From contig JAMYGW020000012.1 in NCBI GenBank assembly GCA_025617375.2, positions 558,001-622,000 on the forward strand: a stretch of 64,000 nt of DNA, given 5' to 3'. Position 1 is the first letter of the stretch, and each line of letters starts with the position of its first letter. The translations under genes were made by a program, and so were the position numbers. The stretch comes from Acarospora socialis (taxonomy: Eukaryota; Ascomycota; Lecanoromycetes; Acarosporales; Acarosporaceae). The notes beneath the pieces are model-generated. The model did no database searches. It was not told the DNA's origin and saw only the letters and a list, made by a program, of their open reading frames with translations. This document shows positions 1 to 64,000 of this stretch, piece by piece.

Positions 1-1017
1 TTGCACCCATGAGGCCATTCTTTTCCACGACAGACCACCGTGTACTCGCCGTGGATATTGTGCTGTACACATAATGTCGTAGGAGCAGCTCGCTCGCCAA
101 ATGGCACGTTGGATTGGAAATTCAGGTTAAGGTGATCCTTCCAGGTCTTCACTATCTTACTGGCATCAATCCCAGCATTTTCTTCTCAACGCTTGCATCA
201 TACTTCACCATGGCGGTCAAGCCAATCGGATATTTTGACACTAACGGGAAGTCTTTCATAGCTCCATCCTTACGGCTCCTAGCCCTTCATGGAGACGAAT
301 ATCAGGATCTAGGATAACGGAGGATCCCACAGTTGCCTTAAGACGGTTGGCTAATGGTTATTCGACTCAGTAAAGTCTACGGAGTGAGAAGCCCATCGGG
401 GAAAGGGTGAGTCCGCGAGAGTTTCGTGGTGACCCTCCGGCTTTGAACGTCACGCGTGAAAGCCGAGATGTAGCTCCACGCACCTCCAATCCGGTGAAGC
501 GTATGTGTATGTGCACTGGCTTTGTAGGCTGCGTTTATGCAAGGATGTTGACATGTATACGAAAGGCCATCTGACGGTGCCAAAATACGCGATGCTACGA
601 TGCCAGGCAACGTTCCTTGTTTCAATAATCGGCATGTTCATGAAGCATTTGATATCACGTTCCAAATGGAAGTTGGAGCTAGGGTTGATAGGGTGAAGTC
701 GATCGGTTAGGGAGCCTTGTGATTGGCAGTCGGAAGCGAGACTACTGAGACGGAGCGGTCTGACATTGTCCCGGACCACTCCACCATGTCTTGAAGACGA
801 CGACGCTGCGCCTTCATATCAAAATGGTAAATGATTTGTAAGAACAGAAGTTGCCATGTATGACACTCGTCAGCAGTCACACGTCTTGGCACAATTCTTG
901 AACTTCATTTCTCTTCGCGAACTACTTGAAGCAATTGAGGCGTTCAACGCACTTACCCATGAGGCCTTCTGTGACTATTCCTTTGCTCCCCTGACTCGAC
1001 GTTTCTTTTTCCTTTTA
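1..1017. other. intergenic, no supported gene
   Basis: About 1 kb at the window edge with only short open frames in all six frames. None has a family resemblance or a convincing start with splice sites. I see no tRNA-like or repeat structure. It contains the downstream region of the SRA gene, which is read on the minus strand. Confidence 0.6.
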
Positions 1018-2201
1018 TCATTGTTTGGATCCTTGTCGGCTTCTGCTCAAGTACCCACTATCGGTTGACTTGACCTCGCCTAGTTCACTATCATCGAAAA
1101 GCAAGGAGACGACATCGCTCCCCCTATGCTTTGCCTTTACTCGAAGGTAGTCTTTCCAGTCGTCCAGCTCATCTGCCGTCGGATGCAACAATGCTTTCTC
1201 CATGTACGGCTGACTGAATTCTCTTCTCAGTTCGAATGTGAATTGCCAGTTGTCTCTCCCATGGGAGGTCAACTTCACGCCATGACCTTGGACTAGGTAC
1301 CTGAGCAAGCATCAGCTTTAGGATTGTTTCCGGTCATTGTGCTTCTCTGATGTTACCTACAGGCCGTCATATCTGATGCCAGCTTTTGGCGCCCAGGTAG
1401 ATCTCAGCTTCCAAGTTCTCAATATCCGAACCGGGGCACGGCTAGTGAGGTTCTTCATCAGTTGAAACCTCCCTGGGTCTTTCGAAGATGCTTTATAAAA
1501 GATGACTCCTTCTCTTCCGCTTTCGATCTCCTCTTCATCTGTCATTACAACAGCATAAGCACCTTCTTCGTTGGCGGTAATACCATCGTTCGAGTCATCT
1601 AGCATGCCGTCCCGAAAAGCAGCGGCGGGTTTAATCCACCAACTGGCACTTCCTGTCAGCCCTTTCTCAGCTCAAGTCAAAGAGATGCTGCTTACGCGCC
1701 GACATCAAAACCGTTGTGGCCTGCAACATATGCTCTGCTAGGATCACAACCGCCCTGGACGCACCAAGAAGCCTTGCGCTCCTTCGGTTTAATGGGCAGC
1801 GGTTGGTTTTGGGGATGCCGTTTGTCCTGTACTGCCTCTGGTCCCACGGCGACTTTTGTTACACCCTCAAGCCGTCCGCCTGGACCCCAAAGGCTGGCTT
1901 CGACATATTTCAGGGGACCAAGAGACCCTTCCCAACGATTGATAACATCTTCTGCCATCTTGATCAAATCAGGTGGCCAACGCGTCCCAGGACCACAGAT
2001 TTCCATCATTGCTTTCTCGATTCGTGAGTAGCGAAGCATGTCAATTGTCATGACTGTTTGTTCGAGATCTCTGAAGAACGCAAGCAGCTCAGCTATCGTG
2101 GTGGGACTCAAGACCTCACCACCGTCCCTTGCGACGAGCGGACCAAGCGCATCTCGAATGTAGCGCGCGTTTACACGCAACGCTCCCTGGCTAAGCGCCA
2201 T
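1018..2201 (-). CDS. SRA-YDG domain protein
   Basis: Three exons (2201-1696, 1648-1361, 1300-1018), about 358 aa. The diagnostic block is in exons 2-3: a VRILRTW strand, then APKAGIRYDGL joined to YLVQGHG across the second intron (donor gtaggt, leaving CT|G). This is the YDG signature of SRA domains, which in UHRF1, plant SUVH and bacterial nucleases recognise modified cytosine, often 5-methylcytosine or 5-hydroxymethylcytosine. The N-terminal 130 residues are helical and match nothing I know. I see no RING, SET, PHD or nuclease motif, so this looks like a stand-alone reader. The start is the first ATG of the frame. For intron 1 the only acceptor that keeps frame with the strong gtaagc donor is gaag|T at 1648, which is not ideal. 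The SRA call is firm; the exon 1-2 junction is less so. Confidence 0.75.
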
Positions 2202-2536
2202 TGCGCGACGTACGAGTGTTAACTGGACATGGAAAGTCCAGGGGCGTGGTAGGTTGTGATAGGAGATTCGTGAATTATTGTGAGTCTTAGGAAGTGTTTG
2301 TACAAGGTTGAGGTGACAGTCGCGGTGGCAGTCGCGAGGGTTAGGCACCAAGAGCAGTCGCACTTACTCAAACTCACCAGCTCACAATAGCGAACATCAT
2401 GCCACCTGAAACATATACTTACACATCCCCAGCAATCTTATTCGATGCACCGGTCAATATTCAATTACTACTGTCATTGCAGTCTAACTACCACATCAGG
2501 CTTGTATTTAGAGCCATGTTGGCCGCGACACATCTT

Positions 2537-3058
2537 TCAGAGCCTGCTTTCGAAGCCTCCAACCGGTTTCAGATATTTGATCACCAACGGACCGCTCAAG
2601 AGCTCTTCTTCTTTGAAGACCTTTACCAAGTTCTGGAAATCAGCAGTCTTCGAGTGCGCTTCGTATGCGGACTGGTCGGCATATCTGGACAGCATATCAG
2701 TGCAGGCTCGATACGAAGTGGACAATACAGACGAAGAAAACATGTAGAATCAAAGGAGATCTGGCGAGCTGAGTCAACAGTTCAAGAGCGTATGTGTCAA
2801 GATACCTTTCGATCATGATAAGATCTTCGGAACCATCTTTACTGTTGATCTCGCGGTGGAGATGATACTTGAGACAGCCTGGTTCATTCTTATGGACGGC
2901 CTTGGTAAGGTCCGTCAAGAGCTCGGCGACCTATACCCATTCTCATGAGCAGGCCGCTTCTCTGAACGCGAGTAAAGGGTAGGGTTCCAGCTTACCCTGT
3001 CGACCTTCCCAATCTTGGGTGAGATAATAGCTACAATGTCCAGCTCTTTACCAGCCAT
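2537..3058 (-). CDS. antibiotic biosynthesis monooxygenase (ABM) domain protein
   Basis: Three exons (3058-2996, 2930-2806, 2684-2537), 111 aa, the usual size of a single ABM-fold (dimeric ferredoxin-like) protein. It starts MAGKELDIVAIISPK, continues GCLKYHLHREIN and EDLIMIERYAD, and has the typical AYEAHSKTADFQ helix, then a C-terminal PLVIKYLKPVGG strand. ABM proteins such as YgiN oxidise quinols or polyketide-like aromatics without a cofactor; the substrate here cannot be read from sequence. Introns are GT-AG (gtaagc...tatag; gtatct...tccag). The gene lies downstream of nothing obviously biosynthetic, so a housekeeping detoxification role is as likely as secondary metabolism. Confidence 0.82.
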
Positions 3059-4054
3059 TCTAGAGCAATAATTTGAATCAAGGTCTCTTAGTATCTTAAC
3101 TCGAAGGATTCAGCTTAACGACTGTGGAGTAGACTCAAGATGTGGTCGGCAGAGGGATCTTATCGTGAGGTATATGTACCGTGCGCGTACATTGCGCCGA
3201 GGTAAGGTACTATAGGGAACTTTCAGCTCTCGGGATTGAGTTCAGACTTGACGGTCCGGCGATCCTCATCCGGTCAGCTCAGTCGTAGCAGTACCAGGTA
3301 CTCAGGATCTAGAAACTTAGCGTAACATAAATGTAAATCTAGAAGGCAACCCCAGGGCGATGAGTATAGGCTACCAGCCCGATATGACTTGCCCTTCCTC
3401 ACTCCACCGTCGGTGGCTTCGCTATTGTTTCTAATTGCTTCCGGAGGACTTCTAATCACTAAGGTAATTCCATTAACCCTGCTTCAAATAGAGAGAGTGA
3501 TGTTAATATAACTCCGCCAAGATACAAGACCAGGAAGTCAGCGGACTCAGCACATGCCCTCCTCCTCAAAAAGTAGCTTAGTACACGTGGGCGCCTACAT
3601 ACCTAGTCAATCAAGTTTTTCTTCAATCTGCTTCTCTAGAAAACATACGAGGGCTCCAGCTACGGCTTCGTGGCAGTGGGGTTCCGGCTTGCTTCGGATG
3701 CCTTCAACATCACGTTATCGCGGCAAAACCATGCCTAGAGGTAGAGACAGGCCCAAGCCCACACCTCCAAGGTCGTATGAGTCGGACTCGATTCACAGGG
3801 AAATACTTCTGTCATCTCATAGTGTAGACAGTAAGCATCAGGATTTCGTGCGCTCCCTTTCACAAGGAACCCGTAGAAGAGTTGGAGATTGAACTCCTAT
3901 GACACTGGCCACAACACCGATGAGCCGATTGCTTCACCGACTTTTCAGTGCCATGAGCCCATCAACACAAAAGAACGACAACCTCATCCGCCTTTATTCT
4001 ACATATACTGGGCTAAGTTATTGCTACAATTCAGATCATTGCACACTCTCTTCT
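3059..4054. other. intergenic
   Basis: Roughly 1 kb upstream of the ABM gene. An ATG-started 112-codon frame at 3554-3892 (+) exists, but its composition is not protein-like and it has no family match. I see no other feature. Confidence 0.5.
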
Positions 4055-4316
4055 TCAACCTGACACACAAGGCGCCAAGGTCAATGAAAAGAGCGCTCTT
4101 TCGAGCAAGTAGACCATCAAAAATTCCGCCAGCGAGGGCCTGTCACTCGAGTCAGTTTGGCGGCGCTCAGTAGTAACAAAGGACGCTAAGTAGTTCTTAC
4201 CCCGAAGGACACTCGATCAAGATCACCGCCGCGATGTGCAATGCAGGGTTTTCTTGATGGCAGGCCACATGCTTGAGCGTGGTCGCCCCAACAAGGTCTA
4301 GAGAGGATGTTAGCAT
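4055..4316 (-). CDS. candidate small protein, unassigned
   Basis: Tentative two-exon gene (4316-4201, 4139-4055), 66 aa. Support is architectural only. On the minus strand there is a CTATAAAT box (about 4406-4413), a pyrimidine-rich stretch and a CAAC-rich leader of the kind fungal 5' UTRs have. An ATG follows, then a strong GTAAGA donor and a gtgacag acceptor. The protein begins MLTSSLDLVGATTLKHVAC and ends in a hydrophobic helix. No family is recognised. It would be divergent from PUS7 and share its promoter region. It may equally be a non-coding transcript. Confidence 0.25.
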
Positions 4317-4568
4317 TCGTTGTTGTTGATCTTTGGGGGTTGGGTTGTTGAGAACGCACAAGTATGAAGAGGAAAAGAAAAAGTTGAAGGCTTGGAGGAG
4401 AATTTATAGAGCTGCAGAGCTCGCTTAGACTCGCTTCCGCTTCGCTTGATTTCCGACCATGTTACTGCGCTAAACACACTGAGGGAAGGGTAACACGTAA
4501 ATGTGATAATCTCCTTTCGCGACAGTGGTAAATATCATGCGTAAGCATGCATATATATTAACAAACTA
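4317..4568. promoter_or_regulatory. promoter region of PUS7, possibly divergent
   Basis: A 252-bp gap between the PUS7 start (+) and the candidate minus-strand small gene. The minus-strand TATA-like CTATAAAT lies near 4410. An AT-rich stretch (atatatattaac) lies just before the PUS7 ATG. Confidence 0.4.
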
Positions 4569-6993
4569 ATGGAGGAACCACCTGAACCGCAGTCACCCCG
4601 GAAGCGGCAAAGGCTGGCGAGTCCTGCAGAGACCAGCAAGCTTAGTGAGGGGACTGCGAGCGAACACATAGGGCAAACACCCGTCAACGATGCCTCCACG
4701 CTCCTCTCAGCAGCAGATATACAACTGAGGAAAGAGATGGAGGTTGGCATAACTGAGTTTGTCAGTCCAGATCTTCCTGGTTTCACGGGTGTATTAAAGA
4801 AAAGGTCATAAAGACCATATCATAACCTTGTCTTCGTGCTACTGCTTACAACATACAGATACACCGATTTCCTGGTTAATGAGATACTTCCTTCGGGTCA
4901 AGTGCTGCATCTCGATAATCTCAAAGTACCACCACGCGGTCAGCAATCAAGTCATGCTGCGCAGACCGAGACAGAGTCTCCGGCTCCGGTAGAGCAGCCA
5001 AGTGACCATTCTCAGCCTGCGCCGCAAACGGCACTAGAATCCACTGCGGCCCCGGCAGAAGCACCGGACACCGCCAAGGATGAGTCTGAGCCATTCGAGG
5101 TGAGTTAACAGAGAAGTGACATGTTATGGTCCATGCTGACGTTAGAATGCAAAGCTTTCCTCTGAAGATGAAGCTGTTTTGTCTTCATTCTTCGGTGCTG
5201 AGGTTACCAAGTCTATTGTGGCTCTTCATGAACAAATCCTCAAACGTCCGAACGCCAAGCCACGGGAGCACGGCACAGTTAGGTCTGCAGTCATCAATGA
5301 TCGTGAGTTACGTGGAAAAATTCATCAGACCGTACGCCGCATCTTCTCTTCCCGGTTAGAGACTTCTACCGCTGATGACGGTGGCATAATCGTCTCGGCC
5401 GCATTAACCTCAACCAGGAACGGCTGGGGCACCAAGGCGAACGGTGCTTGGCAGGACCGACACCCGCAGAAAAAGGGCAAGCTAGGATGGCAGGAGCTGG
5501 GTGGCGAGTATCTTCACTTCACGTTGTACAAGGAGAACAAGGATACTATGGAAGTGATCTCCTACCTCGCCCGACAGACCAAGATGAAGCCGCAAAGCTT
5601 TCAGTTCGCTGGTACGAAGGATCGCCGAGGCGTTACGGTCCAGCGTGTCAGCGTCTACCGTGTCTATGCCGATCGAATGGTCGGGCTCAATCGAACACTT
5701 CGAGGCTCAAAAATAGGTGGATATGAATATCACCCGCGTGGCCTTGAGCTAGGGGAATTGAAAGGCAACGAATTCGTCATCACTCTGCGGGACTGTTCTT
5801 TTCCAAGCGTTGAGGCTTCATCATCGCCCAGTAGAGTCGACTTAGTCTCAACATTGGTAGGGCAAGCAGTACAGCAACTTGGCAAGAGAGGATTTATCAA
5901 CTATTACGGCTTGCAGCGCTTCGGCACATTCTCCACTCGGACGGACACTATCGGCCTAAAGATGTTGAAAGGCGACTTCCATGGTGCTGTTGAGGGAATC
6001 CTAATGTTCAGTCCCGACGCATTAGCCGCTGCTCAAGATCCTCTGAGTTCCATGTCCGGCAACGACCTTGTCTCTTCCGATGACAAGGCTCGTGCACATG
6101 CACTCCACTCTTTCAAGAAGACGGGAAAAGTCCATCCGGCCATCGACGACCTTCCTAGGAAGTTCTCGGCTGAAGCAAGCATCATCCGTCATCTAGGTGG
6201 TGGGGGTCGAAATACGGACTATCTTGGAGCTCTACAGACAGTACCAAGGAACTTGCGAATGATGTACGTTCATGCATATCAATCGCTCGTGTGGAATATA
6301 GCTGCTGGCGAACGCTGGAAGAAATATGGAGAGAAAGTGGTAGAAGGAGATCTGGTCCTTGTGGATGAGCACAAGAACAAGACCGGCAAAGAAATACACA
6401 CGGAGAACGTGGATGCCGATGGAGAAATAATAATCAACCCGGCAGCCGATGACAGCGCGACCAGTGTCGAGGACATGTTCGTACGTGCTCGTGCTTTGAG
6501 CGAAGAGGACGCAGCGAGTGGGGCTTACAGCATCTTCGACGTTGTGCTACCATCACCGGGTTATGATATCCTCTACCCCGCGAACGACATGGCCGAAATC
6601 TATAAAACGTTCATGGCCAGCGAGCGCGGCGGCGGCCTCGACCCGTACGATATGCGGCGAAAGTGGAAAGATGTGAGCCTGAGCGGGAGTTATCGAAAGC
6701 TGCTTGCTCGTCCTGAAAATTGCTCGTTCGAAGTCCGAGAGTATGTTCTTGAAGACGAACAGTTTGTCGAAACGGACTTGCAGAAGCTTGAGGGAAAAGG
6801 TAGGAATGCAGCAGAGGATAGCTCGGAACCAGGTCAACCGCAATTGGATCCCGGTAGCGAGAAGCCTACAAAGATAGCTGTCATATTGAAAATGCAGCTG
6901 GGCTCAAGTCAGTATGCGACGATGGCATTGCGAGAGCTCATGAAGTTCGGTGGCGTCAAGACCTATAAGCCTGACTTTGGTGGTGGCAGATAG
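4569..6993 (+). CDS. PUS7: tRNA/mRNA pseudouridine synthase, TruD family
   Basis: Exons 4569-4804, 4859-5099 and 5146-6993 give 774 aa. TruD/Pus7 enzymes isomerise uridine to pseudouridine, in yeast at U13 and U35 of tRNAs, in U2 snRNA and in mRNAs. The first intron splits the conserved N-terminal motif (GVLKKR|YTDFLVNEI), so the small first exon is secure. The catalytic motif FAGTKDRRGVTVQR (Asp nucleophile) lies after an acidic, Pro/Ala-rich insert. NYYGLQRFGTF and the TRUD-domain block with VHAYQSLVWN follow. The C-terminal PGYDILYP and QYATMALRELMK blocks are present, so the protein looks full length. The Glu/Pro-rich exon 2 (about residues 90-160) is an unstructured insert. Confidence 0.95.
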
Positions 6994-7805
6994 AGCGCTT
7001 TGCTGGGTCACCTGGATCCATTGCAAATAGGCAACTTGGCTTTGGTTACGTTGCACCTCAGCAATCTCTAGCTCTGGTAGTCTGCTGTGCACTGTTTTGC
7101 TCGTGCTGGCGCGAAGGTCTTCTATCATGACTGGCACTTGAATGGGCATAGAGTGTAGCTACCAGCCACGGAGACCTTCTTACCATCTACTCCGGTTTGA
7201 TCACTTGTTATCATTGATTATCACTATTTCGCATGACTCTGAATCGTACCCTACCACGGTGGTTGCAACATCAGGAGTGACGTCCCCGCACAGTAAGTTG
7301 GATCTCACTCTTTGCCACACAACTGCCCCGTTTCAAAAACTGCCGTTCATGCAATGAAGCACTCTTTATGATTGGATAGATCTATTGAGGCGCGAGCTTG
7401 AATTTCAGACCCTGTATCTAGCCGTTCAGCCACCAACGTCACGCCACATTCTTAGGGGGCAGGTTTGTACATAAAACTGTGTTGCTCATCCAACGCGTTG
7501 CAGCCGAGGCACAAATGATGTCACCGCGACGGAAACATGCTCTGAGCTCTTTCGACTCACGTGCTTCGCCGTATCTTAGTTTCACACCTTAACTCGCACC
7601 ATTATTTTACCTCACCACCACACCTTTCAGTTCCTCCATGTCTCATGCCTTACATGGTCGGTCTCAAGAACATCTAAGAATTTCTGATTGACGGGCACTC
7701 CTTTTTTTGAGCGCTGCGACTGAGCGCGCAAATAACCTAGATTGCAGCGATCCAGAAGAAAGCAACAGGAATTTAAGCTATCCATTTTCTCTTGAGCTCT
7801 ACAAG
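6994..7805. promoter_or_regulatory. intergenic; upstream region of the elongase gene
   Basis: An 812-bp gap between PUS7 and the elongase gene. It holds a palindromic CACGTG E-box at 7558-7563, about 240 bp before the elongase ATG, and pyrimidine-rich sequence near 7590-7630. No other gene is visible. Confidence 0.45.
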
Positions 7806-10377
7806 ATGGTCCTCCCAACGCACAGCGCGACACCTTCAGTCCACCTCACATACCCTCATCCTTCTCTTTTCACGTTTCCCCCAGCTTCCGCACCTGATGT
7901 GCTTCCACCGCCTACTTCCGGCCATACCTGGGCTCGTCCTTTCGCCATAAATCCAGAGACATACAACAACCTACTGTCGGTCAATTATTCGATCACGATC
8001 GCGCTCATATACGCGACAAGTGTCACTCTCATCAACAGGATCAACAAACAACGCGGAAACAAGCCTTGGCCCTTTAGCCAGAGCTACCTCTTCTATGCCT
8101 TCGTCCTTTTGCACAATGTCCTCCTCGCCCTTCTCTCAGCCTGGACTTTCGTTGGCATGTTCAATGCCTTACGGCACGCCTGGCCCGGCTTGCATGGAAA
8201 GGATGGGTTGGCTGGTGCGGCTGATGCGCTGTGCAAGATCCACGGCCCAAGAGGACTAGGAAATGCTGCGACCTATAATTCGACCAACAGCATCTGGGGA
8301 GTCACGAATAAAGCCATTAAACTCGCTACCGGGGGCTCGCCAGACGCCACGGATGTTGGCCGAATTTGGAATGAGGGTCTGGCTTACTACGGCTGGTTGT
8401 TCTACTTGTCCAAGTTTTACGAGGTTGTCGATACGGCAATTGTACTTGCAAAGGGCAAGAAGAGTTCTCTTCTGCAGACGTATCACCATGCCGGTGCGAT
8501 GCTATGCATGTGGGCTGGAATCCGCTACATGGCACCACCGATCTGGATGTTCACGCTCGTCAACTCTGCTGTACACGCGATGATGGTACCGTGGTCCCTT
8601 CCCTCCTCTTTGTCAAAGAAATTGCAGAAGCTGAATCATCTCTAGTATACATACTATGCCCTCTCTGCGGTTGGAGTTCGGATCCCGCAAGTTGTAAAGC
8701 GGACTCTCACCACGCTTCAAATTTCTCAATTCGTCGTCGGTGCTACCTTTGCACTTGCGCATCTCTTTATTTCGTACGACATCCCGGTCTCTGTACCATA
8801 CCTCTTCGTGCACAACCTCAGCACAGCTATTCCCAAAGCAGCATCATCTGTTTCATCGGCTGTGTCCAGTGCTACTGCATCAGCCGGCGTGGGAGCTTGG
8901 GTGAAGAAAATGGCATTCCGAGCTGCCGGAGAAGAGGGTTTGGCCGAGAATGTGAGAAATAGCCAAGGAGAGACATTCGGCATTGACGCAGTTCATGCGC
9001 ACGAGGCCGAGAAAGCGAGGGAAGAGATCAGGTACAGAAACGAGTACCAGACCATTCCCTGTGTCGACACATCTGGCCAAGCATTCGCCATTCTCTTGAA
9101 CGTCTTCTACCTAGCACCTCTTACGTGAGTAACCCATTCGTTATGGTAACCGAGCAGGCAGCTGACAGGCGCTCGTTAGTTGGCTGTTTGTTGATTTCTT
9201 TATACGCTCTTACCTGGGCCGCACCTCCAGCTCGACCAAGCGCCCCACGCACGACCATGTGACCGAAAAGTCGCGCCGAGACGCTTCCAAGGGCATCGAA
9301 CGCGAACTCCGGGAAGCGATGGACGAAGACCAAAGTCGAGGCGACATCCATGCGCCCAAGGACTTCTCGACCGAACTGGATGACTTGAAGAGCGACATAA
9401 AGCACGGCGTGGACAATTTGAGCTATCGAGCTCAGCAAGGCGCGAACAAGGTACAAGAACTTGCGAACAAGGGTAGGGAAAGTGCCAAGGACGCCGTGGA
9501 CTATGCGCAAAAGAAGTTGGCTGAAGGTAAAGCTGGAGCCAAGGATGCTATGGACAGAGCCCAGCCTAAAGTGGAGGAAGCCAAGGAGAATCTGAAGGAG
9601 TCTGTAGCAAAAGCGCAGAAGAGAGCCGAGCAGGGGAAGGAAGAGGCAAAGGTTGGATTGCAGAAAGCGCAAGAAATTGTGGAGCAAGGCAAGGCAAAAG
9701 CGCAAGAGAAAGCAGAGCAGGGCAAGGCGGTCGCGAGGGATGGTGTAGCGGAGGCGCAAGAGAAATCGGAGCAGAGAAAGACCCTTGCGAAGGACGGTCT
9801 CGAGAAGGGACAGGAGAAAGCAGAGAAAGGGAAGGGCCTTGTGAAGGACGGCCTCGAGAAGGGACAAGAGAAAGCAGAGAAAGGGAAGGGCCTTGCGAAG
9901 GACGGCCTCGAGAAGGGACAGGAGAAAGCAGAACAGAGCAAGGCAAGTACCAGAGGGGCCGTTGACAAAGCTCAGGAGAAGGCCGACCAGGGCAAAGCAA
10001 ATGCGAACGAGGGCATTGACAAAGCCAAGGAGAAAGCCGACCAAGCAAGGGCTGAGGCGGGCAAAGCAGCTGACAACGGCGGCCACGACCATGAGCACGA
10101 GCATGATACCTCAGATGGCGAGCTGATATCGAGGAGCGAGCACGAAGCTGCCAAGGCCTACGAGGCTAACCCAGACGAAGTCAAGGACGATGCCGAGATG
10201 GAAGCGGAGAGGAAGATGCAGCCACAGCCGCAGTCGAGCCGGAAGGAAGGGGGTGAAGGTAGCGGAAATGGAGACGAGGGAGACGAGGATCCAAAGGCTC
10301 TGGAGGCGAGTATCGATGAGGTGACCAGCAAAGACGAAAAGGCGGCCGAGAAAAAGATGCAGCCGAACGGGTCGTGA
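7806..10377 (+). CDS. ELO-family fatty acid elongase with long repetitive C-terminal tail
   Basis: Exons 7806-8585, 8646-9124 and 9180-10377 give 818 aa, against 300-350 for ordinary elongases. The N-terminal half is a multi-span ELO 3-ketoacyl-CoA synthase (ER fatty-acid elongation). It has KFYEVVDTAIVLAKGK, then LLQTYHHAG, where the first His of the HxxHH box is Gln, and several hydrophobic segments ending in WLFVDFFIRSYLG. From about residue 425 the protein becomes a charged, Lys/Glu/Ala/Gly-rich amphipathic repeat, including three near-identical 18-residue copies encoded by 54-bp repeats. It then has a short His/Glu run (HDHEHEHD) and an acidic end. The tail resembles group-3 LEA or apolipoprotein-like helices and should lie in the cytosol. 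No stop or intron separates the parts; the intron 2 acceptor at 9179 restores the last membrane segment in frame. The start is the first ATG, with A at -3. Confidence 0.9.
9784..9945 (+). repeat. three tandem 54-bp coding repeats
   Basis: Units 9784-9837, 9838-9891 and 9892-9945 differ by only a few bases, the third diverging at its end. Each encodes an 18-residue segment of the type KDGLEKGQEKAEKGKG. They lie inside a longer field of degenerate KAQEKAEQGK-like repeats in the elongase tail, so the high identity marks recent unit duplication. Confidence 0.9.
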
Positions 10378-11703
10378 GGATTAGAGAACGTACCGGGACG
10401 CGACACAGTGGCTTGCTGAACGGTTGCGGTCCTGGCAGTTAGGTGCATTGTCATACCACTAAGATGGTGGAGACGGAGTCGATATCTTGCGCTTGAGAGT
10501 ATCAAGCCGCGCTCTCCTTTACCGAGGGAAAGAAGGGGATTTTCTTTGATGTCTGCAATAGCCCTCGCGCTTTGCTTTTCGTGTCACGTTTCTAGTCGGT
10601 GGAGCTCCGGACGATTGCCATAGATGGCTGGTCGGTCTGTCTAATTGAACGTAATTCCCCCAACACCAGACCCTTTCATCGATATGAGTAAAAGATGCCG
10701 TGCATCATCAAAAGCTACGTAATAGTCTGGTGCTCGTCGTATCCTATCTTATCCGGACCTCCCGAGACTTGGCGAACAGCGGACCACATCTTGGCAAGGA
10801 TCTGGGATTGTAATACCTTGATGGAATAAGGTACCTAGTATACGGTCACGGATCTACTAACCTATTTCATCACGACTCACAGCAACAGGGCTCATCGAGC
10901 TCATGGCTGCGCCCTTCAAGCGCCTGTAGGATTCTTCTCTGCCCGAGGCCACATGTATGAAGCTGTACCCAAGCAAGGCACCGGACCCGCGTAGCATCGT
11001 AAGAAGATGCGTAACAGGACCGACCCTGCAGGTCCGAATTTGCTGGTTGAATTGTGTCCTAGTCTATGCCTTTGCTATGACTGCTGTCTTATTGGTTGCA
11101 ATCGCTTCTGTCCTACCCTTCGTACCAGAAGAAGAGTAATATAGCTTTTTCTCTCGGTGTGCAGAGTTCAGCAATCACATTCAGGCCATTCTTCGATCAA
11201 GATGTTGAACCGCTGTAGTTGTGGCACACACTGCTACCTGAGTCCAACGACTACGAATGCTTCATGTTTCACGTTACCTCTTGATAACTCTACGTATTGC
11301 AGAACTCGTCTATGAACCCACGACTGTTTTACATTGATGAGTTTCCTTTGAACGTTCATGCGTTTTGAACTTGGATCGTACGCGCCCGTTTGGGAAATGT
11401 TTCGAAGCAACGTCAGGGTGCGGCACAGGGGAAGCCCTGTACTTCGTACCAATCTATCAACCATGCTCGCTATGATGGTCGCTCTATTGGTCGAAGCCCG
11501 GTGCGCAGCATGATTTTGCAAAGCCTCGTACCAAGCCGCTGTTGGCATGGAGCCTTGGTGATTTGGGGGACCCCTCCATCATCTTCGAGATGGCTCTGGC
11601 AAGCTGCACTGCGGGTCCCTACCGTCTTCGAGTACATTCCTTAAAACTGTGATAAATCTCCGTACGTGCTTGTTCGAACTGCTCGTTCTATGTTACGAAA
11701 GAT
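10378..11703. other. intergenic, no supported gene
   Basis: About 1.3 kb. Two ATG-started frames were considered: 10957-11139 (+), 60 aa with one hydrophobic stretch, and 11234-11548 (-), 104 aa. Neither has a recognisable family or a spliced extension, so neither is called. Confidence 0.5.
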
Positions 11704-13027
11704 ATGGATATCCCAGAGCCGGCAGATCTGGACTGTTATCGGGTTCTTGGTGTCAAGCAAGAGGCGACGGTAGATGAGATAAGGAGAGCGTTCCGGAAGC
11801 TAGCCCTCGTACATCACCCGGACAAAGCCGGTGGAAGACCGGATGCGGGGTCCCGTTTTCGAAAGGTAGGAGGCAGGTCTGGAGCTCTGAGCCCGGGTAT
11901 TCTCGACAAGGGATAAGGCTAATTGAGGTCTTTGCTGGCAGATTAGAGAAGCGCATGATACACTCTGCGATGCTCACCGTCGATATTGTTTTGATTTACG
12001 ATATGAAAGGATTAGTGCGGAATGGGACAAGTACGAGGCAGCGCAGGAAGAACATAGAGTAAGGGTGCAAGCGGAAAGAGTGCGAAAAGAGAAGCTGGAG
12101 AAGAAGGCTGCTAGAGAAAGAGCTGCTAGGGAACGGATGGAGCGAGAAAGGTCACTGCTCCAGAAAGTGGAGAAGCTGAGAGACTATGTGCAGTGGATCG
12201 AAAGGACCTGTAAGAAGGAGAGCGAATCCCAGGACCGTGAGTCGAGAGCCAATAAACCATTATCGCCGGACATGGTGAACGAAACACACAAACCTCATGG
12301 GTTTACCTGGCGGCACGACGCTATCGACCCTGAACTTATGGAGCAAAATCTGGAGGATGTCAAGATAGACATGCAAAATCAGGAGAGACTCTATGAAGAA
12401 ATGCGAAATCGACACAACCAGGCCAGCGAAGAAGAAGCTCGAGCGGAAGCTGCCGAGAAGGAGGCGGAGGAGCGTGAAGCCAGGGAGCAAAAAGCGCAGG
12501 AGGACGCCGCAAGGAAGAAAGAAGCCGAAGAGAAAGCGGCTAAGGCAGAGGCTGAGCGTGACAAGGCCAAGGAAAAAGCCAGAACGGAAAGGGAGGCACG
12601 GGAGAAGGCGATGCGAGAACGAGAAAGACTCGCAGAGCAAAGATCGCAAGAGGCCGCCAGGAGGGCCAGAGAAGCCCAAGAAGCAGCAGCAAGAGAACGG
12701 CTAGCACACCAAGCAAGAGTAGATAAAGAAGCCAGGGAGGCCAAGACAGCTGAAGAGGAAGCTCGACGGCGAATGACGCCTGAGCTGGAAGAGATGTTCA
12801 AGCTCTTTCAGGAATTCAGGATTCGGCGCGAGAAGGAATCGCGTAAAGCTGAGACAAGGAAGGGTGCTCGGGGCTCTGATTGCACGCATCGTATGTGGTG
12901 GCCGAGAAGCTATGGCACCGATGACTGTGAGTTCTGCGGCAGATTGTGTACTCGATATACCTTGCGATGCCCAGATTGTGATGCCAGGGCTTGTGTGCCG
13001 TGTAAAATAGAACAGACAGGCGCGTGA
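11704..13027 (+). CDS. J-domain protein with coiled coil and C-terminal Cys cluster
   Basis: Exons 11704-11865 and 11942-13027 give 415 aa. Residues 8-75 form a DnaJ domain: [19 protein letters not shown], helix II, the HPD tripeptide in VHHPDKAGG, then [13 protein letters not shown] across the intron. J domains stimulate Hsp70 ATPase. About 250 residues of Arg/Glu/Ala-rich, probably coiled-coil sequence follow. The last 45 residues hold eight Cys, including three CxxC pairs (CEFC, CPDC, CVPC), probably a zinc-binding module. There is no signal peptide or DnaJ substrate-binding domain, so it is a specialised co-chaperone rather than a Ydj1/Sis1 type. Its client is unknown. Confidence 0.85.
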
Positions 13028-13130
13028 AGCAATGGTCGATATAAACTTACGGTAGAAAAATATTGTTTTGAGAGCACTGGATTGTGCTTTCGTTAGATCT
13101 CATACTCGTACACCCGGTATGGGTTTAGCT

Positions 13131-13175
13131 CGGGTCGGGTCAAGTCAAGTCGGGTCGGTGACTTGACCCGACCCG
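13131..13175. repeat. 17-bp perfect inverted repeat (hairpin)
   Basis: The left arm at 13131-13147 is an exact reverse complement of the right arm at 13159-13175, with an 11-nt loop that repeats part of the arm (gtcgggtc). It lies about 100 bp beyond the J-protein stop. It could be a 3' UTR structure or a short repeat remnant. Confidence 0.85.
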
Positions 13176-13454
13176 GACAGCCACACTGATCTCAAAATGT
13201 CAGCGTTGCGTGTCCAAACAATCAACATTACAAAATATCGCCCTTGATACCCTTCCAAACTTGGTTATATCATCGGACAGTCATGATGGGCGTGCAGGCA
13301 ATCATGGCTGAATTCAAGCCACCGTCACACCGCCTTTCTTTCCCCTCAAAGTCAGGAATACCGGGGTCTCGTAGCTTCCACAGCGCACAGCCCAAACCAC
13401 AATTCGATACAGCAACAACACCGGCATTGCTTGCATTCGAGACTTCGTTCGATC

Positions 13455-14546
13455 ATGGCTATGTCGACCAAGCAGTATACACCTAAACTGCCTTTGGAAG
13501 TCTGGACCAAGATCCTCGAGAACCTGGGAAAGGACGACCACACCATCATGACCCTCTGGACCGAATACCGTCAAGTGTGCACAGCTTTCAGAGACGCGGT
13601 GGATCTCATCTTCGTGGCTAAACATCTTCCGAAGACATGGCTGATGTTTGACTTTGGTAAGTGGGATTGCGATAATCTACATGTATTTTGAGGTAAATCT
13701 CCCACATTGAGGGAGCCGTGCTGACACGACGACGGGATGGCAGACCTCCTGTGGGACGAAAACCAGGGTAATGTCGACTTGTCTACGGAGTTTTCTCTCA
13801 AAGACTTTTCGGACGACCATAAACTCGCCGTCTTTCAAGGAGAAGAGCAAGCTGGGGACCTGCGGAAAATGCAAGGCCAGATGATAAGCGACGCGCTGGA
13901 CGCAGCTACTGTGGAGAAACCGGTTCCCTATGTCCAATTCCGCCGACAGATTCATGATACAGAAGTGCCCGGGATGGAATTCGATCCGGAATCGTTGCAG
14001 TTAAAGTTTGACTGGAGAGGAATGTTTTCGTCCTTTTTCGCGGAGGAAAAGCGGTATGAGATGTTGATGAGGGGTTGGGTAAGACGGCATTCCCACTACA
14101 CTGTGTCCAAAGACAGGGCTGAATGAATATTCCTTACATAGACCGAATCGAAGAAGTCATGGGTCGAAGACATGCGCGCCAAAGTGGAGCGAGGCGAAGT
14201 GGACATGGCCGATAGCTTGGAACAAGCGATGAAGCTATTTACCCACGAGACGGAGAATGTACGAAGAGATGCGCGGCGAGCGAGGATCAAACGACAGTAC
14301 CTCGAGAAACATGATTGGCATTTGAAGACGGATGAAATCGACAAGCGCGGTGAGAGGTGGATTTTGGAGAGGCTGAAAAGCAAACGCTTTGCAGCGAGCA
14401 TGGAAGAATATAGCGATGACGAGGAAGACATGGAAGATTGCGAACTGGATGACGAGCTGGTGGGTGAAGATATGGAAGATGATATGGACGAGAGCGGAGT
14501 TGGAGATGGAGATGAAGATGAGAATGAGAACGAGGACGAAGGTTGA
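13455..14546 (+). CDS. F-box-like protein with acidic C-terminus
   Basis: Exons 13455-13656, 13744-14078 and 14142-14546 give 313 aa. The N-terminus (PKLPLEVWTKILENLG, then CTAFRDAVD) reads like a fungal F-box, which would recruit a substrate to an SCF ubiquitin ligase through Skp1. The middle and C-terminal parts are charged and helical, and the last 50 residues are almost all Asp/Glu/Met/Gly. No substrate-binding repeat is visible. Both introns are canonical and phase-consistent (G|AC and TGG|ACC). The F-box call is by eye and moderate. The protein family is otherwise unassigned. Confidence 0.7.
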
Positions 14547-14934
14547 GACCGGGATGTTTCGGCACAGGCATGGATGGGGGCTGTCTTGGTAGTTGGCATG
14601 TTTGTCATTGTGAGTGGTCGCTGATGTCGAATTGGAGATTTTGGAAGCGGGTGCTTGGATCTTCATACGTACATGTACATCTATACCAACCGCCGACGTT
14701 TTCCGCGCCTCGCATTCACCTTTCCCCCCTCATGCATGTGGCCACCTAGCGCTGCTCTCGTCCAACCCGAAACAGAACCAGCTCGTCTCAACGCAGCATC
14801 CTCACCCAGCTCAACATCCTTACTCGCCTTGTCCACACATAATCCATCTCCCACTCTCACAGCCGCCTTCGCGCCACGTCCCCCCCTTGCAACCTCCTCC
14901 TCCCTTCCAACCCCCTCATTCTCCCCCTCCTCTC
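14547..14934. other. intergenic between convergent genes
   Basis: A 388-bp gap between the stops of the F-box-like gene (+) and the macrodomain gene (-). The right half is pyrimidine-rich on the plus strand, continuing the purine-rich 3' end of the macrodomain gene. No gene is seen. Confidence 0.5.
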
Positions 14935-15801
14935 TCACCCCCTTCCTCCATCTCCCTCTCCCTCGCCCTCCCCTTCCTCAAATTCAACAACCCTCCACCC
15001 CACTCCCTCCTCACCCAACACCCTCCTCGTATGCTCCCACTCCACCCCAAAGCACCCCGCATTAATCCGACAAGCATACACCTCCCCCATCCTTACCCCA
15101 CCCTCCTCATCACCCCTCACCTCCTCCAATCTCAACAACCGCTCCAGATCCCTAACCGCTCCCCTCGTCGCCTCCAACACCCCCTGCACATCCCCCTTGC
15201 CCCTATAATGCCAGCGCGTGAACAAGCACCCTATCCAGTGGCGGCGCGGTAGGTCGGTCCTCTGAGGTGGGATCAGCAGCGCGGTGCCCAGCAACGCACG
15301 CTTTCTCTCTTCACCCCCGTTTGCGGCTGGCGAAGTGGCCGCGAGGGAGGCGAGGCAGTGCGCGCGGTAGATGGCGTAGGCGGCGGGGTACTGGGGTGCG
15401 TTAGTCACCCGACTTCGAGACAGCAGAAGAGGCGGGGTGGTAGGAGGAAGAAAAGGGAAACGAAAATGAGCGGGTAGAGAGGAAGGAAGGAAGGAAGCGG
15501 GGAGGAGAGAGGAGGGGAAGGTACCAGCTCCCAGAAGCGTTTCGCGATGCCTTTGCCCCATGCGCCTTGGCAGTTGCAGGCGTCTGTGCGGGGTTCAAGC
15601 GCGGTGTTAGTGTGCGGTGAGGCGTGAAGTAGAGGGGTAGATAGGGTATGGGAGGACGAGGACAGGGATGGGGAAGGGCGAGAGCGAGGGTGAGAGCTTG
15701 GACGTACGGACGAGAACGCTGTTGTCTGGGCTGGCGAAGAGGTCGCCTTTCGTTTCGGTGAGAGAGGTGGAGGTGGAGGGGGTGGGGAGTGGGGTGGACA
15801 T
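14935..15801 (-). CDS. POA1: Poa1-like macrodomain protein (ADP-ribose-1''-phosphate phosphatase)
   Basis: Exons 15801-15708, 15583-15525 and 15390-14935 give 202 aa, close to yeast Poa1 (177 aa). Poa1 removes the 1'' phosphate from the ADP-ribose product of tRNA-splicing ligation and can hydrolyse ADP-ribosylated proteins. The frame joins VLV|HACNCQGAWGKGIAKRF, the Poa1-type binding loop with Asn and Gly-rich turn, to YPAAYAIYRAHC. It continues through CLFTRWHYRGKGD and INAGCFGVEWEHTRRVL, which parallels the C-terminal region of Poa1. The 3' end is a Gly/Glu repeat. The second intron carries a textbook gactaac branch site. The start is the first ATG after an in-frame TTG. Confidence 0.87.
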
Positions 15802-16301
15802 TGTTCTGTAGTCGTTCAACGTGGATATGGGAGACTTGGTGCGGGAAGTGCGATGTTCGTGGATGCGGAAACGTGCTTTGGGAGCTGGTGATCTGAGGAG
15901 AATGAGAGTGGAAGTTGTGAGAACAGTGAGACGAGTGGTGTGGTGTCGAAGAGCCTAGATCGGACGAGATGGCTGTGAAGTTCGGTGAGGTAGAGAGCTA
16001 TTCGCGACACATATGATTAGGCATTGCATCTGGTGAAGGGTAGTGCAGAGATCATATTAAGAACTTCGCACGATTCAACAGCAGAGAGTTCGCAGACGTT
16101 ACGCGTCTGCGTGGCAGATTCGTGATCATTAAGGTATTGAGAAACAAGCAATAAGCAACCCTGCCGGAGCGTTACCGACTCCCGAAAATCCGTGACACCC
16201 TACCTGCTACCCAGATACTACTCAAACTCCCAGCAGAGCCGTTCCTGCCAAGCCATAGCCATGTCCGACCCGCCCAGCACCCAGTGATTATAACCTCAGC
16301 A
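15802..16301. other. intergenic
   Basis: A 500-bp gap upstream of the macrodomain gene and downstream of the next minus-strand gene. No open frame or repeat is supported. Confidence 0.5.
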
Positions 16302-16930
16302 CTACACATAACTCCAGCCGTCATCATCCACATCCGAGCACTCACTCCCTGCCGCGCAATCTTCCATAATAGCAAGATCTCTCACCAGCTCCTCTACCCC
16401 GCTGGCCGCTCCATCCACAGCCACCTGTTCCTGAAGCACGATCCCAAGCCTATGATTGCCGTCCTCGACACGCAGATCGGCAATGTGTTTGACCGATGCA
16501 AGTCCCTTGGCGCGGAGTGCAGAGAGCAAGTCGAGGACTCGCGTCAATGTATGTTCGTTGCTGCTGTCGAATACGTGCTCGGGCGGTGTGGTTACGATGA
16601 CGGTAGCGGGGTCGTCACTTTGGATGACGAGGATATCTGGAAAGTAGGCCGAGCGGTCCGGGGGCGTGGAGAGCGCGGTCGGGATATATTGGTTGTAGGC
16701 GGAGGGATACTGTATAGCCTCGTTAACTCTGCGTCCACCAGCGTGTTGATGTGCCAGGCTCGTGCAACTTTTGGGTGAAAGAGTGTACCTCGTCTTTGAA
16801 CAGTGGGTAGAAGGGACGACCGGCCTCTACTTGGGCAAACGTTCGCCAGTCTAGTACGCATATTAGCTTAATGCAAGGAGGGTCTAACAGCTGTGAGGGA
16901 TAGCAGCTCACCGACGCGGACTTGAGCCAT
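16302..16930 (-). CDS. unassigned protein, splicing unresolved
   Basis: Proposed exons 16930-16912, 16850-16769 and 16728-16302 give 175 aa. The pieces read as protein: MAQVRV|DWRTFAQVEAGRPFYPLF, then VNEAIQYPSAYNQYIP and a C-terminal part with LTRVLDLLSALRAKG and an acidic end. No family is recognised. The obvious 59-nt intron after KDE (gtacac...gcag) would put a stop right after the junction. Joining to the long frame needs the weaker donor gttgca at 16768 and a 40-nt intron. An in-frame ATG at 17062 would add 44 Ser/Thr-rich residues. The reading frames are supported; the second junction is not. Confidence 0.5.
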
Positions 16931-17062
16931 ATCGCTTGCCGTCAGTCTACGCTGCTTGATTGTACTCGTAGAGGACACGGCGGTTGAAGAAGCAGTGCAG
17001 GTCGTTTTGTTTGTGTTCGATGCCGGTGATAGGAGACTCGCGAACAGGAAGCCGCGATGCAT

Positions 17063-17909
17063 GCGTGGATGCTCACTGAGAGTAGTCTCTCCTGGAAGAA
17101 TGCACGGTCTTTATTGATGGTTCTGCTCAGTAAATGAGTGTGCTGGCTTTCGAATGCTTCCTCATTACTGGAGATATATCTAGCGCAGACAGGGGGAACT
17201 GGAGATTAGTGTTCGCGGATTCGAAAGCAGTAGGAAGCGCTCGGGCGGAAGCAAACAAACAAACACCGACGGCGCATCATTCCAATCATTACGCGTGGAC
17301 TTTTCGTCAGAAGCGCAAAAGGCATGAGAGAAGTGATTGATGGCGTGTGAGTTACTCATATTGCCACAGGGCTGTGTCAGGAGGTGCTGACGGAGCATAA
17401 TGTGACCCATCACCGTGGGTTTCTCATGTCTCGAAAGGCAAGACATGGTGAGAAACAGCATGGTATCGTAGAGGATGGAGCGCGTGCGAATCCTTCCCAC
17501 CTTTCGCATTGATTAGAGTGGTTGTAATTAAGGAAGGTAGGTGTTTAGGTTAGTATTATTGTAAGGGTGTGTAAGCGACCCAAAAATGTTTGTGGAACCC
17601 TGCAAAAACAGGAGCATACAAGAGCGCGTGATGTGGTGCCTCCAACTTCAAAAAGCGAAACGCGAAGCGTACCAAAAGGATAAAGGAAGTGTGTACTATT
17701 GATAAAGCTGCAGGCATCTTGAAATGATACCGCAGAAATGCAGCATCATACGCGTAGGTGAGGCAAACAAATCCTCCGCAGCCAACCGTCGCCCCAGAAC
17801 CAAATATAGACAGTCACGATATCAAACGATCTGACTCTGCAAAAAAATGCCATGAGTATACAAACTCTACCAGGAGATGGCATTCTGTACAAGTATATAG
17901 AGTAAATCA
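17063..17909. other. intergenic
   Basis: About 850 bp between two minus-strand genes. No gene, repeat or RNA motif is seen. Confidence 0.5.
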
Positions 17910-19030
17910 CTATTTCCCAAACATAGCCAAGAGGCTCTTTCTTCTACTCATCTTCTGTACCTTCTCCGCTTGTCGATCTGTCGCACTTTTTTCCGTCGGT
18001 ATAGGCGGTACCGGCAGGGTGGTTGGCGGCTCATCGGTTCGCTCAGATGGAGTCTGCTCGCTGTTCTCGAACAGAGTTTGCGAACTTGCTGAGGTACTAG
18101 CTAGGCTTTTCTTCCTGTCGCTGTGCACAGATAAGCCAGCGAGACTCTTCTTTCTGTGTTCGTTCCTCGACCTCGCTACACTCGGCTTTCGACTCGCACC
18201 ATCCTCATGAGGGTTCTTGTCCAGAATCTCCATCAAGCCAAGGACCGTCTGCCCGTTGGTGGCAAAGTTCTCTTCTGCTATGGCGACAAACTTGACAACA
18301 CCTCGGTGAGCGGGTACCTGAAGCGCCTCGCTCATGAATGCTTGAATTAAAGCAGCATTGCGCTTGTTGGTTGTGGGTTGAATTTGTGAAGGAAGAGCAG
18401 TGATGGTGATAGTATAAGCGGGGTCGAATGAGCCACCAAAAATCAGGCAGGCTGAATGCACGACGTTGACCATGATCAGGGATTCCGACCGCGAAAACCG
18501 CAAAGCAAGGTGGCGAGAGAGATCTGTGATGATGCTGAATTCGTCTTTTAACTACATGGGAACGGTATTAGTCTTTAACAGACGGCAATACCGGAGTGTA
18601 CAAGACGTACTATAACGTTTGTCGTCAGCTCTGCCATGACGACTGACTCTCTTGCTGTCCTGTCTCTAGCTGATGTGTTTGATTCCCGATATGCGAATAC
18701 CTCTCCATAGAAAGAACTCTTCCGCCTGCATTGTTGGGTCTCCTCCGGTCCTCGCTGGACCATAGCCATGAGGGCACCATCGCCCGGTGCACCTCTCGTC
18801 AACGGCCTTGCTATCGAATCCTCATCCGCCATATCGGACGCGACGGAAGACCGTGCATGCCGGTCCTGTTTACTGAAAGAAAATGTCGACCGAAACGGTG
18901 ATGCAGCACCGTTATCTCGCCCCGGTACCGTCAACGTCTGTCCTGTCGATTGTGAGGACGGACCAGCAACTGACGTACGTTGTTCGGCCATAATTGAGGG
19001 AGAACGTTCTGAAATCACCGATGCTGGCAT
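17910..19030 (-). CDS. MIF/tautomerase-superfamily protein with extended termini
   Basis: Exons 19030-18611 and 18551-17910 give 353 aa, three times the size of animal MIF (115 aa). The central block VMAELTTNVI|LKDEFSII, SLIMVNVVHSACLIFGGSF, ITALPSQIQPTTNKRNAALIQAFMSEALQVPAHRGVVKF and AEENFATNG follows the MIF fold order. MIF proteins are trimeric with tautomerase activity that depends on an exposed N-terminal Pro. Here the domain is buried in the chain, so that activity is doubtful unless processed. Both flanks are Ser-rich and disordered. They hold four Arg/Lys-Arg/Lys-x-Ser motifs (CRRKSS, HRKKSL, DRKKSL, SRRKSL). The intron is canonical (gtacgt...gtag). Confidence 0.82.
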
Positions 19031-20847
19031 GTTGATTCAGTTGCCGAAGGATTGAGCAATGGAGAGTAAGCAGGCCAGTGTTGTTCGTAAGTAATGCAAG
19101 GTGCGTCCGTCCTCGAGGCTTCCCACGGGTGGTGGCTCGGGGATGCTCGAGGGTTTTACAATCTGTGGAACGTGATAGTCAAGTACTCCAGGCAAGTCGT
19201 AAAGAGGAGCCAATAGAAAGAGTAGAAAGATGAATCAAATTTAGAACGACGTGCGTAGCATTCTGATTTCGTGTAATGGAAGAGAGCGGTGCTGTTCCAG
19301 GGTGACAGCCACAGTACAGAGAGGAAGAACAACGAAAGTCATATCACTCGGTAGGAGAGATGCAAGATAAGTACACAGTATGGATTGGACGCCTTCCGCG
19401 AAGCTGCAGCTGCCAGCATGAAAGTCTACACAGGACTGGAGAGTGTTCTGATCAGGCCTGCGAATTGGAAATGGAACGAGCAGCCGGCGCATCGACGCCA
19501 CCAAAGAAGTACATTAGCGTAGTGGTCCACACTTGCACCTTACCTTACACATAGTCGGGTGCAAGTGCAAGTGCAAGAAGGCGCTCTCAGATAACCAACA
19601 GGGTCCACCAGAAAGAGGAGTATTCGATTGCTGCACGGCCACCGATTGGAAGTCGGTGCTACACACATTCAGCATTGCTTTGATATAAGGTAGGTAAGGT
19701 AAGATAGGTATGTAGGTACGAGTATTAGGTAAAGAAGCTGCTCGGCTAGCATGTAGATCTTATTACCTGACTGTACATACCAGGTAAAATAATATCAAAC
19801 ATTTCATGTATTGAGAGGTCAGTGTTTATTGTAAGACTATAATACGCATAAATGTATACACGCATCGGCCCTGGGTGTTCGCGTTGCAATATTGGGGATA
19901 CCTTTTACGAGTACATTAAGGTAGAAAGAAAGACGAACAACAAAACCTGGAGTCCGAGTACTGTACGTTTAGGCGCATGAAAGTAATAATAATAATAATG
20001 CCCCTGTCGGTTCTTTCTATCGCTTATGTACTCCTACCTTAAGTGAGATTGTCAGCGGAGAGAAGAGGATTGAAGGATTTTATTCTCCTGAGATGATATG
20101 TCCTCCTACAAACGGTGGCCCTTATAACTTCACTGTGGGATCTATGCTATGATTCAACGTTGAGGTGCAAAGCTGTATCCAACAATATCTCTGCATGAAG
20201 CATCATGCTCGAAAGCGGAGTGCATCGCAGGCGATGTTTGAGATTGTGCAATGCAGCAAGCACCTCACAACGGCTATGGAGACGTTGTCTCGGGATCCTA
20301 GGATATTAACCTCGCAGCGTTGGGGACCTGATGCCAATCTGCGGCTCCTGCGCTGCGGGGAACCATTCAGTGTGCACAGGATCTGTATGAGGATGAACTA
20401 CTGGGTCCTGTTGAGACGAAGATGCGCTCGAGAATGATTTCTTCTCGGGCTCGGTGTGTCTGAACAGCTTCGTGTCGACGACTGTGATGGCGTATCGACT
20501 GTTTTTCAGGAGATACGCGTCTCTAAGCTTTGGAAAGATTCTGGACCAGTCCAGCGTTTAGGCTGGAAGCTGGCGATTCGACTTTTGTCCAAAACTTTGG
20601 GCTCCATCATTCAAGCTGATTGTTGAGGTGTGTTTCGTTCGGATATTTGGGGCTGACGTCAATGTGCCGTCGTTTCTTTCGGGTCATGACGCTTATAACG
20701 ACCCCTCCGAGGGGCACCATTAGCTTAGCTTATCTTCTTCATCTTCTTCCTTCAATCAACAAGACTGTCCTCAAGCATTTCTCTTTCGAAGATAATTCTT
20801 AATCTTACTTATTACCAAACGCTCCGAACCTCAACTTCTCAGACATC
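19031..20847. promoter_or_regulatory. divergent intergenic region with CRE and STRE sites
   Basis: A 1.8-kb gap between the MIF-like gene (-) and the DGAIG-repeat gene (+). A perfect palindromic TGACGTCA (CRE/ATF site) is at 20654-20661. An inverted pair of stress-response elements, CCCCT at 20702-20706 and AGGGG at 20710-20714, lies 130-150 bp before the ATG at 20848. Short (TAGG)n-like and (AAT)n microsatellites occur near 19690-19735 and 19985-19998. No gene is supported. Confidence 0.65.
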
Positions 20848-21295
20848 ATGGACGGCGACAGCTCTGCCAAGACCTTCGAGTCCGGCGCCAACAGCGCTTT
20901 GAAGGATCAGGACCTTACAAGCGGCATCCACGAGTCCGTCAACCAAACTGTACGTTTCTATTGCTGCGTGTGGAGTAGTGTATGTGCTCTGAGAATAACA
21001 TTAACATGGGGTAGCCCGCTGCTGGTGAGAAGACGACCGGAACGGGAGGGAGCATGTTCTCCAAGGATGGAGCAATCGGCTCGATGTTCAAAGGTTGGTT
21101 GTCCTCACCACCACTCAGTCATCAATTGTAGAGGACGGTTTACTGACTGTCGGTCTTCTAGCGGACGGAGCTATCGGTGGCACCGCTCAGTCTATCGGCG
21201 GCCCGTTGGACAAGTCAGGCATGATTGGAAAACACTTCAATGAGACTGGGGCTATTGGCGGAACTATTCAGGAGAATCTGGCCAACAAGAAGTAA
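20848..21295 (+). CDS. small glycine-rich DGAIG-repeat protein, stress-type
   Basis: Exons 20848-20949, 21015-21093 and 21162-21295 give 104 aa. After a hydrophilic start (MDGDSSAKTFESGANSAL) the chain consists of DGAIG-like repeats: SKDGAIGSMF, ADGAIGGTAQSIGGPLDKSG, MIGKHFNETGAIGGTIQ. The second intron splits a repeat (K|ADGAIG). Small proteins of this kind are common in filamentous ascomycetes and are usually abundant and stress- or conidiation-induced, but I know of no defined biochemical role. The upstream CRE/STRE sites agree with stress control. There is no signal peptide or membrane segment. Confidence 0.8.
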
Positions 21296-21917
21296 GGTCA
21301 GGGCATATCCGGCGTAACTGTACAATAGAGGAATTATGAGACTCACAGGAGGCTATCAATCGCTCAGAAAGGTGGTCAATGAGACTTCACGGGAACATAA
21401 AATCTACCACACATGATTGATATCAATCTCTGTTTGATCAACAAGTGATATGAACGTATTAGGATCTGACGCGCGTGGCGATTTGCTGTATTGATTCCTT
21501 CTCATATCAACAACACTGAACCATGATCACCGGAACCTAAGAATTACGACCCATGCGTAACCTTATGACATGCATCAACGTTCTCTATCTCATTCGGCAG
21601 AACCTCATCCTATAACCACACGATCACCTTTGCCAAACATAAAGCGACTCTACAAATGCCAATCCAAGCTGACCCAGACAGATATGAAGTTCTTTGACCT
21701 ATACTCTCGTATTCTGTCATAGACTGTTTGACGTTCCCCTTCCAGAGCAGTCCACTGCCCCCAGACTCGCTTACTAAGCACTCACCGAACCATCACCCCT
21801 ACCTCTCTTCCGCGCCCTAATTCTCGAGCGTCCGAACAACATACCTACCTGTTTTCCCTCCATACCTTGACCTCACCCCCAAACTCCTTTGTAACCCCAA
21901 TACCACACCCCACAACC
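21296..21917. other. intergenic
   Basis: About 620 bp between two plus-strand genes. The right half is C-rich and looks like the promoter and leader of SWC5. No other feature is seen. Confidence 0.5.
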
Positions 21918-23096
21918 ATGCCTCCCGGACCTCCCACCGCAACCCCAAATCCCACCACAGAGCTCGAGATCGACGAACCCTACAACTCCGCCTCCGACTC
22001 CGATTTCGATCCCGACGCCGCGGTTAGCAAAGATATAGTACTCAGCGACTCCAATGGCGACGACGGTAACGATAAGGCCAAAGACGACGGGGACGGAAAG
22101 CCGAGGTCGAGGACCAAGGCTACGAAGCGGAAAGGTACGACTGATGGTGATGGGGACGGGTTAGGGGAGCTCGATTCTGGGGACGAAGCTACGGTTCGGA
22201 GGGGGCAGAAGAGACGGCGGAATGGCAAGATCAAAGGCAAGGGACCGGATGCGGGGATAGGTATGGGGGAGGAGGATGGAGAAGATGAGGGCGGAGAGGG
22301 GGGGTTAGTGAAGACGAGGGCGCAGCGGGCGAGGGAGTGAGTTCTAAATTTATAGCTTTTCATGGAGGTGTTATGGGGGATTAGGCTGATTACATTATCG
22401 CTTGACAGAGAGAAAGAACGAAAGCCGCTCGCCAGCGCCGAGAGCGCGACTGTGGATGTGGATGCGCTGTGGCGGAACATGACGAGTACGCCGAGGAAGG
22501 ACGAGGCGGAGGTGAAGGAGGCGGCGCGGACGGGTGAGAGTGCGGATACGTCGAAGACGGTACATGGACAGAGAAACGGTACAGTGGTGGGGAATGGTAC
22601 ACAGCCCGGCCGGATAGATCCAACGCCGGCGCCGACATCCAATGCGCCAAGTGCCGAAGAAACCATCACCATCAAACGCACATACGTATTCGCCGGCGAG
22701 ACGATCACCGAAGAGAAACAAGTCCCGAAAACCTCCGCCGAAGCACGCCTCTATCTCCAATCCCAACAGGAAGCAAACGGGTCCCCGTCCGCAGCGCCGA
22801 TGACGAAACCCCCCCTGCGGCGGCCCAAGAAGCGCACGTCGATGTTCGAGCCGAATCCCGAGGGGACGGTTAAGGGACTGACGCCGATGGGTGCGAGTGC
22901 GAATAAAGGACCGAAGCTGAATACGATTGAGAAGTCGAAGTTGGATTGGGCGGGGTTCGTCGATAAGGAGGGGATTCAGGAGGAGCTGGATGGTGCGGGG
23001 AAGGCGAAGGAGGGGTATCTTGGTCGGATGGATTTCTTGGGGCGGGTCGAGGCGAAGAGGGAGGAGGAGGTCAAAGGAGCGAGGAGGAAACAATGA
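21918..23096 (+). CDS. SWC5: SWR1 complex subunit Swc5 (BCNT-C domain)
   Basis: Exons 21918-22336 and 22409-23096 give 368 aa. Swc5 is the histone-H2A-binding subunit of SWR1 that is needed to exchange H2A for H2A.Z. The C-terminal 80 residues are the BCNT-C domain (KLNTIEKSKLDWAGFVDKEG, then EGYLGRMDFLGRVEAKREEE). A conserved ITIKRTYVFAGETITEEK block precedes it. The N-terminus is acidic (DSDFDPDAA and later Asp/Glu runs), as expected for the H2A-binding part. The start is the first ATG. The donor gtgagt is at 22337 and the acceptor gacag ends at 22408. Confidence 0.92.
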
Positions 23097-23324
23097 TGGT
23101 GCGGTTGAGGTCGTAGCTTTGTGCTGGCGTGTTGTGGAAGTGAAGGAATGACGACGCTGGGTATCAAGCTTGCAACTGTTGATTCCAATGTCCTGGAAAG
23201 AAGAAAGCACGCCGCTGGGTATCATGGTCATGAAGTCGTGTCTCGATGTCCTGAAAGGGAAGAAAGAAACTCGTTCCGGTGTCGTGAAAGATATGAGAAT
23301 GATGCCCAGTCGTGAGCATGCAAT

Positions 23325-25165
23325 TCAAAAGAAAGTATAACGGCTGGGCACGAGTGAATCGTGCTCTTCGGGGCCCAAAGGACGGACTATGGCAACCCTA
23401 CCAGTCCAGCTCGTTGGGGTGACTTTTCTCAGCCACATGACTTTATCTGCGATTTGGCCTTTGAATACGTTCTTCTCGGTGAGGGGAGCCGCTTCAGGTT
23501 CGTGCGTCAAACCTCTCGATGCGAGCCAATCGTCTTCCGATAGCTCCTCTCGAAAAAATGAGAAGTCCAGGTCAACTGCTCTTGAGTAATCTAGATCTTC
23601 CACGCTACCCCCCAGCAACTCGTGATCGAAAATGTCTGGCATCTCCAGGTGTAGTTCTCGCAGGATCGAAGAAGGGTGTCCTTCCGCGTCGAGGGCTCGT
23701 GGATCGTTACGAATATCCCTTTCCGTCTCATTGCATTTACCCAGGAATGCCAGCAACGTCTTCGTCATCCAGCCTCTGTCGCTTGTGTTTGGAAGGCCGG
23801 CTAGCACCAGGGTGTGGAGACCTAGTCCCGGAAAGTTTTTGTCGTACCCGATCGGCTCCCGCCTTGCGAAATCCAAGTCACCGCTCGGCCAAAAGTTGAA
23901 GCCATCCTTTATTGGTAATATATCCCTGTCGAGCAGATACGCGTCGCCGGTGATGAAGCTGTGGTCGATTCTCAAGTAACGCAGCCGTGCGCCAGCAATC
24001 ATCTGCATATGAAGTGATTCCCGGAATGCGTCCGCTGCAAAGGCGTCGTGGTAGATCTCAGGAACAATCACCTTGGGCTCTTCTCCCACCTTGAACTTCC
24101 CCAAATCGAGGGCGGTCAAGCGCCACGATTTGATAAGAGACTGCGCACTATTGACAGTGAGATCGTTGTCGGAGATGTAAAGATGTGTGATGCCCGCTCG
24201 GTGCTGGCGTAAAGGAGTTGATTGGGGTTTCGCAAGCCGACGGACAACGCTGAGTTCGTCGTCCAATGGCCCCGGTTCGCCCATATACTGCATCTGCTCA
24301 TCGTGGTAGCTTTCGGAGAAGACGTGGTCGTCCGGCAGGAAGCAATGCTCTAGCAGGATATCCACGGCTGGGTCTGTCAATTGATTCCTACGGACATCAA
24401 GACTCCAAACTCTAGTACCAATGCCTACCGCCAGCTGCCATACACCGTAATTGGTCAGACCAACGTTCCGCAGTTTGAGAATCTCCAGGGCCGGAAAGGT
24501 CTTGACCGATGCAATCTGTTCAAGAAAGTTGAGCTTATTCACCGCTCGGGTTGAAGAAAGGTCCAGGTACATCAGAGCGGGAAAGCAATCTAAAGCATCA
24601 GCCAAGCTCGAACTGATCGCGTTGGTTACTGAGCTCGCTGTTAACAGTCGTAGGCTGGAGGGCAGCCGGTATGCAGTGAGTCTAGTCAGGGTCAGGAAAC
24701 GGTGGAATGCTTTCAAGGACCCATGATCGAAAGCGGAGAGGTCATGTATGATCAGGGACTGAAGGCTAGGTAGTCTATCAATGATGACAACGGGCCAATC
24801 GTCAGGCAATGTTGTTTCTCCAACCATGCTTGGCTTGACTCTGGTAAGGTCTAAGATATGGGTTCTGTATCTGGTGCTGAGGCGTGCCGATTGTGCAGCG
24901 GTTATAAACATATAGAATGATCCTGCCGGCAGCGTAAGCTGGTAGTACACGTAAGGGATGCTCTGCAATACTGACGAAGGATATCTTCATCGTCCTTGCC
25001 AAAATACCGGTCGGGCTGTAGCCATAATAGCTTTGATGTATACTCTGCAATGCTCTTACAGGCTAGAGACACGGCTTTAAGCTCACTTGGCAGTAGATGT
25101 GGTGTGATTATTTGCCATGGGTCCCGCGATGTTGCTTCCTCGTAGGACGGTAGATTCTCAGCCAT
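23325..25165 (-). CDS. F-box/LRR-type protein
   Basis: Exons 25165-24976 and 24922-23325 give 595 aa. The N-terminus (residues 15-60; WQIITPHLLPSELKAVSLACKSIAEYTSKLLW) resembles a fungal F-box. The rest reads as leucine-rich repeats (LPSLQSLIIHDLSAFDH, LMYLDLSSTRAVNKLNFL, LEILKLRNVGLTNYGVW, VWSLDVRRNQLTD, ITHLYISDNDLT). Such proteins are usually SCF substrate receptors; the substrate is unknown. The junction is fixed by frame: a 53-nt intron with donor gtcagt and acceptor cggcag is the only one joining DEDIL to RSFYMFITAAQ. Confidence 0.8.
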
Positions 25166-26651
25166 TTCGAATTCTTCTGATCTTGTAGCTTGAAAGTGAG
25201 ATCCAGGGGCAAGGGAGGCGAATAGCTCGCGTAGGGTACAAGACCTGTATCAGGCCGAGCGTAAAGTAGAGAACGAGTTGGAAAGGTCTAGTAGTAGTAC
25301 ACGAAGAAAGCACGGTGCGAAGCAAAGAAGTGTTGTACAGGAAGAAGTAGAAGAGTGAGGTCTGAAGAGTCCAGTTGAATGTGTTTACATCTTCAAGTGT
25401 TGGCTTATGGATGGATGGGTAATTCTAGCCGAATTAGGCACCATTAGCCGAATATCGATGGGCGTGCGTCTGGCTTGCAACCTCACCTCAACTTGCTGTT
25501 ATAGCAATCCCTCATGACCCAGCGGAGGACTCTGTTGTGAAGTAAAGTCTGTCAGAAAGAAATGACATGGAGCTATATGAAAAGCCAACAAGATATGGAA
25601 AGGCCATTTCCCTGGCACGGTCTCCGGGCGCAATGCTGCGACCGGCAAAGCTACAGGACGCGCCCTGCCTCAGTAACGCCTATAGACTTCAGCCGACAGC
25701 TTGATCCAAGACAATAAAGGCCCTTTCAACCCAGATATCATAGAGGAAGCATAAATTCAATTTTGACCCGAGAAGATCCCTCATGGACCATGGGCGGCCC
25801 TAGCAATTTTTGGGGATACTCTTGTTCTGTTGTCAGTAAAACAAATCAGTACATTACAAGACGAATCTCTTTCAAAACGTATCTCTGCTTCTGCTATATC
25901 TTCAGGCCAGTTCGTTTAGAATATCTCTTTGATACGTGCCTTTTCGGGTAGTCGTTTGCTCTTGCTTCCTTGGTCTCTCTGCCGATATACTGCGTTGGAC
26001 TACCGTACAGTACCGCTGGGAGTTCTGTTGCAAAAGGATGATGCTCTGTAAGAGGAAGGTGCCTTCCGCTCTCTTGTCTGAATATCACATAGCAAAAATA
26101 ACGCTGGGGTTACGGTTGCAGAAGAATGATGCTTTCCAAAAGGAAGGTGCCCTCCGGTCTCTTGTCTGGGTATCACATAGCAACAGTCCTGGAGTTCGAG
26201 GATGGGTTCTTTCTCTTTTGGGGAGGGGCGGGACGGTCGTCGTAGCGGGTACTTATGCTTGTTTTCTCGAGGGGCGTGGTTGACTGCTCTTTCCTGAACT
26301 GTACACCAGACAGAGACCACTAGTCCGGGCCCCAAAATATAAGCAGTCTCGCGCTTTTCCATCTCTTCCCACCCTCCATCTTCTCTTCACATCACGTCCC
26401 AGAACAATCGTCCAGACTTTTTCTCCCAAACTTCAATCTTGGCTATCGTTCTACTCTCAATCCTTCTTGGATACTTTGAATCAGCATTGAGGCCTGGTTA
26501 CACTGCGGTTTCATCCTGTAAACAATCATCAGCGTTTTGGATCTCGCTGGCGTCCTCCAGGTAAGTTACTCACTCCATGCATACACCCACCTGCACCCAA
26601 TACTAATAGGTTGGTGTGCAGGTCTATACAAGCACAGCAGCCGTCGACGAC
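25166..26651. promoter_or_regulatory. intergenic; promoter and leader of the orphan repeat gene
   Basis: About 1.5 kb between divergent genes. A TATAAG box is at 26338-26343, followed by a pyrimidine-rich stretch. A leader intron at 26561-26621 (gtaagt, branch tactaat, tgtgcag) ends 30 bp before the ATG. No in-frame ATG lies upstream of that intron, so it is 5' UTR. A degenerate tandem duplication occupies 26027-26184. Confidence 0.55.
26027..26184. repeat. degenerate tandem duplication, 88-bp period
   Basis: About 70 bp starting at 26027 recurs starting at 26115 with scattered substitutions. Shared blocks include ggaaggtgcc, ctctcttgtctg and tatcacatagca. It lies between the F-box/LRR gene and the orphan repeat gene and overlaps no called gene. 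Confidence 0.8.
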
Positions 26652-29398
26652 ATGGAAGAAGCACTTGAAGAGATCGCGGAGCTTGTGAACTCTGGTCACC
26701 CTCCTACTCAACGCTCCCGCTACGACGTAAGTGTTGAATGTCTGAAAGCCTACTTCACACCTACCAACGACTACAAGGTTCAACCTATCCAACCTACAGA
26801 GTCTTCGAGGCGTCCGTCTGTCCGCTCAGTTCAGCAACCAGACAACCAGGTAAAGTTGTCGTCCCATATTCTACACTTCTCTAACTAATCTTCCTAGGCT
26901 TACTCGCTCGAAGAAGACCTTGCGGACATCGCGAGGCTCGTCAATGCTCCAAGAGAGACCTGGACACGTCGAAAGGTCTCGTCGTCGACTAAAACTACGT
27001 TGCCTACTTCTCTGAAGGTCTCCTCGTCTACTCAACCTACTTCGTCGTCTACCAAAACTACGTTGCCTGCTTCTCTGAACGTCTCCTCATCTATTCAACC
27101 TACTTCGTCGGCTACTCTGAAGACTCTGGTGTCTGCTGAACTTACTTCAGCTCCTGCTACCGCGTCTCAGAACAAGGTATGTCTTGTATCCTTTGTCGAA
27201 CTTAGGTTTGATAGTTAACAGAAATTAGGATACTCAATCACGTGCTCCGGTTCATCTCATAAAGCGTAAGCCAGTTGGATCTGGCAGCAGCAAGAAACAC
27301 TCTTCGTCGGAAGACAATCCTACCGTCGTCGCGGAACGTGTGATCAATCCCCGAGAGACCTTGCCATCTACTAAGGTTTCTATCACTCAAGACGTTGATC
27401 CTGCCTACATCAACGAGCGTGTTATCACTACCAAAGAGACCTTACCATCTGTTAAGGTATCTATCACTCGAGACGAAGATCGTGCCTACGTCAACGAGCG
27501 TGTGATCAATCCCCGAGAGACCTTGCCATCTACAAAGGTTTCCCCTATTCAAGACATTAATCCTACCTACATCAACGAGCGTATTATCACTACCAAAGAG
27601 ACCTTACCATCTGTTAAGGCTTCTATCACTCGAGACGAAGACCCTGCCTACGTCGTCGACGAGCGTGTTATCACTACCAAGAAGACCTTACCATCTACTA
27701 GGACTTCTACTACTCGAGACGAAGACCCTGCCTACGTCGTCAGCGAGCGTGTTATCACTACCAAAGAGACCTTACCATCTACTAAGGCTTCTACCACTCG
27801 AAACAAACATCCTGCCTGCATTGATAAGCGTTTGATCATTCCTAAACAGACCTTATCGCGTAAGGCAGTTGGATTTGGCAGCAAGGTAAGACTACCTCTC
27901 TAGTTTATCTTCGTTCTACTAACTGTCATAGAAAAACACTTCTTTGGACGAAACACCTACACATATCGCTGAGCGTGTGAACATCCCTGAGGAGACCTTG
28001 CGATCTCGAGAGACTTGCTCCACCGCGGAAGAAGAGCGCGCTGCATGCGTCCCGCAGCCTTTGAACGTTCCTAGAAAGACCTTACCCTCCCCAAGGCTTC
28101 AGGACACCCTAGACAAAACACGTACGTACGTTGCGGAGCGTTTGAGAATCCTCAAGCAGACCTCGCCACCTCCACAGCCTTTATTCGTCAAGAAAGTCAC
28201 CCCGCAGTCTGCTGTTGGGCGCTTCAATCACGACGGCACATCACGTACTCTCATCGATACATTACCAGTACCAACGGTCAACTCAGTCTCTGGTGATGGT
28301 ACTTCGCGACCCTCTTTTGGGCCATATAGCGATAAATCATCACGTTTCCCCAAAGCTACCTTGCCATCTCCAAAGGTTTCTTTCTCTGGTGATATTACTT
28401 CGCGACCCACTACCGGGCCACATAGCGAGGTATGTCTTCAGTGCTCTGCAGAGCTCCAGTATCATAGCTAACAGTATTTAGTATAACACATCGCCGACTC
28501 CTAAGCCTCTCGTGATCCGCAAGCGGGATAATTCCGAAAGCAAGGTAAGTCTCTTGTCTTCCTGACTTTGACAATGGGGTAACTAACCAATTGCCAGGGA
28601 TCATCATACAGATTCCTGGGGCGCCACCACTCGTTGGAGGACACCCCGCGCATCGCGCGGTCCGCATCGTTCGGGACCGCCAGGGAGCTGCGAAGCAGCG
28701 CCCTAACCACTTACAGGGAGCGCACATCGAGCCTCCCGAAGCTCCCAATCCCGCCGCGCGCCGCCTCTCTTGGGAGACTCCAAGAGGGCGGAGTACCCCG
28801 CGCGGTACTCTTCCTGGACGTGCCTCGTCGACGTAACGTCGACATCATCTTCCCTCCCTCTGCCGTCGCCCCCCCGGCAGCCACCACCCCTCGCCGCCGC
28901 TCAAGCGGCTCGAAAGCTCTCCCGTCCGCCCCCCCGCCACCACCGACAACAACGCCACTGATCTACCGATCAGCATCGGGCGCGCTTCGCGACCACTTGG
29001 GTCCGAAGCAACCAGTCTTCGTTCCGGCGAGGATCAGCCGTCGGCGCAACGCGACGGCCTCCTCGGCCATGGCCACTCGGGGTTCCTCGTCGAACCCATT
29101 CGACAATTCGCCAGCCCACTGGCAAGGGGAGTGCCCGGTCCGGGTTGAGTCAGCAATGACTCAACCTGGACCCGTCCCCGCCAGTGCCAGCGGCACTCCT
29201 CCTCCTCCCCCCCCGGCCCGGGCCCCGCCACCACCGCCCGCCGCATCCGCCGCTGCTGTTGCAGCAGCCATGGCCGCCGCCGCCAACGCGGCTGGCCCGG
29301 CCCCGGCAGCCCCCGCCCCGGCCGCCCCACGTCGCCGTGGGGTGTTCCGTCGCGTCGGGCGTGCCCTGCGCCGCCTGGTGGGGGGGAGGAAGGAGTAG
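26652..29398 (+). CDS. orphan repeat protein, six exons with all phase-0 introns
   Basis: Exons 26652-26849, 26898-27176, 27229-27885, 27932-28429, 28482-28544 and 28598-29398 give 831 aa. All five introns are GT-AG, 45-55 nt and phase 0. Exons 1 and 2 begin with related helices (EALEEIAELVNSG; EDLADIARLVNAP). Exon 2 has Ser/Thr/Leu repeats (SSTKTTLPTSLKVSS). Exon 3 has six 27-28-residue repeats of the type ERVITTKETLPSxKxS. Exon 4 continues with degenerate copies. Exon 6 is compositionally different: GC-rich, Pro/Ala-rich, ending in an Arg-rich amphipathic helix (RRRGVFRRVGRALRRLVGG). No domain is recognised. There is no signal peptide or clear membrane segment. It is probably largely disordered and may be lineage-specific. 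The regular splicing argues that it is a real, maintained gene. Confidence 0.75.
27334..27828 (+). repeat. six 81-84-bp coding repeats
   Basis: Unit starts are 27334, 27415, 27496, 27577, 27661 and 27745. Units 1 and 3 (ERVINPRETLPSTKVS) resemble each other, as do units 2 and 4 (ITTKETLPSVK). This points to duplication of a two-unit block followed by spread of the second type. Confidence 0.9.
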
Positions 29399-30952
29399 AG
29401 GGGAGGAGGGGAGGAAGGGGGGAGGAGGGGGTGGTGGTGTGTGCTTGTGCGTGCGTGTGTGCGTGGTTTTCGTGTTTTTCGTGTTTTTTGTGTTTTTTCA
29501 GGCGGAGCAGGAGGGGCCCTTCGGGGTGTAAAAGTTTGCTTTGTGTGCTCGTGTGTGTGCTGGTTTGTGTGCTTTGTGCTGTGTGCTGTGTGTGCTCGGT
29601 GTGGGTTTTCGTGTTTTTAGTTTAGTTTAGACAGAAATCCACCACTCCCTCAAAATCTATGGTCCATGGTTGCAGTGAGTGAGGTGCGTAAGTGAACTTA
29701 CCGTGGATGTAGCGTAGGTTGTAGTGATGTCTGATATGATGGTTTGAAGCCTGATGAGGTGAAGACTCGCGGCTACGATGAGGTCGGGAAGGGACCCAAA
29801 GACGTAGATTTTCGGTGCTTCTATCTGTACAATGTGGCCTTTGATGTGGAGTTGAAGAAAGAAAGTGGAAACATTCGCAAGAATGGCGTTCACATTCATA
29901 GCGAGACCGTAAGAGCAGCAGACAAAGTTGGATTAGTACAAGACGACGGGATTGTAAGAGTCACAGGCAAAGTGGATTGATCAGACGACAGGTCCTCAGA
30001 GCACCAGGTGAAGTAGGTTCAGTAGAGGACAAATCACAGACTTCCTCCAAATCGGACAACTTCACAGTCCCCTCAGAAGACCTTCACTACTCTGGTCTGA
30101 ACAACATTGACTCAATGGAGCACTATCTCGTAACTTGAAGTTGCAGGGGAAGCTCATACCGCGAGGGAGGCCTTCTATAGTGCAAATAGAATGAGCAATG
30201 AGCTACCTTGCCTGAGCAGAAGCAACGATATGGGTCTAGAAAGACCTCGGAGCTCTTTCCTATACCATATTCATGCTGTCTTTGCACTAGATACCGACCA
30301 GACTACACTACCCGTCATAAGGTGTCCTCCCATGTCATGTTAATGGGATCTAAATTCGGTGCCCCTCCAACCGTCGCCCACACACAACAAACCAGCTTGA
30401 CGTTGTGAACGTCCTGGAGGCCTTCAGACACTGCTGACAGGCAGCATCGGGGTGAACGGAAGACCCATGGGGAGCGGCCCCCGTGGGCAGCGGCTGAGGC
30501 ACCGATAGGGAGGAGAGAGTTTGATATGCGCAGAAATGAGTGGAAGCTTCCCTTCATCTCTGATAGGTCTAGAAAGCCGCCCGCCGTTTCAACCCTCTCG
30601 GAGGTTCTTGAGGTCCTAATCACAGACAGCATGGCGACCAAGTGACTACAGAAGAGGGATGGGAGTAGCTCCATGACTAGCTGTGAGATGATATAATGGC
30701 GTGCAGATGCTCCACAGGTTGACAGATCTATGGTATAGACATAACACCAGTAGTGAGAGGCATCACTGACCTTTGATGGGAAGAGCCCGGTATACTTAAA
30801 AGGGTTTTGGGCCATAGGGGCTAAGAGAAGCAGTTTTTGGAGTTCTGGTTGCAGAAGGGTGAGCCAGAGAGGCGCGGAAGTTCTTGAGTAACGAGAACGG
30901 TGGTTGAGAGACTACGTGGTAGACGCTCTCTGTGAAGAGCAGTGTTCCAACT
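29399..30952. other. gene-poor region; G/T-skewed tract then no supported gene
   Basis: 29399-29630 is strongly G- and T-rich on the plus strand: first guanine runs (ggggaggagggg type), then alternating gtgtgc and ttttcgtg blocks. It directly follows the orphan gene and is probably its 3' UTR. Further on, an ATG-started 166-codon minus-strand frame at 30315-30815 (MAQNPFKYTGLFPSKV) has no family match and is not called. Confidence 0.5.
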
Positions 30953-31369
30953 TCAATGTGTGAAAAGTGAGGTAGGAATGCAAAACATCTTGGTAGAATT
31001 CGATTTCTTAGAACGGGATTGAGTGCGATAATCGATTTCCAACCACTCCATGGCACTGATAGTCTCCGAGAAGGATTGCACTGCTCCATTTGAGAATATG
31101 CGATTCCAGAATACACAGAGTCGATTCTCGCAAGTGCCAATCCCGATGCCGCAGTAGAGCCCGCCCAGCACCAGGTAACAAGCGTACGCAAACATATAGA
31201 AGACAACCACCGCAACAAAGGAAGGCTCGCTACAAATAAGACTGGAAAACTTTTGACCAAGTAGTCGTTGCGAGATTCTATAGATGCTCTCCGCGATGAA
31301 GATAATGAATCCTAGAAAAAATAATAGTGTTGGGGGTGCATAGATAAGGTAGGTAGGTAGGTAAGGTAG
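30953..31369 (-). pseudogene. remnant of a multi-span membrane protein, possibly RTA1-like
   Basis: An open frame of about 139 codons with two hydrophobic segments (TLLFFLGFIIFIAESIY and VAVVVFYMFAYACYLVLGG) separated by RISQRLLGQKFSS. The order hydrophobic-YR-loop-E-hydrophobic recalls the later part of RTA1/lipid-translocating proteins, but the match is loose. There is no ATG at its start. The upstream 90 bp lead straight into the 3' end of the C2H2 gene on the same strand, leaving no room for the missing 5' half. I read it as a truncated gene remnant. Confidence 0.4.
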
Positions 31370-31462
31370 TAATTCATGTCACGTGATCGCGAGAAAGTCC
31401 TGTCGAAGCGAGGGAGAGACAGTAGAGTAACGTAGAGACAACGCAGTCAAGAACAACATATC

Positions 31463-32695
31463 TTAGTTGTACTCGCTCAATTTCCGACGAGGCTGCTTCA
31501 AACCTTTGTTTCGGTTCTCCTTCTGCAAACGTTGACGTGCTTCTTCGAAGAAGTCGTTGCGGCCGTTTTTCCTATCTTTTATTGCATGAGTTTTCCAGTG
31601 ACTGTTATAATTATCGCTTCTCGAAAAGCTTCGTAGGCAGTATTCGCATTGGAATGGTGTCTCTCCACTGTGAACACTTTTCTCGTGTCGTTTGAGGTGT
31701 TCTCGACGACCGAATGACTTCTTCTCTACCCGAGGTTCATTGCACTTAGGATGCGTGCAATGGAAGTGTTTACTTTCGACTATCAACGGCGTTCGCTCGT
31801 CAAGGGTTCTCCTCATTGATGCTGAACCTCGCTTGGTGGTGCGTAACGATCGAGGTCGTCCAGAAGGGGCTCGGCCGGCATCGGCCAGCCTCTTGTCCCA
31901 CCTGAGCGTGGACATACGAGGATTATTGCTGCTGACTGGACTATGGTCTGGGGTTGGCGTCATCAGAGATTCGTACTCCATCAACAGCTCCATTGGTGTA
32001 CTTGATCCTTCCGCCTTCAATGAACCGCGCAGATCCGGTCCCCGGCCCGAGCAAGGTGTCATAGGCTCCTGGATGGTCTGCGACGGGACCACTGTCTGTG
32101 GAAGGCTGTCCATAGAGGGCGTTTGGTACGAATCAGCCTCAAGGCGAGGAGAACACCCTGGAGGTCCCGAGACATGATCGAATGTCTGCTGTGAGAAGCA
32201 GGGAGTACACTCGGGAGTGGGAACGCTCCCAGGAAGGCTACTCATATCGAGTCCAAGGGGCATGTTGGGTTGGAAAGGATGTCCATACGGCGTGAGACGA
32301 TAATCGGTTCCATCCAGTTCGATACCCACTGCGGGCAGGCCATGTCCGATCAGACCTTGGTGACAATCAAGAAACTCCGACCCGTCGCCGAGGAAGGCAA
32401 TTCCATCCAGCATGTTTGTACATGCATAATCTGCTTGAGGCATAAGAACGTCCATATCCGGCATGATGCTGTCATGCTTCGAGGAAGACGATACGACAAA
32501 CTGGGGTGAGGGTACCGACGACCGACTGGATAGATCTTGGCACCAGGCAACTGAAGCATTCAGGGGAGTATTATGATGAGAGAAGGATGAGGATGGTGAC
32601 GGTGTAGCGGAATCTCCGCCTGCGAAGCTCGGGTCCAGCGAAGGACATTCGCTTTGAGTATCGATCGGCTGCGTCATTCTCGGGTTTTTGACCAT
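31463..32695 (-). CDS. C2H2 zinc-finger transcription factor
   Basis: Single exon, 410 aa. The N-terminal 300 residues are Ser/Pro-rich and disordered (activation-type). Two C2H2 fingers lie near residues 310-375. The first is C-x4-C-x18-H-x4-H, with about six extra residues before its helix (SFGRREHLKRHEKSVH). The second is a standard C-x2-C-x12-H-x3-H (CEYCLRSFSRSDNYNSHWKTH). A basic, Gln/Arg-rich tail ends in RRKLSEYN. The finger helices (RREHLKRH, RSDNYNSH) are of the Msn2/FlbC/BrlA general kind that bind G-rich sites, but I cannot assign a named orthologue. Start: first ATG; the frame upstream is open only with a TTG. Confidence 0.85.
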   Translation of the reverse strand: MVKNPRMTQPIDTQSECPSLDPSFAGGDSATPSPSSSFSHHNTPLNASVAWCQDLSSRSSVPSPQFVVSSSSKHDSIMPDMDVLMPQADYACTNMLDGIAFLGDGSEFLDCHQGLIGHGLPAVGIELDGTDYRLTPYGHPFQPNMPLGLDMSSLPGSVPTPECTPCFSQQTFDHVSGPPGCSPRLEADSYQTPSMDSLPQTVVPSQTIQEPMTPCSGRGPDLRGSLKAEGSSTPMELLMEYESLMTPTPDHSPVSSNNPRMSTLRWDKRLADAGRAPSGRPRSLRTTKRGSASMRRTLDERTPLIVESKHFHCTHPKCNEPRVEKKSFGRREHLKRHEKSVHSGETPFQCEYCLRSFSRSDNYNSHWKTHAIKDRKNGRNDFFEEARQRLQKENRNKGLKQPRRKLSEYN

Positions 32696-35600
32696 TTTGA
32701 TGATGAAGGTCTCTCCAAAGGTGGGACACTGATAGTGACGGTAGAATCGAAATCTGCTGCTCTGATGCCGTCAGCTTCGAGTCAAATAACCCAAGCACTG
32801 CGGTGAGGTCTTCCAAAGAGGAGGGTGTTCACCAGTTTGTTTATTCCACGACAGACCTCTGGTCGTCCGAGTAAGGAACCAAGTAAGAGTGAAGATCGCG
32901 GACTTATAAAAAGCGCAAAGACTCTGCCTGCGGCACGCAGTTGAAGAAGTGAAAGGGCAGAGCTGTGAAGTCCGTACGACGTGATATGGTCGAAAATTGT
33001 CCCAGCTACGCGTACCAGCCGCGATGGACGTACAGAGGAATGTAGGCCATATATGATTGACGCGGCAGGAACGGAATGAAGATCTTCAAGTCTTACCGGA
33101 CTGATGTTATACGTTTCAGATACTCGGATCTCTGGTTCTTGACGTCAAGTTACGATCGGTCTGAGATTTGCCAATATCTCACAAGGCAGCATAGGGCAAC
33201 TCAAACCACTTCTGTAAGGACACCATACGACTTGGACAATTCGGCAAGAGCGACCGCTCGTATATCAGAAATCGGTCGTTGCGATTTCAGCTTGTATCAC
33301 CTTTACAGCATGTTCCTCGAGCACTGTTTAGAGAGCTAGGTTGACTCTCTACTATTTCTTACCATCCCTCGCCTTCTTCCTACTCAGAAAATTCCATAAC
33401 CGGGGCAAGGGCTATTCACCGTTCCAAGGAAGGGGTTCAGCAGCACTGAAACATTCATCGTTCATGTGCACCTCACCAAGATCGAGGACCTTACCTGTCC
33501 TTATTGTTGAGGCTGGTTTGATATTTCATACTGGTCGGCTTGCAATGCGCGATGCAATCCATTGGCTGGTAAAGTATCACTCTGCATCGCATTGCTCGGA
33601 CCATTGCTGCTCAGCCCCAAGGCGTATTCGCGCCGTTGGGTAAAGCAGGTGTACCCCATTATGCACAGACCCATTTAGATGCAGATAGTTGACGGGTACC
33701 TGGGACCGCAGGGCAAGTCGACGCGGCGATAACTATCATGTCTCGACTGACCATACCGAATGGATCAGACTTGCGGAATTGGTTGCGCAACCTCGAGCCC
33801 GAGCCAATAACGATGGCTACAGATCCCAAAGAACTAGAGAGAATGCAATCAGCTTCCTGGAATGACGGGGAAAGACTCCCGCCCCTATTGAAGATCTCTG
33901 AGATCTACCTGCAAGCTGCGAGCACCCGCGGAGGCTTTACACCACAAAGGGATTTTCTTATCAATTTTCAAATTCTATTTCCGTGGATCTTGGCTTTACG
34001 CGTTCCGCTGTATATTTTATCTTCCCTATGTGCACTCTCTTATTCTCCGCGACTAGACCCACCTCGTCTTGCGGATTGGCTGTTCAGATCTGGGTAAGAT
34101 TGTGACTTGTCGTATAGGCCTGCAGCTTTTGGGATCAACGACCTGCATGAGCATATATCGGCAGGGCTCGGGACTAGTTATAAAAACATACAGGAAACTC
34201 AATCCTGATCCGGGCAGCTTCGATCGGGGATCTTCTGTATGTCATCTCGACTGTACCTACATCCGCTGCGCAGCGTTTGACAGCGGAAGCCAATGCGCCG
34301 CTGGTTCATCGTCCCATCTTTAGGTTACCATCCAGTGATACTACACTGGAGTCCGACACCCCACACCAGCCGAGTACCAATACTGCGAAGAAGACAGATG
34401 TCGAGCCCTTCATCGTTTAACTGCAAGGCGGACGGTGTAGGTGGTCTGAGCGCAACGGCGAGCTCAGACACACAGCTTATTGCGACGTTTCTTTCAAGTA
34501 GGCAGCAACATGTCTCAGCGGTAGCACTACTGTCCGGATTTTCCTCTTGAAGCCCCACATTATACATTCTTGTCTCGGTGGGGCCTTCACTCTCCAAAAA
34601 CTCTAGCTACTCTCTCATCTCTATGTCTCACGACAGCTGTTGCTTCTTTCCAACCAGGCTGCTCTCGCCGAAAACTGACAAGACCATCTTACCGTTACTC
34701 TCCTACCCATCACCTATCCCGCGCTCATGCAGAAGTCCAACGCTTTAGGACGGATACTACCTCAACCCCGCGCATGGTCACTACGGAGCAAAAAGACTGC
34801 ACGAATCTACTCTCGCCGGACTCACGATCAAGACCGTCCATCTCAAGCACATAACCTAGCCGATCTACTTAGGCGATTCTTCAACTTTTGGAGGGACGGA
34901 TTTATCTCGCTCTGGTTGTCTCTCATCCGTTAGGCAGAACACCATATCCTCCTTCCACAATGTGCGCCATCCATCTTTCCTCCTGTTCCTGTGTCTGCTT
35001 TTCAAGTCCTCCCAGTTGTGCGACCAGCTTGTTCCATCTTCCATAAAACGCCACTGACCCTTAGTCCACGGACCGACGGACCATAGCAACTACTTCCAGA
35101 GCTCTCATAAACCATCACCCTCTCTGCACGAACGACGTAAAGCTGAGAAGTAATCACGACTTCGTACCGCTCCGTCAATCCACCTCCAGCACAGTACCTA
35201 CTGTTATCTTTCCTCCCTTCCCCTTTCCTTTACTCCATCCTTCCGTCCTGACTCGCCATTCCTCTAAGAAACACCTTCTCTCAAGCCTCTAAAACTTTTC
35301 CTGAGCTAGATCCCTTTCTAGCGACGCGCCGTATCAAGACACTCGGAGACGACTTCGTACGATTGGCCCTGGCCCTTCCTCTATACACGTAACTGGAGCG
35401 AGAGGTCCGTGTGTCTTGCATCATTCCCCTCTAACAGGCCTGGCACGGCGTCTGTAGAGCACTCTAGTTTCGGCTCACGCAGGTTTTGCGTAGCAGCGCT
35501 AGTCAGCAGGGAGAGTTACGTTAGAATACTTGCAAAGAGGCGGACATGTTGATCGTAATAGACTTGGGAGTCTTGTACGCTTCATTGGAGACTCATGGTG

Positions 35601-36003
35601 GTGATGAAGTACAAGCACTGAAGCAGGACCCCGTTCCGAAACAGGGCAGTAATGTAGATACACGTACAATTCTAACTAATCGTGCGCATCGAGTAATCTA
35701 TCTCAGCTAGAAAGGGAGAAGACTAGGTACGCAAGCAACGGCGACGACTACCTACGTCCTCCCATGGGTTGCCCATCTATCCGCCGCCGACCATGTGCAA
35801 AATTCACAATAATTACACCTAGGCCCCAATACCCACAAGGTCCATCCATCCATCGCCGATTCCTACCAGTCAATGTCCCGAACCCAAACGCCCTCGTCCA
35901 AAACTTCCTAATCCTAGGGTATCGATAACGAAAATCGTCTCGGTCGTCGTCCACGTACCAAGCCATGAGCAGAGCAAACAACCCAACATCTCATCTGATC
36001 GCA
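32696..36003. other. 3.3-kb gene-poor region
   Basis: The largest gap in the window, between the C2H2 gene (start at 32695, -) and the end of SPT20 (36004). A TTTATAAG motif at 32903-32910, seen on the plus strand as cttataaa, could be the C2H2 TATA box. An ATG frame at 33738-34097 (+), 119 codons (MSRLTIPNGSDLRNWL), has no family match. 34560-35400 is pyrimidine-rich on the plus strand. No gene is supported, but a long leader or non-coding RNA cannot be excluded. Confidence 0.5.
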
Positions 36004-38994
36004 TCACATCCCCATGCCCCTCCCCATGCCCTGTCCCTGTCCCTGCCCCTGCCCCTGCATCCCACCTCCCAAACCCCGCATCATCGCCCCGCCATTCTGC
36101 GCCTGCTGAGCGTGCTGCAAGATCTGGCGCTGCTGGAACTGCTGTACCTGCTGGGCGGCTAATTTGCGCGCTTGCTGGATCATCTGAGGCGGGATAGGGT
36201 TGCCGCCGAATCTCTGGTTGAGGCCGGCCATGAGCTGTGTGAAGCGCTGTTGCATCAGCTGTTGTTGTTGTTGGGTGAAAGGGGCGGTGATGGGGCCGCC
36301 GTTGGAATTCGGGTTGGGGGCGCCGTTGGGGAGGACTTGCATGCCTTGCTGCTGGCGATGCTGCTGCTGCTGCTGTTGTTGCTGGACGGTTTGTTGTTGG
36401 GCTTGGGCTTGAGCTTGAGCTTGGGCCTGGGCTTGGAGGTTCGCCATCTGTTGCTGGGTTTGGCGCTGCATTTGCTGCATGTACATCTGCTGTTGGAGTT
36501 GTTGCGGGCTCGACTGGCCTGCGTATGTCTGGGCGGCCAGATGTTGGACGGCGGCTGGGGACATTTGGTTGTTTGGGGAGGCGTGCAGCTGTTGTTGCTG
36601 TTGGTGGTGGAGGGCTTGCTGCTGCTGCTGTTGTTGTCTGACGAGCATGGCTTGTTGCGTCAGTTGGGCGCCGTTCATGTGTGGAGTGCCCATCATGTTG
36701 TGAGCCATGACTGGTGTGTGCGCGACGGCCGACCCTGCTGGGCTGGCGTGGCTCATCCGTGGTGTGGGTGTGACGTGCCGGGTTACAGGTGTTGCCTGTT
36801 GAATGCTGGGGGTTCCTTGCGGCATTTGCGGGGTGCCATGCCTGCTCGGTGCTTGCTGACTGTTGCGCTGGCTTGTTTGTTGTGCCATAGCAGCCGCAAC
36901 GCCAGGGTGAGGGTGCTGAAGAGCGGACCCAGGACGTCCAGGGCTCCCTGCACCTTGATTGGACGAGGTGATGTTCATCGGCACGCTTTGACCTGGATGG
37001 CTGACCCCAATTTGGCCGACTAGGGGTGAAGACCCATGTGGCGTCTGGTGACGCACGATTGGAGATGAGTGCTGGCCTTGCGATGCTTGAAGCATTTGTT
37101 GCTGTTGCTGCTGTGGGGTCGGTATAATGCCGTTCTGCTGCGCATGGGCTTGCTGGTTCTGAGCCGTAACCAGCTGTTGTTGCTGCTGCTGGGCTTGTGC
37201 AAATTTAGCTTGGTGCATCTGCCGCGCATGCCTCTCTCTCAAGGCTCGTTCCTGATTAGCTTTCTCTTCGAATTCTCTTCGCCTGTCGAGTTCCATTTGC
37301 TCCTGCTGCAGTCGCTTTGCATGATCCTGTTGTATCTTCTTCTCGTGTTCTTGCTTCGCCTTCTCTTTATGTTGAATCTTAATGCTCTCTAGAGCCTTAA
37401 ATCTCGAGAATCGGGGTTCGAAAGATGCCGCACCAGGTTGGCCGTCCGCTGCTGCAGATTTCGCACCAGCAGCCGCATTTGACAGTGCGGGAGCCAGACG
37501 TTCATCCATGAGAAGCATGAACCTTTCCTCTTCTGCCGCGAGCGCTTCGTCCGCTGCCAGCTCGGCGATCGTTCGCTTCCGAGACTTAGGCGAAGGAGGT
37601 TTGCTTTGGTGCAATGGGTGTTTTAACATCCCCAAGACTTTCTGTGCATCTTGAAAGCTGGCCACTGGTTCGAGATACAGCGGTGATGCGGTAGTGGCAA
37701 TCAGTTTGCTTTCGAACTCATGTAGATCCTTGGAGTCAAGTGACGTCTTTTGTCTCTTAGCCAGGGAACCTCCATTACTCGCTGGCGTTTGCGGCAGGGC
37801 TGATAAGGGTGTTAAAGAATGGGGAGTTGTTGCCGAAGCTGGTGTGCGATTGCTGTTTGGGACTTGCGATTGTCTCCTGGCCAGTCTTGGATTTGGCGAG
37901 GTGGCAAATATAGTCAGCTCGGCTTGCAGCGAAAGCTCGGTCGGATGAAGCACTGTCGTGTAAACTTTTGGCGTGTTGACAGATCTCTTCGGCGAGCCTT
38001 CAGATGATTTCTCAGCTGCGGGTATATTTTCCCTTTCCGCTCCAGGGTCCGCTATTTCATCTGTGTCAGCAGAGGCCTCAGCGGCAACCGAGGGCTTGAC
38101 CGGTCCATCCGTGGCGTCATCTCCGGCCGAGTCAGATTGAGGAGGAGATGGATAAGGTACATAGGGTGATGGAATGAGATGTTGGTTGTAATTATGTATC
38201 GAGAAAGGGATTGACTTCTCGCCATTTGCCGTGTTTGATGATGGGTTCTGCAACGAGTCGGACACAGATCTATGGTCAACAATCTGGACGATCAGACAGC
38301 CTGTAGTGCAGAATTTTAGCGACCGTTCCACGTATATGCTCAACGTCAGGCCTACCATCATAAAACTTCACGTTCGAGGCAAAGAGCTCTTCTAGCATGT
38401 CATGAGGTATAGTTTGCGACCTGATATGTTCCAAAATAACCCTCATGGGCGAGTTATACCCGAAACTACCATCTTGTTGATCGAAACGGAAGTGAGTCGG
38501 ATGAAGGTGCAGTAACAGCGAGGGAGAACTCTTGCGGTGCTTCTTCAGTATGTACGATGTAGTTTTCACTTCAATGGCTGAGGGTTAGCTCTACAGTTTG
38601 AAGATCACCCCTTGTACCGAGCTGGAGGTGATATACCTAAAGGCTCTGGAAGCCGCTTGACGGACTTTCGATCCAGACCCATGCCGTCTACACTTGCGCC
38701 TCTCCCGATAATCTTGCCCTGCTTCGTGTGCACATCTCCTGGTCTTTGTGACTCTCGCCTTGGGCGGCCGCTCAATCTTGGTCCAGCGCCGTTGACACTA
38801 GATCCAAGGGTAGATGCTGGAACTGGAGGGTGTTTGATGCCTGCAGGAGGGCGTTTCGAACTGAGAGACGGAGACGGCGAGGAGCGTGAAGACTTGAGGC
38901 CATTGACGGCGCTTTGCGTTGAGGATGGCGGAGGACGCTTCATCTTCGGGTGAGGCTGGGCTAGGACCTGTGAGTCCTCTGTCGCAATCCCCAT
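36004..38994 (-). CDS. SPT20: SAGA complex subunit Spt20
   Basis: Exons 38994-38637, 38568-38356 and 38300-36004 give 955 aa. Spt20 is a structural subunit of the SAGA co-activator. The Spt20 domain spans exons 2-3: TSYILKKHRKSSPSLLLHLHP, FRFDQQDGSFGY, SPMRVILEHIRSQTIPHDMLEELF, FYDG|CLIVQIVDHR. A later conserved block is HPTELSLQAELTIFA with SLDSKDLHEFESKLIATTASPLYLEPVASFQDAQKVLGMLKHPL. The C-terminal half is Gln-rich, with many short Q tracts interrupted by His, Ala and Met, ending in a Gly/Gln/Met repeat. Both introns are phase 1 and canonical. The long Q-rich tail makes the three other frames open here; they are shadows. Confidence 0.95.
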
Positions 38995-39484
38995 CTCGGT
39001 GATGATAGAAGTGTGCTACCCTTATAGAAAGCAGTGGGATCGGAATCAACTAAGGATAAGCTGGAGGAGCCGCAACGCTCGTACTTCGTAGCATTAGATG
39101 TCCGGCTAGGCGTAGCGACATGTGGTGGGAGAAGCGCCAGTGGAGATACAGGAGCAAATGTAGTTCACTGGTGCTTTGGCTTTCGCGGCAAGTAAGAAAA
39201 GATAATGTAACACGGTTACATCTTGTTGTGGATTGGGAGTTGTAAGCGGTTGCGCATCTGGATCTCAAAGAATGCCAAGACCTCGATGCGTTTCCAATCG
39301 CAATCGGGCGGTCACGTGCGGTTAGAACGAAACGGTTCAGGATGCGTCTTTATCTCAACCAAGCAGTGCTCATTGCTGACATGCGACAAGAAGTGTGCTT
39401 CGTCAAAGTTAGGCTTGGTATACTACACGGAAATACGATGATATCCTTGCTGACTACCTGAAAGTTCATCCAGAAAACAAATCA
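38995..39484. promoter_or_regulatory. intergenic; SPT20 upstream region
   Basis: A 490-bp gap. A CACGTG E-box lies at 39313-39318, about 320 bp upstream of the SPT20 ATG. No gene is seen. Confidence 0.4.
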
Positions 39485-40866
39485 TTACTCCTGACCTCCA
39501 ACCCTCCGTCGCCAGTCTTCCCGTACTCGGAGACCTTCGACAACTTCAATGCCTTTTCCTAGGCCTATCCTACTGTCCTTCTCCCACCATTTATCTCTTC
39601 CTTCGTTTCCTGAATGACCCATATCATCTTCACTGTCAACCAAACCGCCGTGTCCACCCTCGTCGCCTACGACTAGGATGACCTGACCGACCCAGTCGGA
39701 AATATGTGCGACTGCATCGCCACCGGTACCCGACAGCCTCTCTTGAATGTAAACAATCTCAGGGCTGAGATGTCGGAGAAGATGCACGTGACCGGTAGGG
39801 GTTGTGAAAGGAAGAATCATCGTATCATTCTCCACGAGCGCTCGTGCTTGGCTGTAAAATGCGTTAAATAGAGGAGAAGCGGCGGAAGACGATGATGTAA
39901 GAGGTTGGGAGGAAGACAACGGTTTTTCCGCTTCCTCGCCAGGAGTGTGTATGTCTTCGTGGTCGATGTTCGAGAAAGACGAGGTGATCGATGCTGTAGG
40001 TCGTTCAATGCGTGAAGATGCCAGAGGATGCTGTTTTAGGTCTGGCGCATAGATGAGAACAAAAAGGCGTGTCTTCTCCCCATCCACATGCTCAGGGAGG
40101 TGGGATAAGATGGACTGCGGTGTACAGTGTCAGTTTCTCTAAGCTTTTAACACCTATGAGGAAGCCTTACCGCATGCTCCTGGTGATAATCCATCTCTTC
40201 CTGCGTACCAGCGTCATGACTCGACTCCGAAGTGACTACAATGGCGACTGTCTTTCTTTTCAAGCCACCATGACGCTGCGGGACCACAGTATGCTGACGG
40301 CTTGACGCGTCAGCTGCTGTTCTCTCGGGATCAAGGCCTTTTGCCACGGCTCCTTGTTGTGTACTGAGCCCGTCGTTACGCGACTCGGCTTCTTCAGACC
40401 ACCTAGAATGATCTTCATAGTCTGTTTTGTCTTCTTCCCTGATCGAAGACAGAGCGCCCCCAACAACAGCGCCTGCGGCAGCTACGCCAGCGGCCACCTT
40501 GCGGCTAGCACCATCGAAGAGCTGCTGCGGACTTGGGGTCCGACGAAGTGCGCCTGACATGCGGGCCATCATGCTTGCATCCTCTCCGTGAACAGCACCG
40601 GCACCTGATACATCTTCTGACTCCCGGGACCGTAAACCAGCATAGCCTGAGGCATCCGGTGGGTGATCATCCCGGCGCCTGTCCTCTCGGTTATAGTCGT
40701 CGTCGCCATCGTCACGTCGTTCGCTCCAGATCCAAGCCGCAAGGCCTATGGTCGCAGCCGTGACGGTAAAGGCCAGCGGTACCCAATAGCCAAGAGTGCT
40801 TCTCCGCGATGACGCGCCATAGGTTTGGCGGCGCTGCCGTTCGTAACGATCGTAAGAATAAGACAT
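39485..40866 (-). CDS. PEX22: Pex22-like peroxin
   Basis: Exons 40866-40171 and 40114-39485 give 441 aa. Pex22 anchors the ubiquitin-conjugating enzyme Pex4 to the peroxisome membrane for recycling of the import receptor Pex5. A single N-terminal membrane segment (LGYWVPLAFTVTAATIGLAAWIW) follows a short basic stretch. The conserved cytosolic domain begins at KRKTVAIVVTSES and runs EEMDYHQEHA|SILSHLPEHV, RLFVLIYAP, ALVENDTMILPFTTPTGHVHLLRHLSPEIVYIQE, AHISDWVGQVILVVGDEGGHGGLVDS and IEVVEGLRVREDWRRRV. This is the filamentous-fungal Peroxin-22-like family as I remember it. The start is the first ATG; the frame upstream has only a TTG. Confidence 0.85.
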
Positions 40867-41275
40867 CGAGTTCAAACAGACTATCGCAACTACCTATACT
40901 GGGCAGTCACGATAAGGTGACTTCTCATAATGTGTAAGGGAATGCTGGTATACAGCTCCGTGAGGCTGGGGATGTTTGGTGGGGGCGGGAACTCTAGGTA
41001 TAAAGCTGGGATGACTCAGCAAATGATTGTAACCGTGACCGAAAACCGCAGTTCCTAACCTTAGGGTTTCTCATTGTTGACTTTATTCCACGTCTTCGAG
41101 GCTGCGGGTGGGATAGGCAACGCTCTATGAATCTGCCGTGCCTTTTTTTGGCCAAGAACCATAGCCTTTATTCTTTTAACATGTGCTTCCCTTGACGACT
41201 AAACGCAAGCCTCATACCCATCTTTCCCCTTGACCCTCGGACAAGAACTCCGCCAGACCTAAGCACTCGTTCATT
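40867..41275. promoter_or_regulatory. shared divergent promoter with Gcn4/CPC1-type site
   Basis: A 409-bp gap between the Pex22-like gene (-) and eIF2B gamma (+). TGACTCA, the Gcn4/CPC1 core, lies at 41012-41018 and TATAAAG at 40999-41005. The TATA orientation fits plus-strand transcription, but the site is only 146 bp from the Pex22-like start, so either gene could use it. Confidence 0.6.
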
Positions 41276-43366
41276 ATGCCTCACGCTCAACCAGTGCCAA
41301 CTCCAGGCTTTCAGGCTTTGATCCTGTGTGGGCCTGGAGTCTCCCTGAATACATTCACATCGTCTCCTGAAGAGTTTCCCAAAGCCCTTGTACCGATTGC
41401 GAACAGGCCGATGCTATGGTATTCACTTGACTGGTGCTATCGTATGGGCATTACAAGTAAGGGTGGAATCTCATGTGTTGCATTCGTTTGCTACAGCGTT
41501 GTCTCAATTCGAAGTTCAGCGCATACATCCCTGACAGCTCTTCATAAGCAGCAAAGCAAGCCTCCGTGTTGAAAAGTTTTCTCTCAAGCATTGCTACTCT
41601 GTTTTCACTTTCCATGTTGTCATGGTTTCTCGCTATGATATAGTGGGCTGTGGCTCTAGGCCCGGCCACCGCGAGCCTCATTCCCTTAGCTGCAAGTTCC
41701 CGTACGTCTGTCTTAGTATTACCAAGAAGAACTTATGTTCTTCTAAAATCTCTATATCACAGCACCTGCATCGCCGCGGTCTTCGATCTGATATATTCTC
41801 CGTACAGACATACACCTAGTCACAGCCCCGTCCTCGGCGACCGCCATAGAAGCGGCTCTATCTCAGAATCCTCATCTCACATCACTACCCGCGCCCAGAG
41901 CGGATATTCTTGCACCCGAGGGTTTGTCGCAGAACACCGGTACTGCGGAAATTCTCCGTCTCCCTGAAGTCCAGGCAGCAATAACCGGAGACTTCGTAAT
42001 CCTTCCCTGCGATCTCATCTGCGAGGTTGCCGGCGAGGCTCTGCTTGAGGCATGGATGATTCAAGTGGGTGGTCTCGGGGGTGCTACTGGCGGAACTTCG
42101 GAATTTCAAGGTCCCAAGATGGGACTGGGAGGCGAGAGAGGGGGACGACGAGGAGGGTTGGGGTTATGGTATCAGACTAAAGGGGAAGGCAGCGTCAAAG
42201 GCGAAGAGACAGACTTTGTAGCAACAGCGTCAATAGAGGCGCCCATAGTACCACCTCCGGAGGGCTCTCTCCGACCAAATATCGCTAATCTAGTCTACTC
42301 GACCCCTACAGACACGCTTAACGATATCACCGAAGAGAAGAAGAGCTTTCCCATCAGACATTCGCTCATACGCAAGCACAGTCGGATCAAGATGCTCACA
42401 ACTTATCGAGATGCACACGTCTACTTCTTCCCCTACTGGGTTCTGGACATGGTCAACCGCAACGCGAAAATGGACAGCATTAGCGAAGACGTCGTCGGCT
42501 GGTGGGCGAAAGCGGGATGGCAAGACGGACTGGGCGACAAGCTCGGACTACGAGAGATTTTCGAAGGTCCTGAGGACAAGGAAGGCGAAAGCGGCAGCCA
42601 CCACAGCGGGCTCATCGAGGAAGACATCGACCTCCGCAACCTGAGCACCACTTGGAGAAGCGATCTACGCAATGGCTCCAAACCACAAACGCAAACGAGC
42701 TTTGCATCAAGGGTCCCAGACCCCAAACTACGCACCCTGCAAGCTCCGGCCGCAAAACGAAAACTGAGGATACCGCCCATGCTGGCCTACATCCACCCTC
42801 CGGAACCCACCGCTCCGCTCATCAGAAGAGTCGACACCGCCGCCCTTCTCCTGTCCGTCTCCCTCCGGCTCGCGAAACTCGAATCAATAGAAGAGATCGG
42901 CCGCACAGCGTCTTCGCCGTTCGCGCATGCCCACAAGATTGCGTTCCCAGGAGGAGTCGCGCAGCGATGTACGGTGACGAAAGCGGACTGCCTGCTCGCG
43001 GAGAACGTGACGGTGGAGGAGAAGGCGGTGGTCAAAGAGTCGGTCATTGGCGTCAACTGCCATATCAAGAGCGGGGCGCGCCTGACGAGATGCGTGCTGA
43101 TGGACGGGGCGGTCGTGGGCGAGGGCTGTCAGCTTACGGGTTGCATTCTGGGGAGAAGATGTCAGATCGGGCGGAAATCGACGTTGAAAGATTGTGAGGT
43201 GCAGGAGGGTAATGTGGTGCCTGAGGAGACGGAGGCGAAGAATGAGAAGTTTATGGTCTTTGAGGGCTTGGATGATGGTGATGAGGGTGGGGCAAATGAG
43301 GATGCTTTTGATGCTGGTGGAGCTGATGATATGGTTGTTCAAGATAAATCTATAGATAGAGATTAA
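41276..43366 (+). CDS. GCD1: eIF2B gamma subunit
   Basis: Exon 41276-41456 and last exon 41820-43366 join in phase (A|TC) to give 575 aa. eIF2B is the guanine nucleotide exchange factor for eIF2; gamma pairs with epsilon in the catalytic subcomplex. The N-terminus is a nucleotidyltransferase-like fold: QALILCGPGVSL, EEFPKALVPIANRPMLWYSLDWC, then ATAIEAALSQNPHL and NTGTAEILRLPEVQ, GDFVILPCDLI. The C-terminus has left-handed beta-helix hexapeptides (VTKADCLLAENVTVEEKAVVKESVIGVNCHI...). The 363-nt gap between exons is several times the local intron length. The alignment I recall lacks about four residues at the junction, so a 12-nt microexon probably lies inside. Confidence 0.9.
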
Positions 43367-43476
43367 AGAAAGAGTTCTTGTGACCGGTATGTTTCTTATT
43401 TTTGTGCCTGCAATCAGACTCAGGGTTTCCATACCAGATGCACGCTCGAGAGGTATATGTACACTCAGTAGGTGCT

Positions 43477-45649
43477 TCAATAGACAGTCGCAGGGCCCTC
43501 GAAGTCCTCCCGAGTTCCGTTTACAGCGGAAACGGGCTCTACCAACCCTTCATCTCTCAGCTCCTGCACCAGCTGTTGGAACTCTACTTGCCCTCTCCGC
43601 GCCCTTATGGGTGCGTGAAACAGTCCATCTTCTCTTTCAACATCAAGGATGAGATCGCCAACCATGTCCCACTCCTCCGCTTGCACAAGAGCCCTCAACA
43701 CAACAGTCAGCGCCTCCCAGCCCGGAACTTTCCCTTCCCTTGCCATCCTCCTGAGGAACACCATCATCTTCCCGGATTCGCCTAGTTTACCGTACCCTTC
43801 GAGCATACGGTCGTAGAATATGTTATCGACCACTCCGCGCTCGAGCCGAATGCGATTCCAGAGTACGTCCAAGGCAGCTAGGTCGGGAGGGTGCTGCGAG
43901 AAGTAATAGGTGAGGAGGATGGTGTAGATATGAGGCGAAGGCTTGATGTTTCGACTGGCCATATGATCCAGGACCGCGCGTGCTGCTGGGAGATTAGGGT
44001 TCGAGGACTTGAGGAGATTGTCGATGATGGTGCCGTAGGAGATTGTGTTTGCCTGAACGCCGCTCTCCTCCATCTGAGCCAGAACGGCTGCAACGGCCTG
44101 TTCCTTGCTTGCGGCAGACTGATCCGAAGCAGACAGAGTATCGTCCCGAAAGAGTCCGTCGATAATGGTGGTGAAGGTTACAACGTCCGGTTGGATTTTC
44201 AGGGCTTCCATCTGCTGTAACAAGCGGCTTGCTTCCTCGGTTCTTCCGTCTCGAACTGCGGATCCAAGCAGGGTGTTGAAAGTTACGATATCAGGTTCAA
44301 TCCCAAACTTCTTCGCCCAAGCCAGAATCCTTGGAGCAAGCTCACGTTTTCGAGTCTTGATTAAGGCCGCCATTACAACATTGATAGTAGTCGTGGTAGG
44401 TTTGGCCACCTCAGCACGATCACCGGTTGGTGCGTTAGCGCTGGATGAACGGGCCCTGGATTTCGCAGCTCCGGTTGCCTCAAGCCAGATTCTGCCCATC
44501 TCGTAGAGCGCCCTGAGCCCCATATCCCATTTGCCACTGTGTATGAGGGCGCCTATCCTGGTTGTCCATGAGCGTACATCGGGATTAACACCCGCAGCGC
44601 GCATTTTGCCCCAAATAATCTCGACAGATCTTGGGTCTCTTGCTCTTTGACACCCCTGCAGCATAGCTCCCCAGGTAGCTTGCTCCGGCTGTCGGCCTGA
44701 CAACACCATGTGGTTCCAGATATCGATTGCCTTATCTGATCGACCTAAAGTCATGTAGGTGAAAAGGAACATGTTGTAGACCTTCATCGGAATCTGAAGA
44801 GACGTCGCTTCCACTCCTGGCACCTTGCCTATCTCAACTGAGACGGTCATCGAGGCTTCCGCCTTTGTACCTTCAGTGGCCACGGGTTGGACTGGTGCTT
44901 CCGGGTATAGCTGCGTAACCACATTCCACAAGGCGTCGGCACGCTTGAAGTCCGTTCTCTCTATAGCATGACCTAGTCGTTTGATGACGGTATCCACAGC
45001 AGTATTCCGTGACTCATTGCTACCACTTGCTCTGAACTTAAGATCGTCACCTTCTGCGTCGAGGGCGCCTTGACTAAGTAATTGTTAGGATACGAAGAAC
45101 ACTCTGCAGGTTAAAGGCTCACTCTTTGTTGTCTGTCGGTTGTCTCTGGTGCACCGGTAGTCTCTTCAACGTTGTGATCGGTGGTCTCCGCACTTTAGAA
45201 AGCCTCCGGAAAGAAGGTTTTCTTTCTGTAGGGTTGGAAGCATTGGTCCCTGCATCTAGGCTTAGTGGCCGAGAGCTGTTGCTTCCATTCTCGCTTGTAA
45301 CATCGCTCTCTTTGGCTTTGGAGGCAGAGTATCGACCTTTATAAACACCGTTCCTAGTCTCGTCACGAGGGGAAAGGAACAGGCTTTCAAGAATATCGTC
45401 CCTTGAATTCCTTGCGAGGAGCCATTGTCGCTGCCTGGGAATTGAAGCTTTTTTGGCTCTGTTTCGGCCAGAAGAGGGCTGCAGGTTCGTACGCTCATCT
45501 CCTCTTTGTGTTGTTGCGGCTCCGTCATGACCAGGTTGCGGTTGGTTGAATGATATGAAGCTTGCTTTGGACTCCCATTGCAGCTTTCTAAACCTCCGCG
45601 CCTTTTCTCCTAATCTTCGACAGCTTGCACATATATAGCGAGTCGACAT
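43477..45649 (-). CDS. pentatricopeptide repeat (PPR) protein, probably mitochondrial
   Basis: Exons 45649-45123 and 45073-43477 give 707 aa. The first 170 residues are basic, low in acidic residues and start MSTRYICASCRRLGEKARRF, fitting a mitochondrial presequence. From about residue 260 there are PPR-type helical hairpins, for example WGAMLQGCQRARDPRSVEIIWGKMRAAGVNPD, VTFNTLLGSAVRDGRTEEASRLLQQMEALKIQPD and ISYGTIIDNLLK with HIYTILLTYYF. PPR proteins bind organellar RNA and act in its processing, stability or translation. The target is not readable. Only 110 bp separate its stop from that of eIF2B gamma. Confidence 0.87.
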
Positions 45650-45921
45650 CAATGAGTCTCTGCTGTTAGGGCCTGAGCTTTTGAGTTGAAGAGCGTCTGT
45701 TCTGATCTACTGATCTACGCCAGAGCGGAACGTTCCGTGTCCGGGATGCTTGTTTTATTTGGAGACAGGCGGGTTTACATCATCTGAGACGCAGCGCGAA
45801 CAGCTGACGATATTGAGACAAACAACTACTTCAGGAGCTTGTCCCTCTGTGGCCATCTTGTTTTGGCGGTCTACGAACAGGGTGGGACCTCCTGTTCCAG
45901 CAGTTCGTACCCTAAGCTACG
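45650..45921. promoter_or_regulatory. divergent promoter with HSE-like palindrome
   Basis: A 272-bp gap between the PPR gene (-) and the acid phosphatase gene (+). CGGAACGTTCCG at 45726-45737 is a 12-bp palindrome holding the head-to-head GAAnnTTC heat-shock unit. Only two units are present; a full element normally has three or more. Confidence 0.5.
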
Positions 45922-48003
45922 ATGACCACCTTCGTTCCGTTAAAGCCGTACTCGAAAGAGGAATTGGAGATATTGTACCCGAAAAGCCTAAAGCTTCAAT
46001 TGGTCCAGGTCGTATGTGTTTCTTCCGATTCTATGATCCCTATAGTACTTGCAGAAGCCGATAGCTCCGTTACGGCAGGCAGTGTAGCTAAATAACGTTC
46101 GCTGATACTTAACCGTGGTAGTTGCTTAGGCATGGTACGGATTCTTCAACGCGCTGAGGTTGTCTTTTAGGGACCAAGCTGAGGACTGCGTGAACAGGCG
46201 AGAGAAGCCCAGTGTCAACTCGTTTCCAGAATGTGAGCCTCAGAGTGGAACCACGTGTGCCGAGAGCAAAGCAGCTGATCAGTGTGTTAGGCAGGACTTG
46301 CACCATGTATGTCATATAGACTACGGTTTCTCGAGAAAGCGCTCAATGTTTCTGCCTAGATTGGCCTTACTGCGCTGCTGCGAGACGCATGGCGAGCGTT
46401 ATAATGACTGGGGTGGATGGATCGGCATGGGACGAGCTACAATGGAAACGTCGATTGGAGACCTTTGGAGATGATGATGGCCCAGTTCTAGCTGCAAAGA
46501 AGCACAAGGACGCCGATGCAATATGGTCAGTAATCTCACGCCGCTGCAGTCGGAATACCTAATACTAATTAAATATATAGCCAGCTCGGCGAGCTTACAG
46601 ACCGAGGCCGAGAAACAACCTTAGCATTGGGCCAGCGTTTACGACATCTGTACGTGGATCAACTGGGCTTTATGCCAAAGCAGATTGAGAGTGCCGACAT
46701 GATATATCTTCGAGCAACACCCATTCCGAGAGCCTTGGAGTCGTTACAGCAAAGCTTCTGGGGCATGTATCCTCCTTCGGCACGGTCCGCATCGTTCTCT
46801 CCTCCTACTATCATCACCCGGACGCCGGCGGATGAGACCCTCTTCCCGAACGACGGTAACTGTAGACGATTCAGCCAATTGAGCAGAGCGTTCGCGCAGA
46901 GGACTGCAGATCGGTGTAAGCCCCCCACTTGCCCTTAATTGCTAATCTGCTAATGCTTGCAACACACACTCTACAAGGTACCACCACTAACATCGCCAGG
47001 GAACGAAACGAAAGAAATGGACTACCTCAACCGCCTCATCTCTAAATGGATGCCACCCTCTTCCCCTCGTGTGGCCGTAGACTCTCACCCTCGCCTTTCC
47101 GGCATCATGGACACCATCAACAGCACCCTAGTCCACGGTCCCGAAACGCGTCTCCCATCCGAGTTTTACAATGAAGAAGGCCGCGCCATAATCGACCGCA
47201 TCGGCACCGAGGAGTGGTTCTCCGGCTACCAAGAGAGCACGGAGTACCGGAAAGTCGGCATCGGGGCCCTCCTCGGCGACATCGTCTCGAAAATGGCAGG
47301 CAGCGTTGAGGGGAACGGAAACGACGGCATGTCTGAGATCGGCGGCGACGACGGCAAATTCGGCACAGGCAGGGCCGGAGAGAAGGCAATCCAGTTCGCC
47401 ATGAGCGGATGCCACGATACCACCCTTGCCGCCATCCTAGCCAGCCTGGGTGCATTTGAAGGCGAGAAATGGCCGGCGTTTACCAGCCACATTGCCCTCG
47501 AGCTCTTCCGAAAGACAGACTCGTCCGCCAGCACCGAGTCCACTACGACGCCGCGAACCGAAGCATCAATCGCAGCCGCGGCCAAGAAGCCCTGGTATTC
47601 CTCCCTCTTCGGCGGCTCGAATGACGCCGCCACCACCACACCAACACAACCAACAGCCATCGCGCGCCGCCCAATGTCCCAACTCACCGAGGCCGAGAAA
47701 CAGAAACTTAACGGCTACTACGTTCGGGTCCGGTACAACGACCGCGTCAAGACCATCCCGGGCTGCAAACTACCGGGCAATCATCTAGAGGGCGACGAGA
47801 GCTTCTGCACCCTGGTACGTCTTCTTTTCCGTACTCGGCCTGCATTGACTCCAGGGATGACGTAACTGACGTTTACAATTGTCGTGAAGGAGGCATTCAA
47901 AGCCATCGTAGATAAATTCACGCCGTCGCATTGGAAGCAGGATTGCGCTTCGAACCTGGACGAGCCGCCATTTCCGAAGGAAGTGGAGCCAGCGGGATTT
48001 TAG
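45922..48003 (+). CDS. histidine acid phosphatase family protein with microexons
   Basis: Eight exons: 45922-46011, 46122-46134 (13 nt), 46198-46232, 46291-46306 (16 nt), 46360-46525, 46581-46915, 47000-47814 and 47890-48003; 527 aa. The family is of the two-motif (RHGxR...HD) phosphatases, close to fungal relatives of lysophosphatidic acid phosphatase. The chain starts MTTFVPLKPYSKEELEILYP and reads LQLVQV|LLRHG|ERSPVSTRFQN|AGLAPY|WPYCAAARRM. The phospho-accepting His therefore lies in the 13-nt microexon. It continues WDELQWKRRLETFGDDD, LGELTDRGRETT and LRATPIPRALESLQQ. The second motif is SGCHDTTLAA. Every junction keeps frame and gives the family sequence. There is no signal peptide, so an intracellular protein is likely. 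An AATAAA lies 78 bp after the stop. Confidence 0.88.
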
Positions 48004-48080
48004 GGTAGATGAACGTATAAATGCGTTGTGCTCGAGCCGTGGTTGTAGACACGTGTTGAGAAGCCACAGATTGCTACCTC

Positions 48081-48086
48081 AATAAA
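48081..48086 (+). terminator. AATAAA poly(A) signal of the acid phosphatase gene
   Basis: AATAAA about 78 nt after the stop at 48003, in an AT-rich stretch between two convergent genes. Fungal poly(A) signals are loose, so this is a position-based call. Confidence 0.5.
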
Positions 48087-48275
48087 CAAGGGTCGTGGTT
48101 TCATTCGGATAATTGTTTCTGAGATGAGATTATATTACTCTAATATAAAGGAGCAGAAGACTCCAGCTCGAATCCAATTCTATACATCCGTCCCGTTTTA
48201 TACATCTTAACGGTATCTATATTATATTATTTACAATGTTCGTACATCTCCAATCTTCCCCGTCTAGATCACGCA

Positions 48276-51200
48276 TCACCCCATCTTCCTCTTCCCCTCC
48301 TTCCCCTTCTTTCCATTCTTCTCCTTCGCACCCTCGTCTCCAACCTTCCCCTCCGCTTCCGCCTCCGGCACCTCCAACAACCACGACAGCGCCGGCCGAA
48401 ACCTCTCCAGATGCGCAATCTCCCCGACCTTGACGCGCATGTAATCGAACGCGACGCCGACCTTCATGTCCCGTACTGGAGCACGCGCCTTGGTCGTAAC
48501 CGTCGCTCTATCCGTGCACGTAGCCTGAGACCGAGCCGTCGGGGCAGACGACCCCCCTATGCCACCAGAGGGCGCATCGACCATCGAGACGTCGGCATCA
48601 GCAACGACTCCCTCGCCACCATCCTCCTCGGCTTCCTCCAGCCCAACCTCCAGCCCATCCATGCCCTCCATGTTCGGAATTTTCTGATACCGTTGCGAGA
48701 AATGGGTCAGCAGGACTCTCCTGGCGCCCATGGCGGCACCGACGCCGAGGGCCTCGCTGGTGGTGGAGTGTTTCTTGGCGACGGCGTCGCCTTGGAGTTC
48801 GTCTTCGAAGGTGGCTTCGTGCAGGAGGACGGTGGAGCCCTGACCGATCTCGGCGAAAGCGCGCGAGGGCCGGCAGTCGCCCGAGTAGGAGAACTTGAAG
48901 CCGTTGGGGAAGGTGAGGGACACGGCTTTGGCGCCGTGGCAGTGGTTGACGTCGACGGCTTGGAGGTCCGCGAGGCCGGTGGCGGCGGTGAGGGCTTTGT
49001 TGCTGTCGGGGCCGAGATGTTAGTGGAGATGAGGGGGTGCTACTTGGGAGGGAGTTGGGAAGATGGTACGTACAGGGCTGCGTCGAAGGAGTGGAAGCTG
49101 ATCGGTCGCTCGTCCCAGGTTAGTGTGGTTGAGTTGCGCGCCTCTATTGGGCCGGTGTTGGAGACCCGATAGCTGCTGACGGCTAAGGGAACGAGTTTTT
49201 GGAAGCCGTAGTCTTCGACGGAGGCGTACTCGCTGAGCCAGTGGATCATCGCTTTCTCGGACGCGATAAAGAGATGTTGTGATGATTGCAGGACTTTCGC
49301 TGGGTTAAGAAGTTGCTCTGTCAGCGTAATAGGATTTTCTGCGGATTGGCCGCCATGAACCTCCTCGTACCAAGCTTTAATCACGGACGTGGTTCCCAAA
49401 TGGTGGTCAGCATGAAGATGGCTTATCCAGATTAGCTTTAGGTCTCGCAGGATTTCTGCAAGCTCGTCAGGTGTGAAGACGCGCTTTAACTGGCCCAGTG
49501 TATTCTCTCCGCAGTCGAGTAGATACGAACCATATCCAGGGACGCGCAACAAGGTACTGGACACGTTCCGGTATTTCGAGGGTAGTGCAGACCCGGTTCC
49601 CAACATAATGATCTCCGCATCTTTGCTTGGAATATCGGCTTGTTCATCTCTCAGACGCTTCTGCGTATCTTCCTGTGCGAGTTCTTTTCTCGCTTCTTGG
49701 CCTAACCTTAGAACTTCTTTGCAAGTCTGCTCCAATATAAGAGCAGTGTTGAGTGGGGCGACGACGAGGCGGTCTCTGACTTCCACAACCGGCTCCAGCT
49801 GGAGCATCTGGCCGCGTTGAGCCCGCACAAGAGGTGGATCCACTATCCGTGAATCAATAGAGTTACTTGATAGTCCATTAGGCTGCCGTGACTGTGGTAA
49901 AGTGACGTTGTCATGGACTGGTATTGGAAATCGTACGGGATCCGCCTGGTTCAATCGAATTGCTGCTGCTGCTGCAGAGTCAAAAGCTAAGTAGTTTGGA
50001 CATGCGTCCGAAGAGGAAACGAGATGTTTGAGGTGGACGAATTCCTTTACGAAAGCATGTAACCTTTCATCGTGCCCAACACCAGGACCTAGTATCCAAA
50101 TGATGGCTCCAACGCCAACCATGACTTCTGGAGTTCGCCACTCAGGCCTGGCAATAAGATTGTCAAGGTAGTCCGTAGTTGGTAGATCTACTATAGCAAC
50201 TCCGCCACCTTCTTTGCCCGGGCCTAATACCATATCTGGCGTCACGGTTTTGCCGTCTTCAGATAGCACGTCCTGCCCAGCCGCTAGCTGCGAAAACTTA
50301 TGTCCCTTCCTGACATTGAGTGCCCGAGCTTTGTCTGGCAGAAAACGACCTCGCTGAGGATGATTGCGAATAATATAGGACATAGCGTCGTGTGAGGGTT
50401 CTGTAGGTGGCAAAGTCTCAATCAGCGCACCTGGCCAAGGCTTCCGTACCAAGACTGTTATATCGGGGAGCGGCTCCTCGCCCCCAGGTAGAGGCCCGGT
50501 GTACTTCTCGATCTTCCTCGATTCTGAATTACGAATAAATAGCGCAGCTGGCAGCCTAACCTGTGCTAGAGGGCATTCAATTAATGAGTCGAGTCTCCAT
50601 GCAGAGTCGAACATTTCCGAGACAACAGCCTTGCGGATCTGCTGTGCTCGGTCTCTCTGCTCTGCTGGGGTTTCCAGGTTCGCAATTGTGCCCGCAGGCC
50701 TTTCTGTAGCTCGATCCTTGAAATCATCATAGCTTCGCTTTCTTGGACTATTCGGCTGTTGTGCTGGAAGGGCGGCACCATTGCTTGAAGGCGATATCGA
50801 CATGGCCCATACCTTGATATTTTCATCCGTCCAGGTCGGTTCCCAGCCTGTCTTGGATTCCTTCCCGTCATATTCTTCCACACTAACAGGCATTCCTTGT
50901 CTGAAAATAAACCTGCGTGCCGTAGCAAATGTATGTGTTATATTCTTGCCGCCATGGATAGTCAGACTAGGCTTTTCAACGCTGATCTCATCAACTCTTT
51001 TATGCCCGCTCTCAGCCACGCCGTTTTGATCTCGAGCCCTGCCTTCGCCACTTGTGAACCGGCGAAGTCTATTCTCCGCCTCCTGCTGTCGTAGCTGAGC
51101 TTCGGCCGCAGCCGCCGTCGTGATTGAGTCCGCTAGTGTCAGGATCATCCCGAGCAGACCTCCCGTATTCTGCCATTCCGTTTTGCCAGTCAAGAATATG

Positions 51201-51361
51201 TCCGTCACCTTCGTCAACCTCGTTGCCCGCTGTATGCTAGCTCTTTGGGTGCCCTCGCTGATGTGGCCGATGAGGTATCGTTTGCTGTCAAAGTGGAGGA
51301 GAAGAGTTGTGCCAGGCGTGTCGGCGGTAGGGGTCGTAAGAAACTGAACGTAGGAGTGCAT
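48276..51361 (-). CDS. TRZ1: tRNase Z, long form (ELAC2/Trz1)
   Basis: Exons 51361-49074 and 49002-48276 give 1004 aa from the first ATG. tRNase Z removes 3' trailers from pre-tRNAs in nucleus and mitochondria. The N-terminal inactive half starts MHSYVQFLTTPTADTPGTTLLLHFDSKRYLIG. The C-terminal catalytic half has AEIIMLGTGSALPSKYRNVSS, the metal-binding HLHADHHLG, FSYSGDCRPS, LLHEATFEDE and RRVLLTHFSQRY. The intron joins DAAL to NKALTAATGLADL. The same frame stays open for 175 codons upstream of this ATG, back to 51886, without any ATG. That stretch is basic and presequence-like, so a longer isoform begun elsewhere is possible. The acidic insert and Lys-rich end are normal variation. Confidence 0.93.
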
Positions 51362-52590
51362 CCTGTTCACAGGGGTAGCGCGGAGTGTCGTTGAGCAGCG
51401 AGGACATGGGTCATGCAATGGAGTTGGTTCGAAGATTATGTGGCATTTCTTGCTATTCAGGTAACGCAGAGTAGGAGATGTGAACACGCGGGTAGGTGGA
51501 ACGTCTTCAGAGATCACAGGCTTCCGTACAAAATTCTTCTTCGCGGGTTTGATTGAGCTCGTAGATTGTAGAGGTGCCAAGTCGGATATATAGTGGTCCT
51601 CTCTGTGGAAGGTTGACGGTGAGGAGCTCGCACCCAGCGCGCTAGCTGAGCAAATTGTCGCGGCGGAGGGTTTATGGATATGGGAATGATAGAGAGCGGT
51701 GACAGTTTTATGGAGCAGTCTAAACCGACATTTGGGACCGGCGTGATGAGGACGAAGGGACTGCCTCGTGCCAAGAGTCACCGCAGCCCTCAAGGAAGCC
51801 AATTTGAACCGCTGCACGGAGTCGAAGACACCCACTCCAGTCTTTGATACCTCTGAGTCAGTGGGTCTATTAAGACCTACAGATGATTATCTGTGGTCTC
51901 ATGAGTCGTTGGTGATTCGTGCTCGAACTTTTTGCGGAGCCGCACGCCGATCTGCCATTCATCGGCATATATGCTAAATTTACATCAAATCATCGTCTTC
52001 AGAAGTGTTCGCCATTTGCAGCTTCGAAATCAACAATGTCAAACGATTACGAGCCTGGTAAATTGGAAATGAGAGTCACAATCATCACGCAAGGCGCACC
52101 ATGAGAGAGTATCGGGAGCAATAAATACCATGTACAGACCCTGACTATGTTGCCGTCAACTACATGAATCCCACCGTCCTCTGGTTAAGTCGCGAGGAGC
52201 AGATATGTAATAGCAACTTTAGTACAAAACGAGTAGTCTCAGGTATTAAAGATGGCACAAGAGAGTAGGAGTGGACAAGGTATGTAGTATGTCTCGTTCC
52301 AAAGTGAACATTCTATGAATATCGTTATTGAGACTACCGAGCTGCAACGCACATAGCGGAGCTCCGGCCATCATCCCTTGGTACCGCTATAATCTACCTA
52401 AGTAAGAGACGACATGAAAGAAATTCGTAGACAATATCTCGAAAAGCCGTCTCGCAAGTAGTACACCACCATTAAGCCCAAGCCGATACATTCAGTTACC
52501 GCAGCAGAAGACGTAATGAATCGACCGACTCTGCCTGCGAACGCCTTAAGCCCCATCGCTCTAATACGTAAACAACCGGTACGTCAACCA
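51362..52590. other. open upstream frame of tRNase Z, then intergenic
   Basis: 51362-51886 (-) is the ATG-less open frame continuing tRNase Z upstream. The remaining 700 bp to the bZIP stop show no gene. TGAGTCA, the reverse complement of the Gcn4-type core, is at 51854-51860 but sits inside the open frame. Confidence 0.5.
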
Positions 52591-54587
52591 TTATAGATGA
52601 GAGGTAACGTTGCCGATTCGTTGGAACGCAGCCTCGACTTTCGAACACATACGCTCAAAACGCTCCATGGCCACGGCGCTGATGGTACTGTCACTGGACT
52701 CGGTCTCGACAACGACGTCGATGCGCGCGAAAACCTTCTCGGCATCAATATCACCAAAGAGAGGTTCTGGTACCGCAGGTGTCGCCTTTGCCGGTGACGT
52801 CATATCCATGTAGAGAGCAAAGGCGGGGTCTGATTCATCGAAGTCCACGTCTGAAGATACGACCGTTGAGGTCTGATCTTCTTCGGTCGTTTCTTGAACG
52901 CTGGGCATACGCTCGATGGTCGGAACTTCTATCTTACAGTCATCGCTCGACGAATAGGGGCCAACGAAATTTGACGTTTTGCCAGACAGTACGGCAGTAT
53001 CAAATCGATCGACAGCAGGCCCCTGCGGGACGTCAATGACTGAGAACACCTGAGCGTGGTTATAACTGTTGTCGAGATTGGTGATAAAGCCATTGTTGTT
53101 GGGGGTGTTCAAGTCGAGGGTCGAAAAGTCAAGCGCGTTTCCTGGTATGAGAGTCATGCCAACGTGCGCAATGGTATGTTCTTGGGCCTCCGCCTGCTTG
53201 TGAACGAATTGGTTTGGGTTCGGATCCTTGGATATTTTTGGCTGCACAGCTGCTGGCTGCGCTGCAGTTGACTGCTCCGATACTGACGCAGTAGCAGCAG
53301 GCATACCGTTGTTGCTAAGGTCGTTCAGGAAGTTCGAGAAAGCCGAAGACGAGAGAAGCATGCGCGTCAAGTCCGACAGGCGCTGATTCTCGGCCATGAG
53401 TGCTTGATTTTGAGCACGATACTCATTGGCTTCGTTGGTCTTCGCCGCCACTTCGCCTTCGAGTTGACCAATGTACTCTGTGATCATGTTAGCATGTATC
53501 CCTAAAGATGCGCAACAAGCGATCAAGTACCTTTTCTCCTAGAACGGAAAGCTCTTGCTGAGACCTTGTTCCTCAACTGACGACGCTCTTTGCTGCTGAG
53601 CTTCTTACCCTCTTCACTGGCGAGGAGTCGCTCATCCTCGTCCATATCCTCTTCTTCTTTTCTTAACCTCGCAATGTGTGGTAACACACCATTGCTACCA
53701 GCGGTGGCATCATCCTCAGATGAAGCAATGCTGCCTTGTCTCATTTGACTAAGTAGGCGAGATATTCTCTCCTCCACGATAGGATCGGTGGGTTGATGAG
53801 CCGCAACGCGTTGAGGTCGAGGTGTATGTTGGACATGCTGTTGAGGGGCAGTCTGCTGCCGTTGTGATACCGGCTCCTGCCTCCTCTGCTGCTGGGCTTG
53901 AGCTTGGGCCTGAGCTTGGATCCGAGCTTGAGCTTTGGCTATGGCAGCAGCCTGCTGCTGATGCGCGCCAGGCCACAATCGACCAACATTACTCTGCGAC
54001 GCCACAGGAGTGAGAGATGATTCTTCTTGACCGCCAATGACATTGGGATCCACGTAGCCAATATCCGACGACTGCGAGCGCTGTGGGTAGAAAAACGCAG
54101 GTAGACCGTCTTGCGACGACGAGTCAAATTCCATATCCATATCAGAAGCACCACTGAACGATGGATTTTTGGATGGAGCAACACCGAAATCGATGAAATC
54201 GTCTGTGGAGCTCATGCCGAAAAAGCTTTCGGAAGTCGACTGTGTATTGAACGATATGTTATTGGCCTCGTTGACCGCCATGGTGTTTGCCAAAGCGCCG
54301 ATCGCAAAGGGCGTCTGTTGTTGATGAAGATCATATTGATGACTTGGTCCCGAGAACACTTGTTGGTGACTCGATTGGCTCGGCGGAAGGAGAGTGTTGT
54401 TGGAATTTCCAATAACGAAGTTGGGATTCACGACGGGCTTGGAGCGCGAGGTTGCGGGAGAGATTGAAGGTGAGGGATAGATGGCTTGATCGTAGTTGAT
54501 GAAAGAATCGATATCAAGAGGATCATAGCAGGTCGAAGGTGGTGTAGGTGAATGGACGGACACTGACTGCCGCCTGGAGGTGGCCAT
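52591..54587 (-). CDS. bZIP transcription factor
   Basis: Exons 54587-53531 and 53477-52591 give 647 aa. The DNA-binding block is SSKERRQLRNKVSARAFRSRRK|EYIGQLE, with the invariant N-x7-R of bZIP basic regions. It is followed by a zipper with heptad Leu (EGEVAAKTNEANEYRAQNQALMAENQRLSDLTRML). The intron falls exactly between basic region and zipper. This conserved block belongs to a fungal bZIP family in which LLSSxxFSxFL follows the zipper; I do not assign a name. The N-terminus is Ser/Gln-rich with AQAQ repeats and a conserved-looking DPLDIDSFINYDQAIYPSPSISPA. The C-terminus ends in an amphipathic helix. Start: first ATG, in a good context. Confidence 0.9.
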
Positions 54588-57133
54588 GGCCTGGTTGCAA
54601 GGCCAAAAGGCAGAGTCAACCCCGAGGATCTTTCAAAGGAACTGCGAGTCTTCAATCTTTGAACGAATGTCTGGTGGTGAAATAGCAGTTGATGTCGGTG
54701 TTGTTGACGGTGAGATTGTCAAGTCGTACGTAAGCCTCTGGGCTTAGGAGTCTGTCTGGAAGTGGGTACTATGGACTTCGGGCAAATACTTCTAAAGAAA
54801 ACGACCGGATGAGCTAGTCGAAGTCAGCCGTTCGTAAGTTGATGTTCGGTCTGCTGGAGGATGATACGGTAAGACTCAGAAAGAGGATAAGAAAAGATGG
54901 GCGGTGACTTTGAGGTAGTAACAGGAGTGAGGCAGTGCTTTGCCACGCGTCATCTGCTTACTAAGATTAATGATCCGCTCCCATACGATTTACCAAATTC
55001 TAAACTCTCCGTTCCTCTGCGGGAACAACTTACTCGAGTAACATGCGAGTACTCGTCAGTCATGAGTGTCTCTAGTAGATTGTTATGGGTGAGCTGAGAG
55101 ATTCGTGTTGCAGCCTCAGACAATAAGAATAGGAATAGGAATTTCGGACTGACGGAGCTACAGAGGGATTAATGCAATCGAAGCATAAAACTACCATCCG
55201 ACTTCCGCCCGTTACTCCCGTCTGCTCACAATGCTTTGCTAATAATGATAATGGATGACCCCCTCATATACTGTGTACGAGCATGCAGGGCTGTTACCCT
55301 CACCAAGATTGAATTCATTTCTCCATCATGATGCAATGTTTCCAGTTCTGCTTTCACAACTTCAATGTAAACAGCTCTACTTGTAGTTGCGAGTGGCGAG
55401 CATCCCTTCAAGTCAACACGCTGAAGCTGAAGCAAAACATTAGTCCGTTCGGAAGAGGAGGTGGCTCTGCTAGGCAATGTGTAACTGATACTGGTTGAAC
55501 CTTCATCAATATACAGACTGACTACATGTACTCAAGGCAAGTGGTAACTGCTAACAAAATATTCCGCTATTAGATGAGTCGCTTTGAAAGCCTCATAATA
55601 ACTGCTTAAGTCTTGCTATCTATGAGCCAGCACGTCTCCCTGTGATTGGCGGACCTTAGTATTATCATTGAAGCTCTTCTATCCTGGTCCGACATACTCC
55701 TCCGGCATAGATTCCCTAAGCAGAATCACTCCCTGTTCCACTGTGAAATCCTCTCAGTATCATTATCAGGGCTCGTACTCATAGTCTACCCAAGGTACCT
55801 GTCTTATTTCTTGCCTCTGAACAATATCAAATATCTTTTTCGAAGTGTATGGCTGTCGTTTTAGACGATGTTGCAGCTTCGTCTCATCTCGCCGGGACGG
55901 GTCTCTCCCTACAAACTGCTTGGTGCGGCTCTACGATGATCCTCTTAGCTGCTTACAATGACTTCCACTATCTGAAAACAAGATGGGCGCAGCTCTCCAT
56001 CCCGAGCCATAGAATACAAGAACATCCCTCCATTTCTCCTTGAGCCTGTCGGGCGGCGTTTTACAGTTGGCCTTATCACATCCCAAACCCGCTCCCATGG
56101 TTTACTAGCAAATAGGCCTGTATGAGTGCGTTTTATTGCTATATCTGCGAAATTCCCGCTGTTCTTTGCTCTCGTCCTTTCTACTTAGCACTTCTCTCGT
56201 AACTCGTTACTACATCTTACGTTGAATTAGTCCAATGAGACGACTACACTTTCGAACAACCTGCTTGGTTGTCGTTTGCAGCACACTGCCGTTATCCATG
56301 ACCTTCCCTGCTTCTCCAGAGACATGGACGCTTCCGGTCTTCGGTTTGGTAGATATCCCAAGGAAAGCCTTCGGACTGACCAGCTAACTGTTTGCATTAG
56401 AGACCAATATGCTTAGGCCCTGCTCCCAAACAAGAAGATCTCGGACCTTTGCTTAAGGCAGATATGTTCGATGATATGCAGGAGTTCTGTCTGAGTCACG
56501 TTGTAGGCAACTGCCAGTGTATCTTGTTAAATACTGAACCACATCAATGGAAATGGGCATACAACGTCGTGTGCGCACTCGCCAGGATCCAGACAGTCCC
56601 AGCAATCCAGAAATGCAGTGATCGATGCGTCTGCGCTCAAACGGTTGAAAGCGAGCGTCTGGATGTGCCTGGCAGCAACTTGCAAGGCGCCCAGGCGAGA
56701 CAAGGCGTGGGATCAAAGACGGTCACCCTTCCAGTTCATACTTAGAAGACGAGGGACCTGCTGGTTGGGACTGTGGTTTGAGTCTTCCTTGTGATATCTG
56801 TCGAGCAAGTCGTGTCGGTGGGTCGCGTCCGGACTGCCTTGCCTCTCAAAGTCTTTGCAGGCCCTGTATGTACGAGTACACATGAACGCTATTATTATCT
56901 ATTTTATTCTCTATAGCTCCGTATTATCCATGGGTGACACGGATGATATTATGTAAGCGAAGGAACTAACTCAATCGGAAGCAATCTGCCGACAACCAAC
57001 CGGAGTTAGCCGGGTCAGCAAACACGTTCAACACAAAACCATCCCCCGCCATCAGTGATCACCGAGTCCTTGCGCTGTGGAGATAAGACATTGACCATGT
57101 CCTTCAAGTCAGGAGTTCTGATCAACTTCCTAC
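54588..57133. other. 2.5-kb intergenic region upstream of the bZIP gene
   Basis: Divergent gap between bZIP (-) and the MoaA gene (+). Several short ATG frames exist (for example 56449-56745, +), none with family resemblance. The length suggests long regulatory sequence or a long leader for the bZIP gene. No RNA gene or repeat is seen. Confidence 0.5.
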
Positions 57134-58492
57134 ATGAGTGAGAGAACCGTTTTCCGTTCGGCATTGGTGCTTGCGCGCCGCACCAATGGCCTCGCAGGTC
57201 GTTCCAGCAAGCCTTCAAGACATCGTGTGTCGCCCCATGGTGCTGGCCATCAGAGACGTGGCATAGCAAAACAAGGGTTCCTGCTGGATCAGGATATTAC
57301 TTCAGATGGAAACCTTCCACCACCGCCACTTCCCCCCTTTGGCACTTCGAAGCGCGACGCACTCCAGAATATCAAGCCCTTTTCATCCTTCCTGACGGAC
57401 ACTTACCAGCGCCAGCATGACTATCTGCGCATCAGTATCACCGAACGTTGCAACCTCCGATGTTTGTATTGCATGCCGGAGGAAGGCGTGCCGCTCTCCC
57501 CAGCGGCCCATCTTCTTACCACTGCGGAGATAGTCTACCTCTCCTCGCTCTTCGTTTCCCAAGGCGTGACCAAAATGAGACTCACGGGCGGCGAACCGAC
57601 AGTAAGAAGGGACATTGTGCCGCTTATGCATAGCCTGGGTGACCTGAGGCGTCAAGGGTTGAAGGAACTATGTTTGACAACCAATGGGATCGCGCTACAT
57701 CGAAAACTCGATAGCATGGCTGAAGCTGGGCTCACCGGGGTGAACTTAAGTTTGGACACGCTGGATCCGTTCCAATTTCAGATCATGACGCGGCGGAAAG
57801 GGTTTGAGGCGGTTATGCATAGCATTGACAGGATCCTGGAGATGAACCGACTAGGGGCGGAGATCAAGCTCAAAATCAACTGCGTGATCATGCGGGGGGT
57901 CAATGAGAGGGAGATTGTTCCGTTTGTTGAAATGGGAAGAGAGAAAGATATCGAAGTTCGCTTCATTGAGTACATGCCTTTCGATGGAAACAAATGGAGT
58001 AAAGGCAAGATGTTAGCCTACAAAGAGATGTTAGCATTGATTCGGGAAAAGTACCCGGGATTGGTCAAGGTTCGAGACCACAAGAACGACACGAGTAAAA
58101 CATACCAAGTTCCAGGCTTTATGGGGAGAATAGGATTCATCACTAGTATGACACATAACTTCTGCGGAAGCTGCAACAGGCTGCGAATCACAAGTGATGG
58201 AAACCTCAAGGTGTGTCTTTTTGGCAACTCGGAGGTTTCTTTGCGAGACCTGCTGCGGAAAGATAATGGTGGCGTGCCGATTGACCAAGAAGCTATGGAA
58301 GCCATGAAAAGAATCGAAATGGATCGACAACAAGCTTTACCTGGCAGTACCGGCACATTGGGGAACAGCGAACGGGAGAGACAACTCCTGGAAGTCATCG
58401 GCATGGCCGTGAAGAGGAAGAAAGAGAGGCACGCCGGGATGGGCGAGTTGGAGAACATGAAGAACAGACCTATGATCTTAATTGGTGGGTAG
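57134..58492 (+). CDS. cnxABC: MoaA-type radical SAM enzyme of molybdopterin synthesis
   Basis: Unspliced frame of 452 aa. MoaA/MOCS1A with MoaC converts GTP to cyclic pyranopterin monophosphate, the first step of molybdenum cofactor synthesis, in mitochondria in eukaryotes. A basic, Ser/Arg-rich N-terminus (residues 1-48) fits a presequence. The radical SAM cluster site is ERCNLRCLYCMPEEG (CxxxCxxC), followed by MRLTGGEPTVRRDI. The C-terminal second cluster site is CGSCNRLRITSDGNLKVC. The frame ends MILIGG then TAG. A terminal Gly-Gly is required for activity in human MOCS1A. In Aspergillus nidulans cnxABC the MoaA and MoaC domains are in one polypeptide; here the MoaC frame begins 127 bp downstream and could be joined by splicing across the Gly-Gly codons. 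Confidence 0.93.
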   Translation: MSERTVFRSALVLARRTNGLAGRSSKPSRHRVSPHGAGHQRRGIAKQGFLLDQDITSDGNLPPPPLPPFGTSKRDALQNIKPFSSFLTDTYQRQHDYLRISITERCNLRCLYCMPEEGVPLSPAAHLLTTAEIVYLSSLFVSQGVTKMRLTGGEPTVRRDIVPLMHSLGDLRRQGLKELCLTTNGIALHRKLDSMAEAGLTGVNLSLDTLDPFQFQIMTRRKGFEAVMHSIDRILEMNRLGAEIKLKINCVIMRGVNEREIVPFVEMGREKDIEVRFIEYMPFDGNKWSKGKMLAYKEMLALIREKYPGLVKVRDHKNDTSKTYQVPGFMGRIGFITSMTHNFCGSCNRLRITSDGNLKVCLFGNSEVSLRDLLRKDNGGVPIDQEAMEAMKRIEMDRQQALPGSTGTLGNSERERQLLEVIGMAVKRKKERHAGMGELENMKNRPMILIGG

Positions 58493-58619
58493 GTTTGGGA
58501 CAGTTCAGCTCGCCCTCCATGCCGATTCTGTATACACTGTATTTAAAAATAACATACTCACCAACGATAAACTTTTCGTTTGTCAGATCTTGCTATCAGC
58601 GTATGCGGAGTTATAGACC

Positions 58620-59411
58620 ATGCTAATGGTCTGGGTAGGTGAGCTGCCGTGTCGTAAACTGCATCAGTCTCCTTGCGTGACGCCTATTCCATCGCCGACC
58701 AAGACCACTCAACATCCCCACTCCACAGCCCCAACATCACTGCCCTGGGCCCGCGTTCCACATCAACTACTTATCTCAAAAAATATCCTCCCCCGGTTCA
58801 GCCCTCCCGCCCATTCTCAGCGCAGTTATTCAACAAAACCCTCTCCGGCCCCATCCTCCAACACCCTTCCACACCTGACTCCATCTTCTACCGTGCACAT
58901 GGTGCCCGTAACGCATAAAGCACCGAGCCACCGCACCGCAATCGCCCGCGGCTCAGTCCACTTCTCAAACGCCACGCCCTATGACCAGATCCGGACCAAC
59001 ATGCTCAAAAAGGGCGACGTCCTCGGCGTGGCGCGTGTGGCGGGCATAATGGCCGCAAAGAAGACGGGCGATATTGTACCGCTATGTCACCCCATTGCGC
59101 TGACGGCTGTAGAGGTTAAGGTGGAGCTTGTTACACCTGCTGCTGCCGCTGATCTTGAGAAGCCAGTTACGAAGGAGGGAGGGAAGATGATGGGATTCGG
59201 GGGTGTAGAGATCGAAGCGAAAGTCGAGTGTGATGGAAAGACGGGGGTGGAGATGGAGGCGCTGGCTGCGGTCATGGGTGCTTGTTTGACGGTGTTCGAT
59301 ATGTGCAAGGCTGTGGATCGGGGGATGAGGATTGAGAGCGTGAGGGTTGTTTTGAAGGAAGGTGGTAGGAGTGGGACATGGTTGGAGGAGGGATTTAGAA
59401 ACGAGTTTTGA
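58620..59411 (+). CDS. cnxABC: MoaC domain (cyclic pyranopterin monophosphate synthase)
   Basis: 263 aa if begun at its own ATG. The MoaC domain (residues 105-263) is complete: TAIARGSVHFSNATPYDQI, KKGDVLGVARVAGIMAAKKTGDIVPLCHP, then TGVEMEALAAVMGACLTVFDMCKAVDRGM. The preceding 100 residues are Ser/Pro/Thr-rich with SQRSYSTKPS, like a presequence cleavage region, so independent targeting is possible. Alternatively this is the 3' part of a cnxABC fusion. Donors gtgggt at 58485 (phase 1) and gtaggt at 58489 (phase 2) fit acceptors ending at 58638 or 58728, and at 58825, respectively. Which form is made cannot be told from the sequence. Confidence 0.88.
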   Translation: MLMVWVGELPCRKLHQSPCVTPIPSPTKTTQHPHSTAPTSLPWARVPHQLLISKNILPRFSPPAHSQRSYSTKPSPAPSSNTLPHLTPSSTVHMVPVTHKAPSHRTAIARGSVHFSNATPYDQIRTNMLKKGDVLGVARVAGIMAAKKTGDIVPLCHPIALTAVEVKVELVTPAAAADLEKPVTKEGGKMMGFGGVEIEAKVECDGKTGVEMEALAAVMGACLTVFDMCKAVDRGMRIESVRVVLKEGGRSGTWLEEGFRNEF

Positions 59412-60955
59412 GAGATTCTACCCGGTACAAATACACGAAGCATATAGGCATGCTGAGACAAATAGAGTAAAGGTGATCTGAGGGTCATCCGTAAGGAATA
59501 AGATAGTCTCTTCCGCAATACCGGACCGATCCGCCCTTGACGAGGCTCTCGAAGGGGTGTTGAAAGGAGTAGATTCTGTGAATTGACCGAGATTAGATAT
59601 ATGTGGTTATCCATGCATATGACGCTCCACATTTAGAAAGCGACGGGGAGCCGCAGTCTCGGTTGGAAGTCTGCAGCGGAAGCTTGCCCCAATCGGGATT
59701 GATCTCTATCGCTCAACATCTAAACGGAGAAGCATCTCGAGAGAAATCTCCGAATATCTGCTTTAGATTGTGCCATCTTTTCTCCCATGTCCATTTTTGT
59801 TGGCGTACAGAGGACTGGACGGACCCGATGACAGTCACTCTCAACCCGGCAACTTGCAGGTCCTCTAGAGTATGATTACCTCTTTGATATATGCCGAAAC
59901 GCCCTGCAAAGCCCCCTGTCATATCATCCCGCCCATAGTTGTCTGTCATTGACCTTGGTGGTCATCAACCGTGTTTCTTGCCGCGTAGTTCTTTGCGTCT
60001 CTCTGTACAGATCTGCGGTCTCGGCGGCGTTCCATTACTGGCGTTCGACGGCACCTCTCGGCGTAACACGTCTCGGCATACCATCTCTCGGCGCGCACTG
60101 GATCTTTTTGACCTTTCTAGTGAGTTCCGTGAAACAACCTCTAACCTCCAACCTTCAACCCTCAAACCTCCACACTGACTTCTGTTCAACCGCAAGGCTC
60201 GGGCAGTCTTCACCTATCCGTACATCATTCGAGTATTTGTCTGGTTCAATAAATCTCTACTTCGAACCTATCGGAGCCTCGTTTCAGCACACTGTCTTCG
60301 AATCAAAGACATGGAGGTGAGCTCACATATCCCGCCTTTCATCCCAGCCATACCACCTCACCAACCTGCTAGAGCTGTCCTTGTATGGCAACATCCCGGG
60401 TTCCTGCTGTTTTGATCACCTGTATCTGAATGTGGCGTGCAGTCTTGTGTTGTATGTTGCACCTCTCTGATTTGGTCTTTCTGATGTGCGCACCATATAT
60501 TCGACCTTTCGTCGGTTATTCCAATACTCCAGGGGTTTGCTAGCTCAACCCAAGTTTGTTCCTCTGGAGGGCACGTACACAAGTGTGCGCGTGACGGTTC
60601 AATAGCGTTGTTTCTGCTCTCTCTGTGTGTTGGCCTTTCTGACTGAAACGCGTGTGTTATCTTCCCGTATTGGCTAAATCTAGGGTCAATCTGCGGATTT
60701 CAATCAGGGTGGTTCTTGAACTTTGGCGGAAGACTTGAGCAGGTAGCTCGCTTTACACAAGCAAACCGGCAGGTTCTGACGCTCGCGTTCTGAGCGGATC
60801 AATCTCATTCTACTGCGAGTGAAAAGATTCCAGACATAAAGTTCTACGCAACCTATCACCACGCACATTTCTACACTCTTCACTTCGGTGCACCTGCTTC
60901 TCATTTGTTTCAGTCTCCCTATCACTCTAGCCATCACATCGCTTCTAAATTTAAT
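59412..60955. other. 1.5-kb intergenic region upstream of GTR2
   Basis: No gene is supported. The right part is pyrimidine-rich with CAACC-type blocks (60130-60180), plausible as promoter or leader of GTR2. Short frames near 59950-60320 (+) have no family match. Confidence 0.5.
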
Positions 60956-62307
60956 ATGAACGCGTATTTGGCGGCTCCTAGGGCTATTCGTCGTCGCCTC
61001 TCTGAGGAGTCTTCGGATGAGCGCCCTGGGGCTGGTCAACGTGTCAAGACACCTGCTGAAAAGTCTCTCCAGCGTATCCTTCAGAACGAGCCTGGTGCGC
61101 CTGCTGCGCCAGAAAACCGTCCTCAATACCATACTGGGCGCATGCCAAATAGCAAGCTCGGTGACAACAAACCGAGACTACTCTTGATGGGGCAGAAGAG
61201 GTAAGGTTTGCTTTGGCAGCACCTGATGAGGCATGGCCTCAGAGCTTAACAGGATGTCAAGCTAAACTTTGCTGCCTACAGGAGCGGGAAATCGTCGATC
61301 TCAAGTGTCGTTTTCCATAAGATGCCGGCCAACGAGACGCTCTTCTTGGAGTCAACAACCCGTATCCAGAAGGATTCCATGCAGTAAGTTGTAACCATAT
61401 CCGAAGTATAGAAACTTCTCTGATGATGTTGCTCAGCTTTTTCATGGATTTTCAAGTTTGGGATTTTCCTGGCCAACTTGACTTTTTGGATCCTGTCTAC
61501 GACCTCGATGCCATCTTTGGTGAAATCGGTGCCCTCATCTGGGTGATTGATGCGCAAGACGACTACTACGAGGCGGTTTCGCGTTTGACTGGCACAATCC
61601 TCAACCTTCAACAGTCGTATCCAAACATCAACATCGAGGTGTTTGTTCACAAAGTCGACTGCCTTTCCGACGAATTTCGCCAAGACACCTATCGCGACAT
61701 CATCCAGCGTGTTACGGACGACTTGAGTGACAACGGCTACGAGAATGCTCCTGTGAGCTTTTACATGACTTCGATCTACAATCACTCCATCTTCGAGGCG
61801 TTTAGCAAGGTCATTCAGAAGCTCATTCCCCAGCTTCCGACGCTTGAAGCCTTGCTTAACACCCTCGTGGCGAACTGCCATATGGAGAAAGCCTACCTGT
61901 TCGACGTCTTGAGCAAGATCTACATCGCGTCTGACAGTAGCCCCATCAACATGCAGAGCTACTCCACTTGTTCGGACTACATCGATGCCATTGTGGATGT
62001 CAGTGAGACTTACGGCTGGGATCGCCCTCCAAAGGAGATGACCCAACGGCAAGTTGATATCGCGAGCCAAGACGCGGAGAGCTATGTCTCCCTGACCGAT
62101 GGTAGTCTCCTCTACTTGATGGAAATCAATAAGTGAGCAATTCCGACCATTGACATTGTATACTCTCCAGCTTACTGATGCCCAACCAGATATCTGGCAC
62201 TCATCGGCATCGTGAAAGATCCAAAGTGGAAGGAGAAAAAGGGGCTCATCGACTACAATGTCGCTGTTTTCCAGGAGGGGATGAACCAGGTTTTCGCTCG
62301 TACTTAG
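60956..62307 (+). CDS. GTR2: Rag-family GTPase Gtr2 (RagC/D type)
   Basis: Exons 60956-61200, 61282-61383, 61437-62132 and 62190-62307 give 386 aa. Gtr2 pairs with Gtr1 on the vacuole membrane in the EGO complex and passes amino-acid sufficiency to TORC1. The P-loop is split by intron 1 (LLMGQKR|SGKSS). RagC-type sequence follows ([20 protein letters not shown]), then G3 [10 protein letters not shown]4 VFVHKVDCL, and the roadblock-like C-terminal domain ([44 protein letters not shown]). An 80-residue basic, disordered N-terminal extension before the P-loop is longer than I recall in yeast Gtr2. All introns are canonical with exact phases. Confidence 0.94.
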
Positions 62308-62792
62308 GAGCTTTCCTTTCCAGAACGCAGAGGATGACTAGATTGCCGCCTCATGACGCTCAAGGGAATGTGTCCAGCTCAGTTGGGGTAGCGAACGCGT
62401 CATTGTTGTATGTAGCGTATGGAGATATAGGATACCATTACGCTATCCAATGACACGCTTCCAGAAGCAAAGTTAGCAACCAACGCGAGCTACCTACACT
62501 GAGTGAAAGTGTGACTTCACAAACCAGATGCAGGATCAGATTATAAAATTGTCAGCGATGAGGCAACGTAGCCGGATACCAGTAGCTCAAAGCCCATGAT
62601 TTCCTTGTGCGCTTTACGGACAATCACCCTGCAGCCCTAGCTTGGAATAACCTCGCCCGGCACCGGTCCGTAGCGAGGATACCAACTCCGATAAGTCCGT
62701 CAGACCATACACCCACCCTCTCTCCACAACAAGCCACCCTCCACCAACATCGTCTTCTCCACCGCAATACTCTCCACCCCCGCTTCCAAAGC
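62308..62792. other. intergenic
   Basis: A 485-bp gap between two plus-strand genes. The right half is C/A-rich (caccctctctccacaac type), likely leader sequence. No other feature is seen. Confidence 0.5.
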
Positions 62793-63731
62793 ATGGATCC
62801 GCAACCCCACCGCCGAAAACCGCTCAACCACCACGATGATCCACCGCCAGAGACCGATCCCAGACAAGGCGCAACACCACCACCAACGCCACCACCAACG
62901 ACTAAACAAGCCCGAAGACAAGGATGGGAGGAAGAGGAGTCAGAAACACGAATAAGCCTCCTCGACATCCTCCGCGTCCTAGGCGGTCTCCTCCTCCTCT
63001 CCTCCGCCCTCAGCTACTTCATCACGCGCGAGAGCCTCTTCTGGAACTACCGGCCGGCCTTCACGCGGCCGGGCGCTCTTAGAGCCTGGCTCGTACGTCC
63101 CTCTCCTTCCTAAACCTCCCCTTCCGCCCCTTCCAAACTGCAACTGCCCAACCACAACTCCGCGACCACTAACCCGGCCCCCTCCGCACAGCGCGGTCCC
63201 ATCTCCCTAACAGACGCCGAGCTCCTCGCCTACGACGGCACGGACGCGGCGCTGCCGATCTACGTGGCGCTGAACGGGACCATCTACGACGTGTCGGCGG
63301 CGCCGCACATGTACGGACCCGGTGGGTCGTATCATTTCTTCGCGGGGCGGGACGCGACGCGGGCGTTCGTGACGGGGTGTTTTGCGGAGGATCTGGTGCC
63401 GGATTTGAGGGGGGTGGAGGAGATGTTTGTGCCTGTTGACGAGGATGAGGGGGAAGGTGGGGAGGGTGGGGTGAAAGGGGAGGGAAAAGGGGGAGGACTG
63501 AGTGGGGCGGAGAGGAAGTTGAGGAGGGAGAGGGAGCTGAGGGTAGCGAGGAGGAAGGTGGCGGAGAGTGTGGCGCATTGGGAGGGGTTTTTTGGAAGGA
63601 AGGGCGGGAAGTATTTTGAGGTGGGCAGGGTGAGGAGGGAGGAGGGGTGGTTGGAACGGTTGCCGAGGAGGGAGCTGTGTGAGGCTGCGAGGAAGAGTAG
63701 GCCGAAGAGGGAGAGGGATAGGGAATCTTAG
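62793..63731 (+). CDS. membrane-anchored cytochrome b5-like (MAPR-type) protein
   Basis: Exons 62793-63092 and 63192-63731 give 279 aa. An N-terminal Pro/Arg-rich stretch is followed by one membrane segment (LDILRVLGGLLLLSSALSYFI). Across the intron comes the heme/steroid-binding fold: RGPISLTDAELLAYDGTDAALPIYVALNGTIYDVS, then MYGPGGSYHFFAGRDATRAFVTGCF. The Tyr-rich pattern without HPGG is that of the Dap1/PGRMC membrane-associated progesterone receptor group rather than cytochrome b5. The C-terminal half is Gly/Glu- then Arg-rich and helical (KLRRERELRVARRKV; AHWEGFFGRKGGKYFEVG), which is longer than Dap1. It probably sits in the ER or a similar membrane. Confidence 0.85.
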
Positions 63732-64000
63732 AGGTTGAACGACTCTTTCGGTTCTAGGAGGGGGCATCGTGGCCCTTTGAATGCTATAATATGTCGCTTT
63801 CGTGCTTGCGGGTGCTTATCAGGCGGTGATGGCTAGCGGATCAATATTCCCAATTCCATATATCGCACCAAAAAGCAACTCAGCATAATCGGCCGAAGTA
63901 GAACACCCGTTGCATTGTAACTAGATGTACATCAAGAAGACCTAGGGCCGACCACTCAGACGATCCATCTCGACCAGAGCAGCGTCCTATTCCATCCTCC
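63732..64000. other. window end, no gene seen
   Basis: The last 269 bp after the MAPR-type gene hold no supported frame or repeat. Confidence 0.5.

Follow-up and report, generated by a model that had tools for sequence, protein, structure and literature searches.

A MoaA–MoaC locus in Acarospora socialis with a probable nit-7-like choice between free and fused products and a predicted tandem splice donor overlapping the MoaA stop codon

A single locus in the 64,000-nt window analysed here (C12:558001-622000, from an Acarospora socialis genome of 31.1 Mb in 38 contigs) carries MoaA and MoaC reading frames on the same strand, with MoaA first, and it probably represents this fungus's nit-7/cnxABC/MOCS1 gene, with the choice between free MoaA and a MoaA–MoaC fusion that is made by nit-7. 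The case rests on homology, because our splice model leaves the fusion acceptor unsettled and prefers two genes. The principle has been demonstrated before, in nit-7 and MOCS1, and the locus is a further example of it, with a 4-nt tandem donor overlapping the MoaA stop codon as its own feature (Table 1).

Table 1. Features of the MoaA–MoaC locus, in positions of the window
Feature	Position	Strand	Basis or score
MoaA (GTP 3',8-cyclase) frame, 452 aa, C-terminal Gly-Gly and TAG	57134..58492	+	Read directly; TIGR02666
Final two Gly codons and stop (GGT GGG TAG), which both donors overlap	58484..58492	+	Read directly
Upstream donor GTGGGT, which splits the first Gly codon (phase 1)	58485..58490	+	Score 3.42, quantile 0.18 of 77
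Downstream donor GTAGGT, phase 2, across stop codon	58489..58494	+	Score 4.69, quantile 0.43 of 77
Predicted intron A, 154 nt; removal would give a 707-aa MoaA–MoaC fusion without terminal Gly-Gly	58485..58638	+	Splice model, phase
Predicted intron B, 150 nt; removal would give ATT GGT GG/G TGA, free MoaA of 452 aa	58489..58638	+	Best-scoring pair of region
GCTAAT resembling a branch point, its A 12 nt upstream of the end of the acceptor	58622..58627	+	Splice model
Acceptor TAG, predicted common to both donors	58636..58638	+	Score 5.62 with branch included, quantile 0.42 of 77
Predicted exon 2, with the MoaC domain preceded by a basic linker rich in Pro, Ser and Thr (58639-58898)	58639..59411	+	Conceptual join, homology
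TGA, stop only when donor 58489 joins acceptor 58638	58640..58642	+	Read directly
MoaC (cyclic pyranopterin monophosphate synthase) homology	58857..59387	+	PRK09364, residues 81-257 of frame from 58617

The MoaA frame scored 338.6 bits against TIGR02666 (cut-off 284) and is complete through its Gly-Gly and stop, ending in MKNRPMILIGG followed by TAG (DNA ...HAGMGELENMKNRPMILIGG). An earlier, sequence-only reading of this stretch had described a MoaA end ATT GGT GGG TAG with the donors GTGGGT at 58485 and GTAGGT at 58489, and direct reading bears this out, with the 12 bases at 58481-58492. The MoaC frame (58617-59411 stop to stop; 155.8 bits against TIGR00581, cut-off 141.5) is not in the frame of MoaA, and its first ATG (58620) lies 127 nt past the MoaA stop. 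PF06463 (MoaA) and PF01967 (MoaC) each had a single match in the genome. No NCBIfam model matched the last 63 residues of MoaA when these were searched by themselves.

Two further observations concern the surroundings of the locus. An upstream reading frame of 14 codons (57097-57141) starts at an ATG in good context, preceded by ACC, and its TGA overlaps, in a different frame, the likely MoaA start (ATG 57134, with T at -3); this frame could damp MoaA translation. A predicted gene at 26652-29398 repeats, many times over, a motif resembling RVITTKETLPSTKxS. Demand for Moco in this fungus is plausible, because a PF00174 match (C1:2963953-2964470, one piece with an internal stop as from an unspliced intron) and a PF01077 match ~5 kb from it (C1:2969388) may be read as a nitrate/nitrite reductase pair; the two neighbours are consistent with a nitrate cluster of putative function.

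The Gly-Gly-stop is the ordinary end of a complete MoaA, since it is common to all of the bacterial loci kept from a scan of genome contigs with MoaA (best 80 of 485 loci, these 80 all bacterial): IGG and a stop end the frame in 80/80, of which 77 were read directly and three were re-read, their stretches beginning upstream of the frame. NR and MI were also present in the tail in 70/80 of these best 80 of 485. In the excerpts available of PMC3602415 and PMC7232280, the Gly-Gly motif is described as functionally important in MoaA. The top score among the best 80 of 485 belonged to a locus in the Bacteroidota bin RHO3_bin_5 (L030); across residues 84-452 its MoaA has 48% identity with the fungal protein, and the tail HAGM...NRPMI.IGG is common to the two. 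We regard this MoaA as a possible clue to where the eukaryotic enzyme came from. Viral contigs scanned with MoaA, with the MoaA tail and with MoaC gave no relative, and genome contigs scanned with the MoaA tail gave none either (71 stretches matched a pattern).

Splice signals were scored using a small gene finder trained on 200 kb of this fungus's genome and on the window up to 56500, with the locus excluded. Training yielded 46 genes and 77 introns with the donor GTRAGT, a median length of 55 nt (90th percentile 91) and a branch RCTRAY mostly 9–17 nt before the acceptor, a motif that is partly built in by the general fungal starting matrices. An outside check of this model, made via breaks in PF00174 matches, recovered one of two introns: the model intron in L004 (1909-1959) lay within one codon of the match break, and the L005/L006 break was missed.

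Fourteen AG sites were scored between 58500 and 58900, and only 58638 reaches the body of trained introns (the next, 58616, stands at quantile 0.01); the acceptors 58728, 58801 and 58825 have no good branch point and fall below all 77 trained introns. By phase, a fusion could be made from donor 58485 with 58638 or 58728, and from donor 58489 with 58801 or 58825. The sequence-only reading had put 58638, 58728 and 58825 forward as acceptors, and 58801 is an addition to that list; the phases given were right, but the three sites do not rank alike, as only 58638 has a well-placed branch point. The signals at 58728 and 58825 are weak, though on coding content 58825, like 58801, stays a candidate. 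Ranked by signal under full training, the region's leading donor–acceptor pairs were 58489-58638 (10.31, quantile 0.42) and 58485-58638 (9.04, quantile 0.22). When length and content were counted, 58489-58638 was still first and 58485-58638 fell to eleventh. Introns of 150–154 nt are long for this genome (full-score quantile 0.01–0.03). Three subset trainings, giving 21, 20 and 10 introns, placed 58489-58638 first in 2/3, with 58601-58667 ahead of it in the smallest, and had the fusion pair 58485-58638 among the top five in 0/3; acceptor 58638 was below all trained acceptors in the first of them.

The join of 58485 to 58638 reads ...MILIG-ELPCRKLHQ... and continues into MoaC. The join of 58489 to 58638 ends in ILIGG, the same 452-aa protein that the unspliced RNA encodes. 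Judged by these products, which of the two donors, 4 nt apart, is chosen would therefore determine whether the fusion or free MoaA is made. Both donors had been proposed to serve the fusion; 58485 does so when joined to 58638, whereas the stronger 58489, joined to the same acceptor, remakes free MoaA. After the latter join the second Gly is guaranteed (GGN), and the chance of an immediate stop is ~5% (3/64, by arithmetic and not by simulation).

As controls for chance we took 73 3' ends of predicted genes. A donor scoring at least 3.4 at the stop was present in 9/73 and an acceptor scoring at least 5.6 within 350 nt also in 9/73, with both together in 0/73. One control of the 73 equalled or beat the locus in its best near-stop donor–acceptor pair, and one had a 4-nt tandem donor pair near the stop. 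GGT-GGG-TAG tends of itself to be donor-like, and 9/73 control stops carry a donor. The coincidence of splice signals at the MoaA stop is thus more than casual, without being overwhelming by statistics alone; given the donor position shared with nit-7, a chance origin appears unlikely.

The closest known system is nit-7 of Neurospora crassa, described in the available excerpts of Wajmann et al. 2020 (PMC7232280), which credits Probst et al. 2014 with the first report of the two forms. The gene has one intron, which encodes Gly-Gly and a stop; its retention gives NIT-7A, its removal (1460-1696) gives NIT-7AB, and in another variant 1469-1696 is removed. Table 1 of that paper lists NIT-7A as nt 1-1467, NIT-7AB as 1-1459 plus 1697-2664, and two mutants of the donors, 1461T>C and 1470T>C. 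We deduced from these positions that codon 487 (1459-1461) is GGT, codon 488 the second Gly and 1465-1467 the stop, so that the donor splits the first Gly codon as G/GT in phase 1, and that the 1469 donor lies past the stop, in which case that variant also would end in Gly-Gly-stop.

On this deduced position, the nit-7 donor (nt 1460) and 58485 occupy the same place, G/GT in the first Gly codon, in phase 1. As far as these excerpts go, the likeness extends to a single locus with MoaA before MoaC, to a Gly-Gly and stop encoded by the (here predicted) intron and to a second donor a few nucleotides downstream that, by deduction in nit-7, keeps Gly-Gly-stop. The two loci differ in donor spacing (4 nt here vs 9 nt), in intron length (150/154 nt here vs 228/237 nt) and in the linker to the MoaC Met (~87 aa here vs ~136 aa). 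They also differ in the second donor itself, which overlaps the stop here and would use a new TGA from exon 2, whereas that of nit-7 lies just past the stop. In Neurospora both free NIT-7A and fused NIT-7AB are required, a strain without the 1460-1696 splice showed no significant growth, the fusion loses its A part after import, and unspliced nit-7 rises on nitrate (PMC7232280, as excerpted).

If the locus works as nit-7 does, one transcript would carry MoaA and then MoaC. With the intron kept, or cut at donor 58489, translation would stop at Gly-Gly and give active mitochondrial MoaA; a cut from 58485 to 58638 would remove the Gly-Gly-stop and give the MoaA–MoaC fusion. The job of the fusion would be to bring MoaC into mitochondria, as in Neurospora, where the fusion sheds its A part in that compartment and so sets MoaC free. 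The use of both joins, 58638 as the in vivo acceptor and the fate of the fusion are all taken by analogy from Neurospora and would hold here to the extent that the analogy does.

A more specific proposal, which we consider doubtful, is that the tandem donor GTGGGTAGGT over the stop acts as a switch, the upstream donor leading to the fusion and the downstream donor, with the same acceptor, leading to TGA and exactly MoaA-Gly-Gly. We lowered our estimate for it slightly because the fusion pair lost rank in the subset trainings and because the second-donor variant of nit-7 is dispensable: a strain without the 1469-1696 splice had wild-type growth with thinner hyphae, and the variant is called not essential in the excerpts of PMC7232280, which disfavours a large role for a second donor. 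Were the proposal true, free MoaA would be encoded twice, unspliced and spliced, both proteins could come from fully spliced mRNA, and the ratio of products would be set by competition between overlapping donors and not by intron retention. If GGTGGGTAG, the phase-1 donor and the shifted-frame stop after the acceptor are kept together in ascomycetes, a selected switch would be indicated; a wandering stop would indicate noise.

Tandem 5' splice sites of this kind are known from mammals as GYNNGY, and the locus has two GY donors at 4 nt, both with usable scores. In the excerpts of PMC4267661, such sites mostly reflect noise in splicing, and those that are regulated act for the most part on expression level by way of decay. 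At this locus, unlike there, the shifted frame would end at once and with a complete protein end. Among the matches listed from open-licence literature, including six of nine GYNNGY papers, there was no report of a tandem donor overlapping a stop.

The stretch between the predicted acceptor and the MoaC domain is odd in composition. Its DNA (58639-58898) has 43% C and 13% G, a G-poverty equalled by only 16/8371 CDS windows and by 3/44 regions upstream of predicted genes. The encoded linker has no Asp or Glu over 85 residues and 8 Lys/Arg, with 0/25112 CDS windows alike (44 predicted proteins). Base composition accounts for the lack of acidic residues, because another frame of the same DNA is also free of Asp and Glu, and on this ground the residue content, which had looked like an internal mitochondrial signal, was discounted. 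Within the basic, Asp/Glu-free stretch, R-S-Y-S-T (58821-58835) resembles a mitochondrial presequence cleavage site. The upstream openness of the MoaC frame was unremarkable (P 0.25 in 5000 simulations). Inside the predicted intron, the AT-rich TATTTAAAAATAAC (58540-58553) may be no more than normal intron sequence, or it may serve as a poly(A) signal that yields an mRNA for MoaA only, or as a TATA-like element from which MoaC is transcribed separately.

Two independent genes, with MoaA ending at TAG 58492 and MoaC translated from its own mRNA, either from ATG 58620 with its own presequence or from ATG 58899, are what the ab initio scores prefer (7.9 nats for two genes with ATG 58899 and 4.4 with ATG 58620, against 0.2 for the best fusion), and the unforced prediction at the locus is of two intronless genes, with the MoaA start misplaced to 57785. 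That arrangement would also agree with the good context of ATG 58620 (AGACCATG), with the AT-rich element just described and with the G-poor stretch upstream of 58899, which is at the low end of upstream regions, yet within their range. The model, however, penalises the odd composition of 58639-58898 and charges nothing for a second promoter within 127–406 nt, and ATG 58899 would give a MoaC without presequence. In the N. crassa excerpts, moreover, sequencing of 5' RACE products of ~2.5 kb ran across the intron, and NIT-7B by itself is not mitochondrial and does not suffice (PMC7232280). Taken together, we hold two genes to be unlikely.

The nit-7-like mechanism could also operate through another fusion acceptor (58801, 58825 or 58728) and a shorter linker, which we think quite unlikely. 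When 352 in-frame fusions containing one intron or two were compared, the content-inclusive shares were 0.32 for 58489-58825, 0.28 for 58489-58801, 0.27 for 58485-58638 and 0.10 for 58485-58728, and the C-rich stretch codes poorly. The branch-point and signal deficits of all three sites tell against them, as does the length of their introns, which would measure 244–337 nt. Two-intron fusions with a mini-exon (e.g. 58485-58586 plus 58635-58728) are in frame and were set aside, with a share of ~0.01 or less each. A constitutive fusion only, as first described for Aspergillus cnxABC, with the Gly-Gly-stop as a leftover in unspliced, degraded RNA, is highly improbable: an in-frame fusion join does exist, but the Gly-Gly end is intact and is functionally relevant in NIT-7A, free NIT-7A is needed besides NIT-7AB (PMC7232280, excerpts), and the better donor and intron retention both preserve Gly-Gly.

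The nit-7-like choice may also be set beside the other known systems, as far as excerpts of the sources describe them. Human MOCS1 is alternatively spliced in exon 9 to give MOCS1A or MOCS1AB (PMC9607355), which is alike in offering free A or an AB fusion by splicing, and there the fusion is cleaved and MOCS1B released in mitochondria; it differs in having ten exons and an internal targeting motif before MOCS1B, the comparison covering the described products and exon layout. Aspergillus nidulans cnxABC has both catalytic domains in one locus, as here (by the title of the reference), and differs by description as a single two-domain gene, discussed as bicistronic in PMC7232280. A MOCS1-like choice between free and fused forms, as the sequence-only reading proposed, is thus our best reading too, strengthened by the exact match in donor position to nit-7, with the splicing itself predicted. 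The suggestion that a fungal gene making both forms would be new did not survive, since Neurospora nit-7 already makes them; PMC7232280 was the only paper on free/fused MoaA–MoaC splicing in fungi among the matches listed from open-licence literature.

As a caution, gene annotation may list just one of the two products of such a locus. If the joins are used, overlapping donors would allow the cell's setting of the ratio between two enzymes that share a pathway step to be studied in a very compact arrangement, and the identical donor position here and in Neurospora would suggest that the choice between free and fused MoaA is an old ascomycete device.
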